64,000 nucleotides of DNA from Blastococcus tunisiensis. Lineage in GTDB: Bacteria; Actinomycetota; Actinomycetes; Mycobacteriales; Geodermatophilaceae. The DNA is taken from contig NZ_FOND01000004.1 of assembly GCF_900112815.1 (NCBI RefSeq), positions 186,001 to 250,000 of the forward strand. The letters run 5' to 3'. Within the stretch, counting starts at the first letter, position 1; the number at the start of each line of letters is the position of its first letter. The notes beneath the pieces were generated by a model. The model searched no databases. It saw only the letters and a list, made by a program, of their open reading frames with translations, and was not told the DNA's origin. Positions 1 through 64,000 of the stretch are shown here, one piece after another. The translations under genes were made by a program, and so were the position numbers.

Positions 1-134
1 GCTGCTGCTCAGGATGCCGGTTGCGCTCGCCACGGACCCAGTGTCCCTCACCGCGCCGCCGCGCTCGGCAGGCGCCGCGACCGCGCCCTGTGCCACGCTG
101 AGCCGTTGCCGCCCGGCCCGTCGAAGGAGTCACC
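1..134. other. Left window edge with no recognised gene
   Basis: No reading frame here looks like a real gene. The only clear signal is an AAGGAG ribosome binding site at 124-129, six bases before the ATG of the first DUF1206 gene. The promoter of that gene probably lies here or to the left of the window. Confidence 0.5.
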
Positions 135-989
135 ATGAGCGCGCAGGGAACGGCCGGCCGAGGCCTGGGAGCCGCCCGCCAGGCGGGGGACAGCGACGGG
201 CTGGAGCACCTCGCCCGCGTCGGTCCGATCGCCTACGGCGTGGTCCACCTGCTGGTCGCGTGGCTCGCGCTGCAGCTGGCCTGGGGCGGGAGCACCGGCG
301 GGGAGTCCGCCGACCAGTCCGGCGCTCTGCAGACCCTCGCCGAGACGCCACTCGGGAAGCCGCTCCTCTGGGTCCTGGCCGTGGGGCTGATCGCGCTGGC
401 CGCCTGGCAGGCCGCCGAGGTGCTGCGCTGGCGGCACGGCTGGTCCGCCTCGGGCAAGGCTCGATCGCAGGCGCTGGAGCGGACCGGCAAGGCCGTCGTC
501 AAGACGGTCGTCTACGCCGCGCTCGCCGTCCTCGCCATCCGGTTCGCCACGGGCGGTGGACAGGGCAGCTCGCAGCAACAGCAGCAGACCACGGCCGGGG
601 TCTTCGGCTGGCCGGGTGGCCGGTGGCTGGTGGGCGTCGCCGGGCTCGTCCTCGTCGGGGTGGGCGCCTACCACGTCTACAAGGGCCTCACGAAGCGCTT
701 CCTCCGGGAGATCGACACCACCGACTGCTCCCGCTCGGCCCTGCGACTGGTGACGAGGCTCGGCCAGGTGGGCTTCCCGGGCAAGGGGATCGCGCTCGGG
801 GTGGTCGGCGGGCTGTTCGCCTATGCCGCGATCACCTTCGACCCCGAGAAGGCGCAGGGGCTCGACGGCGCGCTGCACACCATCCTCGACCTGCCCTGGG
901 GCCAGATCCTGCTGACCCTGGTCGCCGTCGGCATCGCCGCGTTCGGCGCCTTCTGCATCGTGCGGGCCCGCTACCCCGAGCGCACCTGA
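135..989 (+). CDS. DUF1206 membrane protein, copy 1
   Basis: This 284-residue protein belongs to the DUF1206 family of actinobacterial and proteobacterial membrane proteins of unknown function. It shows the family's threefold internal repeat: each unit starts with a G-x-x-A/G-Y/K-G element (IAYGVVHLLVAWLA near residue 35, VKTVVYAALAVLA near 120, FPGKGIALGVVGGLF near 210) and carries about two membrane segments, giving roughly six in total. The ATG follows an AAGGAG ribosome binding site. The next gene starts 22 bases downstream and encodes a second member, so the two are probably one transcript and may work as a heteromeric membrane complex. No catalytic motif is visible. Confidence 0.85.
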   Translation: MSAQGTAGRGLGAARQAGDSDGLEHLARVGPIAYGVVHLLVAWLALQLAWGGSTGGESADQSGALQTLAETPLGKPLLWVLAVGLIALAAWQAAEVLRWRHGWSASGKARSQALERTGKAVVKTVVYAALAVLAIRFATGGGQGSSQQQQQTTAGVFGWPGGRWLVGVAGLVLVGVGAYHVYKGLTKRFLREIDTTDCSRSALRLVTRLGQVGFPGKGIALGVVGGLFAYAAITFDPEKAQGLDGALHTILDLPWGQILLTLVAVGIAAFGAFCIVRARYPERT

Positions 990-1011
990 GACGACGGACC
1001 CCGCCCTCCTC

Positions 1012-1908
1012 ATGCTCGGCAGGACCGGCTCGAGCCCCGGGACAGGCCCCGCCCGCTCGCTGCGCGACCGCGTGCACGACGTCGTCGAGCGGGCCCGCGC
1101 GGTCACCGACCACCCGGTGCTCACCCACCTGGCACGCGCGGGCCTGATCGCCTACGGCGCGATGCACCTGCTCATCGCCTACCTCGCGGTCCGGCTGGCG
1201 TGGCGGCTGCGCGGCGCCGACGCCGACCAGACCGGTGCGCTGCAGACCGTCGCCGACGGTCCGGGCGGCCGGGTGCTGCTGTGGGCGATCGGCCTCGGCA
1301 TGCTGTCGCTCGCGGTCTGGCAGGGCGGCGAGGTGCTCCTGTGGTGGCGCGGTCTGCTCGACCGGTCGCACCGGGTGCGCACCGCCGTCGTCTGCACCAA
1401 GTGCCTGGCCAAGGCCGTCGTCTACGGCGGCCTCGGCGTCACCGCCCTGCTCTTCGCGGTCGGGGCCGGGTACCAGGCCGACGAGCGGCTGCGCGAGCTC
1501 ACCGACGACACGCTGCTGGTCCCCGGCGGGGCCGCGCTCGTCCTCACCGTGGCGCTCGGGGTGGTCGCGGTGGGGCTCTACACGCTCGTGCGCGGCTTCA
1601 CCGGGGGCTTCATGCGCGACATCGACCTGCCCGCCGCCCCCGACCGCTGGGAGCCGGTGATCGAGGGCATCGGCCGGGTCGGGTACGTCGCCAAGGGGAT
1701 CGCCTTCGGCCTGGTGGGCGTGCTGCTCTGGCGGGCGGCCCTCTCGGCCGACGTGTCGACGGCGACCGGGCTGGACGGAGCCATGACCGTGATCGCCGGC
1801 GTGCGGGGCGGGCCGTGGCTGCTCACCGCGGTCGCGGCCGGGTTCGCCGCGTTCGGGGTCTACGCGCTCGCGAGGGCCCGGTACCCCGACCGCGACCCCA
1901 GTTCCTAG
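1012..1908 (+). CDS. DUF1206 membrane protein, copy 2
   Basis: This is a 298-residue paralog of the preceding gene with the same three-repeat layout (LIAYGAMHLLIAYLAV near residue 45, AKAVVYGGLGVTALLF near 130, VGYVAKGIAFGLVGVLL near 225) and about six membrane segments. The first 40 residues are hydrophilic and Arg-rich, so the N terminus is probably cytoplasmic. Tandem DUF1206 copies suggest local duplication followed by divergence, because the two differ clearly outside the repeat cores. The gene ends in a TAG directly followed by a structured intergenic repeat shared with two other sites in this window. The function is unknown. Confidence 0.84.
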   Translation: MLGRTGSSPGTGPARSLRDRVHDVVERARAVTDHPVLTHLARAGLIAYGAMHLLIAYLAVRLAWRLRGADADQTGALQTVADGPGGRVLLWAIGLGMLSLAVWQGGEVLLWWRGLLDRSHRVRTAVVCTKCLAKAVVYGGLGVTALLFAVGAGYQADERLRELTDDTLLVPGGAALVLTVALGVVAVGLYTLVRGFTGGFMRDIDLPAAPDRWEPVIEGIGRVGYVAKGIAFGLVGVLLWRAALSADVSTATGLDGAMTVIAGVRGGPWLLTAVAAGFAAFGVYALARARYPDRDPSS

Positions 1909-1965
1909 GCCCCCTCCAGGGCACCGCCCCGAGCCTGCGAGGGGTGGGGAGAAGGGGTCCTTCGT
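1908..1965 (+). repeat. Intergenic hairpin repeat family B, copy 1
   Basis: This element lies between convergent genes. Its outer stem pairs GGCCCCCTCC (1908-1917) with GAAGGGGTCC (1951-1960), with two mismatches. The apical part contains GAGCCTGCGAGGGGTGGGG (1931-1949), closely matching the apex of copies at 36256-36315 (inverted) and 55220-55275. It can fold on either strand and may act as a bidirectional terminator. Confidence 0.75.
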
Positions 1966-2714
1966 CAGGTGCGGGGGCCGCCGGCGACGTAGACGACCTG
2001 GCCGGAGACGAACCCGGCGCCCTCGCTGACGAGGAAGGAGACGGTGTGCGCGATGTCCTCGGGCTGCCCGGCCCGGGCGACCGGGATCGCCGCCGCGCGC
2101 TTGGCCACGTAGGGCTCCCACTCCTCCCCGATCCGCTCGGCGGTCGCCCTGGTCATGTCGGTGACGATGAACCCCGGGGCGATCGCGTTGGCCGTCACGC
2201 CGAACTTGCCCAGCTCGATCGCCAGCGTCTTGGTGAACCCCTGCAGGCCGGCCTTCGCGGTGGCGTAGTTGGCCTGGCCGCGGTTGCCCAGCGCCGAGGT
2301 GCTCGACAGGTTGACGATCCGGCCCCACTGCGCGTCGATCATGTGCTTCTGCGCGGCGCGGGTCATGAGGAACGACCCGCGCAGGTGCACGTGCATGACC
2401 AGGTCCCAGTCGGCGTCGCTCATCTTGAACAGCAGGTTGTCCCGGGTGACGCCGGCGTTGTTCACCAGGACGACCGGCGGCCCCAGCTCGGCGGCGACCC
2501 GGTCGACGGCGGCCTGCACCTGATCGGCGTCCCCGACATCGGCGCCGACTGCGAGCGCGCGGCCGCCCGCGGCCTCGATCTCGCCGACCGTGCCGCGGGC
2601 GTCGTCCTCGGACAGGTCGAGGACGGCGACGGCGAAGCCGTCGGCCGCCAGCCGACGGGCGGTCGCCGCCCCGATCCCGCGCGCGGCGCCGGTGACGATG
2701 GCGGCCCGCGCCAT
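1965..2714 (-). CDS. FabG-like short-chain dehydrogenase (3-oxoacyl reductase family)
   Basis: This 249-residue classical SDR probably reduces a 3-oxoacyl thioester with NADPH. It has the nucleotide-binding TGAARGIG motif near residue 8, the NNAG motif near 90, the catalytic Ser in NLSSTSALG and the YATAK Tyr/Lys pair. The ATG at 2714 overlaps the thiolase stop codon by one base (TGATG), so the pair is translationally coupled. A thiolase followed by a 3-ketoacyl reductase resembles acetoacetyl-CoA to 3-hydroxybutyryl-CoA chemistry or the end of a beta-oxidation cycle. No PHA synthase is present in the window, so the exact pathway is open. The length is typical of the family. Confidence 0.88.
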   Translation of the reverse strand: MARAAIVTGAARGIGAATARRLAADGFAVAVLDLSEDDARGTVGEIEAAGGRALAVGADVGDADQVQAAVDRVAAELGPPVVLVNNAGVTRDNLLFKMSDADWDLVMHVHLRGSFLMTRAAQKHMIDAQWGRIVNLSSTSALGNRGQANYATAKAGLQGFTKTLAIELGKFGVTANAIAPGFIVTDMTRATAERIGEEWEPYVAKRAAAIPVARAGQPEDIAHTVSFLVSEGAGFVSGQVVYVAGGPRT

Positions 2715-3931
2715 CAGCGGGCCACCCGCTCGAACAGCGCGGCCAGCCCCTGCCCGCCGCCGATGCACATCGTCTCGAGGCCGTAGCGGACCTCGCGGCG
2801 GTCCATCTCGCGCAGCAGGGTGGCCAGGATCCGCCCGCCGGTCGCGCCCACCGGGTGGCCGAGGGAGATGCCCGAGCCGTTGACGTTGGTCCGCTCGAAG
2901 TCGCTGTCGGTGAAGCCCCACTCGCGGGTCACCGCCAGCACCTGGCTGGCGAACGCCTCGTTGAGCTCGATCAGGTCGACGTCGGAGAGCTTGAGGTCGG
3001 CCTGTGCCAGCGCCTTGGCCGTGGCCGGCACGGGGCCGATGCCCATGGTCTTCGGCGGCACGCCGGCCACGCCCCAGGACACCAGCCGGGCCAGCGGCCG
3101 CAGCCCCAGCTCGGCGGCCTTCTCCGGCGTGGTGACGATCGCGACCGCGGCGCCGTCGTTCTGCCCGCTCGCGTTGCCGGCCGTGACGGTGGCCCCGTCG
3201 TCGTCCCTGCCCATGATCGGGCGGAGCTTGGCGAGGGTCTCCACGTTCGAGTCGGGGCGGATGTGCTCGTCCCGGTCGACGACGGTGTCGCTCTTGCGGC
3301 CCTTCACGGTGACCGGGACGATCTCGTCGGCGAACCGCCCGGCCTCCGTGGCCGCAGCCGCGCGCTGATGGCTGCGGACGGCGTACTCGTCCTGCTCCTC
3401 GCGGGAGATCTTGTACTCCCGGCGCAGGTTCTCCGCCGTCTCCAGCATCCCGCCCGGCACCGGGTGGTTCTGCCCACCGGCGGTGACCCGGCCCCGCGCC
3501 AGCCCGTCCTGCAGCAGCACGCCCGGCCCGGCCTTGACGCCCCAGCGCATCGCCGTCGAGTAGAAGGGCGCATTGCTCATCGACTCCGCGCCGCCGGCCA
3601 GCACCAGCTCCGACGCTCCCGACTGCACCTGCATCGCCGCGTAGAGCACCGCCTGCAGGCCCGAGCCGCAGCGCCGGTCGATCTGGATGCCCGAGGCCGT
3701 CACCGGCAGACCGGCGTCCAGGGCGGCAACCCGGCCGATCGCCGGTGCGTCCATGGTCGGGTAGCAGTGGCCCAGCAGGACGTCCTCCACCGACTCCGGC
3801 GGCAGCCCGGTGCGTTCCACCAGCGCCCGGATCACCGTCGAGGCGAGCTCCTGCGCCGGCACGTCCCGCAGCGATCCGCCGAAGCCCCCGACCGGGGTCC
3901 GCAGCGGCTCGCAGATGACCGCATCTCGCAC
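2714..3931 (-). CDS. Acetyl-CoA C-acetyltransferase (thiolase)
   Basis: This 405-residue thiolase catalyses either condensation of two acetyl-CoA or thiolytic cleavage of 3-ketoacyl-CoA. The acyl-accepting cysteine is in DRRCGSGLQA (Cys88). The NEAFASQ motif, the catalytic His in GHPVGATGGR and the second catalytic Cys in MCIGGGQG are all present. Length and motif order match degradative and biosynthetic thiolases alike, and the sequence alone does not tell which. It is the first gene of a two-gene unit with the downstream SDR. A strong hairpin separates it from the STAS gene upstream, so it is probably transcribed independently. Confidence 0.92.
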   Translation of the reverse strand: MRDAVICEPLRTPVGGFGGSLRDVPAQELASTVIRALVERTGLPPESVEDVLLGHCYPTMDAPAIGRVAALDAGLPVTASGIQIDRRCGSGLQAVLYAAMQVQSGASELVLAGGAESMSNAPFYSTAMRWGVKAGPGVLLQDGLARGRVTAGGQNHPVPGGMLETAENLRREYKISREEQDEYAVRSHQRAAAATEAGRFADEIVPVTVKGRKSDTVVDRDEHIRPDSNVETLAKLRPIMGRDDDGATVTAGNASGQNDGAAVAIVTTPEKAAELGLRPLARLVSWGVAGVPPKTMGIGPVPATAKALAQADLKLSDVDLIELNEAFASQVLAVTREWGFTDSDFERTNVNGSGISLGHPVGATGGRILATLLREMDRREVRYGLETMCIGGGQGLAALFERVAR

Positions 3932-3963
3932 GGTGGTCCTCCCTGTTGCTCTCCGACCGGAAC

Positions 3964-3993
3964 CGACCCCGTCAGCCGGGGCGGACGGGGTCG
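3964..3993 (-). terminator. Hairpin between the STAS gene and the thiolase
   Basis: CGACCCCGTC (3964-3973) and GACGGGGTCG (3984-3993) form a perfect 10-bp stem with a 10-nt loop. It lies downstream of the STAS gene on the minus strand. There is no U tract, which is common for terminators in high-GC actinobacteria. Confidence 0.6.
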
Positions 3994-4069
3994 AGTCTCC
4001 ACCCGGACCGGGCAGGCCGCGCGAGCGGCCCGGCCGAGCCGGGCGCGGGGAGGGTCCAGGACCTGCCGG

Positions 4070-4453
4070 TCAGGCGACGCCCTGCTGCTCCGGGAGCGCG
4101 GAGCCGTCGATCCGCTCGGCGTGCAACAGGTCCCACAGGCCGGTGATCTGCAGCGGCCGGATGACCGCCCGGGAGGACGCCAGCACCCGCATGGCCACGT
4201 CCTGGCGGACGGCGCGGCGGTGTGCGGCCGCCAGCACGCAGAGGCCTGCGGAGTCGAGGAAGGTGACCTGACCGAGGTCGACGGTGAGCTCGCGGACCTC
4301 GCCGTCGAGCTGGGCCTCGAGTGCGCGACGCAGGACCGGCGCAGAGGTGGAGTCCACCTCGCCCGAGGCGGTCACGCGGACGACGGGGCCGGAGCCGGAG
4401 ACGGCGACCGACACGAGCTCGGTGGTCGGTGGGTCGAGCGAGGATGCGGTCAC
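4070..4453 (-). CDS. STAS-domain anti-sigma factor antagonist
   Basis: This 127-residue protein is a single STAS domain of the SpoIIAA/RsbV type, which binds an anti-sigma kinase when dephosphorylated and so releases a sigma factor. The family core is visible: ASGEVDSTSAPVLRRAL, then VDLGQVTFLDSAGLCVL, where the Ser of DSAG is the usual phosphorylation site. The GTG start at 4453 was chosen because GAGAGG lies seven bases upstream. An anti-sigma-type ATPase is encoded 4.3 kb away (8723-9154), which may be its partner, but the two are not in one operon. The C terminus ends in a short polar tail (PEQQGVA). Confidence 0.85.
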   Translation of the reverse strand: MTASSLDPPTTELVSVAVSGSGPVVRVTASGEVDSTSAPVLRRALEAQLDGEVRELTVDLGQVTFLDSAGLCVLAAAHRRAVRQDVAMRVLASSRAVIRPLQITGLWDLLHAERIDGSALPEQQGVA

Positions 4454-4595
4454 GGGCGTGCCTCTCGGAGCGGGATTCCGGACCAGCGGCGGGCCCATCG
4501 GGCCGCGGAACTGGCGAGGCGGCTGGCTGATTGAACCGCTGCCTGTGACCGTATTGACCGCATCGGCACATCGCAAGGGCTGCGATCGGGCGTCC

Positions 4596-4955
4596 ATGGC
4601 TCGTCGTCCGGGTGGCCGCCGCCGTCCGGGACGAGAGCGGATACTGGTCGGCGTGGCGGGTCGATGGGCGGTGGGCGGCGCGGTCGCGGCGCTGGGGGCG
4701 GTCGCCGCCTTCCTGCTGCTGGACCCGGTCATCGCCGCGTTCGCGACCATCCTGTGGGGAACCCTCGTGGTGATGGTCGTGGTGGCCGGCGACTGGGACC
4801 GCCACTCCACCTTCGAGGAGCGCGAGCTCGAGCGGGCGCGCCGGCGCAAGGAGAAGTGGGAGCGCGGCGCGGACGCCCGGGCGCGCGACCGCGCCAGGTT
4901 CGAGGCGCACCGCGCCCGCCAGGACGCGAAGCGGGCCTCCCGGCCCGAGCGGTAA
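4596..4955 (+). CDS. Small membrane protein, DUF3040-like
   Basis: This 119-residue protein has a basic N terminus (ARRPGGRRRPGRER), two adjacent hydrophobic segments at about residues 22-38 and 43-65, and a long charged C-terminal tail rich in Arg, Glu and Lys that is predicted helical. The layout resembles the small actinobacterial membrane proteins grouped as DUF3040, but I am not certain of that family. The ATG at 4596 has no good ribosome binding site. A GTG farther upstream is possible, so the start is uncertain. The function is unknown. Confidence 0.6.
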   Translation: MARRPGGRRRPGRERILVGVAGRWAVGGAVAALGAVAAFLLLDPVIAAFATILWGTLVVMVVVAGDWDRHSTFEERELERARRRKEKWERGADARARDRARFEAHRARQDAKRASRPER

Positions 4956-4963
4956 TCCGCTCG
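4946..4963 (+). terminator. Hairpin overlapping the stop codon of the small membrane gene
   Basis: CGAGCGG (4946-4952) and CCGCTCG (4957-4963) form a perfect 7-bp stem with loop TAAT. The stop codon TAA lies in the loop. It could terminate the upstream transcript before the promoter at 4985. Confidence 0.45.
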
Positions 4964-4984
4964 ACGCGGCGCCGGCACCCCGCC

Positions 4985-4990
4985 TAGCGT
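4985..4990 (+). promoter_or_regulatory. -10 element of a leaderless promoter (TAGCGT)
   Basis: TAGCGT is followed by seven bases and then an ATG at 4998. This is the typical actinobacterial leaderless arrangement. The same CTAGCGTCGTC string recurs upstream of the DinB gene at 46654. Confidence 0.55.
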
Positions 4991-4997
4991 CGTCGGC

Positions 4998-5030
4998 ATG
5001 CGGTACTCCGTGCGCCTGCGCACCGTCTGA
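4998..5030 (+). CDS. Putative 10-residue leader peptide, MRYSVRLRTV
   Basis: This mini-ORF starts at the ATG placed seven bases after a TAGCGT -10 element, so the transcript would begin at its start codon. It encodes MRYSVRLRTV and stops at TGA, 139 bases before the next gene. Leaderless short ORFs ahead of a gene often act in attenuation or translational coupling. The peptide is Arg-rich (3 of 10) but has no run of a single amino acid, so a classical attenuation signal is not obvious. It does not match the Cys-terminated actinobacterial sulfur leader peptides. Real translation is an inference. Confidence 0.4.
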   Translation: MRYSVRLRTV

Positions 5031-5169
5031 GCCGACGTCCCGCGGAGCGGCTGTCGCCGCCCGCCGTCCACGCCCGTGTCGTCCCGGGCGTTCGCTCCCG
5101 TCCCGGCCGGCCGGCGTGGTTCGCCCCGCCGCGTCCCGGCTGCCGCTCCCTCCTCCTCCGGAGATCCCC

Positions 5170-5538
5170 ATGTCACGCCCGTCCCCGATCAGCGACGGCC
5201 CCGCCGCCGCGGCCCGCTCCGCGCTTCCCGAGACCGCCACCGCGGCGTTCGACCGGCTCGCCGGTGCCCTCCTGGCCTCCCCCTCTGCACCACTCGGTCC
5301 GCTGCTGCGAGGGCAGTTGCCGGGCACGGCGGGGGTCCGCTGGCTGCGCCAGGAAGGGCTGCCGCCGACCACCCGCCCGACAGCGCTCACCCCGGCGCAG
5401 TGGCTCTCGCTCCACGAGTGCTGGAGCGCCACCTCCCGCGCTCCCGGACCGGGAACCCCCCGTGGCCGGCGGGGCGGCCGGCCGTCCCCCACCGGGCACG
5501 CGCCCGGGGCCGCGGCCATCCCGCGCTGGGGCCAGTAG
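5170..5538 (+). CDS. Uncharacterised 122-residue protein
   Basis: I do not recognise this protein. It has an Ala-rich helical N-terminal half (residues about 10-75) with a conserved-looking segment LPGTAGVRWLRQEGLPPTT and a motif LTPAQWLSLHECWSATS, followed by a Pro/Gly/Arg-rich disordered tail. Codon use shows the strong G/C third-position bias of a real gene. The ATG at 5170 has GGAG about seven bases upstream. It follows the putative MRYSVRLRTV leader and ends 21 bases before the convergent sacsin-like gene. No membrane segment, signal peptide or cofactor motif is visible. Confidence 0.6.
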   Translation: MSRPSPISDGPAAAARSALPETATAAFDRLAGALLASPSAPLGPLLRGQLPGTAGVRWLRQEGLPPTTRPTALTPAQWLSLHECWSATSRAPGPGTPRGRRGGRPSPTGHAPGAAAIPRWGQ

Positions 5539-5559
5539 GCGGATCCGCGCGTCGGCGCC

Positions 5560-8535
5560 TCACTCTCCGATCGCGTCCTCGGCCGCCAGGTCGGGGGCGC
5601 GGTCGGGGACGGCGAACGCCTCGGCCAGCGCCTGCCGGCTCGACCACGCCCCGGCCCGCCAGGCGAGCGCCCGGCCGAGCGCCTCCGGGGTGCCGTCCAC
5701 GTGGTCCACGTCCCGGGCGGGCCACCAGGCGACCGGTTGCCCGCCCACCTCGAGCCGGTCGTGCAGCTCGACCGTCCCGGGCAGCGCCTCGAGGCCCAGT
5801 CGAGCGGCCGCGAGCGCGGCGCCGGGCAGCTCCGCCCACGGGCGCCGCTGCCCGCGTGCGGTCACGGCGCCGTGCACCCGCTCGCTGGCCAGCGGCAGGT
5901 CCAGCAGGTCCGCGACCGCGCCGGCAGCTCCTCCGGCGGGCACCACGGGCACTCGGACCAGTGGCTGCAACCACGGTGCGTCGAGCACGACCGCGTCGGA
6001 CGCCACCCGCTCCGGCGCCACCCGCACGCGATCCGGCGGGTCGACGTCGATCCCGTCGAGCGCCCGGGCCAGCCGGGCGTACACGGTGCGCAGCACGTCG
6101 GGCCGCACGGTGCGGCCCGGGTCGCCCAGCCGTCCGAGCAGGTCGACCGCGCCGTCCACGTCGGCCAGGACGTCGGCCACCGTCGCGGGCGGCCGGAGCA
6201 GCGCCAGCACCTCCGGATCGGCCGCCGCAGCTTCGTACAGTCCCTGCAACTCCGCGCCGTCCGGGGAGCGGAGCCGGTCGGGCCGCTGCCCCTCCACGAC
6301 CGGGTGCGTCGACAGCCACCACCGCAGGTAGCCCGGCACCGCGACGCCGTCGAGGTCCACGTCCGCCCAGGCCTCGGCGGGCAGGGCGGCCAGGAGCCGG
6401 AGGGCCGGCGTCCAGTCGGTGACCAGCTCCAGGTCGCGGACGGCGGTCAGCACCGGCCATCCGGGTGGTGGCCCGCCGGGCGGCAGCCGGTCGAGGACGT
6501 CGTCCAGCCAGCGATCCACGCCGTCGACGTCCAGGTCGTCCGGGTCGTCGGCCCGCACCAGGGCGAAGGTGTCGAGCACGCCGACCGCGCGGAGCGCCTC
6601 GGGATCGGCGGTGGCGGCCGTGTCCCCGTCCAGCACCCCAAGCGAGCCCTCGGCGAGGACCACGGCCAGCGGCGACCCGGGCAGCACCAGCTCCCCCGCC
6701 GGCGCCCATCCCCCGTCGGCATCGGGCAGCGCGAGCTCGGCCAGCCACGGCAGCTCCCGCGCCTCCGGCCGGGCGGCCGTGACGAGGGCCAGCACCGCCT
6801 CGGCCAGCTCCTCCGGCTCCGGCGCACCGTGGAGGGCGTCGTCCACGGCGTCCATCGAGTTCTCCACGGCGGCACGCACGGCGGGATCGGCCAGGACTGC
6901 AGCCGCGGTGGCCGGTCGCGCCCCGAGCCGTTCCAGCAGCCGCCGCGCGGCGGGCGGGGTGACGGACTGCGGCTCGGCCAGCGGCAGACCGAGAGGGGCC
7001 AGCCGGGAGACGGGGAGCCCCGCGTCGGGCAGCAGCACCCCCGCCGGGCCGTGCGCGGTGCGGCCGTCGGCGAGCGGCACGGGCAGCGCGGCCAGCTCCT
7101 CGCGGTCGGCGCCGTCCAGGGCCGCGTAGAGGGCTGCCCACCACGAGGCCGGCCGGTCCACCCCGCGGACCGCCTCCACCACCTCCGCGATCCCGGTCCG
7201 GCGCACGCCCAGCGCGGTGCGTGCGCGGACGTCCGACCGCTGCGACCAGCCGGCCGGGAGCAGACCGGGGACGACGCCCGCGAGTGCGGCCACCCGCTCC
7301 TCGACCGGGTCCTCCAGGGCGGTCGCCCGGTCCGGCGACTGCCGGGCGCCCGGATCCCCGGCGACGGGGAGCCAGGCGCGGGTCCGCAGCCGGTCCAGGA
7401 CGGCGTGGCACAGGGCGGCGTCCAGCTCGGCGCCGGCCAGGTCCACCCGGGGCACCAGCGCCAGCGCCGCCGGATCGGCGGGCAGCCCCGACACGAGGTC
7501 GGCGACGGTGCCGGCCGCCGCCGAGACCAGGGCATCGGTGACCGGCCCGGGGGCGACGTGCCGGCGGTCGGGACCGAGCGGGAACGGGGCGATCAGCCGC
7601 AGGGGAAGGGAGAACGGCTCGTCGCTCGGGGTGGGGGCGTGCACCACCTGTCCGGGCGGCAGGGGCGCCGGCCGGCCGTCGTCCAGCGGCACCGCCGCGG
7701 TCACCGTCCAGCCGCGGCGGGCCCGCTCCTCGACCGGGCGGTCGAGGAGCAGCTCGGCGGTCAGCTCCCCCGAGCGCTGGGCCACCGCCCACGTCGTGGC
7801 CGACGGGCCGTCCAGCAGCCGGGCGGCACCGGGTCGGCGCTCGATCGCCAGCTCCCGCCGCACGCCGTCGACCAGCACGTCGATCGCGGTCAGCCCCGGG
7901 AGGGCGAGCAGCAGGTCGGCGCGCAGCGCCGCCAGTGCCGACGCCACGACCGGGACCGCACCGGCCCGCAGCGGCAGCACCACCTCGGTCGCGAAGCCCT
8001 CGGGGGGCGTGCCGCCGACCGGCCACGGCAGGCGCAGCACCGGCACCGCGCCGTCCCGGCGGGCGACCTCCGCGGCCAGGGCCGGCACCGCGGTGACCGC
8101 CGCGCGCGTCGGGTCGGCGCCGAACCGCACCCCGCCCGTCGCCGACAGCACGACCGGCTCGTCGGTGACCGCCAGGACGGCGGCGAACCCGACCCCGAAG
8201 CGCCCGACGCCGGCCGGCTCGTCGCGCTTGACCGAGGCGCGCAGCGTCGCCAGCCCCTGCACCCCGGCGGCGTCCAGGGGCGCGCCGGTGTTGGCCGCCC
8301 GCAGCGTCGCTCCGCGCAGCTCCAGCCGCAGGTGCCCCGGGACACCGGCGCGGGCGGCGGCGTCGGCGGCGTTCTGCGCCAGCTCGACCAGCAGCCGGTC
8401 CCGGTAGCCGCCGCGGACGAGGTCCTCCTCGGCGTTGGCGTCCTCGCGGAAGCGCGCCGGATCACCGGTCCACGCCGCGAGGACCCGCCGGCGGATCGCG
8501 GCGGTGCCGAACCGGTCCTCCTCCGCGTTCTGCAT
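5560..8535 (-). CDS. Sacsin/Hsp90-type ATPase-domain protein, 991 residues
   Basis: The N-terminal 250 residues form a GHKL (Hsp90/histidine-kinase type) ATP-binding domain of the sacsin class. The N box appears in RLLVELAQNAADAAARAG near residue 50 and the glycine lid in VGRFGVGFAAVLAVT near residue 110. The remaining 700 or so residues are rich in Ala, Leu, Asp and Pro and contain no domain I can name. Such proteins are widespread in actinobacteria and are often labelled Hsp90-like, but their role is not established. The ATG at 8535 follows GGAAGGGG, eight bases upstream. The gene is divergent from an anti-sigma-type ATPase gene 187 bases away, which also carries a GHKL fold. Confidence 0.8.
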   Translation of the reverse strand: MQNAEEDRFGTAAIRRRVLAAWTGDPARFREDANAEEDLVRGGYRDRLLVELAQNAADAAARAGVPGHLRLELRGATLRAANTGAPLDAAGVQGLATLRASVKRDEPAGVGRFGVGFAAVLAVTDEPVVLSATGGVRFGADPTRAAVTAVPALAAEVARRDGAVPVLRLPWPVGGTPPEGFATEVVLPLRAGAVPVVASALAALRADLLLALPGLTAIDVLVDGVRRELAIERRPGAARLLDGPSATTWAVAQRSGELTAELLLDRPVEERARRGWTVTAAVPLDDGRPAPLPPGQVVHAPTPSDEPFSLPLRLIAPFPLGPDRRHVAPGPVTDALVSAAAGTVADLVSGLPADPAALALVPRVDLAGAELDAALCHAVLDRLRTRAWLPVAGDPGARQSPDRATALEDPVEERVAALAGVVPGLLPAGWSQRSDVRARTALGVRRTGIAEVVEAVRGVDRPASWWAALYAALDGADREELAALPVPLADGRTAHGPAGVLLPDAGLPVSRLAPLGLPLAEPQSVTPPAARRLLERLGARPATAAAVLADPAVRAAVENSMDAVDDALHGAPEPEELAEAVLALVTAARPEARELPWLAELALPDADGGWAPAGELVLPGSPLAVVLAEGSLGVLDGDTAATADPEALRAVGVLDTFALVRADDPDDLDVDGVDRWLDDVLDRLPPGGPPPGWPVLTAVRDLELVTDWTPALRLLAALPAEAWADVDLDGVAVPGYLRWWLSTHPVVEGQRPDRLRSPDGAELQGLYEAAAADPEVLALLRPPATVADVLADVDGAVDLLGRLGDPGRTVRPDVLRTVYARLARALDGIDVDPPDRVRVAPERVASDAVVLDAPWLQPLVRVPVVPAGGAAGAVADLLDLPLASERVHGAVTARGQRRPWAELPGAALAAARLGLEALPGTVELHDRLEVGGQPVAWWPARDVDHVDGTPEALGRALAWRAGAWSSRQALAEAFAVPDRAPDLAAEDAIGE

Positions 8536-8722
8536 GCTCGGCCCCTTCCGCCGCCCGGTCCGGCAGACCCTAGTTCGGGCCGGGGCCGCGGCGATCTCCA
8601 ACTACCGGGTGATACCTGGGTTGGCGGGCTCCCGGATCGGGCACCGCAGCGGTGCACGACCACGACCGAAACCACGGCGTGGCGGAAGGCCTGGAGTGGG
8701 TCCCGGAATCGAGGCGGTGGCT

Positions 8723-9154
8723 GTGGCGCTCTGGCAGCCCGCGCCGTCCCCGTTCGGTTTCCGCGAGCTCTGGTGCGAGGAGCTGCACTCGCTGGCCCAG
8801 CTGGCCAAGCTGCGGGCCCGGCTGCGGGCCACGCTCACCGGCAGTCCGACCGTGGTCCACCCGGAGCGGGAGCACTGGTCCGAGCGCCTGGTGCTGATCG
8901 CCGACGAGCTCACCTCGAACGCCCTGCGGCACGGCGGTGCCCCCGTGGCCACGGCGTTGAGCCGGACCGGCGACCGGTGGCTGCTCGCCGTCAGCGACTC
9001 CTCCACCGCCGTCCCGCCGGAGCCCGCCCTGGGCCGGGATCCCGGCCTCGGCGGCTTCGGGCTCTACCTGGTCGCCGACCTCTCGGCACGGCACGGCTGG
9101 TTCCGGGAACGGGACACGAAGACCGTGTGGGCCGAGATCGAGGCCGACGCCTGA
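8723..9154 (+). CDS. Anti-sigma-factor-like serine kinase (HATPase_c_2)
   Basis: This protein of about 143 residues is a single RsbW/SpoIIAB-like ATPase domain. The N box is ADELTSNALRHGG, a shortened G1 region follows (SDSSTAVPP), and the G2 lid is GGFGLYLVADLSARHGW. Such proteins phosphorylate a STAS antagonist and sequester a sigma factor. The GTG at 8723 was chosen because GAGG lies eight bases upstream; GTGs at 8696 and 8717 are alternatives. No sigma factor gene is adjacent, so the target is unknown. The orphan STAS protein at 4070-4453 is a candidate partner. Confidence 0.82.
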   Translation: MALWQPAPSPFGFRELWCEELHSLAQLAKLRARLRATLTGSPTVVHPEREHWSERLVLIADELTSNALRHGGAPVATALSRTGDRWLLAVSDSSTAVPPEPALGRDPGLGGFGLYLVADLSARHGWFRERDTKTVWAEIEADA

Positions 9155-9207
9155 CCCCCGGTGTCGCCCACCCGGGTCTCCCTCCTGCCCGCCAAGTGAC
9201 CCGCGGG

Positions 9208-9213
9208 TAACCT
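9208..9213 (+). promoter_or_regulatory. -10 element of a leaderless promoter (TAACCT)
   Basis: TAACCT is followed by exactly seven bases and the ATG of the aldehyde dehydrogenase gene, with no ribosome binding site between. The 10-bp palindrome ACCCGCGGGT overlaps the upstream edge of the element (9200-9209) and could be an operator. Confidence 0.55.
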
Positions 9214-9220
9214 GCGCCAC

Positions 9221-10771
9221 ATGTCGCTCGTCGAGCAGATGGACACGGTCACCGACGCCGCCGCCGGCACGGTCGACCGCCACGCCACCACCCAGACCTT
9301 CGAGTCCACGAACCCCGCCTCCGGTGCGGTCGTCGGCGTCTTCCCGGTGCACGACACCGGCGCCGTCACCGAGACCGTGGAGCGCGCCCGCCCGGCCGCG
9401 GCCCGCTGGGCCGAACTGGGTTTCGACGGGCGCAGGGAGCGGCTTGCCGCCTACCGCGGCTACCTCGCCCGGCGGATGAACGAGCTCGCCGACCTCGTCC
9501 ACCGCGAGAACGGCAAGCCGCACGCCGACGCGATCCTCGAGATCACCCTGGCCGTCGAACACCTGGCCTGGGCCGGCAGCCACGCCCGCAAGGCGCTGGG
9601 CTCCCGTCGGGTGAGGACCGGCCTGCTCGCGGCCAACCACGCCGCGTACCTCGAGTACCAGCCGCTCGGCGTCGTCGGCGTCATCGGCCCGTGGAACTAC
9701 CCGGTTTTCACGCCGATGGGCTCGATCGCCTACGCGCTGGCCGCGGGCAACGCCGTCGTCTTCAAGCCCTCGGAGCACACCCCCGCCGTGGGCGCCTGGC
9801 TGGCCGCTGCGTGGCGCGCCGCCGTCCCCGACTGCGCGGACGCGTTCCAGGTCGTCACCGGGTTCGGCGAGACCGGTGCCGCCCTGTGCCGCGCCGGCGT
9901 CGGCAAGCTCGCCTTCACCGGCTCGGCCCCGACCGGCCGCAAGGTCATGGCCGCCTGCGCCGAGACGCTGACCCCGGTGCTCATGGAGCTCGGCGGCAAG
10001 GACGCGATGATCGTCGACGACGACGCCGACGTGGTGGCCGCCGCCGACGCCGCCGTCTGGGGCGCCATGAGCAACGCCGGGCAGACCTGCATCGGCATCG
10101 AGCGCGTCTACGCGACCAGCGCCGTCTACGACCGGTTCGTCGCCGAGGTCACCGCCCAGGTCCGGAAGCTGCGCCCCGGCTCCGACGACGAGGCGACGTA
10201 CGGCCCGATGACCATGGCCTCCCAGGGCGACATCGTCCGCCGGCACGTGTCGGACGCGGCGGCCAGCGGCCGGGTGGTCCGGGGCGAGGCCGACCCGGCC
10301 CTGTTCCCCAACGAGAACTACCTCGCCCCCGCCGTGCTGCTCGACGTGCCCGACTCCTCCCCCGCCATCTGCGAGGAGACCTTCGGGCCGACGCTGTCGA
10401 TCACCCGGGTGCGCGACGCCGAGGAGGCCCTCGAGCGGGCCAACGCCACCTCCTACGGCCTGGCCGGCTCGGTGTTCACGCGGTCGAAGGCCCGCGGCCT
10501 CGACCTCGCCCGTCGCATGCGCAGCGGCATGACCTCGGTGAACTCCGTCCTCACGTTCGCCTCCGTCCCGGCGCTGCCCTTCGGCGGGGTCGGCGAGAGC
10601 GGCTTCGGCCGGATCCACGGCGAGGACGGGCTCAAGGAGTTCACCCGCGCCAAGGCGATCACCCGCCAGAAGTACGCGCTGCCGGTGAACCTGATGAGCT
10701 TCGGCCGCCCCGCCTCGGCCACCGACGCGGTCGCCCGGGTCATGGGGATGATCCACGGGCGCCACCGGTGA
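9221..10771 (+). CDS. Aldehyde dehydrogenase (NAD(P)-dependent)
   Basis: This 516-residue ALDH-superfamily enzyme oxidises an aldehyde to the acid. The catalytic Cys290 lies in NAGQTCIGIERVY and the general base Glu256 in MELGGKDAMIV. The cofactor-binding motif is FTGSAPTG and the substrate-side motif is EETFGPTLS. The C-terminal 40 residues (QKYALPVNLMSFGRP onward) exceed the core fold and resemble ALDHs that act on bulky or membrane-linked aldehydes. Its GTGA overlap with the next gene, a GMC alcohol oxidoreductase, indicates a two-step alcohol to aldehyde to acid pathway. Betaine synthesis from choline is one possibility, but the ALDH does not look like a typical BetB. Confidence 0.9.
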   Translation: MSLVEQMDTVTDAAAGTVDRHATTQTFESTNPASGAVVGVFPVHDTGAVTETVERARPAAARWAELGFDGRRERLAAYRGYLARRMNELADLVHRENGKPHADAILEITLAVEHLAWAGSHARKALGSRRVRTGLLAANHAAYLEYQPLGVVGVIGPWNYPVFTPMGSIAYALAAGNAVVFKPSEHTPAVGAWLAAAWRAAVPDCADAFQVVTGFGETGAALCRAGVGKLAFTGSAPTGRKVMAACAETLTPVLMELGGKDAMIVDDDADVVAAADAAVWGAMSNAGQTCIGIERVYATSAVYDRFVAEVTAQVRKLRPGSDDEATYGPMTMASQGDIVRRHVSDAAASGRVVRGEADPALFPNENYLAPAVLLDVPDSSPAICEETFGPTLSITRVRDAEEALERANATSYGLAGSVFTRSKARGLDLARRMRSGMTSVNSVLTFASVPALPFGGVGESGFGRIHGEDGLKEFTRAKAITRQKYALPVNLMSFGRPASATDAVARVMGMIHGRHR

Positions 10772-12387
10772 CCGCACCGGAGTCGACCGAGTTCGACGTC
10801 GTCGTCGTCGGTGCCGGGTCGGCCGGCTGCGCGGTCGCCGGCCGGCTGTCGGAGGACCCGACGCTGCGGGTGCTGCTGCTCGAGGCCGGCGGTTCCGACG
10901 ACGTCCTCGAGGTGCAGATCCCGGCCGGGCTGTACAAGACCTGGCGCACCCGGCTGGACTGGAACTACACGACCGAGCCGCAGCCGGGCCTCGACGGCCG
11001 CCGGCTGTTCTGGCCACGCGGCAAGCTGCTGGGCGGTTCCTCCTCGATCAACGCCATGATCTACATGCGCGGCGGGAGGTGCGACTACGACGAGTGGGCG
11101 GAGCTGACCGGCGACCCGTCGTGGTCCTACGAGCACGTGCTGCCGCTGTTCCGGCGCATGGAGGACAACGCCCGCGGCGCCGACCGCTTCCACGGCGTGG
11201 GCGGGCCGCTGCGGGTGGAGGACCTGCGCTCGCCCCACCCGTGGACCCGCGCCGTCGTCGAGGCCGCGGTCGCCGCCGGCTACCCGCGCAACGACGACTT
11301 CAACGGCGCCGCCCTCGAGGGCGTCGGGCAGTACCAGGTGACGCAGCGACGGGGCCGCCGCTGGTCGTCGGCCGCGGCCTACCTGCACCCGGCCGGCCGG
11401 CGGCCGAACCTGACCGTCCGGACCGGCGCCCTGACGACCCGGGTGCTCGTGGAGAACGGCCGGGCGATCGGCGTCGAGTACCGCGCCGGCGGGCGGGTGC
11501 ACACCGCGCACGCGGCCCGCGAGGTGGTGCTCTCCGGTGGTGCGATCAACAGCCCTCAGCTGCTGATGCTGTCGGGCATCGGGCCGGCCGACCACCTGCG
11601 CGAGGTCGGCGTCGACGTCGTCCACGACCTGCCCGGTGTCGGCGGCGGCCTGCAGGACCACCCGCTGGTGCCGGTCGTCTCCACGGTGCGGTCGGGGACG
11701 TCGCTGCGGCTGGCCGAGTCGCCGGTCAACCTGGCCCGGTGGAAGGCCACCGGCCGGGGCCCGCTCACCTCGAACCTGGCCGAGGCGGGGCTGTTCACCC
11801 GCTCGGACCCCGCGCTGACCGAGCCGGACCTGCAGTTCCACTTCCTGCCGGTGAAGTTCTGGAAGCAGGCGGAGATCGACCCGGACGCCGAGGCCTTCAG
11901 CAGCCTCGTCGTCCTGGTGCGCGTGCACTCGCGCGGATCGGTGCGGCTGCGCTCGGCCGACCCGACGTGGGCGCCGGTCATCGACGCGGGCTACCTCACC
12001 GACGAGCGCGACCTGGAGGCGCTGGTCTCCGGCGTCGAGCAGGCCCGCGGGATCGCGGCGACCGAGCCGCTCGCGTCGGTGCTCGGCGAGGAGTGGTCGC
12101 CGGGCGGCGCGGTGCAGGGCCGCGACGGGCTGCGCGCCTCGGTGCGGAACACCCTCGAGTCGCTGTACCACCCGGTGTCGTCGTGCCGGATGGGCACCGA
12201 CGAGCAGGCGGTCGTCGACCCGCAGCTGCGGGTGCGCGGCATCGAGGGGCTGCGGGTGGCCGACGCCTCGGTGATGCCGACGCTGGTGCGGGGCAACACC
12301 AACGCGCCGACGATGATGATCGGTGAGCGGGCCGCGGACCTGATCCTGGGCCGCACCGTCGACCCCGTCCTGGCCGCCGCCGGCTGA
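10768..12387 (+). CDS. GMC-family FAD alcohol dehydrogenase (choline dehydrogenase-like)
   Basis: This 539-residue flavoprotein oxidises a primary alcohol to an aldehyde. The FAD-binding GAGSAGCAVAGRLSE motif is at residues 13-27, and GMC signature 1 appears as GGSSSINAMIYMRGG near residue 92. The second signature is GAINSPQLLMLSGIGP near residue 250. The catalytic His is in LYHPVSSCRMG, and the C-terminal FAD contact is RGNTNAPTMMIGERAADLI. The GTG start overlaps the ALDH stop (GTGA). The order ALDH then GMC oxidase fits oxidation of one alcohol substrate through both enzymes. The substrate is unknown; choline or a polyethylene-glycol-like or aliphatic alcohol is possible. Confidence 0.9.
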   Translation: MTAPESTEFDVVVVGAGSAGCAVAGRLSEDPTLRVLLLEAGGSDDVLEVQIPAGLYKTWRTRLDWNYTTEPQPGLDGRRLFWPRGKLLGGSSSINAMIYMRGGRCDYDEWAELTGDPSWSYEHVLPLFRRMEDNARGADRFHGVGGPLRVEDLRSPHPWTRAVVEAAVAAGYPRNDDFNGAALEGVGQYQVTQRRGRRWSSAAAYLHPAGRRPNLTVRTGALTTRVLVENGRAIGVEYRAGGRVHTAHAAREVVLSGGAINSPQLLMLSGIGPADHLREVGVDVVHDLPGVGGGLQDHPLVPVVSTVRSGTSLRLAESPVNLARWKATGRGPLTSNLAEAGLFTRSDPALTEPDLQFHFLPVKFWKQAEIDPDAEAFSSLVVLVRVHSRGSVRLRSADPTWAPVIDAGYLTDERDLEALVSGVEQARGIAATEPLASVLGEEWSPGGAVQGRDGLRASVRNTLESLYHPVSSCRMGTDEQAVVDPQLRVRGIEGLRVADASVMPTLVRGNTNAPTMMIGERAADLILGRTVDPVLAAAG

Positions 12388-12392
12388 CGCGC

Positions 12393-12478
12393 CGCGCCAT
12401 GATCAGGTGCCCTGATCATGGCGCGTCCTCCCCCACGGCGGGCGGTGAGGGAGGACGCCGCGCGGCGAGGGAGGACCC
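12393..12478 (-). repeat. Compound palindromic repeat family A, copy 1
   Basis: This copy lies between convergent genes and is inverted relative to the other two. A perfect 15-bp hairpin spans 12393-12425 (left arm CGCGCCATGATCAGG, loop TGC). It is followed by GCGTCCTCCCCCAC (12423-12436) pairing with GTGAGGGAGGACGC (12445-12458), 13 of 14 bases. A third related arm, GCGAGGGAGGAC, lies at 12465-12476. Confidence 0.8.
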
Positions 12479-12486
12479 GAGCTCCC

Positions 12487-13818
12487 TCACCCGTGGGCCT
12501 GGGCGGCCGCCGCCTCCCCGCGGTCGGTCGGGCCCACGGTCGTCGCGGGCGGGGGCAGGTTCCGGCGGATCGAGATCGAGGCGGCGGCCGCCACGAGGCA
12601 CAACCCGCCGGCGAGGAACCAGGCCAGGTCGTAGGAGCCGGTGACGTCGCGGATGACTCCCCCGCCGAACGCCGCGACCGCCGCGCCCACCTGGTGGGAG
12701 GCGAACACCCAGCCGAAGACGACGGGTGCGCGGGCGCCGAAGTGCTCGCGGCACAGCGCCAGCGTCGGCGGCACCGTGGCCACCCAGTCCAGCCCGTAGA
12801 AGACGATGAACGCGATCATGCTGACGTGCAGATCCGGCCCGAACAGGGTGGGCAGCGCGAACAGCGAGAGCCCGCGCAGGCCGTAGTAGGCCAGCAGCAG
12901 CACCCGCGGGTCGACGCGGTCGGTGAGCCAGCCGGAGAAGATCGTGCCGGCGATGTCGAACAGGCCGACGACGGCGAGCAGGCCGGCCGCCGTCGTCACC
13001 GGCATCCCGTGGTCGTGGGCGGCCGGGATGAAGTGCGGCTGCACCAGCCCGTTGGTCGACATGCCGCAGATGAAGAAGCCGGCCGCCAGCAGCCAGAACG
13101 GCCGTGATCGCGCGGCCAGCGTCAGGCCCTGCACCGCGGCGCGCGCGGCGCCGGCCCGCACCGGCTCCGGGTCGTCGGCGGGGGTACCGCCGTACGGGGC
13201 GACGCCGAGGTCGCGCGGCCGGTCGCGCAGCAGCCAGGCCACCAGCGGCAGGACGGCGAGCGCGGCCGCCGTCGTCCCCAGGGAGGCCGCCCGCCAGCCC
13301 CACGCGGAGTCGATCCAGGCCACCAGCGGCAGGAAGACCAGCTGACCGGCCGCGCCGCCGGCGGTGAGGATCCCCGAGACCAGGCCGCGCCGGGCGACGA
13401 ACCAGCGGCCGGTCACCGTGGCCACCAGCGACAGCGCCATCGATCCGGAGCCCAGGCCGACGAGCACGCCCCAGAGCAGGACCAGCTGCCAGCTCGCCGT
13501 CATGAAGACCGTGAGCCCACTGCCCAGGGCGACCACGAGCAGCGCGGCCAGCACGACCCGGCGGATGCCGAAGCGCTCCATCAGCGCGGCGGCGAACGGC
13601 GCGGTCAGCCCGTACAGCGCCATGTTGATCGCCACGGCGGCCGAGATCGTGGAGACCGACCAGCCGAACTCCGCGCGCAGCGGGTCGATGAGCACGCCCG
13701 GCACCGCACGGAAGGCCGCAGCGCCGACCAGCGCCAGGAACGTCACGGCCGCCACCCACCACGCGGGATGGATCCGGGGCACACGCGGCGGGGCGGCGAC
13801 GGTCACGCCGGACAGCAT
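12487..13818 (-). CDS. MFS transporter
   Basis: This 443-residue protein has about 12 membrane segments in two blocks joined by a charged loop near residue 210 (RDRPRDLGVAPYGGTPADDPEPV). This is the layout of major facilitator transporters. The sequence style, with MERFGIRRV between segments 2 and 3, resembles the monocarboxylate/oxalate-formate porter families. The substrate cannot be assigned. It stands alone, convergent with the GMC oxidoreductase and divergent from the helicase gene. The ATG at 13818 lacks a clear ribosome binding site, and a GTG five codons later is an alternative start. The C terminus is short and Ala-rich. Confidence 0.85.
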   Translation of the reverse strand: MLSGVTVAAPPRVPRIHPAWWVAAVTFLALVGAAAFRAVPGVLIDPLRAEFGWSVSTISAAVAINMALYGLTAPFAAALMERFGIRRVVLAALLVVALGSGLTVFMTASWQLVLLWGVLVGLGSGSMALSLVATVTGRWFVARRGLVSGILTAGGAAGQLVFLPLVAWIDSAWGWRAASLGTTAAALAVLPLVAWLLRDRPRDLGVAPYGGTPADDPEPVRAGAARAAVQGLTLAARSRPFWLLAAGFFICGMSTNGLVQPHFIPAAHDHGMPVTTAAGLLAVVGLFDIAGTIFSGWLTDRVDPRVLLLAYYGLRGLSLFALPTLFGPDLHVSMIAFIVFYGLDWVATVPPTLALCREHFGARAPVVFGWVFASHQVGAAVAAFGGGVIRDVTGSYDLAWFLAGGLCLVAAAASISIRRNLPPPATTVGPTDRGEAAAAQAHG

Positions 13819-14150
13819 GACCCGTGGGCACCCCCGGGGACGACGCGCCGCCCGGACGAAAAGGACCGGGATCCCGCCACATCGGCCACCCGGCGCTCAC
13901 CCGATGTGACGGGGGACTCCCCCAGGGTGGGACCACGCGGCGGTGATCTCTGGTTGAGTACTACGTACCGGCGCCGCCCTCGCTCATCCGGAGCGGCAGG
14001 AATCGACGTCGGGCTGAGGCTGCGCCACCTTGGTGCGCCCGGCTGACCGACGTCTCGCCGACGATGCGAGCCCGCCCTGCCCCCGCGCAGACGTGCTGGC
14101 GCTCGCGCTCGCCGAGGCTCGTGCGGCCACTCGAACGCCGAAGGACTCTC
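13819..14150. other. 332-bp divergent intergenic region before the helicase gene
   Basis: No gene is supported here. The region must carry the promoters of the MFS gene (minus) and the helicase (plus). A hairpin-like GCGCCACCTTGGTGCGC lies at 14023-14039 or close by. Long untranslated leaders are known for cold-inducible DEAD-box helicase genes, and the length here would allow one, but no motif proves it. Confidence 0.4.
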
Positions 14151-15761
14151 TTGACCTCCATCAGCAACTCCCCTGCCTCCTCCACCGACGGCGTCCCCCG
14201 GCGCCGTCGAGGCGGACGCGGCCGCGGCGCCCGCCCCGCCGGTGACCAGCAGGGCCAGAACCCCCAGAGCCAGAACCCGCACCGCCCGGAGCCGGCGGCC
14301 GCGGCCCCGGCTCCCGTCGTCCCCGTGGGCGCCGACGCCACCGTCCTCCCGACCGACACCACCTTCGCGGCGCTGGGCGTTCCCGCCCCCCTCGTCGAGG
14401 TGCTCACCAGCAGCGGCATCACCGCACCGTTCCCGATCCAGGTGGCCACGCTGCCCGACAGCCTGGGCGGGCGCGACGTCCTCGGCCGGGGCCGCACCGG
14501 CTCCGGCAAGACCCTCGCCTTCAGCCTCCCGCTGGTCGCCCGCCTGGCCGCCTCGGACAGCAAGCGGCAGGCCAAGCGGCCCCGCTCGCTGATCCTGGTG
14601 CCGACCCGCGAGCTGGCCAACCAGGTCGCCGCCGTCGTCGACCCGATGGCCCGCGCCCTGGGCATGAAGACGACCACGATCTTCGGCGGCGTCGGCCAGA
14701 ACCCCCAGGTGCAGGCCCTCGCCGGCGGCATCGACGTGCTCATCGCCTGCCCCGGCCGGCTCGAGGACCTCATCGGCCAGGGGCACTGCGACCTCGGCGC
14801 CGTCGAGATCACCATCCTCGACGAGGCCGACCACATGGCCGACCTGGGCTTCCTGCCCGGCGTCAAGCGGCTCATGGACCGCACCCCCAAGGTCGGCCAG
14901 CGGCTGCTCTTCTCCGCCACCCTGGACAACGGCGTCGACGTGCTCGTCAAGCGCTACCTGAGCAACCCGGTCACCCACTCGGTCGACCCCGCCGTGGCAC
15001 CGGTCAGCACCATGACCCACCACGTGCTGCAGGTGCAGACCGCCGACAAGGCCGAGGTCGTGCGCCAGCTCGCCTCCGGTCTGGGCCGCAGCGTGCTGTT
15101 CACCCGCACCAAGCACCAGGCGAAGAAGCTCGCCAAGCAGCTCACCGCGTCGGGCATCCCAGCCGTCGACCTGCACGGCAACCTCAGCCAGAACGCCCGC
15201 GAGCGCAACCTCGAGGCGTTCACCACCGGCGCCAGCCGGGTGCTGTGCGCGACCGACATCGCCGCCCGGGGCATCCACGTCGACGACGTCGCACTCGTCG
15301 TCCACGTCGAGCCGCCGGCCGAGCACAAGGCCTACCTGCACCGCTCGGGCCGCACCGCGCGCGCGGGCGCCGAGGGCGCGGTCGTCACCGTCTCCACCCC
15401 CGACCAGGCCGGCGAGGTCCGCACCCTGGCCCGCCAGGCCGGCATCACGCCGAAGGTCAGCGCCGTGCGCCCGGGCGCGCCCGAGATCGAGGCGCTCACC
15501 GGCCCGGCCGCCCCCTACGTCGAGCCGGCGCCGGTCGTCGAGCAGCCGCAGGGCAACGGCGGTGGGCGCCGTCGCAACGGCGGTGGCTCCGGTCGCGGCT
15601 CCTCCGGCGGCGGCACGCCCAAGGCCGGGTCCTCCGGCGGCTCGCGCGGAGGCTCCGGCCGCGCGTCCGGCCCGGCGCGGACCCGCGCCGAGCTCGCCGC
15701 CCGGGCCGGGAGCTCGTCGGCGGCGTCCTTCAGCGCCCGCTCGCGACGCGGCGGCCGCTGA
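14151..15761 (+). CDS. DEAD-box RNA helicase
   Basis: This 536-residue ATP-dependent RNA helicase remodels RNA, probably in ribosome assembly or mRNA decay. Motif I is RTGSGKT, Ia is PTRELANQ, II is LDEADHMADLGF, III is FSAT, and motif VI is HRSGRTARAG. The N-terminal 60 residues are Arg/Gly-rich and Pro/Ala-rich. The last 80 residues are a Gly/Arg/Ser-rich low-complexity tail, typical of RNA-binding and condensate-forming helicases. I chose the TTG at 14151 because AAGGA lies five bases upstream. An in-frame ATG at 14064 would add 29 residues without a ribosome binding site. The gene is monocistronic and ends at repeat family A copy 2. Confidence 0.9.
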   Translation: MTSISNSPASSTDGVPRRRRGGRGRGARPAGDQQGQNPQSQNPHRPEPAAAAPAPVVPVGADATVLPTDTTFAALGVPAPLVEVLTSSGITAPFPIQVATLPDSLGGRDVLGRGRTGSGKTLAFSLPLVARLAASDSKRQAKRPRSLILVPTRELANQVAAVVDPMARALGMKTTTIFGGVGQNPQVQALAGGIDVLIACPGRLEDLIGQGHCDLGAVEITILDEADHMADLGFLPGVKRLMDRTPKVGQRLLFSATLDNGVDVLVKRYLSNPVTHSVDPAVAPVSTMTHHVLQVQTADKAEVVRQLASGLGRSVLFTRTKHQAKKLAKQLTASGIPAVDLHGNLSQNARERNLEAFTTGASRVLCATDIAARGIHVDDVALVVHVEPPAEHKAYLHRSGRTARAGAEGAVVTVSTPDQAGEVRTLARQAGITPKVSAVRPGAPEIEALTGPAAPYVEPAPVVEQPQGNGGGRRRNGGGSGRGSSGGGTPKAGSSGGSRGGSGRASGPARTRAELAARAGSSSAASFSARSRRGGR

Positions 15762-15814
15762 CCCTCGGCCCCTCCGGCCGCCCCTCGGCCCGTCCGGCCG
15801 CCCCTCGGCCCGTC
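15761..15814 (+). repeat. Short tandem repeat, 20-bp unit, about 2.7 copies
   Basis: The unit CCCCTCGGCCCGTCCGGCCG occurs at 15781-15800. A variant with two changes precedes it (15761-15780, overlapping the helicase stop codon), and a partial copy follows (15801-15814). The array runs directly into repeat family A copy 2. Confidence 0.75.
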
Positions 15815-15892
15815 CTCCCTCACCGGAGAGCGTCCTCCCCCACCGTCCGCGGTGAGGGAGGACGCGCCATGATCAGGTTCCCTGATCATGGC
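15811..15892 (+). repeat. Compound palindromic repeat family A, copy 2
   Basis: It lies between the convergent helicase and regulator genes. The outer left arm CGTCCTCCCTCACC (15811-15824) and an inner left arm GCGTCCTCCCCCACC (15830-15844) compete for one right arm, GGTGAGGGAGGACGC (15851-15865). A second perfect hairpin follows, CCATGATCAGG (15867-15877) with loop TTC and CCTGATCATGG (15881-15891). Confidence 0.85.
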
Positions 15893-15917
15893 TCCGCGGG
15901 CGGGGAGCCCGGGCCCG

Positions 15918-17684
15918 TCAGGCGTCGGTGATCGCGTAGGTCGTGATCTTGCGGTAGAGGGAGCTGCGGGACATCCCGAGCGAGGCGGCCGCGCGTGCCC
16001 GGTTGCCCCGGCACCGCGCCAGCGCCGCCACGATCGCGTCCCGCTCCACGGACTCGAGCGGTGTCAGCGTGTGCCTGCTGCCGGACGTCCGGCACCAGGC
16101 CGGCAGGTCCTCGGGCCGGATCTCGCCGACCGGGTGCTTGCGCAGCGCCTCCGCGAGGGCCTCCCGCAGCTGGACGAGGTTTCCCGGCCACGGATGGCGG
16201 CCGATCAGCCGGCCGGCCTCGGGGTGCAGCCGCACCCGCCGGTCGGGTGCGAGCTCGGTGAGCAGGGAGGCGACGATCCCCGGCAGGTCGTCGGTGCGGA
16301 AGCGCAGCGGTGGCAGGGTCACCGCCTGCTGGAACTCCCCCAGCACCGCCTGGAACGGCAGGTCGAGCCCGGTGCTGGCGTCGCTCAGCGTCGCCGCGAC
16401 CAGGTGCCGGTCCGGGTCCAGGGAGCCGAGGAACGCCGGGAGCCGGGCGGCCAGGTCGGCCCCGATCCGGTCGAGGTGCCGCAGCACGACCAGCGTGCGC
16501 GCCGGGCCCGTCTCCGGGAGTGCCTCCCGCACCACGTCCTCGACCTCGCCCGCCACCACGGCACCCGCGGGATGGCGGCGGCCGAACAGCTCGGCGACCA
16601 GCGTGCTCCGGCCGGTTCCCGGCTCACCCATGACGAGCAGCCGGTCGCCGCGGCCGAACGCGGCCCCGATCTGCCCGCACGCCGCGACCCACGCGGGTGA
16701 CCGGCCCCCGGGCGCGGGGGGCGGTGGTGCCGGACCGCCCACCCGGGTTCCCGGCACCGCGGGCCGCGACCGGCCGGGCTCGTCGTCCAGAAGCAGCACG
16801 ATGCCGGCGACCTCCTCCCCGGCCAGGATGCGCGTCGCCCGCAGCCGCACCGTGCGGCCGGACTCCAGGACGACGGACTCCGCCACCCGGTCCCGCCGGC
16901 TCATCAGGAACAGTGCGTACTGGTGGACGGCGAACTGCTCGGCGGGTGAGTAGAGCTGCTGGGCCCGCCGGTTGACCATCAGCGAGTCGCCCACGGCCAT
17001 GACGGCCTGCCGGGGTCGGGCACCGGCCTTGACGAACGTCTCGAAGAGGGCCTGCTGCGCCTGACTGCGGTCCAGCAGCAGGTTGCGGCCGATGTCGGCG
17101 GCGGCGCGCCGGACGAGCGTGTGCATCAGCGGCGTCCAGGTCTCGGCGAGCGAGCTGACGTCGAGCACCCCTTCGACCCGGCCCGTCGCCGGGTCGACGA
17201 CCGGCGCCCCGGTGCAGGCGAACCGCACGAGCGCCTCGGTGAAGTGCTCCGCGCCGACGACGGCGACCGAGGACCCCGTCTCGAAGACCGTCCCGATCCC
17301 GTTGGTCCCCACGCCGCCCTCGCCGAAGTCGAAGCCGGCGGTGAAGTCGACCCGGTCGAGCTGGCGGCCGACCGAGGTCGAGCAGTCCAGCCGGTGCACG
17401 ATCCGGGCCTGCGCGTCGGACAGCGCGATGGCCACCGGCACGTCCACCATCTCGCCGGCCAGCCGGTCGATCACCGGGCGGGCGCAGCGGACGAGCCGGG
17501 AATCCAGGTCGACGTCGTCGTGGTAGCTGATCCGGTACTCGTCGGCATCGACGCCGGCCGACCGGCTGCGCCGCCAGGACGCCGCCACCACGTCGCGGAC
17601 GCCGGCCGCCCCCGCGGCGCCGCGCTCGAGGAACTGCGCCCGGGCCGCGGCCACGAGCCGGGGGTCGTCCGCTCGCAGGTGCAC
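15918..17684 (-). CDS. AcoR-like GAF/AAA+/Fis regulator with degenerate AAA+ domain
   Basis: This 588-residue regulator has an N-terminal GAF-type sensor (the FGEGGVGTNGIGTVFETG segment is typical of AcoR), a PAS-like middle section, an AAA+ domain near residues 345-500 and a C-terminal Fis HTH (RNRARAAASLGMSRSSLYRKI). Walker A is GEPGTGRSTL and Walker B is TLVVLRHLD, but the GAFTGA loop that contacts sigma-54 is absent and the AAA+ domain is shortened. That fits actinobacteria, which lack sigma-54. The GTG at 17684 has GGAGG five bases upstream; GTGs at 17690 and 17696 are alternatives. It is divergent from a ketone-oxidising operon, which it probably activates in response to substrate. Confidence 0.88.
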   Translation of the reverse strand: MHLRADDPRLVAAARAQFLERGAAGAAGVRDVVAASWRRSRSAGVDADEYRISYHDDVDLDSRLVRCARPVIDRLAGEMVDVPVAIALSDAQARIVHRLDCSTSVGRQLDRVDFTAGFDFGEGGVGTNGIGTVFETGSSVAVVGAEHFTEALVRFACTGAPVVDPATGRVEGVLDVSSLAETWTPLMHTLVRRAAADIGRNLLLDRSQAQQALFETFVKAGARPRQAVMAVGDSLMVNRRAQQLYSPAEQFAVHQYALFLMSRRDRVAESVVLESGRTVRLRATRILAGEEVAGIVLLLDDEPGRSRPAVPGTRVGGPAPPPPAPGGRSPAWVAACGQIGAAFGRGDRLLVMGEPGTGRSTLVAELFGRRHPAGAVVAGEVEDVVREALPETGPARTLVVLRHLDRIGADLAARLPAFLGSLDPDRHLVAATLSDASTGLDLPFQAVLGEFQQAVTLPPLRFRTDDLPGIVASLLTELAPDRRVRLHPEAGRLIGRHPWPGNLVQLREALAEALRKHPVGEIRPEDLPAWCRTSGSRHTLTPLESVERDAIVAALARCRGNRARAAASLGMSRSSLYRKITTYAITDA

Positions 17685-17759
17685 GGTCACCTCCACGGCG
17701 TCCCCGTCCGGCCACGGTGCCGCACGGGTGGCGACCGGCGGCGGGAGCCCCCCGGAACT

Positions 17760-17774
17760 GTCCCAAACTGGGAC
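17760..17774. promoter_or_regulatory. Inverted repeat GTCCCA-N3-TGGGAC, candidate operator
   Basis: This perfect 6-bp inverted repeat with spacer AAC is extended by an outer A-T and C-G pair. It lies in the divergent region between the AcoR-like regulator and the monooxygenase, about 90 bp upstream of the monooxygenase start. It is a good candidate for the regulator's binding site. Confidence 0.55.
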
Positions 17775-17802
17775 GGTCCGCCGCGGGGTCCGACGCCGAC
17801 GA

Positions 17803-17830
17803 TGTGGTCTCGAACGTGATCCAGACCACA
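17803..17830. promoter_or_regulatory. Inverted repeat TGTGGTCT-N12-AGACCACA
   Basis: Two perfect 8-bp arms are separated by 12 bp and end 20 bp before the monooxygenase ATG. It could be an operator spanning adjacent helical faces, or an mRNA hairpin close to the ribosome binding site. Confidence 0.55.
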
Positions 17831-17849
17831 GCGAAGGGTAGGGCACCAG

Positions 17850-19493
17850 ATGAGCGTCCAGGCAGACGTGCGCCCCGGCATCGACGACACCGCCGCGACC
17901 CGTGAGCTCGACGCCCTGATCATCGGCGCCGGGGTGGCCGGTCTCTACCAGCTGCACCAGTTGCGCGGGCAGGGACTGCGGGTGCGCGCCTACGACGCCG
18001 CGGACGACGTGGGCGGCACCTGGTTCTGGAACCGGTACCCCGGCGCGCGGTTCGACTCCGAGGCCTACATCTACCAGTACCTGTTCGACGAGGACCTCTA
18101 CAAGAACTGGAGCTGGAGCCAGCGGTTCCCCGACCAGCCCGAGATCGAGCGGTGGCTGCACTACGTCACCGACCGCCTGGACCTCCGCCGCGACATCCAG
18201 TTCGGCGCGACGGTCACCAGCGCACGGTTCGACGAGGAACGGGGCCGGTGGACCGTCACGACCGACCGCGGCGAGACGGTCGACACCCGGTTCCTCGTCA
18301 CCTGCGCCGGGATGCTGTCGGCGCCGCTGACCGAGGTCTTCCCCGGGCAGGAGACGTTCCGGGGCACCGTCGTGCACACCTCGCGCTGGCCGGCCGACGG
18401 CGTCGACCTCGACGGCAAGCGGGTCGGCGTGGTGGGGATCGGCGCCACCGGCATCCAGGTGATCCAGACCATCGCGGGCCAGGCCGGGCACCTGACCGTC
18501 TTCGCGCGGACCCCCCAGTACGTGCTGCCGATGAAGAACCCGCACTTCGAGGCTGACGACGTCGCGGCCTACAAGCAGCGCTTCCCCGAACTGCGGGAGA
18601 CCCTTCCCCGCACCTTCACCGGCTTCGAGTACGAGTGGGCGCACACCTGGGCCGAGCTCACCCCCGAGCAGCGCCGCGAGGAACTGGAGGAGATCCACGC
18701 CAACGGCTCGCTGAAGCTCTGGCTCGCCTCGTTCTCGGAGATGTTCTTCGATGCCGAGGTCAACGAGGAGATCTCGGAGTTCGTCCGGGAGAAGATGCGC
18801 GACCGGCTGCAGGACCCGCGGCTGTGCGACGTGCTGATCCCCACCGACTACGGCTTCGGCACCCACCGGGTCCCGCTGGAGACCGACTACCTCGAGGTCT
18901 ACCACCGCCCGGACGTCGAGCTGGTCAGCGTCCGCGACAACGCCATCACCCGCGTCGTCCCCGAGGGCGTGGTGCTGGCCGACGGGACGGTCCACGAGCT
19001 GGACGTGCTGATCCTGGCCACCGGCTTCGACGCCGGCACCGGGGCGCTCACCCGCATCGACATCCGGGGGCGCGGCGGCCGCTCGCTGACCGAGGACTGG
19101 GGCCGCGACATCCGCACCACCATGGGGCTGATGGTCCACGGCTACCCCAACCTGCTCACCACCGCCGTCCCCCTGGCGCCGTCGGCGGCGCTGTGCAACA
19201 TGACCACCTGCCTGCAGCAGCAGACGGAGTGGATCAGCGATCTCATCGCCCACCTGCGGGCCACGGGGAAGACCGTCATCGAGCCGACCAAGGACGTCGA
19301 GGACGCCTGGGTGGCCCACCACGACGAGACGGCCGGCGCCAACCTCATCTCCCGGACGTCGTCCTGGTACCTGGGGGCGAACGTGCCGGGCAAGCCCCGC
19401 CGCGTCCTCTCCTACACCGGCGGGGTCGGCGCCTACCGGGACAAGTGCACCGAGGCGGCCGCATCCGGCTACCCCGGCTTCGAGATCCGCTGA
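17850..19493 (+). CDS. Baeyer-Villiger monooxygenase
   Basis: This 547-residue FAD/NADPH flavoprotein inserts oxygen next to a ketone carbonyl to give an ester or lactone. The FAD motif GAGVAG is at residues 26-31, followed by [16 protein letters not shown], characteristic of cyclohexanone-monooxygenase-like enzymes. The Baeyer-Villiger fingerprint FxGxxxHTxxWP is present as [12 protein letters not shown]. The NADPH motif is [10 protein letters not shown], and ATGFD occurs near residue 390. The length is typical of type I enzymes. An esterase gene follows after 37 bases, so the pair probably converts a ketone to ester and then to acid and alcohol. Expression is probably controlled by the divergent AcoR-like regulator. 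Confidence 0.93.
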
Positions 19494-19530
19494 CCCCCAC
19501 CCATCCCGCACCCCTCACCGGAGGACTGCC

Positions 19531-20745
19531 ATGACCCACCCGTTCAGCACCGATGCCGACGCGATCCTCGACCGCGCCGTCCGGGCGGAGGCCCCCGTCG
19601 CCGGGGTCGTCGCCATGGTCACCGACCGCGACGGCACCGTGTACGAGGGCGCCGCCGGCGCCCGCCGCCTCGGCGGCGACCAGCCGATGACCGCCGACAC
19701 CGTCTTCGCCCTCTTCTCCACGACCAAGGCCATCACCGCCACCGCCGCGCTCCAGCTCGTCGAGGAGGGGCGCCTCGACCTGGACGCCCCGGCCGCGACC
19801 TACCTCCCCGAGATCGGCGAGCTGAAGGTGCTCGACGGCTTCGGGGACGACGGTGCCCCGCGGCTGCGCGAGCCGAAGCGGGAGATCACCACCCGGATGC
19901 TGCTGACCCACACCGCGGGCTTCGGCTACGACTTCTTCAACGAGCACTACAACCGGCTGGCCGAGGACCACGGGCAGCCGAGCGTCATCACCGCCACCAA
20001 GGCCGCGCTGACGACCCCGCTGCTGTTCGACCCGGGCGAGCGCTGGGAGTACGGCAGCAGCCTCGACTGGTGCGGGCAGGTCGTGGAGCGGCTGACCGGC
20101 GACCGCCTCGGGGACGTCTTCGCCGCCCGGATCTTCGGGCCGCTCGGCATGACCGACACCGGGTTCGAGCTCCGGGACGACCAGCGGACCCGGCTGGCGA
20201 CGATGCACGCCCGGGGTGCGGACGGCTCGCTCACCCCGATGGAGTTCGAGCTGCCCTCGTCGCCGGAGGTGCACATGGGCGGGCACGGGCTCTACGGGTC
20301 GGTCGGGGACTACATGCGTTTCCTGCGGATGTGGCTGAACGACGGCCGGGGCGAGGACGGCGTCGTCCTCCGGCCGGAGACGGTGCGGATGGCCGTGCAG
20401 AACCACCTCGGGGACCTCAAGGTCACCGGGCTCCCCGGGGTGATCCCGTCGCTGTCCAACGACGCGGAGTTCTTCCCCGGGATGCCGAAGTCCTGGTGCC
20501 TGCCCTTCATGATCAACGACGAGGCGGCCCCCACCGGCCGGCCCGCCGGCGCACTCAGCTGGGCCGGGCTGGCCAACCTCTTCTACTGGATCGACCGCGA
20601 CAACGGGTACGCCGGCTTCTGGGCCACCCAGATCCTGCCGTTCGGGGACGCGACGTCCTTCGGCAGCTACCTGGAGTTCGAGACGGCCTTCTACTCCTCG
20701 CTCGCCGGGCGCGACCGGCAGCCGGAGGTGGCCGCCGCGCAGTGA
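19531..20745 (+). CDS. Serine hydrolase of the beta-lactamase class C / esterase family
   Basis: This 404-residue protein has the SxxK nucleophile motif STTK at residues 63-66 and a YGS segment near residue 172 at the usual Tyr position. Family members hydrolyse esters, lactones or beta-lactams. There is no signal peptide, so it is probably cytoplasmic and acts on an intracellular ester. Its location 37 bases after a Baeyer-Villiger monooxygenase strongly suggests that it opens the product ester or lactone. The ATG follows ACCGGAGGACTGCC, a good ribosome binding site. Antibiotic resistance is a less likely role. Confidence 0.87.
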
Positions 20746-20760
20746 GCCGCCCGCTCGCCG

Positions 20761-20840
20761 TCCTCCCTTCCCGTGGCGCGTCCTCCCCCACCGTCCGCGG
20801 GAAGGGAGGACGCGCCATGATCAGGTTCCCTGATCGTGGC
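20761..20840 (+). repeat. Compound palindromic repeat family A, copy 3
   Basis: It lies between convergent genes. The outer left arm TCCTCCCTTCCCG (20761-20773) pairs perfectly with CGGGAAGGGAGGA (20798-20810). The inner left arm, starting at 20778, is unchanged from copy 2 and now pairs over only 10 bp. The second hairpin at 20815-20839 keeps pairing through a G-T wobble. Confidence 0.85.
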
Positions 20841-20852
20841 CGGGCGGGCGGG

Positions 20853-21860
<1,008 letters not shown>

Positions 21861-21915
21861 CAGCGGTCTCCTCGGTCGCGGGGGACTCTCGGCGCGGAAA
21901 GTCCCGGGAATGGGT

Positions 21916-23085
21916 TCAGGAAGGGATCTCGGTCCAGGTCGAGCGGTCGCCGGCACTGCGTTCGACGGCGTCGAGCACGCGCTGCACCTGCAGCCCGTCG
22001 GCGAACGACGGCGCCGGGTCGGTGTTCTGCGCGATCGCGGTGACCAGGTCGACGACCTGGTGGGTGAAGCCGTGCTCGTAGCCGAGCCCGTGTCCGGCGG
22101 GCCACCAGGCGGAGACGTAGGGGTGGCCGGGCTCGGTGACGACGATCCGCCGGAAGCCCGCGGTCTCGTCCGGGTCGTCCCCGTCGAAGAAGTGCAGGAC
22201 GTTCATGTCCTCGAAGTCGAACGCCAGGCTGCCGCGCGAGCCGTTGATCTCGATCCGGATGGCGTTCTTCCGGCCGAGGGCGAACCGCGTGGCCTCGAAG
22301 ACGCCGAGCGCCCCTCCGGTGAACCGGCCGAGGAACACCGCGGCGTCGTCCACGGTGACCGTGCCGGTCCCCTCGCCGCCGACGCCGGACAGCGATCCGG
22401 CCGAGGCGGGCAGCGGCCGCTCGGGGACGAAGGTCTCCAGCAGCGCGCTGACGCCGGTGAGTGCCTGCCCGGTGATGTGCTGCGTGAGGTCGACGATGTG
22501 CGCGCCGATGTCGCCCAGCGCACCCGAGCCCGCCTTGTCCTTCTCCAGCCGCCAGGACATCGGCGCGGCCGGGTCGGCGATCCAGTCCTGCAGGTACTGC
22601 GCCCGGACGTGCCGGATCTCGCCCAGCCGCCCGTCCGCGACCAGCTGCCGGGCCAGCCCGATGGCGGGCACCCGGCGGTAGGTGAAGCCGACCATCGAGC
22701 GGACCCCGCGCGCGGCCGCCTTCGCGGCGGCGTCGGCCATCGCCTCGGCCTCGGCGACGGTGTTGGCCAGCGGCTTCTCGCACAGCACGTGCTTGCCGGC
22801 CTCGAGCGCCGCGACGGCGATCTCGGCGTGCGTGTCGCCGGGCGTGCAGACGTCGACCAGATCGATGTCGTCGCGCTCCAGCAGGCGGTGCCAGTCGGTC
22901 TCGGTCTCGCGCCAGCCGAGCTTGCCGGCGGCCGCGGTGAGCCGTGCAGGGTCCCGGCCGGCCAGCACGGCCAGGTCCGGCCGCAGCGGCAGGTCGAAGA
23001 AGTGGGGGGCGGTACGCCAGGCCTGCGAGTGCGCCGCGCCCATGAAGGCGTAGCCGATCAGCCCGATGCCGAGGGTGGGGGTCAT
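21916..23085 (-). CDS. Gfo/Idh/MocA family oxidoreductase
   Basis: This 389-residue NAD(P)-dependent sugar or polyol dehydrogenase has the N-terminal Rossmann motif [16 protein letters not shown] at residues 8-23. It also has the family CEKPLA motif near residue 100 and the catalytic-region helix [14 protein letters not shown] near residue 190. Family members oxidise inositol, glucose or related hydroxyls. It lies 67 bases after the ABC binding-protein gene, behind a perfect 16-bp hairpin, and 55 bases before the TIM-barrel isomerase gene, so it is probably co-transcribed with both. Together they probably handle the sugar imported by this operon. Confidence 0.9.
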
Positions 23086-23104
23086 GCGGATCTCCCAGCG
23101 GGGT

Positions 23105-23143
23105 GGAGCAGCAGGGGAACGGCGCGCGTTCCCCTGCTGCTCC
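23105..23143 (-). terminator. Perfect 16-bp hairpin inside the sugar operon
   Basis: GGAGCAGCAGGGGAAC (23105-23120) and GTTCCCCTGCTGCTCC (23128-23143) pair without mismatch around a 7-nt loop. It sits between the binding-protein stop and the oxidoreductase start. It probably attenuates downstream transcription or protects the 3' end of the binding-protein mRNA, giving more binding protein than enzymes. Confidence 0.75.
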
Positions 23144-23152
23144 GTCGACGGA

Positions 23153-24208
23153 TCAGGACTCGAACGCGCGGTCGATGTAGTCCTCGACGTTCTCCTCGGT
23201 GACGACCGGGGCGTTGAGCACGATCTCCCGCGGGACGCCCTGGGAGACCAGGTCCGACAGGCCCTTGCCCTGGGCGATCAGCCGGGCCAGGCGGATGCCG
23301 TCGGCGGCCTGGGTGTGCGGGTAGATGACGGTCGCCTGCAGGACGGAGCCGCCCTCCTGGATTTCGCGCATGGCGTTCGCCGAGCCGGCACCACCGACCA
23401 TGACGAACTCGTCGCGGCCGGCGTTCTCGATGGCGGCCAGCACGCCGACGCCCTGGTCGTCGTCGTGGTTCCACAGCGCGTCGATCTGCGGCGCGGCCTG
23501 GAGCAGGTTGGCCGCGGCCTCCTCGCCGCCCTCCACGGTGAAGTCCGCCGCGACGCGGTTGTCGACGTCGAGGCCGCAGTCCGACAGCGCGTCGGCGAAG
23601 CCCTGGCTGCGGTCCTGGGTGAGCGGCAGCGAGTCGATGCCGGCGATCTCGGCGACGACCGCGTCGGGGTTGTCGCCGACCTGCTCGCAGATGTAGGTGC
23701 CGGCGGAGACTCCCATGCCGTAGTTGTCGCCGAGGATGGTGGCGCGGGCCGCGAAGGGGCTGTTGAACTCGCGGTCGACGTTGATGACCGGGATGCCGGC
23801 CTCCATCGCCTGCAGCGCCACCGGCGTCATGGCCGCGCCGTCGAAGGGCAGCAGCACGATCGCGTCGACGCCCTCGTTGATGAAGGTCTCCACCTGGCTG
23901 ATCTGCGTGCTGACGTCGTTGGTGCCCTCGGCGACGATCAGGTCGATGTCCTCGTACTCCTCCGCGGCGTCGCGGGCGGCCTCGGTGATGCCGGCCATCC
24001 AGCCGTGGTCGGCGGCCGGGGCCGAGAACCCGATCCGGACCGTCTCGCCGGTCTCGTCGTTGGAGCTGGCGACGTTGTCGCCGCCGCCGTCGGAACCGGA
24101 GCTCTCCGGCTCGTTGCTGGTGCAGCCGGCGACGAGCACGCCGGCGCCGGCAAGGGCGACCGCGGTGGACATCAGACGGCGGTAGGGGCGCTGCCTCGCT
24201 GCAGACAT
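23153..24208 (-). CDS. Sugar ABC transporter substrate-binding lipoprotein
   Basis: This 351-residue RbsB-type periplasmic binding protein (Peripla_BP_4 fold) has a twin-basic N terminus and a lipobox ending in VAGCTS near residue 30. The export signal is residues 1-29, and the mature protein would be anchored outside the membrane. Segments such as FSAPAADHGWMAGITEAA and DAIVLLPFDGAAMTPVALQA match the family. It probably delivers a pentose, hexose or polyol to the permease. The ATG at 24208 was chosen for GAGGAGAG located four bases upstream. It lies 93 bases after the permease gene and just before the 16-bp hairpin. Confidence 0.92.
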   Translation of the reverse strand: MSAARQRPYRRLMSTAVALAGAGVLVAGCTSNEPESSGSDGGGDNVASSNDETGETVRIGFSAPAADHGWMAGITEAARDAAEEYEDIDLIVAEGTNDVSTQISQVETFINEGVDAIVLLPFDGAAMTPVALQAMEAGIPVINVDREFNSPFAARATILGDNYGMGVSAGTYICEQVGDNPDAVVAEIAGIDSLPLTQDRSQGFADALSDCGLDVDNRVAADFTVEGGEEAAANLLQAAPQIDALWNHDDDQGVGVLAAIENAGRDEFVMVGGAGSANAMREIQEGGSVLQATVIYPHTQAADGIRLARLIAQGKGLSDLVSQGVPREIVLNAPVVTEENVEDYIDRAFES

Positions 24209-24301
24209 GTATCTCTCCTCGTGTGCCACTTCCCGGCGGGTCGCCGGCAGGTTGGGGTGGGGGTCAGGGGTCAGGCCGGCGCCGGGCCGGTCGCCGGCCG
24301 G

Positions 24302-25435
24302 TCAGCCGGCATCGCTCGAGCCGCCCGCCACCGCGCCGGCGGCGGCCCCGCGGGGTCCGAAGGACGACTCGCCGGACCGCGACCGCCGGCCGAAGCCCTG
24401 CCCCTCGGCCAGCCGCATCTGCAGCAGGACGGCGAGCACGATGATCACGCCCTGGGCGACGGCCTGGACCGAGCTGGACAGGTTGTTCAGCGTGAAGACG
24501 TTCTCGAGCGTGGTGAAGATCAGCACGCCCAGGACGGTGCCGACGATCGTGCCGCGACCACCGGTGAGCAGGGTGCCCCCGATCACGACGGCGGCGATGA
24601 CCTCCAGCTCCAGCAGGGTGCCGTGGGTCGAGCTGCCGGTCGTCGTCCGCGCCATCAGCATCACCGCGGCGATGCCGCAGGTGACCCCGGAGAGCACGTA
24701 GAGCTTCAGGGTGTGCCACTGCACCCGGATGCCGGCCAGGCGGGCGGCCTCGGCGTTGCCGCCGACGGCGAAGGTGTGCCGGCCGAAGGTGGTGCGGTTG
24801 AGCAGGATCCAGCCGGCGACCGACACGAGCGCCCAGATGATCACCAGCCCCGGGATGCCGAGGACGTCGCCGCCGAAGAAGTCGAGGAAGCCGTCGTTCT
24901 GCACGATCTGGGTGCGGCGGTTGGCGATGATCTCGGCCAGGCCCCGGGCGGCGGCGAGCATGGCGAGGGTGGCGATGAAGGCCACCAGCCGCCCGTAGGC
25001 GATGACGACGCCGTTGACCAGCCCCGCCCCGGCGCCCACGGCGATCGCGGTGATCACCATGACGATCCAGTGGACGTCCTCGGCCATCTGCTGGGTGGCC
25101 AGGGTGGTGGCCCAGACCGACGACAGCGCGACCAGCGCGCCCACCGACAGGTCGATGCCACCGCCGATGATCACGAACGTCATGCCGACGCTGACCACGC
25201 CGATGACGGCTGCCAGGCGCAGGATGGTGAGGACGTTGTCGATGTCGACGAACCGCTCCGGCGCCGTCACGGCACCGACGATGCAGAGCAGACCGAGGGC
25301 CACCACCAGGCCGAGCAGGCGCCCGGCCGGCCCGGCCATGAAGCCTGGCCCCTTGCCGTTCGTCCCCTCGGGCGCGCGGCCCTCCGCCGGTGCGGGTGCG
25401 CCCGCTCCCCCGGTCGTCGCGGTGCTGCCGGTCAT
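24302..25435 (-). CDS. Sugar ABC transporter permease (RbsC family)
   Basis: This 377-residue membrane protein has about 9-10 hydrophobic segments. It carries the RbsC-type signature AVGGNAEAARLAGIRV in the cytoplasmic loop that docks the ATPase, and GGIDLSVGALVALSSVWA near residue 110. The N-terminal 35 residues and the C-terminal tail are hydrophilic and Gly/Ala-rich. The ATG overlaps the stop of the ATPase gene (ATGA), so the two are coupled. It forms the importer channel with the flanking ATPase and binding protein. Confidence 0.92.
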   Translation of the reverse strand: MTGSTATTGGAGAPAPAEGRAPEGTNGKGPGFMAGPAGRLLGLVVALGLLCIVGAVTAPERFVDIDNVLTILRLAAVIGVVSVGMTFVIIGGGIDLSVGALVALSSVWATTLATQQMAEDVHWIVMVITAIAVGAGAGLVNGVVIAYGRLVAFIATLAMLAAARGLAEIIANRRTQIVQNDGFLDFFGGDVLGIPGLVIIWALVSVAGWILLNRTTFGRHTFAVGGNAEAARLAGIRVQWHTLKLYVLSGVTCGIAAVMLMARTTTGSSTHGTLLELEVIAAVVIGGTLLTGGRGTIVGTVLGVLIFTTLENVFTLNNLSSSVQAVAQGVIIVLAVLLQMRLAEGQGFGRRSRSGESSFGPRGAAAGAVAGGSSDAG

Positions 25436-26994
25436 GCCACGTCCCCTTCGTGCGGCTGTGCGGTGGGCGGCTGCCGGTCGGGCCGCTGACGCGGGCCCAC
25501 CGTGCCCTCCATGACGAGGTCGAGCACCGCGTGCTCGTCGAGCGCGTCCGCCGGTTCCTGGGCGACGACGGAGCCGTCGGAGATCACCAGCACCCGGTCG
25601 GCGAGGCCGAGGACCTCCGGGATCTCGCTGGAGACCACGACGACGGCGACCCCGCGGTCGGCCAGTTCGCGGATCAGCGCGTAGATCTCCGAGCGGGCGC
25701 CGACGTCCACGCCGCGGGTCGGCTCGTCGAGGAGCAGCACCCGGCAGTCGCGCAGCAGCCAGCGGGCCAGCACGACCTTCTGCTGGTTGCCGCCCGACAG
25801 GGTCCGCACCTCGCGGGTCACGTCGGCCGGACGGACGTCGAGCGCAGTGACCTGCTCCTGCGCGGCGTCCTTCTCGGCACCGCCGGTGAGGAAGCCGCCG
25901 CGGGCGAACCGGGCCAGGCTGGCGATGCTGATGTTGCGGTAGACGGCGTCGCCCAGGAGCAGCGCCTGGCTCTTCCGCTCCTCCGGGGCGAGCCCCACGC
26001 CGGCCGAGACCGCGGCGGACACGCTGCCGGGGCGCAGCCGCCGGCCGGCCACGGTCACGGTCCCACCGGTCGCGCGGCGCGCGCCGTAGATCGTCTCGAG
26101 GATCTCCGAGCGGCCCGACCCGACCAGTCCGGCAAGGCCGACCACCTCGCCCGGGGCCACGTCGAAGGAGACGCCGCGGAACGTCCCGCGCAGCGCCAGG
26201 TCGCGCACCGAGAGCAGCGGTTCGGCGGCGGCGACCGGCCGGCGCTCGGGGAAGACGTACTCGATGTCGCGGCCGGTCATCAGCTCGATCACCTGGCGGG
26301 TGGGCGTGTCCTGCACGGGGAGGCCGGTGGCGACGGTCCGGCCGTCCTTGAGCACGGTGATCCGGTCGCCGACCTGGCGGATCTCCTCCAGCCGGTGGGA
26401 GATGTAGACGACGGCGACGCCGTCGCGGGTGAGGTCCCGGATGACCTCGAACAGGTGCTGGACCTCTTCGTTGTCGAGGACGGCCGAGGGCTCGTCCATG
26501 ACGATCAGCTTCGCGTCCTGCGACAGCGCCCGGGCGATGCTGACCATCTGCTGCGCGGCGGCGGGCAGCGAGCCGACCTCCGCGGTGGGCCGGATCTCCG
26601 GGTGACCGAGGCGGGCGAGGAGCTTCCCGGCGGCCTCGTTCGCCGGCGCCGGGCGGGCGATGCCGAGCCGGGAGCGCTCGCGGCCGAGGAAGATGTTGTC
26701 GGCCACGGTCAGGCCGGAGACCAGGTCCAGTTCCTGGTAGATGGTGGCGATGCCCAGCGACATGGCCGCCTGCGGGCTCCGCAGGTGCACCTGCTCGCCG
26801 CGCCAGGTGATCGTGCCCGCGTCCGGCTGGTGCGCCCCGGCGAGCACCTTGATCAGGGTCGACTTGCCGGCGCCGTTCTGCCCGAGCAGGCAGTGCACCT
26901 CGCCGGTCCGGACGTCGAGGTCGACGCCGTCCAGCGCCCGGACGCCGGGGAACGTCTTGACGATGCCGTGCATCTCCAGCAGCGGCGCCGTCAC
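25432..26994 (-). CDS. Sugar ABC transporter ATPase (RbsA family)
   Basis: This 520-residue protein has two fused ATP-binding cassettes, typical of carbohydrate uptake CUT2 systems. The first has Walker A GQNGAGKST near residue 38 and a weak signature; the second has signature LSGGNQQKVVLARWLL and Walker B VLLLDEPTRGVD. The second Walker A is degenerate (GLVGSGRSE), as usual for RbsA. The GTG at 26994 is the annotated start although no good ribosome binding site precedes it. This is the first gene of a five-gene operon. The next gene upstream, in the same orientation, encodes a ROK repressor that probably controls it. Confidence 0.92.
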   Translation of the reverse strand: MTAPLLEMHGIVKTFPGVRALDGVDLDVRTGEVHCLLGQNGAGKSTLIKVLAGAHQPDAGTITWRGEQVHLRSPQAAMSLGIATIYQELDLVSGLTVADNIFLGRERSRLGIARPAPANEAAGKLLARLGHPEIRPTAEVGSLPAAAQQMVSIARALSQDAKLIVMDEPSAVLDNEEVQHLFEVIRDLTRDGVAVVYISHRLEEIRQVGDRITVLKDGRTVATGLPVQDTPTRQVIELMTGRDIEYVFPERRPVAAAEPLLSVRDLALRGTFRGVSFDVAPGEVVGLAGLVGSGRSEILETIYGARRATGGTVTVAGRRLRPGSVSAAVSAGVGLAPEERKSQALLLGDAVYRNISIASLARFARGGFLTGGAEKDAAQEQVTALDVRPADVTREVRTLSGGNQQKVVLARWLLRDCRVLLLDEPTRGVDVGARSEIYALIRELADRGVAVVVVSSEIPEVLGLADRVLVISDGSVVAQEPADALDEHAVLDLVMEGTVGPRQRPDRQPPTAQPHEGDVA

Positions 26995-27161
26995 GGGCGC
27001 GGACCCGTCGGTTCGTCGATCACATCATCACCCGGACTTTTGCTCAGCGTTGACCATTAGTCGGCTCAGGCGAGAACATATGTCCGGCGTCACATCGGGT
27101 CAAGACCGTTGGGCCGCGGTTACCGAACCGAGATGCGAGGTCCCGCCGAGCGGGCTCCGGA

Positions 27162-27183
27162 GGGTCCGCGCCGGTGCGGACCC
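27162..27183. terminator. Hairpin downstream of the ROK gene, 1
   Basis: GGGTCCGC (27162-27169) and GCGGACCC (27176-27183) form a perfect 8-bp stem with a 6-nt loop. It lies downstream of the ROK gene on the minus strand. Confidence 0.5.
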
Positions 27184-27191
27184 CACATCGG

Positions 27192-27221
27192 CCGGGACGG
27201 CTCACGGCCGCGGTGCGGTCC
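27192..27221 (+). repeat. 30-bp direct repeat, unit 1
   Basis: The unit starts CCGGGACGGCTCACGGCC and ends GTGCGGTCC. It recurs at 27288-27317 with two mismatches, 96 bp away. The second unit directly abuts the ROK stop codon. Confidence 0.75.
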
Positions 27222-27232
27222 GGAGGACCGCA
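27214..27232. terminator. Hairpin downstream of the ROK gene, 2
   Basis: TGCGGTCC (27214-27221) and GGACCGCA (27225-27232) form a perfect 8-bp stem with loop GGA. The left arm lies inside unit 1 of the 30-bp direct repeat. Confidence 0.55.
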
Positions 27233-27287
27233 GAGTCGTCGCCCCGGAGGACTCCGCGCGCAGGTGCGACGCAGCGGCTCACGCAGA

Positions 27288-27317
27288 CCGGGACGGCTCA
27301 TGGCCGCCGTGCGGTCC
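27288..27317 (+). repeat. 30-bp direct repeat, unit 2
   Basis: This copy of the unit at 27192-27221 starts CCGGGACGGCTCATGGCC and differs at two positions. It lies two bases from the ROK stop codon. It lacks the partner arm that makes unit 1 a hairpin. Confidence 0.75.
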
Positions 27318-27319
27318 TG

Positions 27320-28486
27320 CTAGCGCGCGAGCGTCTCGACGACGGATTCCTCGTCGAGGTACCCCTCGATCGCCATGAGCGCGGCACCGATCCGCCCGGA
27401 GAGCTCGGGGGCGTCGCTGACCGTGATCTCCAGCGCCCGCGCGGCCAGCGGCATGGAACGGCGGTAGACGGCCTCGCGGATGCCGGCCAGCAGCGGGGCG
27501 CCGGCCTGGGCCACGCCGCCGGTCATCACGATGCGGTGCGGGTTGAAGAAGTTGACCAGCGCGGCGAGGACCGTGCCGATGGTGCGGCCGGCGTCCCGGA
27601 CCAGCTCCAGTGCGGGGCCGTCGCCCTGCGCGGCCAGCTCGACCACGTCCCGCGTCGAGGCGACCGGCAGGCCGGCGTCGACGGCGTCGCGCAGCAGCGC
27701 CCCGCCGCCGGCGATCGCCTCCAGGCAGTTCTCGTTGCCGCAGCGGCAGAGCACGGTGCGCCCGTCGGCGGGCTGCACGTAGATGTGCCCGATGTCGCCG
27801 GCACTCCCCTGCGCCCCCCGGTAGACCCGGCCGTCGACGATCACGCCGCAGCCGATGCCCGTCCCGACCTTGACGACGAGGACGTCCTGCACAGAGCCCG
27901 CGATGCCCATCTCCCCCAGCGCCATGACGTTGACGTCGTTGTCGACGTACACCGGGCACTCGTAGCGGCCGAACGCACCGGGGATGGGGTAGTCGTGCCA
28001 GCCCGGCATGATCGGCGGATGGGACGGCCGGCCGGTCGAGAACTCCACCGGCCCGGGCACCCCTACACCGACCGCGCACACGTCGGCCGGTGCGTGACCG
28101 GCCTGGGCCAGCACCAGCTGGGCCAGCCGGTCGACCTCGGCCAGGACGATCTCCGGCCCGTCGCCGATGTCGATCGGGTGGCCGACGGTGGCCAGGATCC
28201 GGGCCGAGAGGTCGGTGACGGCCACGTCGACGCTGGTGACCCCCAGGTCCACGGCGAGTACGCAGCCGGCCTCGCTGTTGAACCGCAGCAGGGTGGGCGG
28301 GCGGCCTCCGGTGCTCCAGCCCCGGCCGCCCTCCTCGAGGAGCCGGGCCGCGATGAGCTGGTCCACCCGCGCGCTCACCGTGTTCCGGGAGGCGCCGGTG
28401 AGGGCGACGAGATCGGCGCGGCTGCGTGCCCGGCCGGTCCGCACGTGCCGTAGCAGCGCGCCGGGCGAGGCAGAGGTGGACGCCAC
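27320..28486 (-). CDS. ROK family transcriptional regulator
   Basis: This 388-residue protein has an N-terminal winged helix (SRADLVALTGASRNTVSARVDQLI, residues about 20-45) fused to a ROK sugar-kinase-like domain. The ROK zinc motif CRCGNENCLE and the glycine-rich VKVGTGIGCG segment are present. Such fusions are usually sugar-responsive repressors. The GTG at 28486 lacks a ribosome binding site; CAGTAT lies six bases upstream, so it may be leaderless. It sits directly upstream of the ABC sugar operon in the same orientation and is probably its regulator. Confidence 0.88.
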   Translation of the reverse strand: MASTSASPGALLRHVRTGRARSRADLVALTGASRNTVSARVDQLIAARLLEEGGRGWSTGGRPPTLLRFNSEAGCVLAVDLGVTSVDVAVTDLSARILATVGHPIDIGDGPEIVLAEVDRLAQLVLAQAGHAPADVCAVGVGVPGPVEFSTGRPSHPPIMPGWHDYPIPGAFGRYECPVYVDNDVNVMALGEMGIAGSVQDVLVVKVGTGIGCGVIVDGRVYRGAQGSAGDIGHIYVQPADGRTVLCRCGNENCLEAIAGGGALLRDAVDAGLPVASTRDVVELAAQGDGPALELVRDAGRTIGTVLAALVNFFNPHRIVMTGGVAQAGAPLLAGIREAVYRRSMPLAARALEITVSDAPELSGRIGAALMAIEGYLDEESVVETLAR

Positions 28487-28648
28487 GGCGCCATACTGAC
28501 ACGCCCGCGCCGCCCCACCTCCCCGCTCGGCAGGTCGCTCACCTGCACGAGGTGGTCCGCCCGGGAACGGTTGACCGGGCGGCGCGTGGGCACCTGTCCG
28601 GGCGTCCGACCACCGGGTCGCGCCCCGAACACACTGCGAGGTACTGCC

Positions 28649-29155
28649 ATGGGTCTGCCCATCACCCTGTCCGAGATCGCCCCCCGGATCTCCGCCGGCG
28701 CCTTCATCCTCAACAGCGGGCTGGGCAAGCGCGGCGCGGATGCCGACGCCGCGGCCGGCATGCACGGCTTCGCCGCCAGCACCTACCCCTTCCTGAAGTC
28801 CGTCGCTCCGCAGCAGTTCGTGCAGGGGCTGGCCACCACGGAGATCGTGCTGGGCGCCGCCCTGCTCACGCCGTTCGTCCCCACCTTCGCCGCGGGTGCC
28901 GCGCTGACCGCCTTCTCCGGTGGCCTGCTGGGCCTCTACCTCAAGACGCCGGGCATGCGGAAGCCGGGCAGCCTGGCGCCCACGGAGCAGGGGCTGTCCC
29001 TCGCCAAGGACAGCTGGCTGGTCGGCATCGGCATCGGCCTGATGACCCGCGGGCTGATCGAGCGCCGGCCGCGGGTCACCGTCAGGAAGGCGGACAAGCG
29101 GGCGAGGAAGCAGGCGCGGCGGGCCGCCCGCGAGGCACGCCGCAGCGCCCGCTGA
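28649..29155 (+). CDS. DoxX-like small membrane protein
   Basis: This 168-residue protein has about four hydrophobic segments (around residues 8-20, 55-75, 80-100 and 120-135), the size and layout of DoxX/SURF4-like proteins. The C-terminal 30 residues are almost entirely Arg, Lys and Ala and are probably cytoplasmic. The ATG at 28649 follows GAGG at a spacing of seven. DoxX-like proteins have been linked to redox and membrane functions, but no role can be set here. The gene is monocistronic and divergent from the ROK gene. Confidence 0.72.
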   Translation: MGLPITLSEIAPRISAGAFILNSGLGKRGADADAAAGMHGFAASTYPFLKSVAPQQFVQGLATTEIVLGAALLTPFVPTFAAGAALTAFSGGLLGLYLKTPGMRKPGSLAPTEQGLSLAKDSWLVGIGIGLMTRGLIERRPRVTVRKADKRARKQARRAAREARRSAR

Positions 29156-29201
29156 GGGGCTGCCACCCGTCACGGGTCCCGACGGGACGTGGCCGGCGGC
29201 G

Positions 29202-29759
29202 TCAGCCCGCGGGCAGGTGCACCGTGGTGACCAGCCGGCGGCGGCGGGTGCCGCCCGGCGGGTTCTCCATCCGGGCCTGCAGGACGGCGCGCAGCTCGGT
29301 CACCATGACGTCGAACTCCTCGTCGGTGACCCAGACCGGCACCTGCCGGTAGCCGACCCGATCGGCGGCGAGGTCGGGCGGCCCGTCCTGCGACGCGCGG
29401 GTGAGGTAGCGGTCGAAGTCGGCCATGAGCGCGGCGGCGAAGCCGGTGAACGCCCGGCGGTGCTCATCGGCGGTCATGGCGGCGGCGTCCTCGACCGATG
29501 CGGCCGCATGGTCGAGCCGGTAGCTCCGCTCGGCGGCCCCCCGCACCTTGCGCTCCCCCACCACGGTGAGCACGCCCGCCCCGGCCAGCACCCCGACGTG
29601 CCGGTACAGCGTCGCCGTCGGTACGTCGGGCAGCTCCGCGCGCAGCTCCGCCGTGGTCAGCGTCCGGCCACCGAGGAACGCCTGGACGAGGCGCAGGCGG
29701 ACCGGGTGCAGCAGCAGCTCGGCACTCGCCACCCGGACCACCGTTCTCGTGTTTGACAT
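29202..29759 (-). CDS. Winged-helix regulator, ArsR/HTH_20-like with C-terminal domain
   Basis: This 185-residue regulator has a winged helix in its first 80 residues: LLLHPVRLRLVQAFLG, then TTAELRAELPDVPTATLYRHVGVLAGAGVL, followed by the wing VVGERKVRGAAERSYRL. The C-terminal 100 residues form a probable effector or dimer domain of unknown ligand. The ATG at 29759 lies 28 bp from the divergent gene at 29788, so both promoters share one short spacer. It probably represses the divergent two-gene unit and itself. Confidence 0.82.
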   Translation of the reverse strand: MSNTRTVVRVASAELLLHPVRLRLVQAFLGGRTLTTAELRAELPDVPTATLYRHVGVLAGAGVLTVVGERKVRGAAERSYRLDHAAASVEDAAAMTADEHRRAFTGFAAALMADFDRYLTRASQDGPPDLAADRVGYRQVPVWVTDEEFDVMVTELRAVLQARMENPPGGTRRRRLVTTVHLPAG

Positions 29760-29787
29760 CAATATCAGCGTTGAGAATAATCAGCAC
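29760..29787. promoter_or_regulatory. Compact AT-rich divergent promoter
   Basis: Only 28 bp separate the two start codons. The stretch is unusually AT-rich for this genome, and the minus strand reads GATATTGATG into the regulator start. TTGATGTCAA (29755-29764 on the minus strand) is a short inverted repeat overlapping the regulator ATG. Both transcripts are probably leaderless or nearly so. Confidence 0.45.
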
Positions 29788-30135
29788 ATGGCCACCGTGC
29801 AACTGACGCCCACCACCGTGACCGTCCACTTCCCGCTGCGGGAGAAGATCGCCGGCCTCGTCCGCGACGTCGCGATCCCCCGTGCCGCCGTGCGCAGCGC
29901 GGAGCCGGTCCCCGAGCCGCTCACCGCGATGCGGGGTCTCCGCGCCCCCGGCCTCGCCCTGCCCGGCGTGCGCAAGGTCGGCACCTGGCGGCGGCCCGGC
30001 GAGCGGACGCTCGTCTCCGTGCGCCGGGGCCAGCCCGCCGTCCGGGTGCGCCTGGAGGGCGCCCGGTACGACACCTTGCTGCTGGGCACGGACGACGCCG
30101 CCGCGCTGGCCGCGTCCCTGCACCCGGCGGGCTGA
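29788..30135 (+). CDS. Uncharacterised 115-residue protein
   Basis: I do not recognise this protein by name. It alternates short beta-like stretches (VQLTPTTVTVHFPL, TLVSVRRGQPAVRVRLEG, YDTLLLGTDD) with Pro/Arg-rich loops, as in small PH-like or bacterial beta-barrel domains. There is no signal peptide or membrane segment. The ATG at 29788 has no ribosome binding site, so translation is probably leaderless. The alpha/beta hydrolase gene starts one base after its stop codon, and the divergent regulator is 28 bp away. The three genes look like one small regulated module. Confidence 0.65.
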   Translation: MATVQLTPTTVTVHFPLREKIAGLVRDVAIPRAAVRSAEPVPEPLTAMRGLRAPGLALPGVRKVGTWRRPGERTLVSVRRGQPAVRVRLEGARYDTLLLGTDDAAALAASLHPAG

Positions 30136-30136
30136 C

Positions 30137-31054
30137 GTGCGCGAACTGCCGGTGCAGATCCCGGGCGAGCCCCCGCTCGCCGGCACGCTGACCCTCCCCG
30201 AGGACGGCCTCCCGGCCCCCGCCGTGGTCATCGCGTCCGGCTCGGGCCCGCTCGACCGCGACTCCAACCACCGCCGGGCACGTTTCGACGTGGCCCGGCA
30301 GCTGGCCGGCTCCCTGGCGGCCGGCGGCCTGGCCTCGCTGCGCTACGACAAGCGCGGCGTCGGCGCGAGCCCCGGCGACTGGCGAACGGTGGGCCTGCAC
30401 GACAACGTCGACGACCTCGGCCGCGCCCGGGACGTGCTGGCCGCCCGGGACGAGGTCGACGCCAGCCGGATCCTGCTCGCCGGCCACAGCGAGGGCGCGA
30501 TCCTGGCGACGGCCCTCGCCGCCCGTGGGGTCCCGGTGACGGGCCTGGTGCTGCTGTCGATGAGCGCCGCGCCCGGCGCCGAGCTGCTGCGCTGGCAGGC
30601 GCGGACCATCGGCCCGACGCTACCCCGCCCCGTCCGCGCCCTGCTGCGCCTGCTGCGGGTCGACCTCGAGAAGAAGGTCGCGGCCAACCACGACAGGATC
30701 CGGGCCACGACGGCCGACGTCGCCCGGATCGGCGGCGCCCGGATCAACGCCCGCTGGCACCGCGAGTTCCTGGCCCACGACCCGCGCGAGGACCTCCGCC
30801 GCCTGACCGTCCCGGTGCTCGCGCTGACCGGTGAGAAGGACCTCCAGGTGGATCCGGCGCACCTGACCACCATCCGGGCGACGGTGCCGGCGGAGGTGAC
30901 CGCCGCGGTCGTCCCGGACCTGACCCACACCCTCCGCCGGCAGCCCGGGCGCCCGTCGATGGGCGCCTACCGGAAGGAGCTCCGGAAGCCGGTGGACCCT
31001 GCGGTGCTCACCACGGTCGTCGGGTGGTGCCGCGAGGTCACCGGCCTGGGCTGA
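30137..31054 (+). CDS. Alpha/beta hydrolase
   Basis: This 305-residue alpha/beta hydrolase has the oxyanion-loop region ASGSGPLDRDSN, the segment RYDKRGVGAS and the nucleophile elbow GHSEG (Ser near residue 117). The acid is probably in TGEKDLQVD and the His in DLTHTLRR. This is the layout of dienelactone-hydrolase-like and BAAT-like serine esterases. The GTG at 30137 lies two bases after the preceding stop, so it depends on coupling. The substrate is unknown. The context suggests it is induced through the winged-helix regulator at 29202-29759. Confidence 0.85.
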   Translation: MRELPVQIPGEPPLAGTLTLPEDGLPAPAVVIASGSGPLDRDSNHRRARFDVARQLAGSLAAGGLASLRYDKRGVGASPGDWRTVGLHDNVDDLGRARDVLAARDEVDASRILLAGHSEGAILATALAARGVPVTGLVLLSMSAAPGAELLRWQARTIGPTLPRPVRALLRLLRVDLEKKVAANHDRIRATTADVARIGGARINARWHREFLAHDPREDLRRLTVPVLALTGEKDLQVDPAHLTTIRATVPAEVTAAVVPDLTHTLRRQPGRPSMGAYRKELRKPVDPAVLTTVVGWCREVTGLG

Positions 31055-31153
31055 CGACGACGCAAGACCTTCCCCCAGGTACTCAAATGTTGGAGTATCT
31101 GCACCGAGCGCGGTCTCCCCGCCCGGCGACCGCCCTCCGAGGAGGAGGAAGCC

Positions 31154-31636
31154 GTGACCCACCGGACCCGTTCCTCCCGGGCCAGCCGTGTGGCCCGGAT
31201 CGTCGCCGCAGCTCTGCTGGCCGCCGGACTGACCGCGTGCGGCGGATCGGACGACTCAGCGCCGGAGTCGGGGGCCGCCGACACCGCCGAGGCGGTGCCT
31301 GATCAGGCGGGCGGCTACGGCCCCGCGCCGGCGCCGGGCTCGACCGCGGAGCAGGAGGCGGAGTCGGTGACCGCGACGCTGGTCGATTTCGCCGTCGAGC
31401 TCGACGAGGACAGCTTCTCGGCCGGCACCCACGAGTTCACGGTGGTCAACGACGGCGGCTCGACCCACGACCTGGTCGTCGAACGGGACGGCGAGACCGT
31501 CGCGGCCGTCGAGGCGATGGACCCCGGAGGCTCGACGACGCTCACCGTGGCTCTCGAACCCGGGGAGTACGTCCTCTACTGCTCGATCGCCAACCACCGG
31601 GCGATGGGCATGGAGACCACGATCCGTGTCACCTGA
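31154..31636 (+). CDS. Cupredoxin-like lipoprotein
   Basis: This 160-residue exported lipoprotein has a basic signal peptide and lipobox ending TACGG (lipidated Cys near residue 29). A flexible acidic linker precedes a blue-copper fold of about 95 residues. Type 1 copper ligands are visible: His in STHDL, Cys in YCSIAN, His in NHRAMGM and Met in GMET. It probably carries electrons outside the membrane, or binds copper. The GTG start follows GGAGGAGGAAGCC. The next gene overlaps by 11 bases and encodes a membrane protein that may be its partner. An inverted repeat TACTC-N8-GAGTA lies upstream at 31080-31097. Confidence 0.85.
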   Translation: MTHRTRSSRASRVARIVAAALLAAGLTACGGSDDSAPESGAADTAEAVPDQAGGYGPAPAPGSTAEQEAESVTATLVDFAVELDEDSFSAGTHEFTVVNDGGSTHDLVVERDGETVAAVEAMDPGGSTTLTVALEPGEYVLYCSIANHRAMGMETTIRVT

Positions 31637-32066
31637 CCGCGGGCCGCGCGACACGTCACCGACGACCGTCGACCGCGGCCCGACCGCCGCGACGCCGTGG
31701 GTGCTGCGGATCGCCGGGGCGGCGCTCCTGGCGGCCATGGGGTGGATCCACCTGGGCCTGTGGAACGACGGTTACCGGTCGATCGACGTCATCGGGCCTG
31801 CGTTCCTGCTGAACGCCGTCGCGAGCTTCGGCCTCGCCGCCCTGCTGCTCGTCGCCCCGCGGCCAGGAGTGGCCTGGGTGGCGGCCCTCGGCGCGCTCAC
31901 CGCCGCCGGGACGCTGGCCGGGTTGCTGCTGTCCACGACCGTCGGGCTGTTCGGGTTCACCGAGTCGACCGCCGCCGCGCTGTGGTGGGAGTCGTTCTGG
32001 GTGGAGAGCGGGGCCGTCGTCGTCCTCGCCGCGCTGGCCGTGCTCACCCGGCCGCGGCGGCACTGA
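31626..32066 (+). CDS. Four-segment membrane protein
   Basis: This 146-residue protein has a hydrophilic N-terminal 25 residues and then four hydrophobic segments (about residues 27-45, 58-78, 83-103 and 122-140). I do not recognise the family. Motifs such as WIHLGLWNDGYRSI and FGFTESTAAALWWESFWVESGAVV look conserved. The GTG start overlaps the end of the cupredoxin gene by 11 bases, so the two are coupled, and it may be the membrane partner of that electron carrier. A strong GC hairpin follows the stop codon. Confidence 0.75.
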   Translation: MSPDRGPRDTSPTTVDRGPTAATPWVLRIAGAALLAAMGWIHLGLWNDGYRSIDVIGPAFLLNAVASFGLAALLLVAPRPGVAWVAALGALTAAGTLAGLLLSTTVGLFGFTESTAAALWWESFWVESGAVVVLAALAVLTRPRRH

Positions 32067-32074
32067 CCGGGGCG

Positions 32075-32098
32075 GGCGGGGCGGGAACCCGCCCCGCC
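32075..32098. terminator. Bidirectional GC hairpin between convergent genes
   Basis: GGCGGGGCGG (32075-32084) pairs perfectly with CCGCCCCGCC (32089-32098) around a 4-nt loop. It lies between the membrane protein gene and xylA and probably terminates both. Confidence 0.65.
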
Positions 32099-32114
32099 GC
32101 CCCGGCCCGGGTGC

Positions 32115-33275
32115 TCAGCGGACGCCGAGCAGGTGCTCCATGGCGAGCTGGTCGAGCCGCTCGAACTGCAGGCCGCGGGCGCCGAGCGCCTCCGGGTCGA
32201 ACGACTCGGCGCGCAGGTCGTCGAGCGACTCGCCCGCGCCCAGCGTCGGGACGGCGAGCTCGGCGACCCGTGCGGCCTCGAGCGCCTCGGCGACCTCCGG
32301 GTCGGCGCGGAAGGCCTGCGCCTTCTCCTTGAGGATCAGGTAGTTGCGCATGCAGGCCCGCGCGGTCTCCCACACGCCCTCGATGTCCTCGGTGCGCGGC
32401 GGCTTGTAGTCGAAGTGGACGTAGCCGTCGTAGGCCCGGCCGCTGCCGGCACCCAGCATCGCGTCGACGGTCCAGAAGGCGCCCCGCAGGTTGCCGGCGC
32501 CGAAGCGCAGGTCCTGGTCGAAGCGGGGGCCGTGCTGGCCGTTGAGGTCGATGTGGAACAGCTTCCCGTGCCACAGCGCCTGCGAGATGCCCTGGGCGAA
32601 GTTCAGCCCGGCCATCTCCTCGTGCCCGACCTCGGGGTTGAGGCCGACGCGGTCGGGCTCCTCGAGCTCGTTGATGAAGGCGAGGGCGTGCCCGATCGTG
32701 GGCAGCAGGATGTCGCCGCGCGGCTCGTTGGGCTTGGGCTCCAGGGCGAACCGGATGTCGTAGCCCTTGTCGCGGACGTAGGAGCAGAGGATGTCCAGCC
32801 CCTCCTTGTACCGGTCCAGCGCGGCGAGAACGTCCTTGGTGCCGCCGGACTCCGCGCCCTCGCGCCCGCCCCACAGGACGTAGGTCTTCGCGCCCAGCTC
32901 GGCGGCCAGGTCGATGTTGCGCAGCACCTTGGCGATCGCGTAGCGGCGGACGGTGCGGTCGTTGGCGGTCAGTCCGCCGTCCTTGAACACCGGGGCGCCG
33001 AAGAGGTTGGTCGTCGCCATCTCGACGCCCAGGCCGGTCTCGGCCAGCGCCTTTCGGAACCGCTCGAGGGTGGCCTCGCGGGTGGCGTCGTCGGGCACCA
33101 GGTCGTCGTCGTGGAAGGTGATCGCGGCGGCCCCGAGCTCGGCCAGCCGGTGCACGGACTCGACCGGGTCCAGCGCCGGACGCACCGGGCCGCCGAAGAC
33201 GTCGACGCCCTGCCAGCCCACGGTCCAGAGGCCGAAGCTGAACTTGTCGTCCTTGGTCGGGGTGTAGTCGGTCAT
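32115..33275 (-). CDS. xylA: Xylose isomerase
   Basis: This 386-residue enzyme converts D-xylose to D-xylulose with divalent metal. It is a compact class I actinobacterial xylose isomerase: [10 protein letters not shown] at residues 12-21, catalytic His in [15 protein letters not shown], metal ligand Glu in [11 protein letters not shown]-type loop [13 protein letters not shown] and HIDLNGQ. The length equals that of Streptomyces enzymes. It lies 50 bases downstream of xylR in the same orientation, with no operator seen in that gap, so it may be transcribed from the autoregulated xylR promoter. xylB is divergent from xylR. Confidence 0.97.
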
Positions 33276-33325
33276 GGGGTGGATCTCCGTCCGGGCTCGG
33301 TCGATGGGGCAGGTAACAGGAGAGG

Positions 33326-34612
33326 TCAGGAGCCGATGGCCGGGCTCGCGCCGTCCCCGCCGGTCGCGGGGACGAGCGTCGGGTCGTCGAACACCGACTC
33401 GAGGGCGACGTGCGCGCCCCCGCGGACGGCGGCCGTGAAGCCGAGCGTCGACAGCACGATGCGTGCCCCCGCGAGGTCGGGGCCGAACACGCGGGCCCGG
33501 AGCTCGGCGGCCATGGGTTCGGTGAGGAACCGGCCGAGGACGGCGAAGTAGCCGCCCAGGAGGACGACCTGCGGGTTGAACACGTTGATCAGCACCGCGG
33601 CGCCACTGCCGAGCTCGGTGCCGACCTGCTGGAGGGCGTCGAGCGTGCGCCGGTCACCGGCGTCGGCACGGGCCGCGATCTCGGCGAGCCTCGTCTCGAG
33701 GTCGCGATTCGGGTCGTGCACCGGGTCGTCGGGGTCGGCCGCGGCCCGCAGGAGCGCGGTGAGACCCACGACCGTCTCCCAGCAGCCGCGGCGTCCGCAG
33801 CCGCAGACCAGCTCCGGGTCACCGAGCGCGGTGTGCCCGACCTCCCCGGACAGCCCGCCGGCGCCGCGCAGCAGCCGCCCGTCGACGATCAGGCCGCCGC
33901 CGACGCCGACCTCACCGGTCAGGTACACGAGGTCGGGCGTCCGGGCCTCGGGGCCCATCGCCCACTCGGCGATGGCCGACAGGTTCGCGTCGTTCTCCAC
34001 CCGGATCGCACCGTCGAAGTCGACGCGGGCGCGCAGGCCGTCGAGGACCGGCACGTCGTGCCAGCCGATGTTGGGCGCGTAGGTGGCGACGCCGTCGGCG
34101 CTGCGCACCAGACCGGGCACGGCGACGGTGACCCCGACGGGCACGGCGCCCCGCTCGGCCGCCGCGGCCTGGCCCTTGCCGACCAGCCGGGCCACCTCGT
34201 CGAGGGTGGCCTCGGCACCGAGGTCGTGGACGTCGAGGGGCACCCGCCGCTCGACGAGCACCTCGCCGCGCAGGTCCAGCACGAGGATGGCGATGTAGTC
34301 GACGTTGAGCTCGACGCCGATGCCGCAGACGCCGCGGCCGTCCAGGTGCACGGTCAGCCCCGGGCGCCCGACCGAGCCGGCGCGGTCGACGTCGCCGGTG
34401 GTGACCAGCCGGCGGTCGGCCAGCTCGGCGACGAGGCTGGACACGGTCGCCTTGTTCAGCCCGGTGTCCTGGGCGATGCGGGCGCGCGAGCGCGGACCGG
34501 CGTCCCGGAGGTGCCGGAGCACCAGGCCCAGGTTGCTCCGCCGGACGGTGGCCTGGTCGGCGGGCGTCTGCCGGCCGGCGGCACCGTCGTAGAGGCGGCG
34601 ATCCTCGAACAC
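33326..34612 (-). CDS. xylR: ROK family xylose repressor
   Basis: This 428-residue protein has an N-terminal winged helix ([28 protein letters not shown], residues about 42-69) and a ROK domain with zinc motif [10 protein letters not shown]. It is a XylR-type repressor that releases DNA on binding xylose. The GTG at 34612 was used as start. Its own promoter has -35 TTGACC and -10 TAATTT with an 18-bp spacer. An ATTTGT/ACAAAT inverted repeat overlaps that -10, so it is probably autoregulated. The position between xylA and xylB supports the assignment. Confidence 0.93.
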
Positions 34613-34648
34613 GGACCGTCACCCCCTCCCGAGCGCGTCGTCGCACCC

Positions 34649-34671
34649 ATTTGTCGGTCGCGCCAACAAAT
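34649..34671. promoter_or_regulatory. XylR operator (ATTTGTCGG-N5-CCAACAAAT)
   Basis: The arms match at 8 of 9 positions and the half-site resembles the known XylR consensus with TTTGT and ACAAA. It overlaps the -10 element of xylR, so binding would block the xylR-xylA promoter. Confidence 0.8.
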
Positions 34672-34697
34672 TACTGAGGCCAAGGGGCTGTGGTCAA
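34668..34697 (-). promoter_or_regulatory. xylR promoter (-35 TTGACC, -10 TAATTT)
   Basis: On the minus strand TTGACC (34697-34692) and TAATTT (34673-34668) are separated by 18 bp. The -10 overlaps the right half of the XylR operator. Confidence 0.7.
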
Positions 34698-34785
34698 GAT
34701 GACAGCCTGGCGGCGGCCGGCCGTCACACGGTCGGGCGTCCCCCGCCGCACCTCGCCCGACCCGCCGGGAGCGGCCGGGCGTGGT

Positions 34786-34791
34786 TACAGT
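34786..34791 (+). promoter_or_regulatory. -10 element of the xylB transcript (TACAGT)
   Basis: TACAGT is followed by seven bases and a GTG at 34799. Transcription would begin at or next to that GTG, leaving no untranslated leader. Confidence 0.55.
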
Positions 34792-34798
34792 CCCGGCC

Positions 34799-34828
34799 GT
34801 GACCACCCTTCCCGGCGGGCCCCGATGA
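34799..34828 (+). CDS. Putative 9-residue leaderless leader peptide (MTTLPGGPR) coupled to xylB
   Basis: The GTG lies seven bases after TACAGT and opens a 9-codon frame ending in TGA at 34826-34828, which overlaps the xylB ATG as ATGA. xylB itself has no Shine-Dalgarno sequence in front of its ATG. Translation of the mini-ORF would therefore deliver ribosomes to xylB by termination-reinitiation. Translation is inferred from the arrangement only. Confidence 0.5.
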
Positions 34829-36255
34829 GCGCGGCCCGCACCCTCGTCGCCGGCGTCGACACCTCCACCCAGGCGTGCAAGGTGGTGATCCGCGATGCCA
34901 CCACCGGGGAGCTCGTGCGCTCCGGCCGCGCGGCCCACCCCGACGGCACCGCGGTGCCCCCGGCCGCCTGGGAGGCGGCGTTCACCGCCGCGGCGGAGGA
35001 GGCCGGGGGCCTGGACGACGTGGCGGCCCTGGCCGTGGGCGGCCAGCAGCACGGGATGGTCTGCCTCGACGCCGACGGGACCGTCGTCCGGGACGCGCTG
35101 CTGTGGAACGACGTGCGCTCCGCCGGCGCGGCGGCCGACCTGATCACCGAGCTCGGCGGCGGGGACGAGGCGGCCGGGCGGCAGGCGTGGGCCGACGCCG
35201 TCGGGGTGGTGCCCGTGGCCTCGTTCACCGGCACCAAGCTCCGCTGGCTGGCCGACGCGGAACCGGACAACGCCGACCGAACCGCCGCCGTCTGCCTCCC
35301 GCACGACTGGCTGACCTGGCGGCTGTCCGCGGACCGGCGGCTGGACACGCTGGCCACCGACCGCGGAGACGCGAGCGGCACCGCCTACTGGTCGGCCCGC
35401 ACCGGCGAGTACCGGTTCGACCTCCTGGAACTGGCCATGCGCGGCCGCCGCCCCGCCGTCCCACGGGTCGCCGGCCCGGCCGAGCAGGTCGGCGTCCTCG
35501 CCGGCACGGGAGCCCTGCTCGGGCCCGGCACCGGCGACAACGCCGCCGCCGCCCTCGGCCTCGCGGCCCGCCCCGGTGACGTGATCGTCTCGATCGGCAC
35601 CTCCGGCGTGGTCTCCGCCGTCACCACGACCGCCGTCGCCGACGTCACCGGAACGGTCGCCGGCTTCGCCGACGCCACCGGCAACCACCTCCCCCTGGTC
35701 GCCACCCTGAACGCCGCCCGCGTGCTCGACGCCGCCGCGACGATGCTCGGCGTCGACCACGCGACGCTCTCGGACCTGGCGCTCTCGGCGCCGTCCGGCG
35801 CCGACGGCCTGGTGCTGGTCCCCTACCTCGAGGGCGAGCGGACGCCGAACCTGCCCGACGCGACCGGTGCCCTCCACGGCCTGACCCTGCGCACCGCCAC
35901 CCCCGCGCACCTCGCCCGCGCCGCGGTGGAGGGCCTGCTGTGCGGGCTCGCCGACGGCATCGAGGCGGTGGTCGCCCAGGGCGTCTCCGTCGAACGGGTG
36001 CTGCTCATCGGCGGGGCCGCGCGCTCCGCCGCCGTCCAGCAGCTGGCCCCCGGCATCTTCGGCCGCCCCGTCCTGGTCCCGCCGCCCGGGGAGTACGTCG
36101 CCGACGGGGCGGCCCGCCAGGCGGCCTGGACGCTGTCCGGCGACGCGGAACCGCCCGCCTGGGACCAGCCGGGCCTGCAGGCCTTCGAGGCCGCGCCGGC
36201 CACCGGGGTCCGGGAACGGTACGCGGAGGTTCGCGGCCGTACCGACGGCCAGTAG
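34825..36255 (+). CDS. xylB: Xylulokinase
   Basis: This 476-residue FGGY-family kinase phosphorylates D-xylulose to xylulose 5-phosphate. The N-terminal phosphate-binding [12 protein letters not shown] is at residues 10-21, GGQQHGMV near 73, the catalytic Asp in [13 protein letters not shown] near 185, and the ATP-site [10 protein letters not shown] near 255. A GGAARS adenosine motif is near residue 395. The ATG at 34825 overlaps a possible leaderless leader ORF and lacks its own ribosome binding site. It is divergent from xylR and xylA and completes the conversion of xylose to a pentose-phosphate intermediate. Confidence 0.95.
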
Positions 36256-36315
36256 AAGGACCACCCTTCCCCCCACGCCTCGCAGGCTCGGCGCGGGCCC
36301 CTGAAGGGTGGCCGC
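36256..36315 (-). repeat. Intergenic hairpin repeat family B, copy 2
   Basis: It lies between convergent genes, inverted relative to the other two copies. GGACCACCCTTC (36258-36269) pairs with GAAGGGTGGCC (36303-36313) with one bulged A. The enclosed loop contains CCACGCCTCGCAGGCTCGG, the reverse complement of the conserved apex of family B. Confidence 0.8.
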
Positions 36316-36350
36316 TCCAGCACGTCACCAGCGGGGGTCGTTCCAGGCCG

Positions 36351-37013
36351 TCACCGGCTCGCGGCGGGCCCGGGCAGCACCGCGGCGACGGCGTCGGGGT
36401 GGGTCATCGGCGTCATGTGCGCGGCGCCGGGGACCTCGACGAGCCGGCCCTGCGGCGCGGCCGCGGCGAGGCGGGCCGCCCAGTCGTGCGGGCAGAGCCG
36501 GTCGCGCGTCCCGCGGAGCACGGTGACCGGGACGGCGACGGCGGACAGCCGCCGCCGGACGTCGTCCGGTGCGGCGGCCCGCCACAGGGCGGCCATCGCC
36601 CGCGGGCCGGTCGACCACCACTGGGCCACGACGAGCGGCACCAGCCACCAGGGCTCGGCGAGCGCCGTGCGCAGCCACCGCCGGGTCAGCCCCCACGCGG
36701 AACGCAGCCGCGGATCGGTGGTCGGGCCGAGGAGCACCACGGCCACCACCCGCCTGTCCCGGGCCGCGGCCGCCACGACCACCTGGCAGCTCTGCGAGTG
36801 CCCCACCAGGACGACCGGGCCCTCCCCCAGCGCGGCCAGCAGCCGATCGGCCAGCTCCTCCAGCGACGGCACCGGCTCGGCCCCTCCCATGCCGGGCAGC
36901 AGCACGACCCCCGCCGGCACCCGCGCGCGGAGCCGGCGCAACGAGCGTTCGTCCAGGCCGAGACCGGGTACGAGGATGCACTGGACGGACGTCCGCCCGG
37001 GGTTCTCGGCCAC
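36351..37013 (-). CDS. Alpha/beta hydrolase with GHSQS elbow
   Basis: This 220-residue alpha/beta-fold protein starts LVPGLGLDERSLRRL, with nucleophile segment VLVGHSQSCQVVV (Ser near residue 73), acid region LRGTRDRLCPHDW and His in GAAHMTPM. The elbow reads GHSQS instead of the usual GxSxG, which is uncommon but compatible with activity. There is no signal peptide. The GTG at 37013 has no ribosome binding site, and TAGACC lies exactly seven bases upstream, so it is probably leaderless. The substrate is unknown, and it is divergent from the NDH-2 gene. Confidence 0.82.
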   Translation of the reverse strand: MAENPGRTSVQCILVPGLGLDERSLRRLRARVPAGVVLLPGMGGAEPVPSLEELADRLLAALGEGPVVLVGHSQSCQVVVAAAARDRRVVAVVLLGPTTDPRLRSAWGLTRRWLRTALAEPWWLVPLVVAQWWSTGPRAMAALWRAAAPDDVRRRLSAVAVPVTVLRGTRDRLCPHDWAARLAAAAPQGRLVEVPGAAHMTPMTHPDAVAAVLPGPAASR

Positions 37014-37020
37014 CTGCTGG

Positions 37021-37026
37021 GGTCTA
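37021..37026 (-). promoter_or_regulatory. Candidate leaderless -10 (TAGACC) of the hydrolase gene
   Basis: On the minus strand TAGACC is followed by seven bases and the GTG at 37013. The last base departs from TANNNT, so the call is weak. Confidence 0.35.
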
Positions 37027-37141
37027 CCCGGACGGTGCGCCGGCCGCGACCCGGCGGCGGATGGGCCCGTGCGGCCCGGACCGCAGCGGCCTCGGACCGA
37101 TCCCGAGCCTGCCGGCCACCGACGTGGGAGGATGAATCATC

Positions 37142-38566
37142 ATGACGACTTCACCAGCGCACGTACCCGCCACCAGCGACTCCCGCCCGGGCCGGCCGCG
37201 CGTCGTCATCGTCGGCTCGGGCTTCGGTGGTCTGTTCGCCGCCCGACGCCTGGAGAAGGCCGACGTGGACGTCACCCTGATCGGGAAGACCAGCCACCAC
37301 CTCTTCCAGCCGCTGCTCTACCAGGTGGCGACCGGGATCCTGTCGGAGGGCGAGATCGCCCCCGCGACCCGGGAGGTCCTGGCCCGCCAGAAGAACGCCC
37401 GCGTCGTGCTCGGCGAGGTCGTCGACGTGGACCTCGCCGCCCGCACCGTCACCTCCACCGTCCTGGGCCGCCGCACCGTGCACCCCTACGACGAGCTGAT
37501 CGTCGCCGCGGGCGCGGGCCAGTCCTACTTCGGCAACGACCAGTTCGCCGAGTTCGCGCCCGGCATGAAGAGCGTCGACGACGCCCTCGAGCTGCGCGGC
37601 CGCATCTTCGGCGCCTTCGAGCTGGCGGAGATCGCCGAGACGCAGGAGGAGGTCGACCGGCTGCTCACCTTCGTCGTGGTCGGCGCCGGCCCCACCGGCG
37701 TGGAGATGGCCGGGCAGATCGCCGAGCTGGCCCGTCGCACGCTGCGGCGGGACTTCCGCCGGATCGACCCGACCGGCGCCCGCGTGGTGCTCCTCGACGC
37801 GGCCCCCGCCGTCCTGCCGTCCTTCGGCGAGAAGCTGGGCGACCGCGCCCGCCGCCAGCTCAACGACATCGGCGTGGAGGTCCAGCTCGGCGCGATGGTC
37901 ACCGACGTCGACGCCGACGGCATCGAGGTCAAGGACGCCGACGGCGAGGTCCGCCGGATCAGCGCCGCCACGAAGATCTGGGCAGCCGGCGTCCAGGCCA
38001 GCCCGCTCGGCCGGATCCTCGGCGAGCAGTCCGGCGCCGAGGTCGACCGGGCCGGGCGCATCTCGGTGCAGCCCGACCTCACCCTCCCCGGCCACCCCGA
38101 GGTGCACGTCGTCGGCGACATGATGGCGCTGGACAAGCTCCCCGGGGTGGCCCAGGTGGCCATCCAGGGCGGCCGCTACGCCGCCGACTCGATCCGCCGC
38201 CGGCTCGCCGGCAAGGAGCCGCAGAAGCCGTTCCACTACCTCGACAAGGGGTCGATGGCCACGATCTCGCGGTTCTCCGCGGTCGCCGACATCGGCAAGC
38301 TGAAGTTCAGCGGCTTCGTCGCCTGGGTGATCTGGCTCGTCATCCACCTGCTCTACCTGGTGGGCTTCAAGAACCGGCTCACCACGATCCTGCACTGGAC
38401 GGTGAGCTTCCTCGGTCGCGGCCGGTCCCAGCGGACGGCCACCCAGCAGCAGGTGTTCGGCCGCCTGGCGCTGGAGAACCTGCCGCCGGAGTTCGAGGCA
38501 TCCAAGACCGGCGGTCCGAAGACCGCCCCGGTGGGCGAGGACGTGACCGGGCGCGAATCGGCCTGA
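37142..38566 (+). CDS. ndh: Type II NADH dehydrogenase
   Basis: This 474-residue membrane-associated flavoprotein passes electrons from NADH to menaquinone without pumping protons. The FAD motif is VIVGSGFGGLFAARRL (residues 21-36), the NADH motif is VVVGAGPTGVEMAGQIAEL (near 180), and the quinone-site signature is VAQVAIQGGRYAADS. A C-terminal amphipathic and hydrophobic region (FVAWVIWLVIHLLYLVGF) provides membrane attachment. The ATG follows GGGAGGATGAATCATC. It is monocistronic. Together with CO dehydrogenase it could feed the same quinone pool. Confidence 0.95.
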   Translation: MTTSPAHVPATSDSRPGRPRVVIVGSGFGGLFAARRLEKADVDVTLIGKTSHHLFQPLLYQVATGILSEGEIAPATREVLARQKNARVVLGEVVDVDLAARTVTSTVLGRRTVHPYDELIVAAGAGQSYFGNDQFAEFAPGMKSVDDALELRGRIFGAFELAEIAETQEEVDRLLTFVVVGAGPTGVEMAGQIAELARRTLRRDFRRIDPTGARVVLLDAAPAVLPSFGEKLGDRARRQLNDIGVEVQLGAMVTDVDADGIEVKDADGEVRRISAATKIWAAGVQASPLGRILGEQSGAEVDRAGRISVQPDLTLPGHPEVHVVGDMMALDKLPGVAQVAIQGGRYAADSIRRRLAGKEPQKPFHYLDKGSMATISRFSAVADIGKLKFSGFVAWVIWLVIHLLYLVGFKNRLTTILHWTVSFLGRGRSQRTATQQQVFGRLALENLPPEFEASKTGGPKTAPVGEDVTGRESA

Positions 38567-38583
38567 GGCCCCCCGGGGGCCCG
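38567..38583. terminator. Short hairpin between ndh and the esterase-like gene
   Basis: GGCCCC and GGGGCC (38567-38581) form a 6-bp stem with a 3-nt loop directly after the ndh stop. The 18-bp gap between convergent genes holds nothing else. Confidence 0.45.
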
Positions 38584-38584
38584 G

Positions 38585-39892
38585 TCAGAACGCCTCGGAC
38601 GTCAGGGGGACGTGCTCCTCGGCGCGCTCGAGGTGCAGGGGGTGCAGCGGCGTCGTCTCCTCGATGTGGAGGAAGGCGTCGTAGCGCCGCCCCAGCACGG
38701 TCGGCACGTAGTTGCCCCGCCGCTCCCGCTCCGGGCGGTACACGACACCGATGGCCCGGTGGTCCAGCCGGCGGGTCAGCCAGTCCGGCTGCTCCCCCCG
38801 GGGGACGACGACGAGCGCGTCCTGCCCCACCGCGTCGTGCAGCAGCGCCTCCAAGCTCCCCGGCCGGGCCGGGGGCACGGGCATCGGCGCCATCTGGGCG
38901 CCCCAGCGGCTGCCGGCGATCACGCCTCCCCGGTACCCGCCCAGCCCGACGAGGACGACGTCGTCGGTGCCGTGCCGCTCGCGCAGCAGCTGACCGACGT
39001 TCGTCATCCCGGCGCCGGCCATGTCCGTGGCCCGGGCATCACCGACATGGGTGTTGTGCTCCCAGAGGACGGCCTTGACCGGGTGGGCACCGTCGTCGCC
39101 GCCGTGCGCCAGCAACCTGTCCAGGGTGTCGACCATGTGCACGTCCCGGACGTTCCACGACTCGGCCGATCCACGGATCATCGCGCGGTAGTAGCGCTCG
39201 GCGTCCACGACCACCGCGGCGTTCTGCTCCGCGGCGAACCGGGCCTCGCGGTCGGTCGCCGCCTCCGCCGCGCCGCGGCCGGCGCACAGCGAGCGGAGCA
39301 GGTCGACGGCAGCCTGCTCGCAGGAGGCCGGGGCGAACCGGCTGGCGAACGCGTACTCGGCACCGTCCTCCCCGAACGGTTCGAAGCAGGAGAGCGCGCG
39401 GGTGGCGGCGTCGACGTGCTGCGGCTCGTGCACCCGCAGCCACCCGACGAGGGTGTGCATCGAGTCCCAGACGCTGTAGACGTCGAGGCCGTAGAAGCCC
39501 ACCCGCCGCTCCTCCGGGCGGGTCGCGTTGACGCCGCGCAGCCACCGGCAGAAGTCCACGACGTCGTCGTTGGCCCACATCCACGTCGGCCACCGCGCGA
39601 AGGCGTCCAGGGCATCCCGGGGATCCTGCTCCGCGTCCGGCCGGAGGCGCACGCTGCGGTTGACGCGGTAGCAGTCGGGCCAGTCGCCCTCGACCGCCAC
39701 GAGGCCGAAGCCGCGCTCCTCGATCAGCCGCCGGGTGAGGGCCGACCGCCAGGCGTAGTACTCGTGGGTGCCGTGGCTCGCCTCCCCCACGGCGACGATC
39801 CGCGCGTCCCCGATCCGCTCGATCAGCGGGTCGAGATCCCGCCCGGTCCGCAGCGGCCTCGCCAGGGTCCGCACGTCGTCGTGGGTGCTCAC
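38585..39892 (-). CDS. Erythromycin esterase-like protein
   Basis: This 435-residue protein belongs to the erythromycin esterase / succinoglycan biosynthesis EreA-like family. Family motifs are VAVGEASHGTHEYYAWR (residues about 30-46, with the catalytic-region His), VEGDWPDCYRVNR, GFYGLDVYS and LWEHNTHVGDARATDM. Members hydrolyse macrolide lactones or act on unknown substrates; chromosomal copies like this are common in soil actinobacteria and are not proof of resistance. The GTG at 39892 follows GGGAGGA, five bases upstream. The carboxylate-amine ligase gene lies 22 bp upstream in the same orientation, so they may be co-transcribed. Confidence 0.88.
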   Translation of the reverse strand: MSTHDDVRTLARPLRTGRDLDPLIERIGDARIVAVGEASHGTHEYYAWRSALTRRLIEERGFGLVAVEGDWPDCYRVNRSVRLRPDAEQDPRDALDAFARWPTWMWANDDVVDFCRWLRGVNATRPEERRVGFYGLDVYSVWDSMHTLVGWLRVHEPQHVDAATRALSCFEPFGEDGAEYAFASRFAPASCEQAAVDLLRSLCAGRGAAEAATDREARFAAEQNAAVVVDAERYYRAMIRGSAESWNVRDVHMVDTLDRLLAHGGDDGAHPVKAVLWEHNTHVGDARATDMAGAGMTNVGQLLRERHGTDDVVLVGLGGYRGGVIAGSRWGAQMAPMPVPPARPGSLEALLHDAVGQDALVVVPRGEQPDWLTRRLDHRAIGVVYRPERERRGNYVPTVLGRRYDAFLHIEETTPLHPLHLERAEEHVPLTSEAF

Positions 39893-39914
39893 GGAAATCC
39901 TCCCGCTCCGGTGC

Positions 39915-41066
39915 TCAGCGGTTCTCCAGCGCGGTGCCCTCGCGGACGACCCCGGCCGCGACCTGGCGCCGGTCGCCGGTGCGCAGCCAGGTCCTCCGCT
40001 GCCGCGACGCCGACGTACCCCGTTCGAAGAGCCGTTCCACCATGTCGAGGACGGCGGCCCACTCATCGTGCGCGGCCAGGTCGTCGCGCAGCTCGGCCAG
40101 CAGCCCACGGACGGCGTTCCGCGCCGGGACGAGCGCGCAGCTCAGCGGGTCGAACAGCTCGCCCTCGAGGCCGAAACGGGCGGCCCGCCAGCGTGCCGCC
40201 CGCAGCAGCTCGGGCCGCGGCCTCGGGCAGGGCTCGGCCCGCTCTGCCCGACCCGCCAGCACGCGCACCAGCGATCGCGCCAGCGCCGCGTGCAGGACGA
40301 CGTCGTCGACCTCCGTGCAGACGTCGGCCAGCCGGAACTCCAGCGTCGGCAGGTGCGAGGAGGGCCGCAGGTCCCAGTAGAGGTGCGACGCGTCGGCGAT
40401 CACCCCGGACGCGACCATCCCGGCCACCACCTCGGTGAACCGCTCGGCGCTGCCCAGGTACTCCGGCGGGCCGGTCGTCGGCCACCGGGACCACCACATC
40501 GTCCGGTAGCTCTGGTGCCCGGTGTCGAACCCGTCGTGGAACGGTGAGCTGCCGGTCATCGCCAGCAGCACCGCCAGGTACGGCCGCGCCCGGTCCATCA
40601 CCGCCACCGCGGTCGCCAGGTCCGGCACCCCGACGTGCACGTGGCACCCGACGATGTCCTGCTGCTGCGCCAGGCCTGCCCAGCGGGTGACCATCGCCTC
40701 GTAGCGCGGCGCCGGCGTGATGTCCTGCTGCTGCCAGCTGTCGAACGGGTGCGTGGAGGCGGCCAGGATCCGGACCCCCGCCCGGGCGGCCGCCCCGGCC
40801 GACTCGGCCCGGGTGGTGACCAGCTCGGCGCGCAGCTCGGGCAGCGTCCGGCAGATCCCGGTCGCCGACTCCAGCTGGGTCGTGGTGATCTCGGCGTGCA
40901 GGTGCGGGCCCGACTCCCCGCGCAGCACGGCCATGGCCAGGGCGGGGCTCCGGGTGAGCCGGTACGTTCCCGGGTCGACGAGGTGGAACTCCTCCTCGAC
41001 GCCGACCGTGCTGCCGGCCGGGACGGGCTCGGCAACGGCCGGTCCCGCACCGTCGGCCTGCTCCAC
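39915..41066 (-). CDS. Carboxylate-amine ligase, glutamate-cysteine ligase type 2 family
   Basis: This 383-residue ATP-dependent ligase is of the YbdK/GCS2 family. It has GVEEEFHLVD near residue 22 (metal and glutamate binding), HLHAEITTTQLESATGIC, HPFDSWQQQ and the central GCHVHVGVPD motif. The family makes gamma-glutamyl amide bonds; actinobacterial members include proteins near mycothiol and ergothioneine pathways, but no such neighbours occur here. The GTG at 41066 follows AGGAG, five bases upstream. It precedes the erythromycin-esterase-like gene by 22 bp. Confidence 0.88.
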   Translation of the reverse strand: MEQADGAGPAVAEPVPAGSTVGVEEEFHLVDPGTYRLTRSPALAMAVLRGESGPHLHAEITTTQLESATGICRTLPELRAELVTTRAESAGAAARAGVRILAASTHPFDSWQQQDITPAPRYEAMVTRWAGLAQQQDIVGCHVHVGVPDLATAVAVMDRARPYLAVLLAMTGSSPFHDGFDTGHQSYRTMWWSRWPTTGPPEYLGSAERFTEVVAGMVASGVIADASHLYWDLRPSSHLPTLEFRLADVCTEVDDVVLHAALARSLVRVLAGRAERAEPCPRPRPELLRAARWRAARFGLEGELFDPLSCALVPARNAVRGLLAELRDDLAAHDEWAAVLDMVERLFERGTSASRQRRTWLRTGDRRQVAAGVVREGTALENR

Positions 41067-41276
41067 GCGCGCTCCTGTGCAGCGAGGCGGCTCGGGGCCG
41101 CCGGGGCTCCCCGGACGCGGGGCCGGCTGGCGCCCAGCCGTGCAGCCGACGGTAGATCCTGCCTGCCCTCGCCGCATGCCGCCGGCGGCTCGGTGTTCGC
41201 CCACGGCGTGACCGCTGCCGGCGGGCGCCGGACCGGCGTTCACTGGGGCGTAAGCCAGTAATCAACCGGAGGCGCC

Positions 41277-42230
41277 ATGACCCTGGTACCGGAACCGGGG
41301 ACCGAGCCGGCCCTCGACGCGTACTCGCGCATCGTCACCGCGGTGGCCGCCGACCTCACCCCGCACGTGGCCGCCCTGCAGGTGACCGGCCCCGGCGGGC
41401 GCACCGGTGCGGGCTCGGCCGTCGTCGTGAGCGCCGACGGGCTGCTGCTCACCAACGCCCACGTGGTCGCCGGGGCACGCTCCGGCCGGGCGGTGTTCAG
41501 CGACGGGAGCGACACCCCGGTCGTCGTCGTCGGTGCCGACCCGCTGTCCGACCTGGCGGTGGTCCGCGCCCGCGGCGCGACGCCCGCCCCGGCCGTGCTC
41601 GGGGATGCCACGGAGCTGCGCGTCGGCCAGCTGGTCGTCGCCGTCGGCAACCCGCTCGGGTTGAGCGGCTCCGTCACGGCGGGGGTGGTGAGCGGGCTGG
41701 GCCGGTCGCTGCCCACCCGCGACGGCCGGACGGCGCGGGTGGTCGAGGACGTGATCCAGACCGACGCCGCGCTGAACCCGGGCAACAGCGGCGGCGCGCT
41801 GGCCGACTCGTCGTCCCGCGTGGTCGGCATCAACACCGCCGTGGCCGGGTGGGGGCTCGGGCTGGCCATCCCGGTCAACGACACCAGCCGCCGGATCGTC
41901 GACGCGCTGATCGCCGACGGGCGGGTGCGCCGGGCCTACCTCGGGCTGGTGAGCACGCCGGCACCGCTGCCGGCACCGCTCGCCGAGCGCACCGGACGGC
42001 GCCGCGGGCTGCGGATCGTCGACGTCGTCGCGGGTGCACCCGCCGACCGGGCCGGCCTGAAGCCCGGCGACCTCGTCCTCGAGGCCGGCCGCCGCCCCGT
42101 CGCCGACGCGCAGAGCCTGCAGCGCCTCCTGTTCGGCGAGGCGATCGGCCACCCGCTGCCCATGACGGTGCACCGCAACGGCGCGATGGTCGACGTCCTC
42201 ACCGTGCCGTCGGAGCTCACCGGTGGGTGA
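41277..42230 (+). CDS. HtrA-like S1C serine protease with PDZ domain
   Basis: This 317-residue protein has a trypsin-like domain (residues about 15-215) and a C-terminal PDZ domain (about 225-310, GLRIVDVVAGAPADRAGLKPGD). The catalytic triad is His62 (NAHVV), Asp92 (SDLAVV) and Ser171 (GNSGGAL). Unlike most HtrA/DegP proteins it has no signal peptide or membrane anchor, so it is predicted cytoplasmic unless a longer start exists. The ATG follows CCGGAGGCGCC, which supports the short form. Its likely role is protein quality control. It is monocistronic and divergent from the ligase gene. Confidence 0.88.
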   Translation: MTLVPEPGTEPALDAYSRIVTAVAADLTPHVAALQVTGPGGRTGAGSAVVVSADGLLLTNAHVVAGARSGRAVFSDGSDTPVVVVGADPLSDLAVVRARGATPAPAVLGDATELRVGQLVVAVGNPLGLSGSVTAGVVSGLGRSLPTRDGRTARVVEDVIQTDAALNPGNSGGALADSSSRVVGINTAVAGWGLGLAIPVNDTSRRIVDALIADGRVRRAYLGLVSTPAPLPAPLAERTGRRRGLRIVDVVAGAPADRAGLKPGDLVLEAGRRPVADAQSLQRLLFGEAIGHPLPMTVHRNGAMVDVLTVPSELTGG

Positions 42231-42299
42231 CCGCGGCACACCACTCCATCGGGGGCGACCGATGGGGTGATCGGCGGCCGACCAGGCAGGATGGAGGCC

Positions 42300-43232
42300 A
42301 TGACTGCCGACCGGCGGACGCCCGCCCTCCTGCTGGCGGTGCTCTACGCCGTCAGCGGAGGCCTGTGTCTGACCTCGGTGCTCTGGCCGATGCACCGGGA
42401 CACCCCCGTGGCGCTGACCTCGGTCCTGGCCGCCATCGGGCTCGGCGGCGGCTGCGCCATCTGGTTGCTCCGCGCCCGGGTGCGGGAGGGATGGCTGCAC
42501 GCCGCCGTCGCCCTGGTCAGCGTGCTGATCGCGCTCCTCGCCTGGCAGTCGGTGACCGCCGTGGGGATCGTCGGGCTGGGCCCGGCCGTCATCGCCGTCG
42601 GCCTGTACGCCGCGCACGTCTTCTCCCTGCCGGCCGCCCGGGCGCACGCCACCGTCCTGGCCCTCCTGACCACGTTCGGCGCGGTCGCCGCCCGGCCCGA
42701 CGGGTTCGCCGTCCCGTGGGCTGCGCTCATCGTGGGCGTCGTCGTCCTCACCGAGGCCCAGGGCCGCCTCGCCCACGGCCTGCGCACCGCCGCGACCACC
42801 GATCCGCTCACCGGCGTGGCCAACCGGCGGGCCTGGGAGGACGAGGCCGCCCGGCACCTGGCCCGCGCGGCGCGCACGGGTGAGCCGCTGAGCTTCGCGA
42901 TCCTCGATCTCGACGACTTCAAGGAGGTCAACGACCGCGAGGGGCACGGCGCGGGCGACGCCCTCCTGCGGGACCTGACGGCCGGGTGGTCGGCGCGGCT
43001 GCGGCAGGCCGACCTGCTGGGCCGCTACGGCGGTGACGAGTTCGTGCTGTGCCTGCCGGCCACCGACGGGGACGGCGCACGCGGGATCCTCGCGCAGCTG
43101 GACGCGACCCACGCCTTCGCCTGGACGGTCGGGGTCGCCAGCGCACAGCCCGGGGACACGCTTGCCGCCGTGCTCGCCCGCGCGGACGCCGACCTCTACC
43201 TGCGCAAGCGCAGCGGTCGCACCGCCGGCTGA
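42300..43232 (+). CDS. Membrane-anchored diguanylate cyclase (GGDEF)
   Basis: This 310-residue protein has about six N-terminal membrane segments (residues 8-155) followed by a GGDEF domain that makes cyclic di-GMP. The domain contains DPLTGVANRRAWEDE, DLDDFKEVND and the intact active site RYGGDEFVL. A product-inhibition RxxD site (RQAD) lies five residues before GGDEF. The activity is therefore probably real and feedback controlled. Two ATGs (42291 and 42300) compete around GGAGG; I used 42300, but the start is uncertain by three codons. There is no EAL domain. It ends 3 bp from the convergent SDR gene. Confidence 0.9.
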   Translation: MTADRRTPALLLAVLYAVSGGLCLTSVLWPMHRDTPVALTSVLAAIGLGGGCAIWLLRARVREGWLHAAVALVSVLIALLAWQSVTAVGIVGLGPAVIAVGLYAAHVFSLPAARAHATVLALLTTFGAVAARPDGFAVPWAALIVGVVVLTEAQGRLAHGLRTAATTDPLTGVANRRAWEDEAARHLARAARTGEPLSFAILDLDDFKEVNDREGHGAGDALLRDLTAGWSARLRQADLLGRYGGDEFVLCLPATDGDGARGILAQLDATHAFAWTVGVASAQPGDTLAAVLARADADLYLRKRSGRTAG

Positions 43233-43235
43233 CCC

Positions 43236-44042
43236 TCAGGGGCGCCGCCAGTCGTCCTCGGTCAGGTGCGAGCCGGCCATCGGCCCCATCCGGAGCATGC
43301 CGCCGTCCACCGCCCAGGACGCGCCGGTCACGTACCCGGCCGCGGGCGAGGCAAGGAAGGCGACGACGGCCGCCACCTCCCGGGCGTCCCCGGGTCGGCC
43401 CAGCGGGACCCCCGGCCGCTCGTGGCCGGGGGACCGTGGGTCCTCGTCCTCCTGACCCGTCATCGGGGTGGCGATCTCCCCGGGGGCCACGGCGTTCACG
43501 GTGATCCCGTGCTCGGCGAGCTCGAGGGCGGCCACCTGGGTGAGCAGACCGAGGCCGCCCTTCGCGGCGCAGTAGGCGGCCGCCCCCACCCGGGGCTGGT
43601 GCTCGTGCACGCTGGTGATGGTCACGATCCGCCCGCCACGACCGGCCGCCACCATCCGCCGGGCCGCACGCTGGAGGCAGAGGAAGGCGCCGTCCAGATC
43701 GGTGGCCAGCACCTCGCGCCAGGTGTCCAAGTCCAGCTCCAGCAGCGGCGTCAGGTGACCGGTCCCGGCATCGGCGACCAGGACGTCGACGCCACCGAGG
43801 GCGTCGGCCAGCTCGTCGACCACGTCGGCGGCCTCCGGCAGGCGGGTGAGGTCCAGGTGGCGCACCTCCGCACGCCGGCCGCGGGCGCGCACCTCCTCGG
43901 CGGTCGCCTCGCCGGCCGCCTCGTCGCGGAACCAGGTGATCCCGACGTCGCAGCCCTGCTCGGCGAGCGCGACCGCGGTCGCCCGCCCGATGCCCGACTC
44001 CGACCCGGTGATGATCGCCACGCGTTCGGTGCTCCCGGTCAT
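43236..44042 (-). CDS. Short-chain dehydrogenase, glucose-dehydrogenase-like
   Basis: This 268-residue classical SDR has TGSESGIGRATA at residues 12-23, VADAG replacing NNAG near 87, catalytic Ser in ITSVHEHQP and YCAAK. The VHEHQP-like loop after the Ser is typical of glucose 1-dehydrogenases and related oxidoreductases. Met/Gly-rich residues near the C terminus (DGGMLRMGPMAG) follow the family pattern. The ATG at 44042 lies six bases after TAGCGT with no ribosome binding site, so the transcript is probably leaderless. The substrate is unknown. Confidence 0.88.
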   Translation of the reverse strand: MTGSTERVAIITGSESGIGRATAVALAEQGCDVGITWFRDEAAGEATAEEVRARGRRAEVRHLDLTRLPEAADVVDELADALGGVDVLVADAGTGHLTPLLELDLDTWREVLATDLDGAFLCLQRAARRMVAAGRGGRIVTITSVHEHQPRVGAAAYCAAKGGLGLLTQVAALELAEHGITVNAVAPGEIATPMTGQEDEDPRSPGHERPGVPLGRPGDAREVAAVVAFLASPAAGYVTGASWAVDGGMLRMGPMAGSHLTEDDWRRP

Positions 44043-44048
44043 GCGGTC

Positions 44049-44054
44049 ACGCTA
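44049..44054 (-). promoter_or_regulatory. -10 element of the leaderless SDR promoter (TAGCGT)
   Basis: On the minus strand TAGCGT is followed by six bases and the ATG at 44042. This is the same hexamer as at 4985 and 46655. Confidence 0.55.
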
Positions 44055-44068
44055 GGCAACGGCCGGAG

Positions 44069-44089
44069 GTTCCGCAGGTGCGGCGGAAC
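44069..44089. promoter_or_regulatory. Inverted repeat GTTCCGC-N7-GCGGAAC
   Basis: Perfect 7-bp arms separated by 7 bp lie in the 61-bp divergent spacer between the SDR and the CAP lipoprotein gene. It is a candidate operator upstream of both start sites. Confidence 0.5.
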
Positions 44090-44103
44090 GGGTAGGCGCA
44101 GGC

Positions 44104-44745
44104 ATGCTGCTCTCCCGCCGGACGGTGCCGGCGTTGCTGCTGGCCCTGCTCGTGACGCTGGGCGGGCCGGCGGGCTGCGTCGCCGTCGACACCCGGTCAC
44201 CCGCAGGCACCGCGTCCGGCACCACGTCCAGCCCCTCGCCCGAGTCCCCGCCCGGGGACGGCGCAGAGGTGCCGGCCGGGCAGCGGATGGCGCGGGCGCT
44301 GTTCGACCGGGTCAACGTCGAGCGCGAGAACCGCGGGCTAGGGCCGGTTGCGTGGAACGACGCGCTGGCCGGGGTGGCGCGCGAGTGGAGCGAGGACATG
44401 GCCGGCACCGGCCGCCTGGAGCACCAGGACGTCCGGTCCCTGCTGGAGCGCGACGAGCTGTCCGGCTTCACCGGCATCGGCGAGAACATCTTCACCGCCT
44501 CGGCCCCGGTCCCGGCCGGGGTGGCCCACGTCGGCTGGATGCGCTCGGCCGGTCATCGCGCCAACGTGCTCAACCCAGGGTGGAACCGGCTCGGCGTCGG
44601 GGTGTTCTGCGCCGACGACGGATCGGTGTGGGCCACCCAGCAGTTCGGGCGCACGGTCGGCGCCGACCGCCCCCCGGTCAGTCAGGAGACGCCTCCGGAA
44701 CAGCCGATCGCCGCACCGGAGGAGGACGGACCCACCTGCCCGTGA
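44104..44745 (+). CDS. CAP/SCP-domain lipoprotein
   Basis: This 213-residue exported protein has a signal peptide (residues 1-22) ending GGPAGC, a plausible but non-canonical lipobox because of the Pro at -3. A Ser/Pro/Gly linker leads to a CAP (PR-1-like) domain: ARALFDRVNVERENRGLGPVAW, EWSEDMAGTGRLEHQD, GENIFT and the C-terminal HRANVLNPGWNRLGVGVFC. CAP domains bind lipids or act on the cell wall, and the bacterial role is mostly unknown. It overlaps the YihY gene (GTGA), suggesting a shared envelope function. Confidence 0.88.
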   Translation: MLLSRRTVPALLLALLVTLGGPAGCVAVDTRSPAGTASGTTSSPSPESPPGDGAEVPAGQRMARALFDRVNVERENRGLGPVAWNDALAGVAREWSEDMAGTGRLEHQDVRSLLERDELSGFTGIGENIFTASAPVPAGVAHVGWMRSAGHRANVLNPGWNRLGVGVFCADDGSVWATQQFGRTVGADRPPVSQETPPEQPIAAPEEDGPTCP

Positions 44746-45668
44746 CCCGCACCGCCGCGACCACCGCACCCGACGACGGCACGACGCCGCCCGGGGCCGG
44801 GCGGCTCGCCACGACCCGCGACCGCCTCCGGCGCGTCCGCGGCCGGCTGGCCCAGGGGTACCACCGGGTGCCCGAGCCGGTGCGCCGGTCGGTCGGCTGG
44901 CTGCGCAGCCCGGAGTTCGTGACGACCAGCTCCAGCCTCGCGTTCTACGCCATGATCTCGCTGCCCCCGATGGTGCTGCTGGGCTTCTGGATCGCCGGCT
45001 GGTTCGTCGACGGGTCCAGCCTCCAGGACCTCGGCAGCCGGGTGACCGACCAGGCGCCCGACGAGCTGCCGGTCGCCGACGTGCTCCGGGCGCTGATCGA
45101 CGTCGCGGGGCAGACCGGCCCGCTCGCCGCGGTGGCCGCCGTCTGGCCGGCCACGACCTACGGGGCCGCCCTGGCGCGCGCGTTCAACGACATCGCACCG
45201 GAGGCCGAGCGGCGCATCCGGGGGTGGAAGGGCCGGGTGCTCGCGCTGGGGATCATCGCCGCGCTGCCCTTCGCCGTCTTCTCCGGGCTGGCCACCGTCT
45301 ACGTCGTACCGCGGCTGCTCGGTGGCGGCGTCTGGCTGCAGGTGGCACTGGGGCTCGGGACGCTGCTGGTCGTCGGGCTGGTCATCGCCCTCATCTACGG
45401 GCTGTTCGAGCTCTGGGAGACGCGGTGGCACGACGTCGCCCTGGGCGCGGCCACCGCGGTCGGCCTGGTCGCCCTGACCACGGGCGGCTACCTGGTCTAC
45501 CTCGAGTTCGCCGACTTCACCGAGCGCTACGGCCCGACGGCCCTGGCCACCGCGGTGCTGCTCGGGCTGTGGTTGCTGCTCGGGAACGCGGCACTGCTGG
45601 CCGGCTACCGCCTCATGTCCCGGCGGGCCCGCCGCCGGGTGCGGTCGGCGCGCCGGCCGCCCGGGTGA
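44742..45668 (+). CDS. YihY/BrkB family membrane protein
   Basis: This 308-residue protein has a basic N-terminal 45 residues and about six membrane segments. The family hallmarks SSLAFYAMISLPPM near residue 65 and the central WPATTYGAALARAFNDIAPE near residue 133 are present. YihY/BrkB proteins are inner-membrane proteins of unsettled function; they were once annotated as ribonuclease BN. The GTG start overlaps the CAP gene stop. Its 3' end overlaps the convergent WYL-regulator gene by 56 bp, which is unusual. Confidence 0.9.
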   Translation: MTRTAATTAPDDGTTPPGAGRLATTRDRLRRVRGRLAQGYHRVPEPVRRSVGWLRSPEFVTTSSSLAFYAMISLPPMVLLGFWIAGWFVDGSSLQDLGSRVTDQAPDELPVADVLRALIDVAGQTGPLAAVAAVWPATTYGAALARAFNDIAPEAERRIRGWKGRVLALGIIAALPFAVFSGLATVYVVPRLLGGGVWLQVALGLGTLLVVGLVIALIYGLFELWETRWHDVALGAATAVGLVALTTGGYLVYLEFADFTERYGPTALATAVLLGLWLLLGNAALLAGYRLMSRRARRRVRSARRPPG

Positions 45669-46605
45669 ACCGCCGACCCCAGTCGCCCACCAACTCGGCC
45701 AGCTCCGGCGGGCCGAGCACGGTGAACTCCGCACCGACCATCCCGAGGGCGAGCGCCGGCCAGCCCAGGTCGTCGGCCGCCATGCTCACGCGGCAGCTCT
45801 CGGCGCCGGTGGGCTCGACGCCGGCCCACTGCCCGATCCGCGCCCGGACCTCGTCCGCCGGGGCCCGCACCTCCACCTCCACGGGGACCGTGGCGCGCCG
45901 GGAGGTGAGGCGGGACCGGACGAACTCCCCGGCGTCGCCGCCGGGCAGGGCCCGCGGCGCGAACCGCACCCCGGTCACCGCGGGGTCGCCGAGCCGATCG
46001 AGGCGGAAGGTCCGCCAGTCCCCGCGGTCGACGTCGAAGGCCACGAGGTACCAGCGCCGGCCGAGCGCGACCAGGCGGAAGGGCTCGACGAACCGATCCG
46101 CGGTCTCCCCCGACGCGGTCGTGTAGCCGAAGCGCAGCCGTTCGGTGTCGCGGCACGCCTGGGCGACGACGGTGAGGGCCTGCGGATCGATCTCGGCGCG
46201 GCTCGGCGACCAGACCGCCGGCACGGTCACCGCGCGCAGGGCGTCCGCCCGCCGCCGCAGCCGCGCCGGGAGCACCTGGACGATCTTGGCCAGGGCCCGC
46301 AGGGACGCCTCCGCCGTCCCGGTGACCGGCGACTGCGCGGCCGCCTGCAGGCCGACCGTCAGCGCGACGGCCTCGTCGTCGTCGAGCACCAGCGGGGGCA
46401 GCACGGCCCCCGGTGCCAGCTCGTACCCCCCGTCCACACCCGGGCGGGCCTGCACCGGGTAGCCGAGGTCGCGCAGCCGGTCGATGTCGCGGCGCAGGGT
46501 GCGCACCGAGACGCCGAGCCGGTCGGCGAGGTCGGCGCCGCCCCAGTACCGGCGGTTCTGCAGCAGCGAGAGCAGGCGCAGCGCTCGGGCGGTGGAATCG
46601 GCCAT
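45613..46605 (-). CDS. WYL-domain transcriptional regulator
   Basis: This 330-residue regulator has an N-terminal winged helix (ADLADRLGVSVRTLRRDIDRLRDLGYPV, residues about 22-50). It also has a central WYL domain (GRRWYLVAFDVDRGDWRTFRLDRL) and a C-terminal WCX-like section. WYL proteins sense nucleic acid or other ligands and usually control neighbouring genes. The ATG at 46605 faces the DinB gene, which starts 93 bp away on the other strand, a pairing often seen in actinobacteria. Its last 56 bp overlap the convergent YihY gene. Confidence 0.92.
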   Translation of the reverse strand: MADSTARALRLLSLLQNRRYWGGADLADRLGVSVRTLRRDIDRLRDLGYPVQARPGVDGGYELAPGAVLPPLVLDDDEAVALTVGLQAAAQSPVTGTAEASLRALAKIVQVLPARLRRRADALRAVTVPAVWSPSRAEIDPQALTVVAQACRDTERLRFGYTTASGETADRFVEPFRLVALGRRWYLVAFDVDRGDWRTFRLDRLGDPAVTGVRFAPRALPGGDAGEFVRSRLTSRRATVPVEVEVRAPADEVRARIGQWAGVEPTGAESCRVSMAADDLGWPALALGMVGAEFTVLGPPELAELVGDWGRRFTRAAGAPTAPGGGPAGT

Positions 46606-46654
46606 GCCGCCAGATTCTCCCCGATTGCGGTCAGGGTCTGGCACTGATCGCCTC

Positions 46655-46660
46655 TAGCGT
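46655..46660 (+). promoter_or_regulatory. -10 element of the DinB gene (TAGCGT)
   Basis: TAGCGT lies 38 bp upstream of the ATG at 46698 and is preceded by the same CT as at 4983. The resulting short leader contains GGAAGG near 46684, which serves as ribosome binding site. Confidence 0.5.
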
Positions 46661-46697
46661 CGTCCTCGACGGATCGAGACGACGGAAGGCGGATCCG

Positions 46698-47219
46698 ATG
46701 ACCGACGCGACCACCCTCACCGCCGAGCGGGCCGACCTGCTCGAGAGCCTGGCGGCGCACCGGCACTTCCTGCGGTTCACCGTGCAGGGGCTGACCGACG
46801 AGCAGGCCCGGCAGCGGCCCACCGCTAGCGAGCTGACCCTCGGCGGGCTGGTCAAGCACGTGGCGCACCAGGAGGCGGGGTGGGTGCGGTTCGTCCTGGA
46901 GGGGCCGGACGCGATGGCCACGCCCACCGACGACGTGGGCTTCCAGACCTGGGCCGACGAGTTCGTCCTGCGGCCCGAGGAGACACTCGCGGGCGTCCTC
47001 GCCGAGTACGTGCAGATCGCGGCACGCACCGACGAGCTGGTGCGCACGATCCCCGATCTCGATGCCACCCACCCGTTGCCGGAGGCACCGTGGTTCCCGC
47101 CCGGCGCCGTCCGGTCGGCCCGGCGGGTGTTCCTGCACATCGTGGCCGAGACCGCCCAGCACGCCGGGCACGCCGACATCCTGCGCGAGACCCTCGACGG
47201 GCAGAAGACGATGGGCTAG
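46698..47219 (+). CDS. DinB family protein (DUF664-like)
   Basis: This 173-residue four-helix-bundle protein belongs to the DinB/YfiT/DUF664 group, whose actinobacterial members include mycothiol-dependent enzymes. Characteristic segments are LLESLAAHRHFLRFTVQGLTDEQ, GGLVKHVAHQEAGWV (metal-ligand His) and VAETAQHAGHADILRE with two further His residues. The three His sites fit a metal centre. It may be a mycothiol-linked detoxification enzyme controlled by the divergent WYL regulator. The reaction is unknown. Confidence 0.88.
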   Translation: MTDATTLTAERADLLESLAAHRHFLRFTVQGLTDEQARQRPTASELTLGGLVKHVAHQEAGWVRFVLEGPDAMATPTDDVGFQTWADEFVLRPEETLAGVLAEYVQIAARTDELVRTIPDLDATHPLPEAPWFPPGAVRSARRVFLHIVAETAQHAGHADILRETLDGQKTMG

Positions 47220-47236
47220 CTAGATCCTCGTCGTCC

Positions 47237-48166
47237 TCACCCCGTGCGGCTCTCCCGGTCGTAGTTGCGCCCCAGGAACTGCGGCACGCGGGCCCACCGG
47301 AAGGCGAAGATCATCACGATCAGCGTCGCCACGTAGGGGATGACGAGCAGGACCTGGCCCGGGATGTCGGTCCCGGCGATCTCCGTCCGGAGCGCGATCA
47401 CGTCCATCGCGGCGAAGAAGAGCGCGCCCGCCACGATGAACTGCGGGCGCCAGCCGCCGAAGAAGGTGAGCGCGATGGCCAGCCACCCGCGGCCGCCCAC
47501 GATGCCCTCGGTGAAGGTGCCGGTGTACACCAGCGGCAGGAAGGCCCCGGCCATCCCCATCAGCGCGCCGCCGGCCGTCGTCGTCCAGAGCCGGGTGCGG
47601 ACGACGGCGATGCCCAGGCTGTCCGCGGCACGCGGGTTCTCGCCCACCGAGCGCAGGTCCAGCCCCGCCCGCGTGCGGTAGAGGAAGAAGTACAGCCCCA
47701 CGGCGAGCAGCCCGGCGAAGTACACCAGCGCGTTGTGCGAGAAGAACACCCTGCCGAGCACGGGGATCTCGCTGAGCAGCGGGATCTCCAGCCGGGGCAG
47801 GGTGTCGGTGCGCGGCGTCGTCGCGGTCTGCCCGATGACCACCCGGTAGAGCAGCCCGGCCAGCCCGGTCGCGGCGAAGAACAGCGCGAGGCCGACGACG
47901 AACTGGTCCAGCCGGAGGACCGTCGTCGCCCACCCCAGCGCGAATCCGAAGACGGCCCCCACACCGGCGGCGAGCAGGATGCCCAGGGTGCTGCTGTCGG
48001 TGGCGAAGCTGATCAGGAAGCCCACCGACGCGCCCAGGAGCATGACGCCCTCCTGCGACACGCTGAAGACACCGGTCAGCCCGCCCAGCATCGTGCCCAG
48101 GGAGGCGAGCAGGAACGGGACCATGGCGACCACGGTGAGCTGGGCCAGGGACGTGAACTCGGTCAT
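47237..48166 (-). CDS. BMP/nucleoside-type ABC permease, subunit 2
   Basis: This 309-residue membrane protein has about eight segments. It resembles the second permease of BmpA-type nucleoside importers: GVFSVSQEGVMLLGA near residue 35 and the cytoplasmic-loop motif SVGENPRAADSLGIAV near residue 190. The ATG overlaps the upstream permease stop (ATGA). It is the last gene of the four-gene operon and ends 18 bp from the convergent DinB gene. Confidence 0.9.
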   Translation of the reverse strand: MTEFTSLAQLTVVAMVPFLLASLGTMLGGLTGVFSVSQEGVMLLGASVGFLISFATDSSTLGILLAAGVGAVFGFALGWATTVLRLDQFVVGLALFFAATGLAGLLYRVVIGQTATTPRTDTLPRLEIPLLSEIPVLGRVFFSHNALVYFAGLLAVGLYFFLYRTRAGLDLRSVGENPRAADSLGIAVVRTRLWTTTAGGALMGMAGAFLPLVYTGTFTEGIVGGRGWLAIALTFFGGWRPQFIVAGALFFAAMDVIALRTEIAGTDIPGQVLLVIPYVATLIVMIFAFRWARVPQFLGRNYDRESRTG

Positions 48167-49248
48167 GCGGCTCTCCTCGCCAGCCGGGCTGCGATCACGT
48201 CGGAGAGCAGCAGGAAGATCAGGATCAGCGCCTCGATGATCAGGACCATCTCGGCCGGCACGCCCACGGTGCGCTGCATCGAGCTGGCGCCGACCTCGAG
48301 GATCGCGATGCCGAAGGCGACCACGGGCACCCAGAGGGCGCTGCCGCGGGCGATCAGCCCGATGATGATGCCGAGCAGCAGGAAGTTGGACTGCATGCCC
48401 TCCAGCGCCCGGCCGTGGACGCCGGCGACCTCCAGTGCCCCGGCCAGACCGCCGAGCGCGCCACCGACGATCAGCGCGACGACCGCGACCTTCTCGACCC
48501 GGATGCCGTTGATGCCGGCGGCCCGCGGGTTCGTGCCGGACGCGCGCAGCTCGAAGCCGGCGGCGGTGCCGCGGGTGACCAGGATCGTCGCGAGGGCGAC
48601 GAGCCCGGCGAGGAGGATGCCCGCGTGCACGCCGGGCGGCCCGCCGATGTCGGGCAGCACCGCCCCCTCCCCCACCCGCTGGGTCGCGGCCACCCCGGCG
48701 GCCGGGTCGGACCAGATCTCCGTGGCCGCGTAGTCGAGGACCTGGAAGGACACGAAGTTCAGCAGCACCGTGCTGAGGATCTCGTTCACCCCGAACCGGC
48801 CCATGAGGAACGCGGCGATGCCGGCCCACACCACGCCGGCGAGCACGCCGGCGAGGATCAGCAGGGGCATCAGGGCGACCATCGGCAGCTCGGCGTAGAC
48901 GATCCCGACCCCGGCCGCCGCGGTCGCACCGACCAGGAGCTGGCCCTCGCCGCCGATGTTGAACCGGTTGACGGCCAGCGGGATCGTGAAGCCCAGGGCC
49001 AGCAGGGTGAGCGGCACCCACTTGGTCAGGGTCTCGGTGAAGCCGAAGCCGGTGCGGAACGACGTGGTGAGGATCGTGCGGAACGCCCCGACGACGTCGT
49101 AGCCCAGCGCGGCGATGACGACGCCGGAGACCAGGAACGCGGCCACGAGGGCGAGGACGTAGGGCAGCAGCCCCCGCAGCAGTCGCGCGGTCAGGCTGGG
49201 TGCGGCGGGCGCGACGGCGTCCGGCTCGGTGAGCACGGGGGTGGTCAT
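48163..49248 (-). CDS. BMP/nucleoside-type ABC permease, subunit 1
   Basis: This 361-residue membrane protein has about nine segments. Family motifs are PLAVNRFNIGGEGQLLVGA near residue 100 and the ATPase-docking loop ASGTNPRAAGINGIRVEK near residue 235. It pairs with the second permease and the fused ATPase to import a nucleoside-like ligand. Both ends overlap neighbours by ATGA, so the operon is tightly coupled. Confidence 0.9.
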   Translation of the reverse strand: MTTPVLTEPDAVAPAAPSLTARLLRGLLPYVLALVAAFLVSGVVIAALGYDVVGAFRTILTTSFRTGFGFTETLTKWVPLTLLALGFTIPLAVNRFNIGGEGQLLVGATAAAGVGIVYAELPMVALMPLLILAGVLAGVVWAGIAAFLMGRFGVNEILSTVLLNFVSFQVLDYAATEIWSDPAAGVAATQRVGEGAVLPDIGGPPGVHAGILLAGLVALATILVTRGTAAGFELRASGTNPRAAGINGIRVEKVAVVALIVGGALGGLAGALEVAGVHGRALEGMQSNFLLLGIIIGLIARGSALWVPVVAFGIAILEVGASSMQRTVGVPAEMVLIIEALILIFLLLSDVIAARLARRAA

Positions 49249-50888
49249 GCGGTCTCCTGGACGCCGGCCATCAGACGGCCGAGCGCGTATGCGTCGTAGT
49301 CGCCGCGCCGGCGCTCGCCGACGATCCGGCCCGAGTAGAGGACCACCATCCGGTCGGCCAGCAGGCTGAGCTCGTCGAGGTCCTCGGAGATCAGCACCAC
49401 CGCACAGCCACGGTCGCGCGCCTCGTGGACGCGCTCGTAGACGAACCGGGCCGATCTCAGGTCCAGGCCACGGGTGGGGTTCTGCAGCACCAGCACCGAC
49501 GGCTCGCGGTCGAACGCCCGCGCCAGGATCAGCCGCTGGATGTTCCCGCCCGACAGGTTGCCGGCCGGCGCGTCCGGCCCGGGCGTCTTGATGGTGTACC
49601 GCTCGATCGTGGCCAGGGCGTGCTCGCGCACCCGCCGCCACTGGATCAGCCCGCCCCGGCGGTGGGCCTTGTCGCGCTGGGACCCCAGCAGCAGGTTGTC
49701 GGTGACCGAGGCGGCGCCGAGGATGCCGTCGCGGTGCCGGTCCTCCGGGACGTAGGCCACCCCCGCGTCCAGCCACCGCCGGGTCGGCCGGCCGGCCAGG
49801 TCCGCGTCGTCGACGCGCACGTCGCCGTCGTGCACCGGACGCACGCCGGCCAGGACCTCGGCCAGCTCCACCTGCCCGTTGCCGGCCACGCCCGCCACAC
49901 CCAGCACCTCCCCCGCGCCGACGGTCAGGTCGACGCCGTGCAGCGCGGGAACCCCCTGGTCGTTGCGCGCGACGAGTCCCGAGACGGCCAGCAGGGGGGC
50001 GCCGGAATCCGGTGCGTGCCCGCTCCGCTGCTCGGCGGGCGCCACCTGGCCGACCGAACCGAGACCGAGGGCGGCGGCCAGGTCGGAGGACGGCTCGGCG
50101 AGCTCGCCGACCATGAGCGAGGCCAGGCCGGTGGCGTCGGTCTCCGCCCGGCGGACCGTCGTCAGGCGCTGCCCGTCGCGCATCACCGAGATGCGGTCGC
50201 AGATGGCCAGCACCTCGCGGACCTTGTGCGAGATGAAGACGATGCTCGTGCCCTCGGCGACGATCTCCCGCAGGGAGGCGAAGAGCCCGTCCACCTCCTG
50301 CGGCGTGAGGTTGGTCGTCGGCTCGTCGAGGATCAGCACGCGGGCACCGCGGTAGAGCACCTTGAGGATCTCCACCCGCTGCCGCGCACCGACCGAGAGC
50401 CGGTCGGTGCGCTCCCGCGGGTCGACGGCCAGGCCGAACCGCTCGGAGAGCTCCGAGACCCGACGGGCGGCGGCGCGCAACCCGCCGGAGCCTCCGCTCG
50501 TTCCGAGGACCACGTTCTCCACCACGGAGTAGCTCGACACCTGCAGCAGGTGCTGGTGCACCATGCCGATCCCGAGCCCGATGGCGTCCCGCGGCGAGCG
50601 GATCTGCACCGTGCGGCCGTCGACCCGGATCTCTCCGGCGTCCGGCCGGTACAGGCCGTAGAGGACGTTCATCAGCGTGGTCTTGCCCGCGCCGTTGCCC
50701 CCGACCAGCCCGTGCACCTCACCGGGTGCCAGCTCGAAGTCGGCGTCGAGGAGGGCGCGGACCGGTCCGAACGACTTGCTGATGCCGGTCATGGTGACCG
50801 GCCGGTCCTGGTCGGGGCCTCGCCCGGAGGCCTCGGAAGCCCCCGGAGCGTGAGCCCCGACCGGACCGGCGGATGCCGGATCGCTCAT
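49245..50888 (-). CDS. BMP/nucleoside-type ABC transporter ATPase
   Basis: This 547-residue protein has two fused ATP-binding cassettes. The first has Walker A GGNGAGKTT near residue 63 and Walker B VLILDEPTTNLTP. The second has a degenerate Walker A (GVAGNGQVE), a signature LSGGNIQRLILARAF and ALVLQNPTRGLD-like Walker B. The N-terminal 30 residues are a hydrophilic extension. The layout matches YufO/NupO-type subunits of purine nucleoside importers. It overlaps the binding-protein gene by four bases (ATGA). Confidence 0.91.
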   Translation of the reverse strand: MSDPASAGPVGAHAPGASEASGRGPDQDRPVTMTGISKSFGPVRALLDADFELAPGEVHGLVGGNGAGKTTLMNVLYGLYRPDAGEIRVDGRTVQIRSPRDAIGLGIGMVHQHLLQVSSYSVVENVVLGTSGGSGGLRAAARRVSELSERFGLAVDPRERTDRLSVGARQRVEILKVLYRGARVLILDEPTTNLTPQEVDGLFASLREIVAEGTSIVFISHKVREVLAICDRISVMRDGQRLTTVRRAETDATGLASLMVGELAEPSSDLAAALGLGSVGQVAPAEQRSGHAPDSGAPLLAVSGLVARNDQGVPALHGVDLTVGAGEVLGVAGVAGNGQVELAEVLAGVRPVHDGDVRVDDADLAGRPTRRWLDAGVAYVPEDRHRDGILGAASVTDNLLLGSQRDKAHRRGGLIQWRRVREHALATIERYTIKTPGPDAPAGNLSGGNIQRLILARAFDREPSVLVLQNPTRGLDLRSARFVYERVHEARDRGCAVVLISEDLDELSLLADRMVVLYSGRIVGERRRGDYDAYALGRLMAGVQETA

Positions 50889-51907
50889 TCGACCGGCGTC
50901 GTGTCGCGCTCGACCTCGATCTCACCGCTGGCGAGCTGCTCGACGACTGCGTCCACCTCGTCGATGACGGCCTGGTCGACGTTCTGCGGGGTCTGCAGCG
51001 AGATGCCCTGGTCGTAGGTCATGCCGAGGTAGCCACCGGTCTCGCCGTCCTCGATCGAGGTCAGGATCTCGTCGAGCATGACCTCGAAGTCGTAGAGCAC
51101 CGAGGTCAGGTAGTGCTCGGGCGCCAGGTTCGACTTGTCCGTGTACTTGGCGGTCATCAGCGCCCCCGCGGGGCCGTCGCTGACCGCCTCGAAGGCGCCG
51201 ACGACGCCGAGGTTCAGCGAGGTCAGGATGACGTCGTTGCCCGCGGCCAGCAGCTGGCTGGTGAACTGCTGCGCCCGGGTGGGGTCGTTGAAGTCACCGG
51301 TCCACACCGGCGTCAGGGTGGCGTCCGAGCCGGAGTCCTCCAGCGCCTGCTCCACGGCGTGCACCTCGGAGTAGGAGAAGGGCAGGGTGACACCGCCCAG
51401 GTAGGCGATCTGACCGGACTCGGACGCGGCGGCGGCCAGCACGCCCAGCGGGTAGAAAGCCAGGTGGAAGTTGCGGTCCAGCACCCAGACGTTCTCCGGG
51501 ACGTCCTCGGGCTCGGTGTCCTGCTCGGCGATGAACACGACGTCGGGGTTCTCCGCCGCGACGGCGACCGTGGCGTCGTAGAACTGGCTGCCGTGCGTCC
51601 AGACGACGTCGTTGCCGTCGGCCACGTACTCCCGGATGACCCGCTCGGCGTCGGGCACCTGCACGCTCTCCGAGTAGGTGATCTCGGCGCCGTGCTGGTC
51701 CTCGGCGGCCTCGAGGGCCTCGAGGCCGAGGAAGTTGTAGTCGGCGTCGGTCGTGGTGCCGGAGAAGACCGCGGCGATCCGGGTCGCGTCGTCCCCTCCA
51801 CCGGCGGCGCCACCGTTCCCCCCGTCGTCTCCGTCGCCTCCGCAGGCGGTGAGGGTGAGCAGCGCCGCGGCGCCGAAGGCGGTCGCGGAGAGTCGGGCAG
51901 ATCGCAT
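50885..51907 (-). CDS. BMP family ABC transporter binding lipoprotein
   Basis: This 340-residue lipoprotein has a signal peptide and lipobox LTACGG (lipidated Cys near residue 22), then a Gly/Asp-rich linker. The PnrA/BMP ligand-binding fold follows: FSGTTTDADYNFLGLEALEAAE, YVADGNDVVWTHGSQFYDATVAVAAENPDVVFIAEQD and DVILTSLNLGVVGAFEAV. PnrA-type proteins bind purine nucleosides; other members bind different small molecules, so the ligand is inferred. It is the first gene of the operon with the ATPase and two permeases. Confidence 0.92.
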   Translation of the reverse strand: MRSARLSATAFGAAALLTLTACGGDGDDGGNGGAAGGGDDATRIAAVFSGTTTDADYNFLGLEALEAAEDQHGAEITYSESVQVPDAERVIREYVADGNDVVWTHGSQFYDATVAVAAENPDVVFIAEQDTEPEDVPENVWVLDRNFHLAFYPLGVLAAAASESGQIAYLGGVTLPFSYSEVHAVEQALEDSGSDATLTPVWTGDFNDPTRAQQFTSQLLAAGNDVILTSLNLGVVGAFEAVSDGPAGALMTAKYTDKSNLAPEHYLTSVLYDFEVMLDEILTSIEDGETGGYLGMTYDQGISLQTPQNVDQAVIDEVDAVVEQLASGEIEVERDTTPVE

Positions 51908-52139
51908 GAGCGGGCACCATCCTCGGGATCGGTGAAGTGCGGACAGATTTCTCTCAGCGCTAAGGCGGGACCAGTGCGCGCGCGGTACCGCAACCCAATC
52001 GAGATACGGGTCCGCGAGGTCCCGCCGCGGGCGTCGAGCGACCGGGCGACATCCGGATCGCGTGCACGCTAGGCACCGTGTGTGTCGGTCCCGAGACGGA
52101 CAGATGTCCGGTGGCGCACCCGCCGTCCCGGGCTCCCCG
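51908..52139. other. Upstream region of the BMP transporter operon
   Basis: The 232-bp gap between the operon start and the end of coxE contains the operon promoter. A TAGCGT (52071-52066, minus strand) and a TTAGCG about 100 bp closer to the gene are candidate -10 elements. The perfect palindrome GCGGTACCGC is at 51981-51990. The segment GCGAGGTCCCGCCG (52014-52027) also occurs upstream of the sugar ABC operon. Confidence 0.45.
52066..52071 (-). promoter_or_regulatory. Candidate -10 (TAGCGT) upstream of the BMP operon
   Basis: It reads TAGCGT on the minus strand inside GTGCCTAGCGTGCAC. If used, the transcript would have a leader of about 150 nt before the binding-protein ATG. Confidence 0.4.
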
Positions 52140-53330
52140 TCAGCGGCGCGCGTCCTCGCGCACCGCCACGACGACCTGCTCCAGCGCCGCGAGGCTGTGG
52201 CCGCTGACGAACGCGTCGCAGTACGGCAGCGCGGCGGCCATGCCCCCGACCAGCGGGGCGTACCCGGGGCCGGCCTTGCGCGGGTTCACCCACACGACCC
52301 GGTGGGCCAGCCGGTGCAGCCGTCGCATGGCGTCCGCGACGTCGTCGGGGTCGTCCTGGGCCCACCCGTCGGACAGCACGACGACGACGGCACCGCGGGC
52401 CATCCCCCGCCGGCCGTGGTCGGCGACGAACCGGCCGATCCCCGCGGCCAGCCGGGTGCCGCCGGCCCACTCCGACGACGCCGCCCCGGCGCGGGCCAGC
52501 GCCTGGTCGGGATCCCGGACGGCGAGCTGCCGGGTCAGCCGGGTGAGCCCGGTGGAGAAGACGAACGCCTCCGCCCGCGCCCCGGCGACCGCCCCCTGCA
52601 GCAGGGTCAGGTAGACCCGCGTGTAGGGCTCCATCGAGCCGGAGACGTCGCAGAGCAGCACCAGCCGGCGCGGCGTCGTCCGCCGGACCGCGTGCACCAG
52701 CCGGGCGGGGTCGCCACCGGTGCGCTGGGCGGCACGGACGGTGCGCCGCAGGTCGAGCCGGTCGCCCGACCGCCGGCTGGCCCGGCTGCGACGGCTCCGG
52801 CGGACCGGCGTGCTGAGCACCAGCCGCCGCACCAGCTCCCGGACGCCGGCCAGCTCGTCCGCGCCGAGGTCGGCGAAGGAGGTGTGCCGCAGCCGCTCCT
52901 CGGCGGAGGCCGCCGCCAGCCGCACCTCGCGCTCGTCCCCGTCGCCCCCGTCGCCCGGCGTGCCCGGCGCCGCGCCCGCCTCCCCCGGCTGGGTCGGCCG
53001 GTCGTCCGGGGGCGTGGGCCGGGTGTGCGGCTCGCTGCCCACCGGTGGCGGGGCGGTCGGGTCGCCGCGGCTGTCGGCCGGGTCCAGCCGGCCGTCGAAG
53101 ATCGCGGAGAACACCGCGTCGAACACCGGCAGTTGCGCCCGGTCGGTGACCAGCGCGACCCGGCAGGTCCAGTACAGCGCCGACCGGTCGACCGGCGGCA
53201 CCAGCTGCAGCGCCCGTGCCAGGCCCGCGGCCCGCTCGGGCGGCGCCGGCAGCCCGGCCCGGTGCAGCGCCGTCGTCAGTCCGACGGCGAGCGGGCCGGC
53301 GCCCACCACGACCTGCCCGAGGTCAGCCAC
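52140..53330 (-). CDS. coxE: CoxE-like von Willebrand factor A protein
   Basis: This 396-residue protein has a Pro/Asp-rich middle and a C-terminal VWA domain with the MIDAS motif DVSGSMEPYTRVY near residue 235 and a second loop LSDGWAQDDPDD. CoxE proteins work with the CoxD ATPase in maturing the CO dehydrogenase active site (the copper-sulfide-molybdenum centre). The GTG start overlaps the coxD stop by eight bases. It is the last gene of the accessory unit. The partner gene and the upstream form I coxL support the name. Confidence 0.88.
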   Translation of the reverse strand: MADLGQVVVGAGPLAVGLTTALHRAGLPAPPERAAGLARALQLVPPVDRSALYWTCRVALVTDRAQLPVFDAVFSAIFDGRLDPADSRGDPTAPPPVGSEPHTRPTPPDDRPTQPGEAGAAPGTPGDGGDGDEREVRLAAASAEERLRHTSFADLGADELAGVRELVRRLVLSTPVRRSRRSRASRRSGDRLDLRRTVRAAQRTGGDPARLVHAVRRTTPRRLVLLCDVSGSMEPYTRVYLTLLQGAVAGARAEAFVFSTGLTRLTRQLAVRDPDQALARAGAASSEWAGGTRLAAGIGRFVADHGRRGMARGAVVVVLSDGWAQDDPDDVADAMRRLHRLAHRVVWVNPRKAGPGYAPLVGGMAAALPYCDAFVSGHSLAALEQVVVAVREDARR

Positions 53331-54237
53331 CGGCCAGCCAGGAGGCCCCCCGGGAGCGGGCGAGCTCCTGGTCGTCCCGGTTCTTCAGCACCGCCCCCCA
53401 GGTGCGGTCGACCGCGGCCGCGTCCAGCCGGGTCAGGCCGAGCAGGTCCAGCGCGGCGACCCAGTCGATGACCTCCGCGATGCCCGGCGGCTTGACCATG
53501 TCCAGCGAGCGCAGCCGGGCGACCGCGGCCGCGGCGGCCACCGCCAGCGGCTCGGCGCTGCCGGGCACCCGCCGGGTCACGATCTCGGCCACCCGCTCCG
53601 GGGAGGGGTAGTCGATCCAGTGGTAGAGGCACCGCCGGGTCAGCGCGTCGTGCAGGTCCCGGGTCCGGTTGGAGGTGAGGACGACGACCGGTGGGTGGGC
53701 GGCGCGGATCGTGCCCAGCTCGGGCACGGTGACCGCCGCCTCGGCCAGCACCTCGAAGGTGAACGCCTCGAACTCGGCGTCGGCGCGGTCGATCTCGTCG
53801 AGCAGCAGCACGGCCGGGCGCGGGCCGGGGTGCTCGATCGCCTGCAGCAGCGGCCGGCGCAGCAGGTAGTCGGCACCGAACAGGTCGTCCTCCGCGAGCG
53901 ACCCGCCGCGCGCCTCGGCCAGCCGGATGCCCAGCAGCTGGCGGGGGTGGTTCCACTCGTACAGCGCCTCGGCGGCGTCGATGCCCTCGAAGCACTGCAG
54001 CCGGTAGAGCGGGGTGTCCAGGATGCGGGCCAGCGCCTTCGCCGCCTCGGTCTTGCCGACGCCGGGCTCCCCCTCCAACAGCAGCGGTTGCGGCAGCCGC
54101 AGGGCGAGGAACAGCGCGGTCGCCAGACCCGGGTCGGCCAGGTAGTCCACCGCGTCGAGCCCGGCGGCGAGGGTCTCCACGTCCGGCACGCGGGCGCGGA
54201 CGTCCTCCTCGGCGCCGATCCGGGCCGCCGCCGTCAC
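53323..54237 (-). CDS. coxD: CoxD-like MoxR AAA+ ATPase
   Basis: This 304-residue MoxR-type AAA+ ATPase has Walker A GEPGVGKTEAAK near residue 57, Walker B VLLLDEIDRAD near residue 135 and sensor 1 VVLTSNRTRDL near 177. In Oligotropha, CoxD functions as a chaperone needed to insert sulfur and copper into apo-CO dehydrogenase; that role is inherited by homology. The GTG start lies nine bases after the XdhC-like gene, and the end overlaps coxE. The DIDRAD region and the YHWIDYPSPERVAEI segment match the family. Confidence 0.9.
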   Translation of the reverse strand: MTAAARIGAEEDVRARVPDVETLAAGLDAVDYLADPGLATALFLALRLPQPLLLEGEPGVGKTEAAKALARILDTPLYRLQCFEGIDAAEALYEWNHPRQLLGIRLAEARGGSLAEDDLFGADYLLRRPLLQAIEHPGPRPAVLLLDEIDRADAEFEAFTFEVLAEAAVTVPELGTIRAAHPPVVVLTSNRTRDLHDALTRRCLYHWIDYPSPERVAEIVTRRVPGSAEPLAVAAAAAVARLRSLDMVKPPGIAEVIDWVAALDLLGLTRLDAAAVDRTWGAVLKNRDDQELARSRGASWLAGG

Positions 54238-54246
54238 GACCGGCCC

Positions 54247-55158
54247 TCAGGACGCCGGGGCATACCGCTCCGGGTCGGCCACGAACGCCGTCCGGCAGCC
54301 CTCGCAGCAGAACCACGTCGTCGTCCCGCCGACCTCGGCGTGCGGGGTGCTGTCCACGGCGGCGACCGTCATGCCGCACACCGGATCGACGGCCCGGGCC
54401 GGACCGGCGTCCGGCCCCGCCGACGGGCGCTCCCCCGCGTGCCGTTCGGCGGCGCGGCGCTCCTGCACGATCTCGGCGAGCACCGACAGGGCGATCTCCG
54501 CCGCCGTCCTGCCGCCGATGTCGAGGCCGGCCGGGCTGTGCACCCGGCTGCGCTGCTCGTCGGTCACGTCGAGGGAGGCCAGCACGCCGGCCCCCCGGAT
54601 CCGGCTGGCGATCAGCCCCACGTAGGGGATGCCGAGGCGCAGCGCCGCGGCGAGGGCCGGCTCCTCCCCCCGCCCGTGCGAGGCCACCACCAGCGCGGCG
54701 TCACCGGCCGCGGGTGCGGCCTCGTCCCCGGCCACCAGCGCGACGTCGAGGCCGAGCGGACGGCCCAGCGCGGCGAGCGCCTCCGCGACCGGGCTGTCGC
54801 CGACCACCAGCATCCGCGGGGCCGGGACGCGTGGCTCGAGGAAGATCTCCACCGCACCACCGGACAGGCACGGGTTGGCGACGGTGACCGCGCCCTCCTC
54901 GGTGCTCTGCGGACCGACGTCACCCGGGACGATCCGCAGCAGCAGCGGCTCGTTCGTCGACAGCGTCATCAGCCCGTACTCGCGCACCGACGCCTCGGCG
55001 CAGGTGCCGCCGACGAAGCCGTCGATCGACCCGTCGGAGCGGACCAGCGCGGTGTCGCCGGCGTGCGCGCTGGTCGGCTTCTGCGCCCGGACGACGGTGG
55101 CCTGCACGAACGGCTCACGGGTGCGGGTCAGCTCCGCTGCGGCGTCGGTCACGGACAA
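54247..55158 (-). CDS. XdhC/CoxF-like maturation protein with C-terminal YHS domain
   Basis: This 303-residue protein has an N-terminal XdhC/CoxI segment (REPFVQATVVRAQKPTSAHAGDTALV and GGTCAEASVREYG). The XdhC C-terminal Rossmann domain follows (LVVGDSPVAEALAALGRPLGLDVALV), and then a fused YHS metal-binding domain (AVDPVCGMTV and WFCCEGCRTAFVADPERY). XdhC proteins bind molybdenum cofactor and help sulfurate it; the YHS extension could handle copper, which fits the Mo-Cu centre of CO dehydrogenase. The TTG at 55158 follows GGGAGA, seven bases upstream; a GTG at 55152 is an alternative. Confidence 0.87.
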   Translation of the reverse strand: MSVTDAAAELTRTREPFVQATVVRAQKPTSAHAGDTALVRSDGSIDGFVGGTCAEASVREYGLMTLSTNEPLLLRIVPGDVGPQSTEEGAVTVANPCLSGGAVEIFLEPRVPAPRMLVVGDSPVAEALAALGRPLGLDVALVAGDEAAPAAGDAALVVASHGRGEEPALAAALRLGIPYVGLIASRIRGAGVLASLDVTDEQRSRVHSPAGLDIGGRTAAEIALSVLAEIVQERRAAERHAGERPSAGPDAGPARAVDPVCGMTVAAVDSTPHAEVGGTTTWFCCEGCRTAFVADPERYAPAS

Positions 55159-55219
55159 CGGTGGATCTCCCTTCCGATGAGCGGTTCGGCCCGCTGCAGG
55201 GGCGGTGACGGGCTGGAAC

Positions 55220-55275
55220 GGCCTTCTCGCAGGGGCCCGCGCCGAGCCCGCGAGGCGTGGGGGGCGAGAAGGTCC
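55220..55275 (+). repeat. Intergenic hairpin repeat family B, copy 3
   Basis: GGCCTTCTCGC (55220-55230) pairs with GCGAGAAGGTCC (55264-55275) with a single bulged T. The apex contains CGCCGAGCCCGCGAGGCGTG. The stem sequence differs from copies 1 and 2 yet stays complementary. It lies just after the coxL stop and may separate coxMSL from the accessory genes. Confidence 0.8.
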
Positions 55276-55279
55276 TTGT

Positions 55280-57678
<2,399 letters not shown>

Positions 57679-57682
<4 letters not shown>

Positions 57683-58173
57683 GCCGGTACCTCGCTGGCG
57701 GTCGTGCCCTCGGCGGCCGGGTGCGCGGCGGCCCACTGGACGGAACGGACGATCGTGGCGTAGCCGGTGCAGCGGCAGATCTGGCCGGAGATGGCCTCGC
57801 GGATCTCGTCCTCGGCCGGATCGGGGTTGCGGTCGAGCAGCGCGCGGGCGGTGAGCATCATCCCCGGGGTGCAGAACCCGCACTGCAGGCCGTGCTCCTC
57901 CATGAACCCCTGCTGGACCGGGTCGAGGGTCGCGCCGTCGGCCATGCCCTCGACCGTGGTCACCTCGTGCCCGGCGGTCATGGCCGCCAGCTGGGTGCAC
58001 GACTTCACCGGTTCGCCGTCGACGAGCACCACGCAGGTGCCGCAGTTGCTGGTGTCGCACCCCCAGTGGGTGCCGGTCAGCCCGAGCGACTCGCGCAGGT
58101 AGTGCACGAGCAGGATGCGGGGTTCGACGTCGCGGGTGACCTCGGTCCCGTTGACGGTCATCGTGACCTGCAT
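57679..58173 (-). CDS. coxS: Carbon monoxide dehydrogenase small iron-sulfur subunit
   Basis: This 164-residue subunit carries two [2Fe-2S] clusters. The plant-ferredoxin-like one is GCDTSNCGTCVV plus a distal Cys (VKSCTQLA). The C-terminal one is CGFCTPGMM with ICRCTGY. Length and spacing match CoxS. It shuttles electrons from the molybdenum centre to FAD. The ATG at 58173 lies 11 bases after coxM, and the stop overlaps coxL. Confidence 0.96.
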
Positions 58174-58184
58174 GGTCGGCCTCC

Positions 58185-59063
58185 TCAGGCGACGGCGGGG
58201 TGGGCCGCGCGGTCGAGGGCACGGCCCAGGACGCGGCGGGTGAGTTCGGCGGCGAGGTGGCGCTTGTAGTCCACCGGGCCGCGCTGGTCCTCGATCGGCG
58301 AGCTGGCCGCGGCGGCCAGGTCCGCGGCCTCGGCGAAGAGGTCCTCGCTGGGCCGCTCCCCGATCAGCACGGCCGCGGCCTCGACCGCCGGCCCTTCCAG
58401 GCCCAGGGCGGTGAGGCCGATGGTGGCGTCGGCGACGGTGCCGTCCTCGGCCATCCAGAGGGCCGCGCCGGCGGCCGCGACGGCCCAGTCACCGACCCTG
58501 CGCTCGACCTTCTCGTAGGCGCTGCCCGCCCGCGGGCGGACGGGGAACCGGATCTCGGTGATCAGCTCGTGCTGCTCGCAGGCGGTCTCGTAGGGGCCGC
58601 GGTGGAAGTCGGCCATGTCGACGACGCGCTCGCCGCCCGGGGAGGCGATGACGATCCGGGCGTGCAGGACGTCGCACACGGTGGTGAGGTCCTCGGCGGG
58701 ATCGGCCTGGCCCAGGGAGCCGCCGATGGTGCCGCGGTTGCGCACCACGGGATCGGCGATGACCCGCTCCGCGTCGTGGATGATCGGGAACAGCCGGCCG
58801 ACGACGTCGGAGTCCAGCAGCTCGGCGTGGCGGGTCAGCGCCCCCACGCGCAGCTCGTCGGGCTCCTCGGTGAGCGCGTGCAGCTCGGCGACGTCGTTGA
58901 TGTCGATGATCCAGTCGGGCCGGGCCAGCCGGAGCTTCATCATCGGCAGCAGGCTGTGCCCGCCGGCGATGACGCGGGCCTCCGGCCCGTGGCGTTCGAG
59001 GAGCTCCAGGGCGTTCGCGACGCTGGTCGCGCGGACGTAGTCGAACGGAGCCGGTACCTGCAC
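58185..59063 (-). CDS. coxM: Carbon monoxide dehydrogenase medium FAD subunit
   Basis: This 292-residue FAD-binding subunit has the two diagnostic motifs AGGHSLLPMMKLRL near residue 32 and TIGGSLGQADPAEDL near residue 112. A CO dehydrogenase C-terminal domain follows. It receives electrons from CoxS and reduces the quinone or cytochrome partner. The GTG at 59063 follows GGAAGGGGG. It is the first gene of the operon and faces the divergent LysR gene 115 bp away. It is probably activated by that LysR protein. Confidence 0.94.
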   Translation of the reverse strand: MQVPAPFDYVRATSVANALELLERHGPEARVIAGGHSLLPMMKLRLARPDWIIDINDVAELHALTEEPDELRVGALTRHAELLDSDVVGRLFPIIHDAERVIADPVVRNRGTIGGSLGQADPAEDLTTVCDVLHARIVIASPGGERVVDMADFHRGPYETACEQHELITEIRFPVRPRAGSAYEKVERRVGDWAVAAAGAALWMAEDGTVADATIGLTALGLEGPAVEAAAVLIGERPSEDLFAEAADLAAAASSPIEDQRGPVDYKRHLAAELTRRVLGRALDRAAHPAVA

Positions 59064-59135
59064 GGGGGGACCCCCTTCCCACGGGCCCCGCGGTGGGGCC
59101 CTGGTGCGGTGGACCTTGTCGGTGACCTGGATCAC

Positions 59136-59141
59136 TGTCAA
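59136..59141 (-). promoter_or_regulatory. -35 element of the cox operon (TTGACA)
   Basis: TTGACA on the minus strand is followed after 17 bp by the weak -10 candidate CAAGGT (59118-59113). A weak -10 fits an activator-dependent promoter. Confidence 0.5.
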
Positions 59142-59148
59142 CATCGAG

Positions 59149-59164
59149 ATAACCGACCGGTTAT
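59149..59164. promoter_or_regulatory. Inverted repeat ATAACCG-N2-CGGTTAT, candidate LysR operator
   Basis: Two perfect 7-bp arms lie seven bp upstream of the cox -35 element and 14 bp before the LysR ATG. Position and symmetry suit a LysR site controlling both divergent genes. It is unusually AT-rich for this genome. Confidence 0.65.
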
Positions 59165-59178
59165 GAGGGCCGTCCGCC

Positions 59179-60135
59179 ATGACGTTCACCCAGCTCCGCA
59201 CCTTCGCGCTCGTCGCCGAGCTGGGGTCGCTGCGTGCCGCGGCGAAGGCACTGGGGGTGAGCGAGCCGGCGGTGTCCTCGGCGGTCGCGGCGCTGCGAGC
59301 CGACCTCGGGGACCCGCTCTTCCGGCGGACCGGTGCCGGGATCACGCTCACCCCGGGCGGGCGGGCGCTGGCCACGCGGGCCCGGGAGCTGGTCCGGCTG
59401 GCCGACCGCACCCGCCGCGAGGTGAGCCAGGCGACCTCCGCAGGCTCGCTGCGCGTGCTCGCCACGGCGGCCTGCGCCGAGCACGTGGCGGGCGCGGCGG
59501 TGGCGGCCTTCACCCGGCGGCTGAACCGGGCGGCGGTGGACCTCACGGTGGGCTCGACCGGCTGCGCGGCGAGCGCCCTGGCCGACGACGTCGCGGACAT
59601 CGTGCTCGGCGTCCGGCCCCGGCCGGTGTCCGGACCGGCACCGGACGCGGTGCCCTTCCTGCGGTACGAGCGGATCGTGGTGGCCGCACCCGGGCACCCG
59701 CTCGCCGGCCGTCGCCGGCTCGCCGTCGCCGACCTCGGCGGCCGTCCCTGGCTGACCGGCCCGGGCGGGTTCGAGGCGGGCAGCGAGGAGGAGCGCTGGG
59801 CGGACCGGGCCGGCCTGCCGACCGAGGTCGAGGAGTGCGAGAGCGAGGCCGCCGCGCTGACCGCCGTCCGGTCGGGGCCGGGGCTGCTGCTCGCCCTCGC
59901 TCACGCCGTGGCCGGCGACCTCCGGCGGGGCACGCTCGTCCGGCTGCCGGTCGAGGGCACGCCGGTCACCGGCCTGTGGTGGGCGACCATCCCCGGTGAC
60001 GGGCGGGCGACGAGCGCGGCGCGGGCGCTGCAGCGCTTCCTGACCACGCCGGACGCGACCAGCGCGCTGCTCGACCGGCCGACCCGGCCCCGGCCCACCG
60101 TGCGGGTGGGGCTGTGGAGCTCGCCGGTCCCCTAG
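59179..60135 (+). CDS. LysR-type transcriptional regulator
   Basis: This 318-residue regulator has an N-terminal winged helix (LRTFALVAELGSLRAAAKALGVSEPAVSSAVAALRADLGDPLFRR, residues 6-50) and a substrate-binding-like effector domain. It is divergent from coxM with an inverted-repeat operator between them, so it is probably the activator of the CO dehydrogenase operon; LysR proteins hold this position in several CO-oxidising actinobacteria. The ATG at 59179 is the first in-frame start. Its TAG stop is shared on the opposite strand with the convergent gene (CTAG at 60132-60135). Confidence 0.9.
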   Translation: MTFTQLRTFALVAELGSLRAAAKALGVSEPAVSSAVAALRADLGDPLFRRTGAGITLTPGGRALATRARELVRLADRTRREVSQATSAGSLRVLATAACAEHVAGAAVAAFTRRLNRAAVDLTVGSTGCAASALADDVADIVLGVRPRPVSGPAPDAVPFLRYERIVVAAPGHPLAGRRRLAVADLGGRPWLTGPGGFEAGSEEERWADRAGLPTEVEECESEAAALTAVRSGPGLLLALAHAVAGDLRRGTLVRLPVEGTPVTGLWWATIPGDGRATSAARALQRFLTTPDATSALLDRPTRPRPTVRVGLWSSPVP

Positions 60136-60479
60136 TCCGCCGACGGGTCCGGCGGCGGTGGCTCACCGCCGGCCACCCGGTCGGAGATGCGGGCACCCGG
60201 GTGCGACTGGGCCGCCCCCGAGGACCCCGCCTCCGGGTCGAGCCCGATGGACCGGTTCGGTCCGGGCTCCCCCTCGCCGAGGACGACCTGCCCCTCCGTC
60301 ATCTCAGGGTCGCCGTGCCGCTGCTCGACCGGCGCCTCGCCCGGCTTCGCCTCGGCGCCCCGGTCGTGCACCTCCCGGACGGCGCTGCCCCGTTCCGCGA
60401 CGCCGATCGCGTCGGCGACGTCGTCGCCGCTGCGCGCGTGGTCGGGCGACGTGCCCTCGGTGCGGGGTTCCTCGGTCAC
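60132..60479 (-). CDS. Uncharacterised acidic 115-residue protein
   Basis: I do not recognise this protein. It is hydrophilic, rich in Glu, Gly, Pro and Asp, with no membrane segment, signal peptide or Cys, and is probably disordered. The GTG at 60479 was chosen because GGAGG lies five bases upstream; a GTG four codons earlier is in the same frame. G/C third-position bias is clear. The stop overlaps the LysR stop on the other strand through CTAG. It may be a small stress or regulatory protein. Confidence 0.5.
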   Translation of the reverse strand: MTEEPRTEGTSPDHARSGDDVADAIGVAERGSAVREVHDRGAEAKPGEAPVEQRHGDPEMTEGQVVLGEGEPGPNRSIGLDPEAGSSGAAQSHPGARISDRVAGGEPPPPDPSAD

Positions 60480-60554
60480 GGCGTCCTCCACGGCGTCGGG
60501 GCGGGCTGGGGCCGAGTGTCGACCCCACGGGGCGCGCGGGGCAAGCGCGGGCGG

Positions 60555-61526
60555 TCAGTCCCGCTCGGCCAGGGAGGCCGCGTGCGCGACGGCCCGGTCC
60601 CGGGCCTCGGCGGCCTCCTCGGCCTCGTGCTGGGCCGCGGTGAGCCGGCGCTGCGCGCGCTTGAGGGTGGCGGCGGCGTCCCCGGCGTCCCGTTCGGCGC
60701 CGGCGAGCTGCTCGGCCAGGTCGTCCACCCGTTCCCGCAGCTGGGTACGACGCTCCTCGAGCGTCCCGACCTCCCGGCGCTGCTCCTCGGCCGCGCTCTC
60801 GGCCTCCTCGGCGGCGGCGACGGCCGCCTCGGCCGCCTCCCGGGCACGCGCCAGCTCGCGCTGCCGCTTCTCCTCCGCGGCCCGGCGGCGCTCCTCCTGC
60901 TCGCGCGCCCTGCGCTCGGCCGCCGACTCCCCCGCCTGCTTCTCCTCCGGCGACCCCTGCTTCTCCCGCGCGCCGGCCGTCGCCGGCTTCCCGGGCCGTT
61001 CCGGGCGTCCGGAGCGGGGCGGGTGCACCAGCCGCAGGTCGGGCCGGGCGACCGTCGTCCCCATGCCGCTGTAGCTCATCGGCGAGGTGAGCCGGCCGGT
61101 GAGCAGCGCCCGCCCCGCCTCCGGGTCGGACATCGCGGCGCGGAGGGTCTCCTCGATCTGGGTGGCCACCGAGGTGCTGACCGGGTGCCCCTGGTCGTTC
61201 GCCAGCGCGCGGGCCTGCCGGGTGAGGGCCGTGAGCAGCTGCCGGCGCTGCACGTCCAGGGCGCGGAGCTGGTCACCGGCCAGGTTCTCCTGGGCCTCGC
61301 GGAGCAGGCTCCCCAGCTCGACCAGGCCCTCGATCTCGGCGCGCTGCTCCCGGACCAGGAGGTTGGCCGCCCAGGCGGCGGCCGACGGCTTGGGCAGCGC
61401 GCCGATCTCCTTCGCCAGCGCCTTGTCGCCGTCGGCCCTGGCCTCGTTTTGGCGGGCCTTCCGGAGGGCGATGAACTCCTCCGGCGGGACCGCGTAGAGC
61501 TCGTCGGCCACCTCGTCGAGATCCAC
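60555..61526 (-). CDS. Uncharacterised coiled-coil protein, 323 residues
   Basis: This 323-residue protein belongs to an actinobacterial family of unknown function. The N-terminal 150 residues contain recognisable conserved segments (DELYAVPPEEFIALRKARQNEA, GALPKPSAAAWAANLLVRE). A Pro/Gly-rich linker follows, then a strongly charged helical region of about 140 residues (Glu, Arg, Ala and Lys heptads) that is probably a coiled coil. The GTG at 61526 follows AAGG, eight bases upstream. There is no signal peptide or membrane segment. Its role is unknown. Confidence 0.75.
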   Translation of the reverse strand: MDLDEVADELYAVPPEEFIALRKARQNEARADGDKALAKEIGALPKPSAAAWAANLLVREQRAEIEGLVELGSLLREAQENLAGDQLRALDVQRRQLLTALTRQARALANDQGHPVSTSVATQIEETLRAAMSDPEAGRALLTGRLTSPMSYSGMGTTVARPDLRLVHPPRSGRPERPGKPATAGAREKQGSPEEKQAGESAAERRAREQEERRRAAEEKRQRELARAREAAEAAVAAAEEAESAAEEQRREVGTLEERRTQLRERVDDLAEQLAGAERDAGDAAATLKRAQRRLTAAQHEAEEAAEARDRAVAHAASLAERD

Positions 61527-61569
61527 GGGCGAGACCTTGCCAGAGGCCGTCCCCGCCGTCTGCCGAACG

Positions 61570-61626
61570 CGAACCATGCGATCTCGTGGCCATCGACGCC
61601 CGATCGCCCCGAGACCGCATGGTTCG
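61570..61626. repeat. Long inverted repeat CGAACCATGCG ... CGCATGGTTCG
   Basis: The left arm (61570-61586, starting CGAACCATGCG and ending TCTCG) pairs with the right arm (61610-61626) over 17 positions with one mismatch, around a 23-nt loop. It lies between the 3' end of arsI and the start of the coiled-coil gene and could terminate arsI transcription. Confidence 0.7.
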
Positions 61627-61635
61627 TCGCGCGCG

Positions 61636-62118
61636 TCAGCAGCAGGCGGCGGCGACGCGCGCGTCGGTGTCCGCGCCCTCGGGCCGGCAGCAGGTGCCGT
61701 CACCGGCCACCTCGGACAGCTCGGCCTCCGTCCTGCCCTCGAGGTCGGGGCGGGCGTCGGCGGTGACGGTGTAGACCTCCCACGGCTCGCCGCCGGGGCC
61801 GGTCACCCAGACCTTGTCCTGGACGGCGTAGCAGCAGGTGGTGCCGTCCTCGACCCGCGTGGCCAGGCCGGCGTCGGCCAGCCGGCTCGTCGCCGCGCCG
61901 ACCTCGTCGGTGGAGGGCACCTCGACGCCGAGGTGGTCCATGCGGGTCGGCTCGCCGGCGTCCCCTTCCAGCAGGACCAGCTTCAGCGGCGGCTCGGCGA
62001 TGGCGAAGTTGGCGTACCCGGGACGGCGCTTGGCCGGGACGGCGTCGAAGAGCCGCGAGTAGAAGTCGACGGCGGCGTCGAGGTCGGCGACGCGGAGCGC
62101 GAGCTGTACACGGGACAC
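61636..62118 (-). CDS. arsI: ArsI/CadI-type glyoxalase-fold protein (C-As lyase family)
   Basis: This 160-residue protein has the vicinal-oxygen-chelate fold of ArsI. ArsI removes methyl or aryl groups from trivalent organoarsenicals with Fe(II) and O2. The metal ligand His62 (MDHLGVEV) and Glu114 (GEPWEVYT) are visible, as is the vicinal pair Cys95-Cys96 (DGTTCCYAVQDKVWV), which matches the arsenic-binding pair of the family. Three further Cys pairs or clusters occur in the last 20 residues (GTCCRPE, AACC). The GTG start at 62118 is supported by GAGAGGTGG upstream. It is divergent from arsR. Confidence 0.88.
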   Translation of the reverse strand: MSRVQLALRVADLDAAVDFYSRLFDAVPAKRRPGYANFAIAEPPLKLVLLEGDAGEPTRMDHLGVEVPSTDEVGAATSRLADAGLATRVEDGTTCCYAVQDKVWVTGPGGEPWEVYTVTADARPDLEGRTEAELSEVAGDGTCCRPEGADTDARVAAACC

Positions 62119-62147
62119 GGGGGATCCACCTCTCGTCAGGACATCGA

Positions 62148-62190
62148 CAGGCATCGATGTCTGAATACCGAATGAACACCAGGCATCGAT
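62148..62190. promoter_or_regulatory. 11-bp direct repeats CAGGCATCGAT in the arsI-arsR spacer
   Basis: CAGGCATCGAT occurs at 62148-62158 and 62180-62190, 32 bp apart. Both copies lie in the divergent spacer between arsI and arsR. They are candidate ArsR operators. Confidence 0.55.
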
Positions 62191-62192
62191 AC

Positions 62193-62220
62193 TTGTCAAT
62201 ACGATGGACGTCGCTACGAT
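62193..62220 (+). promoter_or_regulatory. arsR promoter (-35 TTGTCA, -10 TACGAT)
   Basis: TTGTCA (62193-62198) and TACGAT (62215-62220) are separated by 16 bp. On the opposite strand TTGACA (62199-62194) is a -35 for arsI, so the two -35 elements overlap and one bound repressor could shut both. Confidence 0.65.
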
Positions 62221-62249
62221 GGGCGGCGATGTCTGCGACGGAGGAACCG

Positions 62250-62594
62250 ATGACCGACCCTGGCCTGGCGTGCTGCACGCCGCTCTCCGGCACGGCGATG
62301 TCCGCCGAGCAGGCCGAGCAGGTCGCCCCCCTGCTCAAGGCGCTGGCGGACCCCGTACGGCTGCGCCTGGTGAGCCTGATCGCCTCGAGCGCGACCGGCG
62401 AGGCCTGCGTCTGCGACCTCAACGACGCGTTCGACCTCACCCAGGCGACGATCAGCCACCACCTCAAGGTGCTGCACTCGGCCGGTCTGCTCGACCGCGA
62501 CAAGCGCGGCGTGTGGGTGTACTACGCCGTGCGGCCCGCGGCGCTGGCCGCCGTCGCGAACCTGTTCCAGGCACCGGCGCTGATGCCGTCATGA
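62250..62594 (+). CDS. arsR: ArsR-family arsenic-responsive repressor
   Basis: This 114-residue winged-helix repressor has the HTH LCDLNDAFDLTQATISHHLKVLHSAGLL-like segment and likely As(III) ligands: Cys53 and Cys55 in ACVCDL, and Cys8-Cys9 at the N terminus. As(III) binding would release it from DNA. The ATG at 62250 has GGAGGA at a spacing of four; an ATG at 62229 is an alternative. The stop overlaps the acr3 start (ATGA), so the operon is arsR, acr3, arsC. Confidence 0.93.
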   Translation: MTDPGLACCTPLSGTAMSAEQAEQVAPLLKALADPVRLRLVSLIASSATGEACVCDLNDAFDLTQATISHHLKVLHSAGLLDRDKRGVWVYYAVRPAALAAVANLFQAPALMPS

Positions 62595-63715
62595 GCGACA
62601 CCGTGCACGAGCACGGCCGCCCCGCCGCCCCGGCCGACGCACCGGTGCTGCAGAAGCTGTCCACCCTCGACCGGTTCCTGCCGATCTGGATCATCGCCGC
62701 CATGGCCCTCGGGCTGGCGCTGGGCCGCTGGGTCCCGGGTCTGGACGACGCCCTCTCGGCGGTCGAGGTCGGCAACGTCAGCCTGCCGATCGCGATCGGC
62801 CTGCTGCTGATGATGTACCCGGTGCTGGCCAAGGTCCGGTACTCCGAACTCGACCGCGTGACCGGCGACCGGAAGCTCCTGGGCGCCAGCCTGGTGCTCA
62901 ACTGGGTGCTCGGACCGGCACTGATGTTCGCCCTCGCCTGGCTACTGCTGCCCGACCTCCCCGAGTACCGGACCGGCCTGATCATCGTGGGTCTGGCCCG
63001 CTGCATCGCGATGGTGCTGATCTGGAACGACCTGTCCTGCGGCGACCGCGAGGCGGCGACCGTCCTGGTCGCGATCAACTCGGTGTTCCAGATCGTCGCC
63101 TTCGCCGCGCTCGGCTGGTTCTACCTGCAGGTGCTGCCCGGCTGGCTCGGGCTGTCCACGACGTCGGCGGAGTTCAGCGTCTGGGCGATCGTCGTCTCGG
63201 TGCTGGTCTTCCTCGGCATCCCGCTGGTCGCGGGGTTCCTCACCCGGACGCTGGGCGAGCGCCGCAAGGGCCGAGCCTGGTACGAGGAACGGTTCCTCCC
63301 GCGGATCGGCCCGGTCGCCCTCTACGGGCTGCTGTTCACCATCGTCATGCTCTTCGCCCTGCAGGGGGACGCGATCACCTCCCAGCCCTGGGACGTCGCC
63401 CGCATCGCGCTGCCGCTGCTCGCCTACTTCGCGCTGATGTTCGGCGGCTCGTTCCTCCTCGGCATGCGGCTGCGGCTGGGCTACGCCAAGACGGCGACGC
63501 TGGCCTTCACCGCCGCCGGCAACAACTTCGAGCTGGCCATCGCCGTCGCGATCGGCACGTTCGGCGTCACCAGCGGTCAGGCGCTGGCCGGTGTCGTCGG
63601 CCCGCTGATCGAGGTTCCCGTGCTGGTCGGCCTGGTCTACGTGTCCCTGTGGGCCGCCCGGCGCTGGTTCCCCGGCGACCCGACCGTCCCCGACCTCGTC
63701 CGGAGTGCCCGATGA
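62591..63715 (+). CDS. acr3: ACR3-family arsenite efflux transporter
   Basis: This 374-residue membrane protein has ten segments. It carries the conserved Cys in GLARCIAMVLIWNDL near residue 138, essential for arsenite transport in the family, and AGNNFELAIAVAIGTFG near the C terminus. It exports As(III) using the proton gradient. Both ends overlap neighbours by ATGA. Product names arsB and acr3 are used interchangeably; the sequence is ACR3, not the ArsB NhaD type. Confidence 0.95.
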   Translation: MSDTVHEHGRPAAPADAPVLQKLSTLDRFLPIWIIAAMALGLALGRWVPGLDDALSAVEVGNVSLPIAIGLLLMMYPVLAKVRYSELDRVTGDRKLLGASLVLNWVLGPALMFALAWLLLPDLPEYRTGLIIVGLARCIAMVLIWNDLSCGDREAATVLVAINSVFQIVAFAALGWFYLQVLPGWLGLSTTSAEFSVWAIVVSVLVFLGIPLVAGFLTRTLGERRKGRAWYEERFLPRIGPVALYGLLFTIVMLFALQGDAITSQPWDVARIALPLLAYFALMFGGSFLLGMRLRLGYAKTATLAFTAAGNNFELAIAVAIGTFGVTSGQALAGVVGPLIEVPVLVGLVYVSLWAARRWFPGDPTVPDLVRSAR

Positions 63716-64000
63716 CGACCGAGAAGTCCCTGCCCGGCCTGCTGACCCCCGAGGCCGCGCTGCACCGGCTGGCCGACGACCTCGCCGCCCGTTTCGCCGG
63801 CGTGTTCGCCCGCGAGACGGTCGACCGGTACGTCTTCGAGTCCTACACGGCGCTCGCCCGGACGGCGCGGGTCACCGCGCACCTGCCGGCGCTGACCGCC
63901 CGCTTCGCCACCGAACGGCTCACCGCGCTGGCCCAGGCGAAGGGAGCGGTCGCGCACGACGTGCTAGAGGTGCTCTTCGTCTGCGTGCAGAACGCGGGGC
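63712..64000 (+). CDS. arsC: Arsenate reductase with N-terminal helical domain (partial, cut by window end)
   Basis: Only the first 96 residues are present. The N-terminal part (about 80 residues) is a three-helix domain typical of larger actinobacterial arsenate reductases. It leads into VLFVCVQNAG, the beginning of the CX5R phosphatase-like loop of the thioredoxin- or mycothiol-dependent arsenate reductase fold. The remaining domain lies beyond the window. The ATG overlaps the acr3 stop (ATGA). Confidence 0.88.
   Translation, partial: MTTEKSLPGLLTPEAALHRLADDLAARFAGVFARETVDRYVFESYTALARTARVTAHLPALTARFATERLTALAQAKGAVAHDVLEVLFVCVQNAG

Follow-up and report, generated by a model that had tools for sequence, protein, structure and literature searches.

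Three copies of a compound palindrome occur close together in the genome of the soil bacterium Blastococcus tunisiensis, within a 64,000-nt stretch of DNA (the window, meaning the whole stretch analysed here), and raise the question of what kind of element is found at such sites. A sequence-only reading of the window had described them as a mobile or dispersed structured element, used as a bidirectional terminator or bound by a protein at a TGATCA core, and had pointed to a RAYT-type transposase as a possible companion. Considering the results together, the dispersed structure and the 3'-end or terminator position proposed in that reading are well supported, a RAYT-type transposase was not found in the family genomes searched, and a protein bound at TGATCA is not supported.

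Three copies in the window

Read with hairpin A first, one element measures 84 bp and aligns without gaps. Columns 1-27 form hairpin A, comprising a core (GATCAGGnnnCCTGATC) and a covarying outer stem; columns 28-63 form hairpin B, with the arms GCGTCCTCCC...GGGAGGACGC; and, after four further bases, a third B arm occupies columns 68-82. The coordinates originally given for the three copies (12393-12478, 15811-15892 and 20761-20840) are right to within 4 bases (Table 1). Copy 1 is indeed inverted with respect to copies 2 and 3, and the predicted gene map places each copy in a gap between convergent genes. The gapless A-then-B alignment also agrees with the description of two hairpins in fixed order, which nevertheless overlooked the third B arm, located 20 bp from arm 2 in the window copies. 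In copy 3, arm 1 is better matched by arm 3 (CCCTTCCCG/CGGGAAGGG), and copy 2 as a whole received the top covariance-model score of the genome (105.6 bits). Within the 64,000-nt window, CCATGATCAGG occurs 12 times with at most one mismatch (0.63 expected) and GCGTCCTCCC 8 times (1.12 expected). The presence of three copies within 8.5 kb had been considered a special clustering, a view rejected because, among 5000 trials placing 61 elements at random, 24.6% brought three of them within 8.45 kb; other triples occur in the same genome on contigs C30 (within 6.9 kb) and C42 (within 9.0 kb).

Table 1. Parts of the three element copies and the adjoining genes, in positions of the window
Feature	Position	Strand	Basis
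Copy 1, hairpin A, GCCATGATCAGG TGC CCTGATCATGGC	12396..12422	+	sequence, alignment, predicted fold
Copy 1, hairpin B, arms 1 and 2	12423..12458	+	sequence, alignment, pairing analysis
Copy 1, third B arm (half site)	12463..12477	+	predicted fold, in which it replaces arm 2 as partner of arm 1
Copy 2, hairpin A	15866..15892	-	sequence, alignment
Copy 2, hairpin B, arms 1 and 2	15830..15865	-	sequence, alignment
Copy 2, third B arm	15811..15825	-	sequence, alignment
Copy 3, hairpin A	20814..20840	-	sequence, alignment
Copy 3, hairpin B, arms 1 and 2	20778..20813	-	sequence, alignment
Copy 3, third B arm	20759..20773	-	sequence, alignment, predicted fold
Predicted gene, ending 8 bp ahead of copy 1	10768..12387	+	gene caller
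MFS transporter gene, facing copy 1	12487..13818	-	Pfam, gene caller
DEAD-box helicase gene, ending ahead of copy 2	14325..15761 (start possibly 14064)	+	Pfam, gene caller
Regulator gene, facing copy 2	15918..17696	-	gene caller; GAF and Fis-type HTH matches on longer ORF 15918-19511
Beta-lactamase-family protein gene, ending ahead of copy 3	19531..20745	+	Pfam, gene caller
Xylose-isomerase-like TIM barrel gene, facing copy 3	20853..21860 (start possibly 21956)	-	Pfam, gene caller

Distribution in the genome and among relatives

A pattern search for hairpin A in the window's genome (designated G000) returned 30 strand-wise matches at 20 places, and none with the reversed control. With a covariance model built from 17 copies of this genome, the proposed whole-genome search gave at least 148 strand-wise matches at E ≤10 among 150 candidates scored. 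At least 61 elements were recognized on 20 contigs; 62 clusters were read, one of them being a run of B arms alone, and exact A cores numbered 44. The motif is therefore neither confined to the window nor scattered in coding sequence, as it occupies at least 61 places, with 1 of 61 copies in a called gene. Together with the pairing kept in 98 copies (see below), these places provide good support for a dispersed structured element.

Across genomes, the model found matches in 29 of 61, that is, in 29 of 37 Geodermatophilaceae and in 0 of 24 genomes from other families, with 0 to 65 strand-wise matches among 15 relatives of the same genus. The core GATCAGGnnnCCTGATC was present in 82 of 112 Geodermatophilaceae genomes at 0 to 60 copies each (reversed control, 0), and an order-wide sample of 397 genomes contained it in 62 of 75 family genomes, with the reversed control present in 1 genome. 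Outside the family but within the order, 7 of 322 genomes had it as a singleton, apparently by chance. The exact G000 spelling of hairpin A was found in 7 stretches, exclusively from Blastococcus aggregatus and Geodermatophilus obscurus, in an 84,980-species collection that possibly omits the nearest relatives. The exact pattern had no match in viral contigs, and copy 2 had none in plasmid or phage records. No description of this repeat was found among the titles and abstract beginnings listed in searches of the open-licence PubMed Central literature.

Conserved pairing and core sequence

Hairpin B is followed either by a further B arm, the third, or by another A. Symmetric arrangements (A-B-A') account for 17 of the 62 clusters; the others consist of A-B plus one or more extra B arms, or are variants, and some copies carry extra B arms in tandem with a unit of 20 bp or slightly longer. 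Pairing was analysed in an alignment of 98 distinct copies from 12 genomes, in which the copies from genomes other than G000 are the best-scoring among the matches listed. This alignment omits the 17 symmetric clusters, two G000 copies lacking a complete A core, locus L253 and, for the related genome G012, 11 of 28 loci from one reading and 20 loci from another; in four rows (L090, L089, L218 and L221), on visual inspection, a second A takes the place of the third arm.

In these 98 copies, 90.0% of the cells are paired, compared with 85.1% in shuffles and 35-51% in slid controls. Cells in which both sides of a pair have changed number 171 against 86.5 in shuffles, a type of test that kinship inflates, and 116 of the 171 fall in the outer five pairs of hairpin A. 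The number of pairs showing any double change did not exceed that of shuffles (11 versus 10.5; 260 of 500 shuffles, 98 copies). Since the outer stem of hairpin A covaries while its GATCAGG/CCTGATC core is nearly invariant in the 98 copies, pairing is preserved and, besides it, the core sequence. RNA folds of eight sequences gave z scores of -5.5 to -9.5. The minimum-energy fold joins arm 1 to arm 3 rather than arm 2 in 5 of the 7 sequences having a third arm, whereas the alignment favours arm 1-arm 2 pairing (89.9% of cells versus 85.9% for arm 1-arm 3). Arm 1-arm 3 was rejected as the main pairing on this ground and because the base-pair flip at columns 29 and 62 (described below) is without a partner at column 82. 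The balance of G-U and A-C mismatches was likewise discarded as evidence of the transcribed strand, with 105 to 46 observed and 135 to 69 expected from column composition.

Placement at gene ends and probable transcription termination

Gene contexts were assigned with a crude, home-made codon-usage caller. Among the 61 copies in G000, 35 lie between convergent genes, 20 between codirectional and 3 between divergent ones, with 1 inside a called gene and 2 at contig ends. Strict confinement to convergent gaps is therefore a property of the three window copies and not of the genome as a whole, but the enrichment is pronounced: 35 of 58 classified copies versus 50 of 305 gene pairs from the same loci (187 codirectional, 68 divergent; Fisher p=2.5e-11). 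Of the 48 loci examined in G012, 1 lies inside a gene and 47 were classified, into 22 convergent, 21 codirectional and 4 divergent, against a background of 4, 35 and 7 among 46 pairs (p=5e-5); at 7 of the 48 an insertion sequence (IS) lies beside the element, and its ORF enters these counts. Of the 20 codirectional copies in G000, 17 are no more than 30 bp away from the upstream stop codon and 19 are closer to it than to the next start; of the 21 in G012, 20 lie within 23 bp. Because codirectional copies crowd the upstream stop codon in this way, the placement fits a terminator or 3'-end hairpin. A preference for the A end to face the stop (13 of 16 in G000, counted by hand) was dropped as not reproducible in G012 (8 of 18).

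One feature of intrinsic terminators, a stable hairpin directly 3' of the stop codon, is present according to folds and placement. A U-tract, defined as at least four T in the next 8 nt, follows hairpin A in 0 of 98 copies and hairpin B in 2 of 98 on the A-first strand, and a terminator scan of both strands gave no site at the three window copies. Given the failure of the U-tract test, the element is not a classical intrinsic terminator. We infer that the hairpins probably do terminate transcription, through a U-less or tandem-hairpin process, or else stabilize 3' ends. Conservation of the stem sequence is not a requirement for a terminator, and thus something besides termination is being preserved.

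The gap of copy 1 was also compared in relatives. In nine other genomes of the genus no family-A element was seen there (G002, G006 and G015 were read only at the gap ends). This gap contains GGCGGAAATGGCCATTTCTGCC in G012, GGCCGAAGTGGCCACTTCGGCC in G011, pairs of a GTAC palindrome in G010 and G015, another repeat in G003, a plain 30-bp spacer in G005, and longer inserts in G002, G006 and G009. Flank identity at the compared gap is 80-90%, too divergent for reading target-site duplications of the element. The GTAC palindrome, GCTTTCNGTACNGAAAGC, constitutes a family of its own, with 53 places in G015, 46 in G010 and 0 or 1 in 14 other genomes, and 20 of its 43 clusters examined lie between convergent genes. 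Since unrelated palindromes occupy the same gap in several species, several interchangeable hairpin families seem to serve the gaps of this genus.

Hairpin A as an insertion target

G012 carries nine copies of an IS1182-family IS (NF033551, E=1.8e-93), as counted by its left-end 18-mer, which was found in none of the other 15 genus genomes searched. Eight of the nine left ends adjoin GATC within the core of a family-A hairpin; in six cases it is that of the arm beside hairpin B and in two that of the other arm (L319 and L321, the latter with hairpin B not read). The ninth copy (L322) lies elsewhere. At the six right ends that were read, GATC is repeated and followed by the remainder of the hairpin, constituting a 4-bp duplication. 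The IS ends are unrelated to the element. This IS1182-family element thus targets hairpin A. A member of the same family, IS1272, has been reported to target hairpins, several of them confirmed as terminators (PMC4923244).

Inherited sites and genome-specific spelling

At columns 29 and 62, the base pair is C-G in 41 of 42 aligned G000 copies and G-C in 14 of 17 G012 copies. Matching flanks linked G000 to G012 at 20 gaps on both sides and at 17 on one side, of which 17 and 12, respectively, were used as 29 gap pairs. The both-flank rows omitted were C20:198401 (another palindrome in G012), C25:128112 (which shares its G012 locus with C25:129294) and C28:232973; C42:5829 and C42:7049, at ~70% identity, were left out as probable paralogues. 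Across the 29 matching gaps, G000 shows C-G at 28, the remaining one being C-A, and 27 of the G012 copies show G-C, the other two being C-C and T-C. Four added pairs (C28:232973, C25:99551, C42:14828 and C13:36556) gave C-G in 4 of 4 for G000, and G-C in 3 and C-C in 1 for G012. The covariance model, being built from G000 copies, is biased against detecting such a difference.

Layout and orientation, by contrast with spelling, agree in 21 of the 29 gap pairs (14 of 17 with both flanks matching), compared with a permuted mean of 9.1, and 3 of the 8 layout mismatches (L211, L212 and L213) are at IS-broken G012 copies. In eight aligned pairs, matching copies are 69-83% identical, and five of the eight fall below both own-genome means; mean identity is 72% for all cross-genome pairs and 79% within either G000 or G012. 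Because layout is kept at matching gaps while the 29/62 pair is swapped, the sites are inherited and their spelling changes jointly, with some locus memory remaining; the comparison was made with one related genome (G012).

Each species seems to have its own hairpin spelling. Three copies read in G008 carry GTCCTGGCTCAC/GTGAGCCAGGAC in all three arms, and the dialects do not follow genus labels: within the window's genus, G000 is C-G at columns 29 and 62 while G012 (14 of 17), G008 (3 of 3) and G013 (2 of 2) are G-C, in small samples picked by model score. The origin of copies and their likeness within a genome are, we think, most likely explained by slow copying among family members combined with selection for a shared stem recognition sequence.

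Weighing the explanations

Several rival explanations have to be considered. PF01797 (Y1_Tnp, the domain of RAYT and IS200-type enzymes), searched for in response to the earlier suggestion, was detected in 0 of 108 Geodermatophilaceae genomes and not in G000, as against 5 of 14 control genomes. With the RAYT test failing, the element is not a REPIN, and the inverted repeats, extragenic and dispersed placement and use as an IS target that RAYT-driven REPINs would share leave them a highly improbable account. Under another reading, which we consider unlikely, the element is mobile but non-autonomous, of MITE or REPIN type, relying on a non-RAYT transposase supplied in trans and finding in gene ends no more than harmless landing places. 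Copy number varies widely among close relatives (0 to 65 model matches, 0 to 60 A cores), both orientations occur, and 24 of the 61 G000 copies have no match to the G012 loci compared, mostly G012's own element loci. However, the patchy distribution is explicable by loss as well, the agreement of layout and orientation at matching gaps indicates that the element positions are old, the one copy compared with plasmid and phage records had no match, and the transposase search, limited to Y1, was negative in 108 family genomes. A search for an autonomous element between close copies (pairs on C42, C25 and C30, and locus L208 of G012) found ORFs whose translations, as judged by reading them, resemble ordinary genes, except for the IS in L208. 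A cis-regulatory or trans-acting structured RNA, such as a riboswitch or sRNA, would account for covarying stems and is barely credible given the placement at gene ends in both orientations, the unrelated Pfam families of the genes flanking the three window copies, and the absence of Rfam matches at gathering score within the window.

Alternatively, a protein that recognizes specific DNA or RNA sequences might bind the elements, reading the GATCAGG core together with the 12-mer GTGAG-SS-AGGAC, of which an element has up to three; drift of this putative trans factor would then drive the dialects. Near-invariant core columns beside a freely covarying outer A stem are consistent with such binding. 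In addition, the six copies with GG at columns 35-36 have arm 3 changed too (CC in 5, CT in 1), and the stem-base flip is not followed by arm 3 at column 82, which suggests that the arm itself is read rather than paired. Conversely, arm 3 is CC in G019 while arms 1 and 2 are CC/GG, locus L247 of G013 is changed in arms 1 and 2 but not in arm 3, and the element stands at 3' ends and seldom at promoters; as a full explanation, protein sites are quite unlikely. The counts do not support a protein that recognizes TGATCA as such, since this hexamer is present in the left arm of only 47 of 98 aligned copies and GATCAG in 96 of 98. Gbn, for which GATCWT is given as the site preference (PMC9239103), was rejected as the binder, since GATCWT on either strand occurs in hairpin A of only 50 of 98 copies.

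The explanation that we favour, with reasonable though not strong confidence, is a dispersed 3'-end element specific to the family Geodermatophilaceae that would act as a bidirectional, U-less tandem-hairpin terminator or as a 3'-end stabilizer, REPIN-like but without a RAYT. A copy of ~84 bp, usually directly 3' of a stop codon, could on transcription form two strong tandem hairpins, A then B or, from the opposite side, B then A. Because such hairpins can form from either side, a single copy could stop the transcripts of two facing genes or shield their 3' ends. A more speculative extension, doubtful as it stands, describes RAYT-free "terminator dialects", in which compound 3'-end hairpins stay at long-fixed sites and a putative trans factor, recognizing both the GATCAGG core and the arms spelled GTGAG-SS-AGGAC, makes the copies respell together, compensatory flips included. 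Family-wide 3'-end hairpins whose copies evolve in concert while their sites stay fixed, in the absence of the transposase to which REPINs are attributed, make it testable what keeps dispersed extragenic repeats alike inside one genome. They are, moreover, candidates for bidirectional terminators in a family of Actinobacteria, and they present an IS1182-family element with a defined landing pad.

Comparison with known systems

U-less ("I-shaped") or tandem-hairpin intrinsic terminators form a class in Actinobacteria, which the present element resembles in its strong GC hairpins directly 3' of stop codons with few T following. To our knowledge, ordinary terminators have no sequence common to different loci, whereas this element has sequence common to loci across genera. 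The targets of IS1272/TnSha1 offer a second parallel, as they too are palindromes receiving an IS1182-family insertion, several being confirmed terminators. According to the published description, however, IS1272/TnSha1 hits hairpins whatever their sequence, causing a partial deletion but no duplication (PMC4923244), while the IS described here enters a single sequence family at a single base step, GATC, which then flanks the IS on either side.

In the DUS of Neisseriaceae, dialects are conserved within species and inverted pairs are tied to transcriptional terminators (PMC3630211), and in both respects the present element would resemble them. DUS are reported to number thousands of copies and to be common within genes (PMC3630211); the present element, by contrast, has ~60 copies, is compound and lies near gene ends (44 exact A cores, 1 of 61 copies in a called gene). 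The REP, REPIN and BIME sequences of gammaproteobacteria are similarly short, dispersed extragenic palindromes with inverted hairpin-forming units and tandem arrays; REP elements are reported to be IS targets (PMC1525189), and REP and REPIN populations to be long-lived (PMC8049555, PMC3116915). Dispersed extragenic units in many copies are equally found here, at no fewer than 61 places. Unlike those sequences, the present element has no accompanying Y1 transposase in 108 family genomes, is strongly placed in convergent gaps, combines two different hairpins in fixed order with a third arm, and shows a concerted base-pair flip at matching loci. We place it among the dispersed extragenic palindromes, as a distinct variant.

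Insertion of an IS1182-family element at family-A hairpins

The GATC in the family-A hairpin serves as the insertion point of an IS1182-family element in eight of its nine copies in G012, another genome of the same genus, as read at the left junctions. This GATC is duplicated (4 bp) at all six right junctions that were read.

Location of repeats and of the IS1182-family element
Feature	Position	Basis
Second repeat	window 1909-1964	by eye
Second repeat	window 36256-36350	by eye
Second repeat	window 55159-55279	by eye
IS1182-family transposase ORF	L206:1628-3019 (G012)	
IS1182-family element, left junctions	L314-L322 (G012)	
IS1182-family element, right ends	L308-L313 (G012)	

Gene content and other repeats

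Family-A elements may border variable gene content, since in G012 they lie at the 3' ends of both the helicase and the TIM-barrel genes (loci L136, L168, L175), and the stretch separating these two elements differs from window 14000-22000. On contig C42 of the window's own genome (L067:2001-3287), two oppositely oriented copies bracket a gene whose translation, judged by eye, looks AbiEi-like, which would make it a candidate type IV antitoxin.

Extra B arms form tandem arrays, likely length-variable repeats, at L113, L104, L117, L094, L112 and L092, one of them extending into a run of N. Other window gaps carry a second repeat with AAGGACC...CCTCGCAGGCTCG...GGGCCCCTGCAGGG-type arms, also seen by eye in the copy-1 gap of G003. 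The palindrome family GCTTTCNGTACNGAAAGC (L268-L307), frequently paired at 34-bp spacing, is abundant in G010 and in G015, a genome without family A.
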